21,938 nt of DNA. It comes from a virus. This document shows positions 1-21,938 of this stretch, piece by piece (position 1 is the stretch's first letter; each line of letters opens with the position of its first letter). The position numbers and the translations under genes are program-made. The notes beneath the pieces are model-generated. The model saw only the letters and a list, made by a program, of their open reading frames with translations, was not told the origin of the DNA and did no database searches. Location: positions 1-21,938 of IMG/VR virus record IMGVR_UViG_3300025652_000639; one strand, 5' to 3'.

Positions 1-91
1 TGTATGCAAACACACCCATAGCAACCGCTACGACTATACCAATCATATTCTTCATTGGCATGCTTACAGATGTATTTTCACTAATCTTCAT
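1..91 (-). CDS. Partial small membrane protein (3' end beyond window)
   Basis: An open frame starts at the ATG at 91-89 and runs off the left edge without a stop, giving 30 residues. The N-terminus is short and polar (MKISENTSVSMPMKN), followed by a hydrophobic run (MIGIVVAVAMGVFAY) that would form a transmembrane segment. The start overlaps the end of the upstream gene by 11 bp, as expected for a coupled operon gene. The two genes upstream also encode proteins with an N-terminal membrane segment. I do not recognise a family with certainty. A small phage membrane protein of holin or accessory type is possible but unproven. Confidence 0.6.
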   Translation of the reverse strand, partial: MKISENTSVSMPMKNMIGIVVAVAMGVFAY

Positions 92-632
92 TTTTAGGTT
101 TTGGTAGCGGGAGTATATAGTCTTTTGGAGGTATTTTCAATTTGCTTTTTTTAGGCCCTATGATCTTATCATTCATTAATTTAAGGTCTGGGTTCTCTTT
201 TTTGTAGCCATCTTTCATATCATCCCACAAACTTTGAGAATCACCAGGTCTAGTGTTATCTCTTGCAGGAGTTACACCCATACATTTCATAACTAACAGT
301 CTAAAGTTTTCGTTTTGTGCAAGACTAGGATTAGCATTAACTCTACCACACATCTTCATCAATTCTAATTGTTGTTTTAATTTTACGTTTTCATTTATAG
401 TTTTACAGTCTACACCTAAATACTTTCTGTAAGTAAAACTTAAATATTGTTGTTCGTTAGTGCTGTTGTCTGAGTAATTATAATCAGTATCACGTCTTTC
501 TGTTCTAACTTCCATGTCACCACATCTTGCACCATACTCGTTAAGATATTCGTTTCTAGGATATGCAGGTTCTACAAACAAAGCTAAGATTGTAAGAGCT
601 AGAACAAGTAATCCTGTAAAATAATAATTCAT
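81..632 (-). CDS. Secreted or membrane-anchored conserved phage protein, four cysteines
   Basis: A 183-aa protein from the ATG at 632-630. This start is preferred to an ATG 15 bases upstream because a GGAGG ribosome binding site (641-645) lies 8 bases before it. Residues 5-20 are strongly hydrophobic (TGLLVLALTILALFV), fitting a signal anchor or signal peptide. The remainder is polar, with four cysteines near residues 37, 76, 95 and 117 that could form disulfides outside the cytoplasm. The C-terminal third is rich in Lys, Pro and Asp. It lies near the end of the leftward replication operon, after the 99-aa coiled-coil membrane protein. No family is recognised. Spanin-like, envelope-modifying or superinfection-exclusion roles are all conceivable, and none is shown by a motif. 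Confidence 0.7.
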   Translation of the reverse strand: MNYYFTGLLVLALTILALFVEPAYPRNEYLNEYGARCGDMEVRTERRDTDYNYSDNSTNEQQYLSFTYRKYLGVDCKTINENVKLKQQLELMKMCGRVNANPSLAQNENFRLLVMKCMGVTPARDNTRPGDSQSLWDDMKDGYKKENPDLKLMNDKIIGPKKSKLKIPPKDYILPLPKPKNED

Positions 633-640
633 CCTGAGAA

Positions 641-645
641 CCTCC
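641..645 (-). promoter_or_regulatory. Strong ribosome binding site deciding the start at 632
   Basis: On the minus strand these bases read GGAGG, 8 bases before the ATG at 632-630. An in-frame ATG at 647-645 lies upstream and would place this site inside the coding region, so the downstream start is favoured. Confidence 0.7.
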
Positions 646-650
646 ATACA

Positions 651-950
651 TTACCTGTTTAAATCCTTAATATCATAGCTGTGCTCTCTAACTTGATCTG
701 CTAGTTGTCTGTATAAATTTTCTGCCATCTGCCAAGTAGACTCTGCAGAAGTTAATCTTGTGTTTTGATCTATAATTTTTTCCTGAGCAGTAGTTAAATC
801 TCGTTGAAGATTTATTATTTGATTTTGATTGTCGTTGATTGTGTCTGTTAGATTAACAATATATCTAACACCAGTAAACGTTCCAACTAATACAGATGCT
901 ATGACTGGTACTAATATAAAATTTTTTTTAAATAGTTCTGCAATGTTCAT
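651..950 (-). CDS. Small membrane protein with N-terminal TM segment and coiled coil
   Basis: A 99-aa protein preceded by a strong GAGGAGA ribosome binding site. Residues about 11-32 (FILVPVIASVLVGTFTGVRY...) form one transmembrane segment. Residues about 34-95 are polar, rich in Asn, Gln, Asp and Leu, with heptad-like spacing, so a coiled-coil tail is likely. Its start overlaps the stop of the 215-aa gene by 4 bp. This single-TM-plus-coiled-coil layout is common among small phage membrane proteins such as holin accessories and i-spanins. The clear lysis genes are elsewhere (10285-10960), so a lysis role here is only one option. Confidence 0.7.
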   Translation of the reverse strand: MNIAELFKKNFILVPVIASVLVGTFTGVRYIVNLTDTINDNQNQIINLQRDLTTAQEKIIDQNTRLTSAESTWQMAENLYRQLADQVREHSYDIKDLNR

Positions 951-1594
951 TTTTTCTTCTCCTCAATTTCATAAAAGAACTTGTCCGTATCTTCTGTACG
1001 CCATGCTCTACTATTTTCTACATTCCATTCAGAAGTTTGCACTTTCCAATCAGGAATATCATCTTTTACGGTAAAAGATGGTAAGTCCCATATACATCTG
1101 TTGTTAGGTTGTGCTGCAAAATTACCATCATCTAAGGCAATTATGTGAGCGCACTTGTGTTCGTGCGGGATCTCTGAATGATCAGTATCTAGTATATTAC
1201 TTTCTGGATGAGCAAAGTCAACTGTAAATAAGTATTTACCTGGATGCCATTTTTTATCTTTACCAATATATTTACCGGCTTGTCCGTCTAAAATATCCCA
1301 ACGATGCACAGAAGGATAATAAGAAAAACAATTCCAGAGCTGTAGTTCATCAAGTCTTCTTCCGGGCACTCTACGTGGGTCAAATCCCTTTTGAATAAAC
1401 GCGCTAATTGGTAAGCGATAAAATATTGCACCGTTTTCCATAATAGCGTGAAATAGTATAGCACGACCTGTAAGAGAGCTAATACCAAAGATAATACAGT
1501 CAGCAACTTGTCCTTTATTTTTTTTGAGATCATATAAATATTCCTTTTTTATCTGTGCGTATGTTGGTGGTATGTTTGCATTTAAATAAGCCAT
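947..1594 (-). CDS. Conserved phage hypothetical protein downstream of polA
   Basis: A 215-aa soluble protein with no signal peptide or membrane segment. The middle contains dense aromatic and His/Asp residues (LDELQLWNCFSYYPSV, and TDHSEIPHEHKCAH near residues 138-151) that could bind metal. The C-terminus is Trp-rich (DWKVQTSEWNV), then Lys/Glu-rich. I recall similar proteins beside DNA polymerase genes in marine phage contigs, but I know no function. The gene starts 6 bp after the polymerase stop codon and has no clear Shine-Dalgarno sequence (upstream bases on the minus strand read AATGATAAACT), so translation may depend on re-initiation from polA. Confidence 0.75.
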   Translation of the reverse strand: MAYLNANIPPTYAQIKKEYLYDLKKNKGQVADCIIFGISSLTGRAILFHAIMENGAIFYRLPISAFIQKGFDPRRVPGRRLDELQLWNCFSYYPSVHRWDILDGQAGKYIGKDKKWHPGKYLFTVDFAHPESNILDTDHSEIPHEHKCAHIIALDDGNFAAQPNNRCIWDLPSFTVKDDIPDWKVQTSEWNVENSRAWRTEDTDKFFYEIEEKKK

Positions 1595-1600
1595 AGTTTA

Positions 1601-3574
1601 TCATTTTGTTTGTCCCCAATTAGGACCATATTCACAATCTACTTTGTTATTTATTTCTAACTTAATAGCTTGTTCCATTATATCTTGAACCATGATCCGT
1701 GTTTCTTGGTCCTTGATAGACACACAAAGTTCATCGTGTATCTGTATGTGAGGTACTATACCTTTTTCATATAAATCTACCATTGCTTTTTTTGTCATAT
1801 CTGCAGCGGACCCTTGCACTAATCTATTTAAAGCTTTGTATGTAAATGCTCTAGCATAGTGTCTTTTAAAATGTTCACACTCAGGGTCTGTCAATTTGTC
1901 ATACTTATCCATTTGTTCTAATTTATAACCGTCTTTAGCTTCTTCCATATTATTATAAAGTTTTACTTCAGTATAACGATTAATTTTAGGATCCCATTCT
2001 TTGTCCATACTTTCCCATTTTTCAAAACGACAAAACCTATCTCCTAAAGTAAATAGTAAACCTTCTTCATTAGCAAAACGTGATAAATCTTGAGACAGTT
2101 GTCTTACAAAAGGTACTTTCGCATGATAATTATCAAACAAAGTCTTAGCTTTTTTAGGATCTAAGTTTAATTCTTTCTGTAATTTTAATTTACCCATGCC
2201 ATAAAATAGTCCAAGATTAATTGTCTTAGCTTGCTTTCTTGGTATGTTGGCCATGTCTGCAACAATCTGATGAAAGTCAGCGTCCTCTTTGTCAAACTCT
2301 TCTTGAAGATCATTAGTGCCTGGCATACCTAGTTTGAGTGCGTAATGCACTACGATTCTTGGTTCTTGTTGTGAGTAGTCAAAACTATACCAATCACTTC
2401 CAGTTTCAGGAATAAATAATTCTCTCATCTTCTTACCAATATAACCTTTAGATGGAATTTGTTGTAAGTTTGGATTACTCATAGAAAATCTACCAGTTAC
2501 AGTCCCACCATGCTCTCCTTTTATTTGATTAATATCTGCGTGTATTCTTTCGTTATGAACAAATCCTAATAGACCCTCTACAAAAGTATTTTTAGCTTTG
2601 TCACATTCTCTTGCTTTAGCTACAAACCTTAGGAATCTATTTTTGTGTGTTCTTAAATAGTCACCTGGAAGCTGAGGCATTCCAGACTTTGGTGTTTTCT
2701 TGTAATCTTTTATGTCTTGATTTTCTAAAAGATTTTTTAATGATGATGCAGCCCAAATTTGTACATCAACACCTGTCCTAGCTTTAATTATTTTTATTAG
2801 ATTGTCTCTACGTTTTTCTAAACGCTTACCTAAATCTTTTGCTTTTTGGACATCAATCTTAACGCCTTTAAATTTCATGTCAACCAAACAAGGAAATAGT
2901 TTTGTTTCTAACTCAAATATTTTTCTAGAAGTTTTTTCTTCTTTGTTTCCATCGTCATCAACTTTAGTGTATAATACTTCATCCAATTTTTTATTAAATA
3001 AATTCCATAACTTTAAAGTTAAGTCTACGTCTTGCTTTGCATAATCTTTTACAATAGATGCAGGTAACTTGTGCATGTTAGTCATTGGATCTTTAATTGT
3101 CCCTTTAGACCAAGCAAGAGTTTTTTCTTGTAAATCATATTTATATTTTTTGTCTTGTAAATAGTCTTTAGACAAAGAGTCCAAAGAGTATTTAAATCTA
3201 TTCTCATCAATCACAGAAGCAGCAATCATAGTATCTAAAATTTTACCTTTCATCTTTTTACCTGTGACAGCTCGAATCCAACACACATCGTACATTGCAT
3301 TGTGAAATACTTTATTTATCTTTTCGTTTTGAAATATTTTTTCATTTAAAGATTCCCACATTTTTAATTTTTTATCTAATGACAAGTCTGTATCTGAGTG
3401 ACTAATTGGAAAGTATGCTGTATCTTTTCCTGTGGCAACAGCAATACCGCATATAAACCCATCGCCTCTTATAGCACCTAGTCCTTTTGTTTTTAAATTA
3501 GGATCATATGTTTCTATATCAACCGCAACAGTATCTATCCCATTTAAATCTAAATCTTCTGGTGTCTTACACAT
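1601..3574 (-). CDS. polA: DNA polymerase I (family A) with 3'-5' exonuclease
   Basis: A 657-aa replicative phage polymerase. The N-terminal DEDDy proofreading exonuclease is intact: Exo I DIE (D19, E21), Exo II HNAMYD (91-96), Exo III YAKQD (Y178, D182). The family A polymerase core follows: TGRFSMSNPNLQQIP (360-374), motif A DYSQQEPR (D399), motif B RKQAKTINLGLFYG (446-459) and motif C HDE (615-617). No 5'-3' nuclease domain is present, as usual for phage versions. The position equivalent to E. coli Phe762 is Leu454. Between motifs B and C there is an extended charged stretch (about 515-575). The gene overlaps the DUF3310 gene by 8 bp, and an AAAGGG ribosome binding site precedes its start. 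It presumably copies the phage genome with the upstream primase and helicase. Confidence 0.97.
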   Translation of the reverse strand: MCKTPEDLDLNGIDTVAVDIETYDPNLKTKGLGAIRGDGFICGIAVATGKDTAYFPISHSDTDLSLDKKLKMWESLNEKIFQNEKINKVFHNAMYDVCWIRAVTGKKMKGKILDTMIAASVIDENRFKYSLDSLSKDYLQDKKYKYDLQEKTLAWSKGTIKDPMTNMHKLPASIVKDYAKQDVDLTLKLWNLFNKKLDEVLYTKVDDDGNKEEKTSRKIFELETKLFPCLVDMKFKGVKIDVQKAKDLGKRLEKRRDNLIKIIKARTGVDVQIWAASSLKNLLENQDIKDYKKTPKSGMPQLPGDYLRTHKNRFLRFVAKARECDKAKNTFVEGLLGFVHNERIHADINQIKGEHGGTVTGRFSMSNPNLQQIPSKGYIGKKMRELFIPETGSDWYSFDYSQQEPRIVVHYALKLGMPGTNDLQEEFDKEDADFHQIVADMANIPRKQAKTINLGLFYGMGKLKLQKELNLDPKKAKTLFDNYHAKVPFVRQLSQDLSRFANEEGLLFTLGDRFCRFEKWESMDKEWDPKINRYTEVKLYNNMEEAKDGYKLEQMDKYDKLTDPECEHFKRHYARAFTYKALNRLVQGSAADMTKKAMVDLYEKGIVPHIQIHDELCVSIKDQETRIMVQDIMEQAIKLEINNKVDCEYGPNWGQTK

Positions 3575-3809
3575 CGTAATCCCTTTCTAATATCATTTCT
3601 AAATAATGTATTGCTTTCTTTATGTCTTCTTCTTTTCCCTTTGAAGAATGTCTGCATATATATTTTATAGCATTGCCTTCTGCAAAAAGCAATTTGTTTT
3701 CATTTATAAACTCTGCAGGCTGAATCTTCATCGACCGGTAGTGCTTCCCGCCTATCTGGTCTTCTAAAGAATTGTATGTTGTTCCTTTAAACATATTTTT
3801 ATCTGTCAT
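3567..3809 (-). CDS. DUF3310 family small protein
   Basis: An 80-aa protein matching the DUF3310 pattern: GGKHYRSMKIQPAEFINENK at residues 20-39, then GNAIKYICRHSSKGKEEDIK at 46-65, then KKAIHYLEMIL. The GNAIKYxxR...K...DIKKAxxYL core is diagnostic of the family. These proteins occur in many tailed phages, usually among nucleotide or DNA metabolism genes. Some databases label them nucleotide kinase, but no P-loop is present here, so that label is not supported. A strong TTAGGAG ribosome binding site precedes the start, and the gene overlaps the helicase gene by 11 bp and the polymerase gene by 8 bp, so all three are probably translationally coupled. Confidence 0.85.
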   Translation of the reverse strand: MTDKNMFKGTTYNSLEDQIGGKHYRSMKIQPAEFINENKLLFAEGNAIKYICRHSSKGKEEDIKKAIHYLEMILERDYDV

Positions 3810-5379
3810 GTTTTACTCCTAATGTGTATCTATCTTGTGATGCAATAGTCCAACAATCTATTCTACCTCTACTGTATGCTACATATTTTAAACGTAACTG
3901 AGTAAAATAATCTTCTGGTCTAGTACATGTTAAATCTACAATCACATTGTCATAAGTTAATCCTTTGACTGTGTGAATGTTTGCATACTCAACTCTTGCC
4001 TTTCCTTCTGTATCAACTCCTTCTCTTATTAAATTATTTATGTATTTAATCTTTTCAACGTCTGTTTTTGATTTTATTCTTGTGTAATAAAAGTCAGTAA
4101 AATCAAGGCTTTCTGGACGTAAAAACTTTTTTTCTATTAGTTCATGAATGGTATAATCTTTGTTAACCCAACCTTCAAAAGTTTCTTCTCCTTTGCCACG
4201 TACAATTACTTGTTGTCCCATAAAATTCCAAAACTCTTTTATTTGTTTCAATGGTAAAGCTGTTCCTTTAATAAATTCTGGCCATAGTTTATGACATCTT
4301 ATTTCTTTTTTTGAAACATAAGGATCACTACCTACATGACAAAATTCTATACCATGATATGTTAAAAAAGATCTTACCCATTTACCAGAAGGATTTCCCC
4401 TGTAAGTAAATAAAAAAGTTTCGTCTGTGTTTTTTATTTTATTTAACAAAGCTTCTCTTGCTGAACAGTCAGTATGTAAATCAGGTAGATAATAATCTTC
4501 TCCAATTATACCTTCTGCAGGTTTCCAAACTCTATCATAACCATAAAAATTCCAAATAGGTTCTATAATTTTTTTACATTTTTCATTAATTGTTTTTCCA
4601 CATCGTAAACCATTTTCTAATTGCTCTGCATCTTTTGATAGGTTGTGAAAATAATCTGGACTTGCACCTGCAAATTCAAAAATAGTTTGATCGGCATCTC
4701 CTACCATATAAAATTCTTTTGTGTTTGTAGACATTTTTTCAAGAGCTTTGATTTGTGGTACATTACTATCTTGCGCTTCATCTACTATTAGTACATCAAT
4801 ATCAGGAGCAACAGCCAGTTTATTAAACTCACTTATCATATCGTTGTAATCACACACTTGATTAATTCTTTTGTACTCATCGTAAACTTCTTTCATTTCA
4901 CTAATCATTCTAAAATTATTGTAAGGATAGTAGCTAGAACTAGTCTCTCTCAAAGCATACCAATGCTCTTTTATTGTTAAGCCTCTTCCAAATGCATCGT
5001 TTAAAAACCTAAAAAATTTATGTTTATCATTATCAAAATCTGATTGAGAAACTCTTTGTACTTTGAACCCAGAGTTTTCTCTACATAAGTTAAGATAATC
5101 TGCATAATCTAATACATCTTTCTTCAATAGTTTATTTCTACAAAAAGAATGTATTGTACAAATTCTATATTTAAAAAATTTTTTTCTTAAACCTCTTTCT
5201 TTAATCTCTTGCAAATCTAATATAGCTTCTTTTACTTCTGCAGCAGCTACCTTTGTATGAGATAAAATTACTATTTTTTCTGGAGAATATGTTTTTAATA
5301 ATTCTTTATATTTTTTTGTTAAGAATAAATGTGTCTTACCTGTACCTGGAGGACCAGCTACAAACTTAGGCTTGTTCAT
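3799..5379 (-). CDS. UvrD/Rep-type superfamily 1 DNA helicase
   Basis: A 526-aa ATP-dependent DNA helicase, shorter than bacterial UvrD (about 720 aa). Motifs appear in order: Walker A GPPGTGKT (9-16), motif Ia ILSHTKVAAAE (38-48), IHSFC (76-80), Walker B VDEAQD (199-204), motif III GDADQTIFEFAGA (228-239), motif V IHTVKGLTYDNVIVD (468-482) and motif VI YVAYSRGR (499-506). The ATP-binding and coupling residues all look intact. The start overlaps the end of the primase gene by 14 bp, with AGGAAAGG upstream as ribosome binding site. No DnaB-type helicase is visible in the window, so this protein, or the SF2 helicase at 8615, may unwind DNA for the polymerase. A repair role is the main alternative. 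Confidence 0.93.
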   Translation of the reverse strand: MNKPKFVAGPPGTGKTHLFLTKKYKELLKTYSPEKIVILSHTKVAAAEVKEAILDLQEIKERGLRKKFFKYRICTIHSFCRNKLLKKDVLDYADYLNLCRENSGFKVQRVSQSDFDNDKHKFFRFLNDAFGRGLTIKEHWYALRETSSSYYPYNNFRMISEMKEVYDEYKRINQVCDYNDMISEFNKLAVAPDIDVLIVDEAQDSNVPQIKALEKMSTNTKEFYMVGDADQTIFEFAGASPDYFHNLSKDAEQLENGLRCGKTINEKCKKIIEPIWNFYGYDRVWKPAEGIIGEDYYLPDLHTDCSAREALLNKIKNTDETFLFTYRGNPSGKWVRSFLTYHGIEFCHVGSDPYVSKKEIRCHKLWPEFIKGTALPLKQIKEFWNFMGQQVIVRGKGEETFEGWVNKDYTIHELIEKKFLRPESLDFTDFYYTRIKSKTDVEKIKYINNLIREGVDTEGKARVEYANIHTVKGLTYDNVIVDLTCTRPEDYFTQLRLKYVAYSRGRIDCWTIASQDRYTLGVKHDR

Positions 5380-6817
5380 ACGTTATTACCCTTTCCTCTA
5401 TTTCTTGAGCTTCTCCTTCAATAATTAAGTTATCTTTATTTATGTGATAGTTATCTATTTTATATGAAGAACAAGACCTGTCTTTATACTTACCTCTGTA
5501 TCTTTTAGCTTTTAGAATACTCCTGCATTTTAAAACAAGATCTACTCTTGCTAAACTTATTCTTTTGTCTGCTAAAAATTCGTCAAATTTATTTAAATTA
5601 AATTCTAAACTGTTATTTTTAATATTGAAGTAAGGCATGTTAAAGTCTGCCAATTCTTTTTTATCACTGTAAGCTTTATATTTATCTATAAAAGATTCAA
5701 ACCATCCTATAAATCTAACGTCTTCACTTGACTCTGGATCATAATCTTGTGACTTATTTCTTGTATCAAATTTTGCTATCATCATTGTTTCAAAATCTGT
5801 TTCCTTCATGTAAGGTAGAAAAACAGCAGCTTGTTTCATTACTGCTGCATAAAAATAACTTTTTTTCATTAGCTGTAGTCCTTCTAAAGTTATGTCTTTC
5901 TCAACTTTCTTTCCATCTTCCATAGCATAAATTTTTATAAAATACCTATCACTACCATACTCAGTTATTTCACCTATTTGTTCTTGTAATACTTCTTTAT
6001 TATTTGTAACACCGACCCAACTAAATAACTTTGAAATGTGTTTAGAATCAACGTTTAATATTTCTGCTAATTTAGGAATGCCATAAATTTTTTCTGCTTT
6101 TTTACCTGTTGTACCTTTTTGTTTTCTTTTTTCTGCCTCAGTATCATTTGCTTCAATAGCAATATTATATACAAAATCATCTATCTGTTCTGCTGACCAG
6201 TCTGTATTTTTTATTAGAGTCCCTGCAATAGCTGTGCAGTATACATCTCTATGACCAGAGCCTGCGTACAAGATTGTTAATGCAGTAGATAAAGCTATCT
6301 TACCTACATCAATTTTTATATTACCATTATACTCATAAATTTCTTCGTAAGTTTCCCATTCTACTTTTTCTCCTGTGTTGTCATAAGGAGATTCTGGAAC
6401 TATAGTATATCTTTCTTTTCCATGTCTTAATTCACAAAGAGTTGCACCATGGTGAAATTTTTCAAAATAACTTTTAAAAACATCTGGCAAAGTATACTGT
6501 ATAAAATCACAAGACCCTGTCCAAAGATAATGACTTTTAGGATTGTTTCTTCTACCATAAGTAGCTCCACATGATTTTAAATAATGATTTATAAATCTTC
6601 CAACAACATAATTGTCTACATCTAAATCTATGTGTTTATCTAATCTTAATGCTATCTGTGCTTTTGCGTGATAATTTTTCCAATCTTCTTTCGTTAAACT
6701 AAAATCTTCTTTCTTCCAACTGACCCTGGCTTTCTTTTGATCAGTGGGTATTATGACATGGCCTAGATTTAGCCAATCTTCATACGTAACAGGATTTTTA
6801 TTTATCTTTTCATTCAT
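5366..6817 (-). CDS. AEP-type DNA primase / primase-polymerase
   Basis: A 483-aa protein whose N-terminal half carries archaeo-eukaryotic primase motifs of the bifunctional primase-polymerase kind: motif I IDLDVDN (D64, D66), motif II SHYLW (S95, H96), and motif III CELRHGKERYTIVPESPYDN (128-147; catalytic E129), followed by a TGEKVEWE strand. Residues about 185-260 (SGHRDVYCTAIAGTLIK..., then the AEKIYGIPKLAEIL region) resemble a primase C-terminal (PriCT-like) helical domain. The last 200 residues show no Walker A box, so there is no fused helicase, and I do not recognise that part. The gene has no Shine-Dalgarno sequence; a 9-bp hairpin ends 7 bases before its ATG. Its place ahead of helicase and polymerase supports a role in replication initiation. 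Confidence 0.88.
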   Translation of the reverse strand: MNEKINKNPVTYEDWLNLGHVIIPTDQKKARVSWKKEDFSLTKEDWKNYHAKAQIALRLDKHIDLDVDNYVVGRFINHYLKSCGATYGRRNNPKSHYLWTGSCDFIQYTLPDVFKSYFEKFHHGATLCELRHGKERYTIVPESPYDNTGEKVEWETYEEIYEYNGNIKIDVGKIALSTALTILYAGSGHRDVYCTAIAGTLIKNTDWSAEQIDDFVYNIAIEANDTEAEKRKQKGTTGKKAEKIYGIPKLAEILNVDSKHISKLFSWVGVTNNKEVLQEQIGEITEYGSDRYFIKIYAMEDGKKVEKDITLEGLQLMKKSYFYAAVMKQAAVFLPYMKETDFETMMIAKFDTRNKSQDYDPESSEDVRFIGWFESFIDKYKAYSDKKELADFNMPYFNIKNNSLEFNLNKFDEFLADKRISLARVDLVLKCRSILKAKRYRGKYKDRSCSSYKIDNYHINKDNLIIEGEAQEIEERVITYEQA

Positions 6818-6824
6818 ATATTTA

Positions 6825-6858
6825 AGTGGGCGTATCCACTCTCGCTTAGACGCCCACT
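6825..6858 (-). promoter_or_regulatory. 9-bp GC-rich hairpin just upstream of the primase start
   Basis: AGTGGGCGT (6825-6833) and ACGCCCACT (6850-6858) are perfect inverted repeats separated by a 16-base loop. In the leftward transcript the hairpin lies between the stop of the 250-aa gene and the primase ATG, ending 7 bases before that ATG. No U-tract follows, so it does not look like an intrinsic terminator. It occupies the place of the ribosome binding site, and the loop contains a purine-rich GAGAG. A translational control element, RNA processing site or protein-binding site are all possible. Confidence 0.7.
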
Positions 6859-6868
6859 ACCTAGGATA

Positions 6869-7621
6869 CTATAAATTTAAAGATTTTTTAGTTTGCTCTT
6901 GGACTTCAGGTTTAGCTTCAACTTCACCTTTACCTACAGATTCTGCAAAAGATTTAGCCATATCATATATAGCTTTTTCTTCTACAGGACCTACTTTAGA
7001 TACATCCCAACCAAACCATGTTCCTTTGTCATTAGACATCTGAACGGTTGATAGGTTATAAATGTGGCTGTAAGTTGGCGGAGTAAATAAACCGTTTTTC
7101 CCCTGCATTTTAAGACCCATCATCATTGAGTTCCATTTTCTACTAACTTTAAGTTGAGTAGACTTCATAGAAATCAAAGCTGTTTGCGGGCTTTTACCTA
7201 CGATCAATACAAAATGACTTGCAGTGTTATCAAGATAATTACCATTTGGTAATCTATCTTTGTAGTCTTTACCTCTTGTGGTTTGACTTACGATATCACT
7301 GTCAGCATCATGAATTGCAACTGGTGCACCTGTACTGGTACCTCTATCTTGCCATTCTATGTATTGTCTTTTGTAATGACAAGGTACAACAGAAATTTTG
7401 TCATACAGTTCATTAGTTACAGTATTGATTATTTTGCCTGGTTCTGCGCCATCGACATATTTACCATCTCTTTTGTTTACCTCTGGAGATAGTTGGCCCA
7501 AAATTTTTAAGAAAGGCAACGCAAGATCTTCTTGCGATATATTTTGAGCGCCTTGTTGTGCATCAGCTTCCATATCAAATGTTGCTAGTGCTCCGTTCTT
7601 TTTTTCTGTTACTTGGTTCAT
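6869..7621 (-). CDS. Conserved replication-region protein, candidate ssDNA-binding type
   Basis: A 250-aa soluble protein with an AAGGA ribosome binding site. After a polar N-terminus comes a conserved-looking block, EDLALPFLKILGQLSPEVNK (31-50), then a beta-rich centre (KISVVPCHYKRQYIEWQ; HFVLIVGKSPQTALISMKST; KVSRKWNSMMMGLK) rich in aromatic and basic residues, and a Lys/Glu-rich tail. I recall similar proteins in phage replication modules. A ssDNA-binding role fits the composition and the place just upstream of primase, helicase and polymerase, but no named motif proves it. A recombination mediator or another DNA-processing accessory is the alternative. Confidence 0.65.
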   Translation of the reverse strand: MNQVTEKKNGALATFDMEADAQQGAQNISQEDLALPFLKILGQLSPEVNKRDGKYVDGAEPGKIINTVTNELYDKISVVPCHYKRQYIEWQDRGTSTGAPVAIHDADSDIVSQTTRGKDYKDRLPNGNYLDNTASHFVLIVGKSPQTALISMKSTQLKVSRKWNSMMMGLKMQGKNGLFTPPTYSHIYNLSTVQMSNDKGTWFGWDVSKVGPVEEKAIYDMAKSFAESVGKGEVEAKPEVQEQTKKSLNL

Positions 7622-7623
7622 GT

Positions 7624-8175
7624 TTACTTGTTCCTTTTTATTGTTGTTTTATTCTCTGAGAATACCCCAAAGATTTCCGTTGGCATTTCTTTTCCTGCCT
7701 CAATACGCTCACGGACTAGCGCTTTCAAAGTCATGGGCTCAACCTTCATCTTTTGTGTTGGTTGAAACCCTTGACCTTTCGCAAGTTCAGCATATGTTGC
7801 TGCCTTGTTATCCTCGTTACGACCAAATGATACCAAGATCTCGTTCTTAATAATATCACCTAGTCCATTGTCCCGAAGCCAGTTAAACGCCGATTCTTTA
7901 TTTGCTTCTGTAATAGTAGCACGATACGACGTTGAAACTTTAAGATGTGATCCATCTTGTAGTTTTAATTCTGCTAAACCCATTTCGGACATCATGGTAG
8001 GTATAACCTCTCCTGATATACGTTGGTATTCTTTTTTTAAATCTTTTAAACTATTTTCATTTGCTTCTATTTTTGTATACAAACCTTCTAAAGCTTGCAC
8101 TTGATCTGCAAGAGACTGAATATTTTCAGTTCTACTCATTGCATCTTGTTGATCCTTTTCAAAATCAATTGTCAT
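7624..8175 (-). CDS. Conserved coiled-coil phage protein of the early operon
   Basis: A 183-aa soluble protein preceded by a strong GAGGAG ribosome binding site. Residues about 18-50 form a probable coiled coil (QSLADQVQALEGLYTKIEAN onward). Next come VIPTMMSEMGLAELKLQDGS, a basic beta segment, NWLRDNGLGDIIKNEILVSF (98-117), and a C-terminal helix, MTLKALVRERIEAGKEMPTE. The layout recalls a family widely seen next to the 250-aa protein's relatives in phages, but I cannot name a function. Its GC looks higher than the flanking genes. The stop is 2 bp before the next start, and its start overlaps the end of the upstream gene by 11 bp. It may act with the 250-aa protein. Confidence 0.7.
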   Translation of the reverse strand: MTIDFEKDQQDAMSRTENIQSLADQVQALEGLYTKIEANENSLKDLKKEYQRISGEVIPTMMSEMGLAELKLQDGSHLKVSTSYRATITEANKESAFNWLRDNGLGDIIKNEILVSFGRNEDNKAATYAELAKGQGFQPTQKMKVEPMTLKALVRERIEAGKEMPTEIFGVFSENKTTIKRNK

Positions 8176-8560
8176 CTATTTCTCCTCTTTCATATAAGTT
8201 TATTTCTATTGGATAGTATTTTCTTTCTTGTTTGTCCCACTTTAGGACTTTGTATTTACCGTTTGTAATATCAGATACAATAGAACATGCAACACCTATG
8301 ATTGCAGGATCTCCTGTTAATAATAAATAATCTCCTATCTTAAAATCTTTTAAACCTTTTCTTAATTTAAAAATTAAAGGACCAGGAGAGAAAATCATTT
8401 GAGAAAATTCTGGTAATAAAAATTTAAACTGTCCATAGTTAGACGCACCTAGAATATTAATTTTAGGATTGCCTGCCTGTGTACCAGGAATTTCTTGAAT
8501 AACATACACAACTGGTGTGTGTGTTTTTATTATATTTCCATACTCTATACTTTCTGACAT
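8165..8560 (-). CDS. Conserved phage protein, first gene of the leftward replication operon
   Basis: A 131-aa protein starting at ATG 8560-8558 (MSESIEYGNI). An ATG 18 bases upstream is in frame but lies between the -35 and -10 boxes of the predicted leftward promoter, so it should not be transcribed from there. The expected transcription start is 1-3 bases before 8560, so the mRNA may be leaderless, and no Shine-Dalgarno sequence is present. The protein is beta-rich with conserved-looking Gly/Pro segments (YVIQEIPGTQAGNPKINILG; FSPGPLIFKLRKGLKDFKIG; YLLLTGDPAIIGVACS). No catalytic motif or membrane segment is seen. I recall similar marine phage proteins, with no known function. As the first operon gene it is a candidate early regulator or replication accessory. 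Confidence 0.72.
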   Translation of the reverse strand: MSESIEYGNIIKTHTPVVYVIQEIPGTQAGNPKINILGASNYGQFKFLLPEFSQMIFSPGPLIFKLRKGLKDFKIGDYLLLTGDPAIIGVACSIVSDITNGKYKVLKWDKQERKYYPIEINLYERGEIDDN

Positions 8561-8588
8561 TGACAAACTATATAACATTGATTATATA
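8560..8588 (+). promoter_or_regulatory. Sigma70-like promoter for the rightward SF2 helicase unit
   Basis: Consensus TTGACA (8560-8565), a 17-bp spacer, then TATATA (8583-8588). Predicted transcription start is near 8595, giving a leader of about 20 bases with a purine-rich GAAAGAAGA before the ATG at 8615. It overlaps the leftward promoter, so one RNA polymerase should exclude the other. Confidence 0.65.
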
Positions 8589-8596
8589 TAAGTCAA
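8569..8596 (-). promoter_or_regulatory. Sigma70-like promoter for the leftward replication operon
   Basis: On the minus strand, TTGACT (8596-8591) and TATATA (8574-8569) are separated by 16 bp. Predicted transcription start is near 8562, next to the ATG at 8560. A perfect TATAAT also occurs at 8586-8581 but lacks a matching -35. The site overlaps the rightward promoter almost completely. Confidence 0.6.
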
Positions 8597-8614
8597 TACA
8601 GAAAGAAGATAATT

Positions 8615-10045
8615 ATGAATTATAAATTTAAAACTAAGCCGTATGCGCATCAAATAACTGCGTTGGAAAAATCGTGGAATAAAGAAACCTATGCATATTT
8701 TATGGAAATGGGTACAGGTAAAACAAAAGTATTAATAGACAACGTCGCTATGCTTTACGATAAAGGTAAAATAGATGGTGCCTTAATTATTGCTCCTAAA
8801 GGAGTTGTTAAAACTTGGTTTGAACAAGAACTACCTACACATCTTCCAGATCACATAGAGAATGTGTCCGTATTATGGCAACCAAATATTACAAAAGGAC
8901 AACAAGAAAAATTAGAATCTTTATTTGAAATAGAAACTGCATTACACATTTTAGTTATGAATGTTGAAGCATTAAGTACAGACAAAGGCGTTAAGTTTGC
9001 TCGTAAATTTATTAACTCTCATAAAACTATGATGGCCATTGATGAGTCCACTACAATTAAAACACCAACTGCAAGAAGAACTAAAAATATTATTAGTCTG
9101 GGGTTAAACGCTAAGTATAAAAGAATTATGACAGGTTCTCCTATTACTAAAAACCCACTTGATTTATACACTCAGTGTGAGTTCCTTGATCCGTGGTTAT
9201 TGGACTTTGCTTCTTACTATGCGTTTCGTAATCGTTATGCAGAAATGAAAACAATGCATCTTCGTGGAAGATCAATACAAGTTGTAGATGGGTTTCAAAA
9301 TTTAGGTGAGTTATCAGATAAAGTAAAAGACTTTTCTTATAGAGTATTAAAAGAAGACTGCTTGGACCTACCACCAAAGAACTTTATTAAAAGACACATT
9401 TCATTAACAGCAGATCAACAAAAAGTATACAAACAAATGAAAGAAGAAGCTCTTGCTATATTAAATGGTAAAGTTACCACTACTATGACTGTGTTAACTC
9501 AATTAATGAGACTCCATCAAATAACTTGTGGCTATGTAACAGCTGATGATGGATCTACACAAGAAGTAGAAAGCAATAGAATGACTGAGTTAATGTCTGT
9601 TCTTGAAGAAACTGAAGGTAAAGCTATTATATGGGCTAACTATCAATTTAGTGTAGGAGATATTATAAAAAACATTACTAAAAAATTTGGTAAAGATTCT
9701 TATGTTCACTACTATGGTTTAACACCACAAGAAATTAGACAAGAAAACATTGTTAAATTTCAAACAGACCCTAACTGTAGATTTATTATTGGAACGCCTG
9801 CTACGGGCGGTTATGGGATAACTTTAACAGCTGCAAACACCGTAATTTACTATTCTAACGGATATGACTTAGAAAAACGTTTACAGTCAGAAGACAGAGC
9901 ACATCGTATAGGACAAAAGAAAAACGTAACTTATATTGATATTATTGCAGAAGATACTATTGATGAAAAAATTGTAGAAGCTTTAAGAAATAAAATTGAT
10001 ATAGCTAGTCAAGTTATGGGAGAGGAATTAAAAGAATGGATATAA
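8615..10045 (+). CDS. SNF2-like superfamily 2 helicase/ATPase
   Basis: A 476-aa two-RecA-domain ATPase. Motifs: PYAHQ (9-13), Walker A MGTGKT (32-37), motif Ia IIAPKGVVKTW (58-68), Walker B DEST (143-146), motif III TGSP (173-176), motif V GTPATGGYGITLTAANTVI (393-411), and motif VI EDRAHRIGQ (426-434), which is typical of the SNF2 branch. There are no accessory chromatin or nuclease domains, and the length is close to the bare helicase core, as in other phage members. It is the first of two rightward genes, opposite to all others in the window, and has its own promoter. It may remodel protein-DNA complexes or aid replication or recombination; the exact substrate cannot be read from the sequence. 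Confidence 0.93.
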   Translation: MNYKFKTKPYAHQITALEKSWNKETYAYFMEMGTGKTKVLIDNVAMLYDKGKIDGALIIAPKGVVKTWFEQELPTHLPDHIENVSVLWQPNITKGQQEKLESLFEIETALHILVMNVEALSTDKGVKFARKFINSHKTMMAIDESTTIKTPTARRTKNIISLGLNAKYKRIMTGSPITKNPLDLYTQCEFLDPWLLDFASYYAFRNRYAEMKTMHLRGRSIQVVDGFQNLGELSDKVKDFSYRVLKEDCLDLPPKNFIKRHISLTADQQKVYKQMKEEALAILNGKVTTTMTVLTQLMRLHQITCGYVTADDGSTQEVESNRMTELMSVLEETEGKAIIWANYQFSVGDIIKNITKKFGKDSYVHYYGLTPQEIRQENIVKFQTDPNCRFIIGTPATGGYGITLTAANTVIYYSNGYDLEKRLQSEDRAHRIGQKKNVTYIDIIAEDTIDEKIVEALRNKIDIASQVMGEELKEWI

Positions 10046-10242
10046 TTATTTTTAATGATGGTGTTTATCAATTAATTCCAATTACAAAAGAAATATTAGA
10101 TGGAATAGTTTTAACTAGTGAAGTTAGCTGTATAGATTTGTGTAATATATTAAGAGAAAAACTAACAGGATATGTTAGTAGTTTAAATTTACATATTATG
10201 AAGGATGGTAGTGGTAATTTTATTGGTTGTATGTGTAAATAA
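10036..10242 (+). CDS. Small hypothetical protein coupled to the SF2 helicase
   Basis: A 68-aa protein that overlaps the end of the helicase gene by 10 bp, with GAGAGG upstream as a ribosome binding site. It begins MDIIIFNDGVYQLIPI and includes SCIDLCNILREKL and a C-terminal GCMCK, giving four cysteines (two CxxxC/CxC-like groups), which could bind metal but match no named zinc finger. No membrane segment is predicted. The coupling suggests that it is made together with the helicase. No family is recognised. Confidence 0.65.
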   Translation: MDIIIFNDGVYQLIPITKEILDGIVLTSEVSCIDLCNILREKLTGYVSSLNLHIMKDGSGNFIGCMCK

Positions 10243-10263
10243 TCCAGTAATTAGTAGGACCAT

Positions 10264-10276
10264 ACGCGTGGCGCGT
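10264..10276. repeat. Short GC-rich inverted repeat in the convergent gap
   Basis: ACGCG and CGCGT flank a TGG loop in the 42-bp gap between the rightward unit and the leftward lysis genes. The same bases can be read as two tandem seven-base units, ACGCGTG and GCGCGTG. No T-tract follows on either strand, so it is a poor intrinsic terminator, though it is the only structured element between the convergent genes. Confidence 0.45.
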
Positions 10277-10284
10277 GCAGAAAT

Positions 10285-10770
10285 TTAACCTACGACTTTG
10301 CCGTCTTTCCATTCCATATCTGGAAGACCTTCAGTGTATTTTTTTCCGTCAAAGGTTAGCACTTGTTTTCTGTTTGAGTCTGATTCGTGATAAGATATGT
10401 GGACCCATCCCCCTGCCGGATCGTCTTTGTCAAAATATTCCATGATCAATTGATCAAAGTCCACGTTATTTTGTAGCCAGTAAGCTGTCTTAATATTTGG
10501 CACGCCAAATATTTCTAGGTCGACCGCCTGGCCCTTGGCATGCTGTGATGTTTTTTTGCTGCCTATGGCCTCACAGAGCGCCTCTGAGCGGTATCCGCTG
10601 GTAATCGTAACAGGTTTGTCGAAGTGTGCCCGTAGTGGCTCTAAGACCTCATAACAAAGGTCTCCTAAACTTTTAATCTCACCTGATCCTGGTGTATTGT
10701 CAATACCCCTACGTTGAGCAGTCATTGATTTGGTCATTTCTTTTAAACTGAAGTGTTTTGAAAGTTGCAT
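10285..10770 (-). CDS. Peptidase M15 family endolysin
   Basis: A 161-aa zinc peptidase of the M15 D-Ala-D-Ala carboxypeptidase / L-Ala-D-Glu endopeptidase type that would cut peptidoglycan stem peptides at lysis. Zinc ligands are visible in SQHAKGQAVDLE (H77, D84) and GWVHISY (H124). The N-terminus (LSKHFSLKEMTKS) and ITSGYRSEALCEAIGS (56-71) are typical of the family. There is no signal peptide, so it would need the holin-like protein encoded just upstream. Its start follows that gene's stop after 10 bases, with no Shine-Dalgarno sequence, only an A/T run. By hand count, 10501-10680 is about 50% GC, against about 25% in a sampled stretch of polA, suggesting acquisition from another source. 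Confidence 0.93.
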   Translation of the reverse strand: MQLSKHFSLKEMTKSMTAQRRGIDNTPGSGEIKSLGDLCYEVLEPLRAHFDKPVTITSGYRSEALCEAIGSKKTSQHAKGQAVDLEIFGVPNIKTAYWLQNNVDFDQLIMEYFDKDDPAGGWVHISYHESDSNRKQVLTFDGKKYTEGLPDMEWKDGKVVG

Positions 10771-10780
10771 AAAAAAATTT

Positions 10781-10960
10781 TTATTTTGTAATATCTGTAA
10801 GTAAAACTATTAGTACGGCTCCCATGCCTCCGACTATCCAATACTCTAATCTTTTAATTCGTTCTTGCATTTCTTTTATTTGTTCAAAGGTTTGCTTTTG
10901 CATAATCCTGCAAAGCTTTTCATGCGATTCAATTTTTTGTAATGCAGATTTTTTAACCAT
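10781..10960 (-). CDS. Holin-like small membrane protein with N-terminal amphipathic helix
   Basis: A 59-aa protein from ATG 10960-10958 to a TAA at 10783-10781. The first 40 residues are charged and heptad-like (MVKKSALQKIESHEKLCRIM, then QKQTFEQIKEMQERIKRLEY). One hydrophobic segment follows (WIVGGMGAVLIVLLTDI, 41-57) with a short tail. This layout resembles XhlA-type haemolysin/holin proteins. Its start codon shares one base with the stop of the 1311-aa gene (TAATG), and a strong AAGGAG ribosome binding site lies upstream. It is directly upstream of the endolysin, so a holin role is likely, inferred from layout and context. Confidence 0.82.
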   Translation of the reverse strand: MVKKSALQKIESHEKLCRIMQKQTFEQIKEMQERIKRLEYWIVGGMGAVLIVLLTDITK

Positions 10961-13900
10961 TACGTTGTTCTCCTTAACCTTTGTCTGATTATTTGTTCTT
11001 CAGGGGATAGTAATGCAGTTTCCGTTGATGTCAAGTTTGTTGTAGGGTTAACATTCTGAGCATTTGCTTGTGTATTTACAATGGGTTTTGCAGAGGTAAC
11101 TGAAGCCGGTAATGGTGGTGTTGCAATGTCTTCAAATAAATAATCATTTAATTCAACATCAAACGCACCATCTAAAGGTAGTGTTCTAAACTCACCAGAC
11201 ATTAATCTTAAAGTAGATGCAACTTCTGTAAAAACATTTGGATCACCAAGATTTTTTGCAATCTCTCTAAATCTTTCTTGTATATCTTCTGATGGAAAAT
11301 ATGGTTCAAATCTAGCTGTCGCTAATTTTCTAAAAGTGTCAGGACTTATTTGTCTATCTGCAAATTCCATTCCTAATGCACGATTGTTTACACCTAAAAT
11401 ATTTGCAGCATTTATATTTTTATTCATTTCTTGTTGAACTAAAAATCTAGCTCTGTTTGAATTATAAAAAGCTTGAATAACATCATTAGGTTTTATTCTA
11501 CCACCTCTAAGTATTCCAAAGTAACCACCAGTAAATTCTCTTCTAGCATTTCTTATACCTGTTTGATACTCAGCAATTTTAAATCCCATTGATTGTAAAG
11601 GATCTACTTTGATAGGACGTAGTCCCATAAATCCTGCTAGCTCTGGTCCAATATTTAAAACATCTCCTCGCTTGTCAGGAGTTCCGAATGCAGCTTGTCC
11701 TAATCTTTGAAATTGTTTGTATGAAGGTGCTAACGCATTTCCTAAATGTAAAAATCTAATTGCAGCTTTGTTTCCTGCTGGTGTTTGATCCGTGTACAGT
11801 TGTCTACCTTCTTGTGTTCTACCACCTCTTACAGTTAAATCTGTTACAGCTTCTGTCCAAATAGATTCTGATATAAATGGATTCATTATTTCTGAACCTG
11901 CTTGGTTTACACCATCAACAAAGCCAGCTAATAATGTTTGATCATTTTGTTCACCTGCTATAATACTATTTGTTAAAGTTCTAAACGGTCTTGCAATTAC
12001 ATCGTAAGCATTACTGTGACTAAAATCTATATATCTTAATTCATCATCATCTGTTCTTATTGGAATCAATGTAGAATTTTTTGACCAATCAGGTACGAAC
12101 TGTCGTAAGGCCTGTATCTCATCTTCACTTACATTATAAATCCATTTAGCACCTTCAACAGCTGCTTCTGGAACCACAGCTAAGGTAGTTGCCATTCCTG
12201 CTAGTCTTTTAAATCCTGTGCCATACATGACGTTATTATTTTTAACAAGACCTTTTCCTTCTATATTAATATAAGGTGTAAGATTACTACCTATAATTCT
12301 TTCACCTGCAGCGGGTAAGTGTTTCATTTCTTTTATACCTTGTTCTGCAATATTAGTTGTAGTTCTAATAATTTCAGATGGAAACGACATAAAATTACCA
12401 ATGGGTAATATTCTTGCAGTCTTAACAACAGATCCAACGTATGCATAATTTGGTACAGTGTTTTTAACTATGCTAGCAGCATCTTGTTTTAATGTTTGAA
12501 TAGTCTCTTCTGTTAAATCAATTCCTTTTTTAACAGCTCCTTTTTTTAATCTATCTAGCTCGACTACATAGTTTGTAATCTTCCAAGTATCATCTTCTGC
12601 AACATACTTACCTTGAAAAAAATCTCCAAGTTTTTTTAGTTTAGACATAAATGGTCTTAAGATTGTGTCTGTATTAGCTACACCAGTATCACCTGTTGCT
12701 GTTCTTAATAGACCTATAAGATCTCCTATCTGTACTTGTGAGTTTACAACACCAAGTTCTAATAATTCTCTGTAAGCTGCTTGTGCTTCTTTACTTCCTG
12801 GACCTAGTTTTAATAATGCAGATGTATCTATACCCTCTGCAAATGCTTTTTTTAATAAACCAGGATTAGTTAGACCTTCAAACAATATACCATTTGCACT
12901 TGCAAACGCACCTGCACTAAAGAAGTTACGTAAGTGTGTAGGTATAGAAAAAATTGTTTTGGCCATTTGTGATATACCTTTTGGAAATAATAAAAGGTTT
13001 CTATAAAACCATGTAGCTGCTTTCTCTGCAGGGTTTGCACCTTCTCTACCTCTGATAACAGAAGTTAAACTTGCACCTACATCGTTAGCATTTTTAATAC
13101 CATCTGCTATTTCTTTTGTTGTCCATTTACTAGACAAAGGACTTACTATACTATTACCGCCAGGTAATTTATCAATAACATCAGCGACTTTTACTATTTC
13201 AATACCAGTACCTGGAGAATTGACAGCTGCTTTTGCAAGTTCTTCTGATTCCCAAAAAAATCCTCTACCACCTCCTTGTTGTACTTTTGCATTTTGTGCT
13301 ACAACATCATCAAAATATGAAGCTGTTCTTGCAACAGCTGATAGGTTTGTCATTGCATTAAAAATAGAATAACGTGGGTCTTGTATTTCACCAAACAATT
13401 CTCTAAATACTTTAGATCCTCTACCTTTTGCTTCTTCAAAACTTTTCTTTTTTAACATACCAGTTTTATCTTGATAGGCTATGTCAGGAAGTCCACCAGG
13501 TTTCTTTTTAACTTGTACTTGATTTATAATATCATCAACTGCATACTTTGCTTGTTCGTAGTATTCTGTGCTATCAGGATTAAAATCTTTTTTTCTAGTT
13601 TTATCTGTCTTTGCTAGATACCTTCTAAATAAATTTATAGCATTTACATATGCTTCTTCTGTTGGTTTAAACTGTTGAAACAATTTAAATAAACCTTTTG
13701 GTTTTTGAAAGATTCCGTATGTACCGCCTAACCAACCTTCTATTCTATCTTTCATAATTTTTTGTAAATCTTTAGCTCCTGATTTAATTTTACCTTTACT
13801 ATTTTTTTGTAGTATTGAAATTAAATTAGTAAATTCACTTCTTGCTTCATCTAAATTTGAAGTTATTCTACTAATAGCATCTGGATTAACTTTTTTATTT

Positions 13901-14895
13901 TTTAATGTTTTAATTAATTTATCTTTTGCACCTGGATTAATTTTTTTACTTAAATCACCGTCAAACAAAGTAGCGTTTAAGTCTTTGTAAAATTGTTTTT
14001 GTTCTACATTAGTTGAACTATCAAAAAATTTACTTGATGAAGGGTATATTTTATCTACTTCTTTGGTAATATTTGTAACTAATTCTTTTGCTCTAAATGT
14101 ATCTCTTGCTTTTAATCCTTGCTTTGCCATTTCAGATGCAAAAACTTCTTCAGGTAAATCTCCTCTTGGTCTAAACGGTGAACCAATATATTTATTAACC
14201 CATCTTTCAAATGCACTGTCACTATATGCAAGTTCCTTGCCCCGTGTTGCAAGAGCCTTGCCTCCTTTACCTACACCATAAACAAAGGGTGTTAAAAATA
14301 AAGACTCACTACCAAATTTTAATCTATTTAATAATCTTCTACCGGCTTCATCTCTACCTTCTAATTCAGAATCATCTATTGCTGTTGGTCCGTCAAAGAA
14401 ATCACCAAAAGTTCCTATGTCTTCTACATCTGCAACAAACGTTTCTCCTGTTGCACCACCAAATACACCAGCTGCAAATCTTTTTGTTTTAGATGCTTTG
14501 TTTAATTCATCAGCTTTCGCTGCTGCAAGTGTAACACTTTTAGATTTTAAGTTTGCGTATGTTCCAGCTTTCTTTGCTTTCAATGCTTTGTCTGCTAATT
14601 TAGTTGCTGCTTTAAAACCAATACCTCCTGGTATACCTATCTGTGTAAATACTTCTACAAGTTTACCTGCAACTCTATCTTGTGCAGTATCTTCAAATAT
14701 ATTTATATCGTCAAAAAATCTTTCTACATCTGCTGCTGTATTACTGTCAGCTCCATAATCCACGAGCTCTGCTCCAAGAGAAACTACACCTTCTACAGTT
14801 TTAATTAAACCAGATGCAAGACCTGCACCTACAGATGCGAATATACTACTTGGACTACTTTCTTCGGCTGGGGATAAGGGTACATATTTTGCCAT
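10960..14895 (-). CDS. Very large virion protein, candidate internal/ejected protein
   Basis: A 1311-aa protein preceded by an AGGAG ribosome binding site. The N-terminus is Gly/Ala-rich and amphipathic (SSIFASVGAGLASGLIKTVE). Long helical, Lys-rich stretches follow, then a hydrophobic or amphipathic zone around residues 625-670 (LLLFPKGISQMAKTIFSIPT and the following Phe/Ala-rich part). The C-terminus has a Pro/Thr/Asn-rich linker and ends SPEEQIIRQRLRRTT. No lysozyme, transglycosylase or peptidase motif is recognised. Size, place between virion genes and the lysis cassette, and membrane-active-looking segments fit the large internal virion proteins of short-tailed phages that enter the host with DNA. 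A tail or other structural role is the alternative. Confidence 0.72.
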   Translation of the reverse strand: MAKYVPLSPAEESSPSSIFASVGAGLASGLIKTVEGVVSLGAELVDYGADSNTAADVERFFDDINIFEDTAQDRVAGKLVEVFTQIGIPGGIGFKAATKLADKALKAKKAGTYANLKSKSVTLAAAKADELNKASKTKRFAAGVFGGATGETFVADVEDIGTFGDFFDGPTAIDDSELEGRDEAGRRLLNRLKFGSESLFLTPFVYGVGKGGKALATRGKELAYSDSAFERWVNKYIGSPFRPRGDLPEEVFASEMAKQGLKARDTFRAKELVTNITKEVDKIYPSSSKFFDSSTNVEQKQFYKDLNATLFDGDLSKKINPGAKDKLIKTLKNKKVNPDAISRITSNLDEARSEFTNLISILQKNSKGKIKSGAKDLQKIMKDRIEGWLGGTYGIFQKPKGLFKLFQQFKPTEEAYVNAINLFRRYLAKTDKTRKKDFNPDSTEYYEQAKYAVDDIINQVQVKKKPGGLPDIAYQDKTGMLKKKSFEEAKGRGSKVFRELFGEIQDPRYSIFNAMTNLSAVARTASYFDDVVAQNAKVQQGGGRGFFWESEELAKAAVNSPGTGIEIVKVADVIDKLPGGNSIVSPLSSKWTTKEIADGIKNANDVGASLTSVIRGREGANPAEKAATWFYRNLLLFPKGISQMAKTIFSIPTHLRNFFSAGAFASANGILFEGLTNPGLLKKAFAEGIDTSALLKLGPGSKEAQAAYRELLELGVVNSQVQIGDLIGLLRTATGDTGVANTDTILRPFMSKLKKLGDFFQGKYVAEDDTWKITNYVVELDRLKKGAVKKGIDLTEETIQTLKQDAASIVKNTVPNYAYVGSVVKTARILPIGNFMSFPSEIIRTTTNIAEQGIKEMKHLPAAGERIIGSNLTPYINIEGKGLVKNNNVMYGTGFKRLAGMATTLAVVPEAAVEGAKWIYNVSEDEIQALRQFVPDWSKNSTLIPIRTDDDELRYIDFSHSNAYDVIARPFRTLTNSIIAGEQNDQTLLAGFVDGVNQAGSEIMNPFISESIWTEAVTDLTVRGGRTQEGRQLYTDQTPAGNKAAIRFLHLGNALAPSYKQFQRLGQAAFGTPDKRGDVLNIGPELAGFMGLRPIKVDPLQSMGFKIAEYQTGIRNARREFTGGYFGILRGGRIKPNDVIQAFYNSNRARFLVQQEMNKNINAANILGVNNRALGMEFADRQISPDTFRKLATARFEPYFPSEDIQERFREIAKNLGDPNVFTEVASTLRLMSGEFRTLPLDGAFDVELNDYLFEDIATPPLPASVTSAKPIVNTQANAQNVNPTTNLTSTETALLSPEEQIIRQRLRRTT

Positions 14896-14904
14896 TTTCT
14901 ACTC

Positions 14905-15774
14905 CTATTCGTCGTAGATATTACCTATATCAAAAGCATCTGTTTTCATTTCTTCTTTAAACTCTTCTACTTTGTTTTCATCTACTTTTCGATTAAATAA
15001 TGCAGACTCTGGTGAAGTATTTTTGTCTGGCATCATTTCACCTTCTTGATCTATTTCACTAGAATCTGCTTTTATAAATTTAAGATTACCTGTTTCTACA
15101 TCTTGTACTAATTTAACAGCTGTGCCTGATGACACATCAAAGTATACTTTATTTTCTGAACCTGGGTTAGAATTTCTAAATTTTTTAATGTTACTTTGTT
15201 TTACATATACCGACACATCAATTGGTTTTGTAGATACAGATTCTTTTCCATACACAGTTACTAATTCATCGTATCCACCTTTTTTAAAAAAATTAACTGC
15301 GTTTGCTCCTTTAATTAAATTAGGTGCATTAGTATCTACGTCTCTAAAAATTTCTGCAAAAGCCATAACATCATCATCACTTTGAGACATACCAGCAATT
15401 CTTTCATTAGATTCTAGTGCTTTTTCTTGTAAGTCTGATTTAAATTGTTGTCCAGATTCTCTTTCACTTCTTAAAAAATTTCTTTCACCCATTTGCTCAC
15501 CTTTTCTCATTTGAGCCATTTGAAATTTTTCAAAAGGATCTTTAGCTGCTGAAGCTGCTGTTTGAAATATGTTTCCTTCTGGTGGTCTTGAAATTAAATC
15601 TAAACCAAAGCCAGTTAAAAAACCTGGCAATGTTCCAGGAGACATGACACCTGTGTCGTAAGGATTAGGTGTTCCTTCTCTATATTGTTTTCTTGGTTGA
15701 TCTAGTCCTGATGTAATACCAGTTCCTGTTGATCCACCCATTCTAAACATTGGTCTTTTTAAAGTTCTATTCAT
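14905..15774 (-). CDS. Conserved virion-module protein, 289 aa
   Basis: A soluble 289-aa protein. The N-terminus (RTLKRPMFRMGGSTGTGITS, then GLDQPRKQYREGTPNPYDTG) is Gly/Arg/Pro-rich and resembles N-termini I recall from marine phage structural-region proteins. Residues about 80-125 are charged and helical (Met/Arg/Glu/Gln-rich). The C-terminal half is beta-rich (VSVYVKQSNIKKFRNSN; KVYFDVSSGTAVKLVQDVET), ending in an acidic tail. It starts at a TAATG overlap with the 411-aa gene and ends 9 bp before the 1311-aa gene. A minor virion component or chaperone is inferred from position only. Confidence 0.65.
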   Translation of the reverse strand: MNRTLKRPMFRMGGSTGTGITSGLDQPRKQYREGTPNPYDTGVMSPGTLPGFLTGFGLDLISRPPEGNIFQTAASAAKDPFEKFQMAQMRKGEQMGERNFLRSERESGQQFKSDLQEKALESNERIAGMSQSDDDVMAFAEIFRDVDTNAPNLIKGANAVNFFKKGGYDELVTVYGKESVSTKPIDVSVYVKQSNIKKFRNSNPGSENKVYFDVSSGTAVKLVQDVETGNLKFIKADSSEIDQEGEMMPDKNTSPESALFNRKVDENKVEEFKEEMKTDAFDIGNIYDE

Positions 15775-17009
15775 TATGAAGTTCCAAAAAATCCTTTATC
15801 TCCACCATAACCTTTTCCTACTGCACCATAAATACCAGCAAGCGTTGTACCAACACCTAATGCAGTTTGTAATGGTGTAGGGTTAGGTACATTTGTTGAC
15901 ATTGTTTGACCTGGATAACCACCCATGATTCCTGTTACTTGATTAGCATATCTATCTAATTGTTCTTGTGGTTGAAATGTTGCCATTCTATTTGCTTCTC
16001 TTGTTGCATCAAAATCTGCTTGTTGCTGTGCTTGGTTCAGTGCGCCCAACTGACCTAAACGTGAAATATCTGTTCCTTGTAGTGCTTGTGTTTGTGCTCC
16101 AAGTCCTGCTTGTTGTCCAGCTAGTCCTGATTGAAATGAACCTAAACCTTGAGTTGCTCCAGCAATACCTTGCTGTGCTGTTCCTAAGTTAAATCTGTTT
16201 TGGATGTCTTGCTGTCTTCCAGCTTGAGCTTGTCCAAAACCTTGCTGTAAGAGACCGGCATTTAATAAAGCCCGTTCTCTCGCTGCCCCTGTGCCATACT
16301 CAGCGAGTTGCACTCCCGCTCGACCGCTGCCGAGCGCACCCAAACTTGCTTGTTGATCTCGTATTCTCTGTTCTTGAATACGTGAGTTACGATCAAATTC
16401 TTCTAACGATGCATCAATCACTTGTGATTGATAAGGGGACATGTAAGATTCAATTGATCCAAGTGATGCTGGATCACCAGCTGCTTTTTGTTGTGCTGTT
16501 CTTGTGTCAACACCTGTTCCAAGTAAATTTTGTGTGTTTAATCCACCAAAAGTTGATGCTGCTGTTCCTAATGCTGTTTCAGCAGCTCCACCTAATCTAG
16601 ATGCTTCACCTGCTTGTTGTCCTGCTGTGTTTAAAAATGGTTCAAAAGAAGCTAGTCCAGTTTTTTTTCCAGTAGTTGGATCTATCCCTGCACCTTGTTG
16701 TGCTAACGTTTGTGCTGTTTGTTGTAATACATCTTGACCTGCTACTTGTGGTGCAAGTCCTCCTAATGCTTGTTGTCTTTGTTCGAAACCTAATGCAGCT
16801 CTTTGTTGAGCACCAAATAAATCTTGTCTTGTTTTAAATTGATCTGCTGTTTCAAAAGACTGTTGATTTGGTTGAGCCATTGTTCCAAGACTTGCTAAAC
16901 CTTGTGATACAACAGGAGTACCTTGTTGAGCTAAAACATTTTCTGCTAAATTAGTTCCTAGTTTTTCTACAAAGGGTGCTGGTCTATTAATCTGTGTTGT
17001 TGTAGCCAT
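15774..17009 (-). CDS. Gln/Ala/Gly-rich virion protein
   Basis: A 411-aa low-complexity protein dominated by Gln, Ala and Gly, with long helical Q/A stretches (for example GFGQAQAGRQQDIQNRFNLG and QALQGTDISRLGQLGALNQA) and a conserved-looking patch near residues 213-251 (DQQASLGALGSGRAGVQLAE). The C-terminus is Gly-rich, TALGVGTTLAGIYGAVGKGY. No signal peptide or transmembrane helix is obvious. Such Ala/Gln-rich helical proteins occur among internal or tail-tip virion proteins of marine podoviruses. DNA for residues about 213-251 is much richer in GC than the rest. Both ends touch neighbouring genes (1-3 bp overlaps), and an AGAGGA ribosome binding site precedes the start. Confidence 0.7.
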   Translation of the reverse strand: MATTTQINRPAPFVEKLGTNLAENVLAQQGTPVVSQGLASLGTMAQPNQQSFETADQFKTRQDLFGAQQRAALGFEQRQQALGGLAPQVAGQDVLQQTAQTLAQQGAGIDPTTGKKTGLASFEPFLNTAGQQAGEASRLGGAAETALGTAASTFGGLNTQNLLGTGVDTRTAQQKAAGDPASLGSIESYMSPYQSQVIDASLEEFDRNSRIQEQRIRDQQASLGALGSGRAGVQLAEYGTGAARERALLNAGLLQQGFGQAQAGRQQDIQNRFNLGTAQQGIAGATQGLGSFQSGLAGQQAGLGAQTQALQGTDISRLGQLGALNQAQQQADFDATREANRMATFQPQEQLDRYANQVTGIMGGYPGQTMSTNVPNPTPLQTALGVGTTLAGIYGAVGKGYGGDKGFFGTS

Positions 17010-18526
17010 TATATTACTTCCTCTAATCTTTGTGATGTTTGAAACATTTCTCTAGCACCTTCTAACCCTTGAGATTCTTCTGAAACTTCACCTCCGGATT
17101 CTAAGTTTTTCATCATGTTATACATAACTTCTGCGCCTTTGTCTATATCTCCTTCACCAGCATTTCTTACAGCATCTGCAGTAAACACAAATTCATTTTT
17201 TGATAATCTTGCAGGTACGTCATCTGCTTTTTCCATTCTACCAAGTGGTACAAATCCACCTTCAGCTCTTAAATCCATTTCTTGACCATCCATATCTAAT
17301 AAAGGCATAGTCTTTTTAGCTACTGGTTCTGCTTCTGTAGATCCACCTTCAGCCATTAGTCTTGGGTTAGTATATTTATATGCATTAGCCATAATGTATC
17401 TTGGATCATCTATATCTGCACCTTGGTATAATGTTTCATCTTCATCCTCTTGTTCCGGTGTCATTAAACCTGAAGCTAATGATGTTAAACCTATTGCTTT
17501 AAAAGGTGAAAAACTACCACCTGATCCGAATAAACCAGAACTTCCTTTAGTCAATATACCAGTATTAGGTCCTCTAGGACTCCCTAAATATTTACCAGGT
17601 GCTCCAAAAGCTATATTACGCAAACCATCTCCAGAAAAAATACCAGCTAATTTAGATGGTGCAAGAAATTTTTCTGGACTCATAAAACCTTTGAATGCTC
17701 CAGACAAACCGGAACCTCCGGCTAAATTACCTAGTCCACCTGTTAAAGCATAACCTAATGCAGCTTTACCTATTGGAGATTTTGCAATCTTCTTAACCGC
17801 TCTAGTTGCTTTTTTAACTAACTTACCTAAAAAATATTGTTGTCTTCCTGATTCAAGGTCCATGATTCCACCTTCGTAAGGCATGCCACCTTCTGCTAAA
17901 CCTGCTCTACCACCATCCGCTAAGTATCTAAAAGCAGTATTAAATTTAGGTTCTTCTGCATCTGCATCTGTTGTATCTAAACCTGTTGTAGTTGGTACAG
18001 GAATTGGTGGAATGTAAAAGTCATCTTTTTCTCGTGGTTCAGGTAAACCAGGATAAGCACCAGCCTCTTTTAAAAGATTTTCTCCTTCTTTGGTATCAAA
18101 AAATTCTGGAGTAATCATATCATCATCATAATATTGTCTTTCTTTTCCAAGATCTCTTAATAAACCAAGCTCAATTGCTTTATTAAATTTAGCTTGTTTG
18201 TTAGGTATAAGACCTATTCTACTTGCAAGTCCTATACCAAACGGAATATTGTCTTTATATTTATTAAAAGTTGTTGGAGTTAATTTAGAATTAATAATTG
18301 CTTTTGCAGTATTTAAATTTTGTTCTGCAGTAGTTTTTGATCTATCTACTCCAGGACCAGTGTTATCTGCAATACCGTCGCCTTTACTTCCTTGATAGCC
18401 ACTATTACCTCTCATTCCACCTTGATAACCACTGCTTCCATAATCACTACCTACATAACCAGGACGTTCACCGTCTGCTCTTTTTTTAACTAGCTGTTGA
18501 TATTGTTGTGCGTTTGTTATGGCCAT
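17009..18526 (-). CDS. Gly-rich virion-module protein with EFVFTADAVR C-terminal module
   Basis: A 505-aa mosaic protein. Residues 29-50 contain two SGYQG units. Residues 70-165 are helical. An ADGGRAGLAEGG segment (203-214) precedes a basic amphipathic helix, GKLVKKATRAVKKIAKSPIG (234-253), and a long Gly-rich region. Two further AEGG tags follow (392-395, 421-424). The C-terminal module contains LSKNEFVFTADAVRNAGEGD (441-460) and IDKGAEVMYNMMKNLE (461-476), a pattern I recall at the ends of many marine phage structural-region proteins, with no assigned function. The ribosome binding site is weak. Part of the virion is the best inference; the basic helix and Gly-rich zone could contact membrane or DNA. 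Confidence 0.7.
   Translation of the reverse strand: MAITNAQQYQQLVKKRADGERPGYVGSDYGSSGYQGGMRGNSGYQGSKGDGIADNTGPGVDRSKTTAEQNLNTAKAIINSKLTPTTFNKYKDNIPFGIGLASRIGLIPNKQAKFNKAIELGLLRDLGKERQYYDDDMITPEFFDTKEGENLLKEAGAYPGLPEPREKDDFYIPPIPVPTTTGLDTTDADAEEPKFNTAFRYLADGGRAGLAEGGMPYEGGIMDLESGRQQYFLGKLVKKATRAVKKIAKSPIGKAALGYALTGGLGNLAGGSGLSGAFKGFMSPEKFLAPSKLAGIFSGDGLRNIAFGAPGKYLGSPRGPNTGILTKGSSGLFGSGGSFSPFKAIGLTSLASGLMTPEQEDEDETLYQGADIDDPRYIMANAYKYTNPRLMAEGGSTEAEPVAKKTMPLLDMDGQEMDLRAEGGFVPLGRMEKADDVPARLSKNEFVFTADAVRNAGEGDIDKGAEVMYNMMKNLESGGEVSEESQGLEGAREMFQTSQRLEEVI
18390..18433 (-). repeat. 30-bp-spaced direct repeat inside the 505-aa gene
   Basis: A 14-base unit at 18390-18403 recurs at 18420-18433 with one mismatch. 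The 30-bp period equals ten codons, and both units encode SGYQG, so the repeat preserves frame and could expand or contract without frameshift. Confidence 0.65.
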
Positions 18527-18535
18527 TTTTCTATT

Positions 18536-18706
18536 CTATTTTGTTTTTCCAAATAAATCAAGGCTAGGCATTATAACATTTACGTCTTGAGCCATGTCCT
18601 CGTTTTTATAACCTTTAGCTTCCCAGTCTTTTTTTTCTTTAAAAAGCTCTCCAGTTTCTTTGTGTCTGTACGTTGTTTCTACTTTTGTTGGTTTTATCTC
18701 TATCAT
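18536..18706 (-). CDS. Small hypothetical protein of the virion module
   Basis: A 56-aa protein from ATG 18706-18704 (MIEIKPTKVETTYRHKETGE). An in-frame TTG 15 bases upstream could also start, but the ACAGGA sequence 6 bases before this ATG acts as a ribosome binding site and favours it. The gene then lies one base from the end of the 109-aa gene. The sequence is polar and Lys/Glu-rich, ending DVNVIMPSLDLFGKTK. There is no membrane segment and I recognise no family. Confidence 0.65.
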   Translation of the reverse strand: MIEIKPTKVETTYRHKETGELFKEKKDWEAKGYKNEDMAQDVNVIMPSLDLFGKTK

Positions 18707-18707
18707 A

Positions 18708-19037
18708 TTAAGTCCTGTCAAATTCTAGTATTGATACTGTGCCTTCAAATATATCACCTGTAGCTGCCTGTAATTGTAACTTGTCACTCTCTTCTAATAT
18801 AACTGTACCATTGTTTAATGATCTAGAAGTCCCTGTATTTATAGTTTGTTCTGCAAACTGAAAAGTTCTCGATGCTGAAGTATCAAAAATAAAACCTTTT
18901 AGTTCTACGTTAGAACCACCTACATTTGCAACTTGTATGTTTTGTATAATAGCTCTAGACTCTAAAGGTACAGTGTAAATATCTGTAGCATCAGTAGTTG
19001 TTAAATCAAATTGTGCATTTTTATATCTGTTAGCCAT
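18708..19037 (-). CDS. Small beta-rich structural protein
   Basis: A 109-aa protein with a GGGAG ribosome binding site. It begins MANRYKNAQFDLTTTDATDI and continues as alternating beta strands (SRAIIQNIQVANVGGSNVEL; GTVILEESDKLQLQAATGDI; GTVSILEFDRT) with few charges, like a jelly-roll or Ig-like fold. I recall similar short proteins in the structural modules of marine phages. A head-decoration, head-completion or tail-accessory role is likely from size and location, without a specific motif. It overlaps the 62-aa gene by 8 bp. Confidence 0.7.
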   Translation of the reverse strand: MANRYKNAQFDLTTTDATDIYTVPLESRAIIQNIQVANVGGSNVELKGFIFDTSASRTFQFAEQTINTGTSRSLNNGTVILEESDKLQLQAATGDIFEGTVSILEFDRT

Positions 19038-19218
19038 TATTTACTCCCGGACTTGCTGTTGTAAACCATGTAAATCTTTGTTGTTCGTCTCTTAAATCTT
19101 GTTGAAATGTAGAGTTTAGTTTTTCAATCAATCCATCCAAATCTCTAATCAAAGAATCAGCATCATTCTGTTTATATTCTTTTCCAGGTCTTGTAAATAC
19201 TACTGTTACTTTAGCCAT
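19030..19218 (-). CDS. Small conserved helical protein of the virion module
   Basis: A 62-aa protein, with GGAAGAAG upstream as ribosome binding site and a one-base overlap with the hub-like gene. After a short strand (KVTVVFTRPGKEYKQ) it has one or two amphipathic helices (LIRDLDGLIEKLNSTFQQDL, then RDEQQRFTWF), so an oligomerising coiled coil is plausible. I recall near relatives beside hub-like genes in marine phage contigs, without known function. A head-tail joining or tail assembly part is inferred only from neighbours. Confidence 0.65.
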   Translation of the reverse strand: MAKVTVVFTRPGKEYKQNDADSLIRDLDGLIEKLNSTFQQDLRDEQQRFTWFTTASPGVNNG

Positions 19219-21398
19219 TATCTTCTTCCATCTGGTTGTGTGTCTAATCTAAATGTACCTAACTTCCAACTTTGAGAAACTCCTGTGTTAGCTACTTTTA
19301 AAGATATAGCTCTTGCTCTTGCACGTGTATCTATTTTATCAGTTGAAGATGTAATAGTAAACGGACCTAAAGGTGAGCTTGCTTGAGAACCATTAGGATA
19401 GTTTCTAAGTTGTAGTGTTACTTGTGTACTACCTGTTTGAGATAAAAAGTCAGGTATAAATCTTCTTATCTTCATAATAAATTCACCATCTCCTTTAAAT
19501 GTTGCAACACCTGTTTGTTGTCCGGTAGACGTACTACGAGCTTGTGTAATATCAAAATCTCCTGATTCAATATTAGAAGCAATTGCTGTAGTTGTTCCAT
19601 TAGCTATTTGATCAGTTCCTTTTTCATGTTCAAAATATATTGTACTTCCTTCAGTATTACCTACTACATCAAAAGAAGAGTCAACACCTGCACTGTATTC
19701 TGTTGCGTGTGGTAAACCAAACACAGCTGAATCTTGCCATGTTCCACGAGCTAAGGTTCCTGTTGTCCAAACAGGTCTCTGTGGTGATGAGTCCATATAA
19801 TTATAAGTTACAGATCTATTAACAACAGTAGAACTTTCTGTGCAATAGAACCAAGTAATTTCTCCAAACAAATTATTTAATCCAACATTAATTAATTGGT
19901 TAGCTGTTGTATTTAAATCGTTATAAACAAAGTCTTCTACTAAACATGTCATAGTTTCCAAACTACCTGAGTATCTAAAGAAACCATTTTCTGATAACCA
20001 GTATGCAGCACCATCAACTTCTAACGCAGCATTCTGTCCAATTAAACCACAGTTAGTTCCAACTTGTTGAAAACCAAAAGTAAGAGGTTGACCAATAAAT
20101 CTCATAGTAAACAAAGATGTATCTGTCCAAACATAAATCGCATCCCTACCTCTAACTGCACCTACAATTTTTGATCCGTCTGCAAGTCTTTGAAAACCAG
20201 CAGTGTTAATTGCTGTTGGTTGATATGTATTAATATCTTCTTGGTCTGAAAATCTAATAAACATTTCATCTTGTGTAGCAGGTGTACCTATTGTTTCTTC
20301 TGTACCAAAAAATACTAAGTGACGATCGGGAGTTGATACTAACATATCACGTGATGCTGTTGGTGCACCACTAATAATAGTTGCTCTGTTATTGGTTGCG
20401 TTTGTTGCATTAGAGTCCCATTCAAAAACTTGTGCATTATGTATTAGTGCAATTACTTTATCTCCAAAGTTATCTATACTCCATAAACCAGGATCTATAA
20501 CTAAGTCACCTGAAGCTGCTTCGCCCCATGCAACATAGTCAGAAGTGTTAGTTACTGTTGCTCCATTTAAATGAGAAGCTGCTGTTGTGTTTCTAACTTC
20601 TCTTGTTACACCTGTTAAAGTGTTTGTTGATATTCCTGTGTAAGAAATTTCTTCTGTGCCTATTTGAATAAAGTTGGTACCAGAACTTGGAAACTGTGAA
20701 ACGTCTGACAATGTAATACCTGTAGTAGTAGATGAGTTAATACCACCATTTAAAGTTGTTGTTGCTTCACCTGATACTGTTCCACTCCATTGACCTAACC
20801 CATAACCAAAACCAGGTAATTGAGTTGCTGGTCCAACAGGGTAATAATGTCTTACTCTAATACCACCTGATGTTGTTGCACCCGATCCTGTTTCATTTGA
20901 GGGCATTGTTATTGTTATAGTTGTGCTAGATGGTACACTTGTTACCATAAATTTTTTATCATCAAAATCTGATGCTGAGTAATTAGAATTAGTTATTGCT
21001 GTAAAATTATCTAACAGAACAATATTATTTTCTTGAATATTGTGATCGCCACTAAATGTTATTGTAACTATTGGAGAACCATTAGTTGTACTAAAAGCAC
21101 TTGTTAATGTTGTAGTGCTTTTGATAGGATGTATGTCATAAAAAATACCTCCTGAGTATGCATATAAAATATGACTAGTACCTATGATTGCAAACTTGTT
21201 ACCGGACTTGTTAACTAAATGATGTAAAGCTCTTGCGGCTCCTGTAAGTTTTGACTCACCTAACTGTTGCCAACCGCCTATTTTTTCTGGTGTACCATAT
21301 CTAAAACGTACATTATCTCCATCAACCCATTGTCCTTCAGCTGTAGTTTCTGTAACTTGTTTGTTAAACCCTGGTTGAAATCCTATTTTTTGTAGCAT
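19218..21398 (-). CDS. Hub/packaged-DNA-stabilisation-like tail protein
   Basis: A 726-aa, beta-rich, acidic virion protein. The opening block (GFQPGFNKQVTETTAEGQWV, then DGDNVRFRYGTPEKIGGWQQ, residues 6-45) resembles P22 gp10-type tail hub/packaged-DNA stabilisation proteins. The rest shows repeated beta segments consistent with a propeller-like body (KFAIIGTSHILYAYSGGIFY; DRHLVFFGTEE; DAIYVWTDTSLFTMRFIG; AAYWLSENGFFRYSG). Two Thr/Ser-rich beta segments, at about 94-185 and 215-285, look like inserted domains; the second carries IQIGTEEISYTG...LTGVTREVRNTTAASH. A TGGAGC ribosome binding site precedes the start. It would close the portal channel or join tail parts. Exact family assignment needs structure comparison. 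Confidence 0.7.
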   Translation of the reverse strand: MLQKIGFQPGFNKQVTETTAEGQWVDGDNVRFRYGTPEKIGGWQQLGESKLTGAARALHHLVNKSGNKFAIIGTSHILYAYSGGIFYDIHPIKSTTTLTSAFSTTNGSPIVTITFSGDHNIQENNIVLLDNFTAITNSNYSASDFDDKKFMVTSVPSSTTITITMPSNETGSGATTSGGIRVRHYYPVGPATQLPGFGYGLGQWSGTVSGEATTTLNGGINSSTTTGITLSDVSQFPSSGTNFIQIGTEEISYTGISTNTLTGVTREVRNTTAASHLNGATVTNTSDYVAWGEAASGDLVIDPGLWSIDNFGDKVIALIHNAQVFEWDSNATNATNNRATIISGAPTASRDMLVSTPDRHLVFFGTEETIGTPATQDEMFIRFSDQEDINTYQPTAINTAGFQRLADGSKIVGAVRGRDAIYVWTDTSLFTMRFIGQPLTFGFQQVGTNCGLIGQNAALEVDGAAYWLSENGFFRYSGSLETMTCLVEDFVYNDLNTTANQLINVGLNNLFGEITWFYCTESSTVVNRSVTYNYMDSSPQRPVWTTGTLARGTWQDSAVFGLPHATEYSAGVDSSFDVVGNTEGSTIYFEHEKGTDQIANGTTTAIASNIESGDFDITQARSTSTGQQTGVATFKGDGEFIMKIRRFIPDFLSQTGSTQVTLQLRNYPNGSQASSPLGPFTITSSTDKIDTRARARAISLKVANTGVSQSWKLGTFRLDTQPDGRR

Positions 21399-21415
21399 AT
21401 GGCTCCATTATAATA

Positions 21416-21938
21416 CTATTTTACACCTGATGGTAGTCCTAGCTTAGCTCTTCCATCAAATCTATTTTTATCAGCAAATGGGCCATTCACATGATTATAA
21501 TGTAGAAATACTTGACCGCAAATGTTCCCGTCAAAAGGCTCTCGCCAATGTTCAAGTTCGCAACCACTATATACTAACATATCGCCTACTTCAAGCAAGA
21601 CTTTCGTACCTGCTGGAGCGTTAGGTTTATGTATATTTTTGTACTCATCAATAACATTATTAGATCCTGTTCCATCTATAAATATAGGCCAAGGATCACC
21701 ACCTAGATTAACTGTTGTAGATATTTCACAACTAGGTCTGTCTTTATGTCTTCTAAGTTCATCACCTTTTTTATAGGCTCTTGCATAAGAGTATGTTGGT
21801 ATTAAATCTAAACCTGTATGTTTTTTCATTACTGGTAACATTTTAACCATAAGAGTTTCCATAGCAAAATCAGCATAACATGAGTAGGTATTAGGTATTT
21901 GTTGATCGGTCCATGTTCCAAGGATCGGGGACTGTGCG
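21416..21938 (-). CDS. 2-oxoglutarate/Fe(II)-dependent oxygenase, 5' end outside window
   Basis: The frame is open to the right edge, so the gene is cut at its 5' end. An ATG at 21862 is internal: the 25 codons before it continue a family-like sequence (GTWTDQQIPNTYSCYADFAM). The visible part has the iron-binding triad HxD...H: RRHKDR, then CELEHWREPF 65 residues later, and a closing GQVFLHYN. This is the prolyl-4-hydroxylase-like double-stranded beta-helix pattern. Such enzymes hydroxylate proteins or small molecules using 2-oxoglutarate and O2. The gene lies 17 bp upstream of the hub-like gene in the virion operon, so a virion or host protein may be the substrate; that is inference. Confidence 0.88.
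   Translation of the reverse strand, partial: AQSPILGTWTDQQIPNTYSCYADFAMETLMVKMLPVMKKHTGLDLIPTYSYARAYKKGDELRRHKDRPSCEISTTVNLGGDPWPIFIDGTGSNNVIDEYKNIHKPNAPAGTKVLLEVGDMLVYSGCELEHWREPFDGNICGQVFLHYNHVNGPFADKNRFDGRAKLGLPSGVK

Follow-up and report, generated by a model that had tools for sequence, protein, structure and literature searches.

At the position equivalent to Phe762 of Escherichia coli Pol I, phage family A DNA polymerases carry different residues, and this position serves as a life-style marker in viral metagenomes: Leu762 is reported mostly from temperate phages, Tyr762 and most Phe762 from lytic ones (PMC6302109, PMC9069017, PMC13228545; this and all other literature given by PMC number is cited from excerpts). 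The evidence for the "slower copying" attributed to Leu comes from single mutants of Taq and T7. The 21,938-base virus record analyzed here over its whole length, referred to as the window, encodes a polymerase of this Leu762 type. The first-pass annotation, which was right that a link between residue 762 and life style exists in the literature, noted the association of Leu with slow copying or temperate habits. What, then, does the Leu residue signify at this locus? The reading preferred here, with a probability of roughly 0.7, is that the enzyme serves as the replicative polymerase in an HTVC023P-type pelagiphage that is probably virulent, and that its Leu is an inherited residue of little life-style meaning and one half of a Leu762/Pro711 pair.

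The Polymerase Gene and Its Motifs

The gene is a 657-aa open frame on the minus strand (window 1601-3574), identified as polA by its Pfam matches (PF00476, E 1.2e-60, residues 244-655; PF01612, E 8.8e-18, residues 12-198) and by its fold. The protein comprises a 3'-5' exonuclease domain (PF01612; 2981-3541, minus strand), with the residues DIE at 19-21, and a polymerase domain; a 5'-3' exonuclease domain was not found in it. The catalytic motifs A, B, and C of family A are present, with D399, E404, R446, K450, Y458, and H613-D614. Motif A, DYSQQEPR, spans residues 399-406 (2357-2380, minus strand), where Gln403 corresponds to E. coli position 709, Glu404 to the steric gate 710 and Pro405 (2360-2362) to 711. 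Motif B, the O helix, was initially read as RKQAKTINLGLFYG at 2198-2239, and translation of the minus strand returns exactly this sequence for residues 446-459.

The placement of Leu454 (codon CTT, 2213-2215, minus strand) opposite Phe762 was likewise confirmed. A MAFFT alignment with E. coli PolA (RRSAKAINFGLIYG) and T7 gp5 puts Leu454 on Phe762/Tyr526, and HMMER aligned it to the Phe of Bst and also, using a profile of nine relatives, to the Phe of Klenow Pol I. In the predicted model (mean pLDDT 92.8), Leu454 lies within helix 446-457, and over its full length the chain can be aligned to Klenow, Bst, Taq, and M. smegmatis Pol1 (Z about 31-35). The Klenow, Bst, and Taq enzymes share fold and catalytic motifs with the window PolA but have Phe at 762; E. 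coli Pol I further carries Leu711 and Ile709, whereas the window PolA has Pro711 and Gln709. Leu occupies position 762 in 25 of 26 relatives from a first viral scan, the 26th (L020) ending before the motif. Given the strength of the PF00476 match and these 25 relatives, Leu454 is not a chance reading. It has been inherited, does not vary among the relatives examined, and is ordinary for a large group of phage polymerases.

Assignment of the Window and Its Gene Content

PolA matched 1,472 phage records, every one at less than 60% identity, with HTVC027P (48%; 48.3% over 99% of the query), 023Pt_psg01 (46%), HTVC023P (40%), and DSL-LC04 (39%) at the top. Phages are included in the HTVC023P type if their PolA is at least 45% similar to that of a cultured member (PMC9599517), and the 48.3% identity to HTVC027P lies above this threshold. 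The same four records are the best for the gp10-like stabilization/virion protein (19218-21398, minus strand). Since complete HTVC023P-type genomes measure about 58.8 kb on average (PMC9599517), the window represents about one third of a genome; GroES co-chaperonin and terminase are not among the genes of this 21.9-kb fragment.

The core helicases of HTVC023P-type pelagiphages are present. A UvrD/REP-type superfamily I helicase (3799-5379, minus strand; PF00580, E 1.6e-30; 26% identity to the HTVC027P helicase) is encoded upstream of polA, and a gene for a DUF3310 protein (3567-3809, minus strand; PF11753) lies between the two, an arrangement also seen in 023Pt_psg01. An SNF2-type superfamily II helicase (8615-10045, plus strand; PF00176, E 2e-23) is encoded on the other strand from polA, which is also the case in HTVC023P and HTVC027P. 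HTVC023P-type pelagiphages share with the window the UvrD-type and SNF2-type helicases, a peptidase M15, and the gp10-like protein, and the PolA enzymes of HTVC027P, HTVC023P, and 023Pt_psg01 likewise combine Leu762 with a QQEPR motif A. The window PolA diverges from theirs in overall sequence, with only 40-48% identity. Judged from its gene content and similarity, the window is assigned to an HTVC023P-type pelagiphage, related to SAR11-infecting viruses.

The window also displays the layout of the Leu762 Group II virioplankton polymerases described by Nasko et al. (2018; PMC6302109), in which a UvrD-like neighbor accompanies polA in 68% and an SNF2-like neighbor in 45% of cases; this assignment is based on the residue and on both kinds of neighboring helicase gene. 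No ribonucleotide reductase was detected among the proteins scanned in this third of the genome.

Several other genes deserve mention. A 483-aa protein (5366-6817, minus strand) occupies the place of the HTVC027P primase, to which it has no significant BLASTP similarity; it has no convincing Pfam or PHROG match, and by eye it displays features reminiscent of archaeo-eukaryotic primase-polymerases. Three adjoining genes (6869-8578, minus strand) match the gp34, gp33, and gp32 families of phage Pam3, for which PHROGs gives unknown function. The frame at 21416-21937 (minus strand), which runs past the window end, is labeled ferrochelatase in PHROGs and has no Pfam match. This label is doubtful, as labels for a 2OG-Fe(II) oxygenase and a ferrochelatase stand next to each other near the gp10-like gene of HTVC023P. 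A Pfam search at a loose threshold gave nothing convincing for the window proteins of unknown function.

The gene that follows polA (947-1594, minus strand) is much better conserved than polA: the homologs on contig L129 are 92% and 45% identical, respectively. It is labeled "ferredoxin" in PHROGs and "PurM" in HTVC027P and has no Pfam match. Within it lies an 81-aa frame (1288-1533, minus strand), shifted by +1 from the host gene, that contains hydrophobic stretches and starts with ATG downstream of an AAGGA-like site. The frame is open in 85 of 92 homologs of the host gene, as against 1.66 of 92 expected from synonymous codon shuffling, and 83 of the 92 have the ATG start. In the 85 homologs with at least 55% identity, no stop occurs in 6,906 codons, compared to 300 in 7,062 codons of the same frame just downstream. 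After clustering at 80% identity, it is open in 12 of 15 clusters and closed in three more distant ones (at most 42% identity); it is also open, yet unannotated, in HTVC027P and HTVC023P. From its sequence the frame looks like an overprinted membrane-protein gene, and dual coding may account for some of the host gene's conservation.

Three contigs among the best 80 matches carry labels of cellular origin. Two are labeled Pelagibacteraceae (L134 and L136; 59.5 and 62.1 kb; polA 45 and 44% identical), and their length comes close to that of a complete phage genome, which would be more in keeping with infected cells than with prophages. The third (L132), with a PolA 82% identical to that of the window, was binned as a Thermoplasmata archaeon and is probably a mis-binned phage contig.

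Residue 762 and Phage Life Style

No tyrosine integrase was found within the 21.9 kb of the window, about one third of a genome, in agreement with the initial annotation, which had seen no integrase; for serine recombinases, Pfam scans covered the larger proteins. The complete records of HTVC027P, HTVC023P, and 023Pt_psg01 contain neither a tyrosine integrase nor a serine recombinase. HTVC027P, the closest cultured relative and itself a Leu762 phage, is described as obligately lytic (PMC12753301), and temperate infection was excluded for the phages probed in another study, HTVC027P included (PMC11066056). The equation of Leu with a temperate habit is not supported for this phage.

A broader survey employed the profiles PF00589 (tyrosine integrase) and PF00239 (serine recombinase) with a cut-off. 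Among 21 named phage records, none exceeded the cut-off for PF00589 and one did so for PF00239, namely Mycobacterium phage Violet, which has Phe762. An integrase of either kind is found in 0 of 9 named Leu762 phages compared to 1 of 12 named Phe762 phages, and Violet demonstrates that Phe762 does occur together with an integrase. A single weak PF00589 fragment with stops in Enterococcus SAP6 (Leu762) and a weak PF00589 match on contig L218, both under the cut-off, were counted as absent. Streptococcus MS1 (Leu762) and two Streptomyces phages (Phe762) were searched for the tyrosine type, which was absent from all three. A close relative with Phe or Tyr at 762 was not found, and the Phe762 records used for comparison are from more distant phages.

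In addition, 97 contigs of at least 30 kb were typed at position 762 and searched for tyrosine integrases; their completeness was not established, and each single absence is therefore weak. Tyrosine integrases were detected in 0 of 13 Leu762 contigs of the window's own class (termed QEP for its motif A residues), in 2 of 10 of a second Leu762 class with Ile or Val at position 709 (termed I/VEP), in 1 of 2 Leu762 contigs without Pro711, in 0 of 1 with Met762, in 4 of 61 with Phe762, and in 1 of 10 with an untypable polymerase. Two shorter contigs from the Leu762 scan, L083 (26.6 kb) and L023 (24.3 kb), fall outside these counts and showed no tyrosine integrase. Serine recombinases were found in 0 of 26 Leu/Met762 contigs and 4 of 24 Phe762 contigs. 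Searches for both kinds covered 50 contigs, and an integrase of either kind is found in 3 of 26 with Leu/Met762 versus 6 of 24 with Phe762, a small difference. Leu762 is not accompanied by an excess of integrases, and the clear absence concerns the window's own class.

These data bear on the view, taken from the viral-ecology literature, that Leu762 marks phages that are temperate and whose polymerase copies slowly and accurately. In print, Leu762 is linked both to temperate phages and to non-ring helicases (PMC6302109, PMC9069017), and when the Leu762 contigs are taken as a whole, their tyrosine integrase rate (3 of 25), which stems from the I/VEP contigs and one contig without Pro711, is not below that of the Phe762 contigs. 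Against this stand the lack of either kind of integrase in the long contigs of the window's class and in the named Leu762 phages, the missing Leu excess once both kinds are counted, and the lytic growth of HTVC027P. Moreover, an exception to the life-style rule has already been published with Bradyrhizobium elkanii phages, which are lytic despite their Leu762 (PMC12656738). A temperate phage is therefore a very improbable explanation of Leu454. Instead, the phage of the window is probably virulent, although the remainder of its genome could hold an integrase, and Leu762 fails as a life-style marker for the HTVC023P-type group.

Alternatively, Leu762 might be a genuine slow-copying adaptation of a lytic phage to a slow-growing host, such as SAR11, in which the speed of the polymerase would not be the limiting factor. 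The idea has been put forward for slow-growing Bradyrhizobium (PMC12656738), and the latent period of HTVC027P is about 18 h, compared to about 15 h for the temperate HTVC022P on the same host (PMC12753301). However, Leu762 polymerases are also present in the Pseudomonas phage PaMx11, the Bordetella phage CN2, and the Streptococcus phage MS1. Pseudomonas, Bordetella, and Streptococcus are not slow growers, and we regard an adaptation to slow hosts as unlikely.

Pairing of Leu762 With Pro711

A feature that accompanies Leu762 was found in motif A. In a first alignment, Pro711 was present in all Leu762 phage enzymes but two, and the Phe762 enzymes had Tyr, Leu, or Met at this position. Some of the retrieval patterns included residues of motif A or B. 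Viral contigs were therefore sampled three more times, with patterns on the distant element QG(S/T)(A/S)AD, which includes no residue of either motif. From 359 of 360 stretches examined, 332 PolA-like frames were obtained, and 314 were typed after exclusion of 18 that were cut or failed a filter for catalytic residues. In these neutral samples, Pro711 occurs in 222 of 226 Leu762 enzymes, in the single Met762 enzyme, and in 0 of 87 Phe/Tyr762 enzymes, among the matches listed and with near-copies included. The other scans are likewise samples of the matches listed or of the best 80.

To reduce redundancy, all sequences collected were dereplicated to 178 rows with pairwise identities of at most 62% over shared polymerase columns. 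Pro711 is found in 46 of 51 Leu762 rows, the one Met762 row, and 0 of 126 Phe/Tyr762 rows among the matches listed; this set includes one scan with a motif A pattern that reached position 709 and two scans with motif A/B patterns, the latter also forming part of a 486-row table and standing outside the neutral counts. When the residues at positions 580-928 were tested for association with a non-aromatic residue 762, Pro711 ranked first (phi 0.93), followed by Gln709 (0.72). Leu762 and Pro711 form a near-exclusive pair.

Two other residues were considered as general partners of Leu762 and rejected: Gln709 and Gln678 each occur in 0 of 8 enzymes of the I/VEP class. Gln709 is an additional characteristic of the class to which the window PolA belongs. 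Cys823 and Thr856 are also absent from all eight, while Asn634 (5 of 8) and Ile848 (7 of 8) occur as in the window's class.

Six exceptions, which indicate that Pro711 is not strictly needed, carry Leu762 without Pro711. They comprise the named phages Enterococcus SAP6 (QELR) and Vibrio K294 (FEVR) as well as 4 of the 226 Leu762 rows of the neutral samples, again among the matches listed (QEI, QEV, QEL, and QEH). K294 combines Leu762 with Phe766, as does DpoZ of vibriophage phiVC8 (PDB 7PBK), an enzyme with L455 and F459 in motif B that prefers 2-aminoadenine (PMC8599892). DpoZ resembles the window PolA as a native family A enzyme with Leu at 762 (L455, four residues ahead of F459) and, judged from the predicted model, is close to it in fold. 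Unlike the window PolA, DpoZ has Val at 711 (motif A DMASFEVR, by alignment) and Phe at 766.

Descent and Coupling

Trees were built from alignments stripped of the columns for motifs A and B. In a tree of 77 rows, the QEP-Leu class forms a single group (support 83/70), and the I/VEP-Leu class requires at least three changes on well-supported branches. This tree contains 19 of 38 QEP-Leu, 48 of 121 Phe (three Phe rows were skipped by hand), and 2 of 5 Tyr rows and leaves out the Met row and the five dereplicated rows with Leu but not Pro; owing to this sampling and the omitted exceptions, it serves only to count changes. Two constrained topologies were rejected by AU tests, with groups that were named after the tree had been seen and with long branches in play: a single clade of all 27 chosen Leu762/Pro711 rows (p about 2e-74) and a single clade of QEP and the five-row I/VEP core (p about 5e-6).

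With the exceptions added (85 rows), which makes for a fairer test, the non-aromatic residue 762 needs at least four changes on supported branches. Over four supported independent contrasts, Pro711 moved in the same direction in 2.9 on average, in the opposite direction in 0.0, and remained unmoved in 1.1, with a bootstrap that was not fully settled. A first tree of all 178 rows yielded only two supported contrasts, 1.7 of them in the same direction. The direction is as expected; with only four supported contrasts, significance is out of reach. A further comparison is provided by the Streptomyces phages BRock and Alone3, which are among the best tblastn matches of an I/VEP-core enzyme (37-38%) and have Leu711 with Phe762, whereas the I/VEP core has Pro711 with Leu762. 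The paired Leu762/Pro711 state arose or disappeared on more than one occasion, gains and losses being indistinguishable.

Leu762 and Pro711 could still occur together merely by old shared inheritance, without functional coupling. The poorly resolved deep branches would allow for this, the sign test on the four contrasts is not significant, and the six exceptions show that the two residues can be separated. Conversely, the pairing recurs in the I/VEP class without Gln709, Gln678, Cys823, and Thr856, even though Asn634 and Ile848 are shared; BRock and Alone3, relatives of the I/VEP class, differ from it at both residues; and Pro711 was never seen with an aromatic residue 762 in the dereplicated rows among the matches listed. 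Shared inheritance as the sole cause appears rather unlikely. The further reading that Leu762 and Pro711 are a co-adapted active-site pair, gained or lost several times, in which Pro711 restores a useful copying speed, is given slightly less than even odds.

A Possible Compensatory Role of Pro711

Residue 526 of T7 is equivalent to E. coli 762 and Taq 667 (PMC4215692, a review). In the model of the window PolA, Pro405 occupies the third position of helix 403-414, immediately past the strand (394-400) that bears Asp399. The offset between the E. coli and Taq numbering is constant over motif A, so that E. coli 711 corresponds to Taq 616. In the Taq literature, a review places residue 616 behind residue 667, and an L616A mutant is on record.

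A 2026 preprint on T7 reports that Y526L cuts polymerase activity by 97% and that the phage cycle is not completed (PMC13228545). Its authors conclude that Leu enzymes found in nature require compensatory changes and call their identification a key direction. As residue 711 lies behind 762 in Taq, Pro711 is a concrete candidate for such a change, and to take it as one is the simplest interpretation. In the proposed mechanism, Leu762 would stand in for an aromatic side chain whose ring usually supports the sugar of the nucleotide to be added. Pro711, as the neighbor of the steric gate Glu710 and placed behind residue 762, might reshape the pocket such that the smaller Leu could still hold the nucleotide sugar against Glu710. 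From this analysis we infer that Pro711 compensates for Leu762 and that the window PolA would be fully active. No published statement on a 711-762 link in phage enzymes was found, which does not prove the link unpublished; PMC9069017, PMC13228545, and PMC6302109 contain no mention of "motif A," "711," or "proline."

Implications for Marine Leu762 Polymerases

For the group studied here, position 762 misleads as a life-style marker, since Leu762 is present in an abundant group of marine phages whose best-studied member is lytic. Leu762 itself is a known trait of this group, and the link to Pro711 is the part of the finding that is worth testing. The Leu762-Pro711 pairing offers a named, single-residue hypothesis for the question raised on natural Leu enzymes (PMC13228545). 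If it is true, the conclusions drawn from single Phe/Tyr-to-Leu mutants, namely that such polymerases are slow, more accurate, and typical of temperate phages, would not be transferable to the abundant marine Leu762 enzymes.
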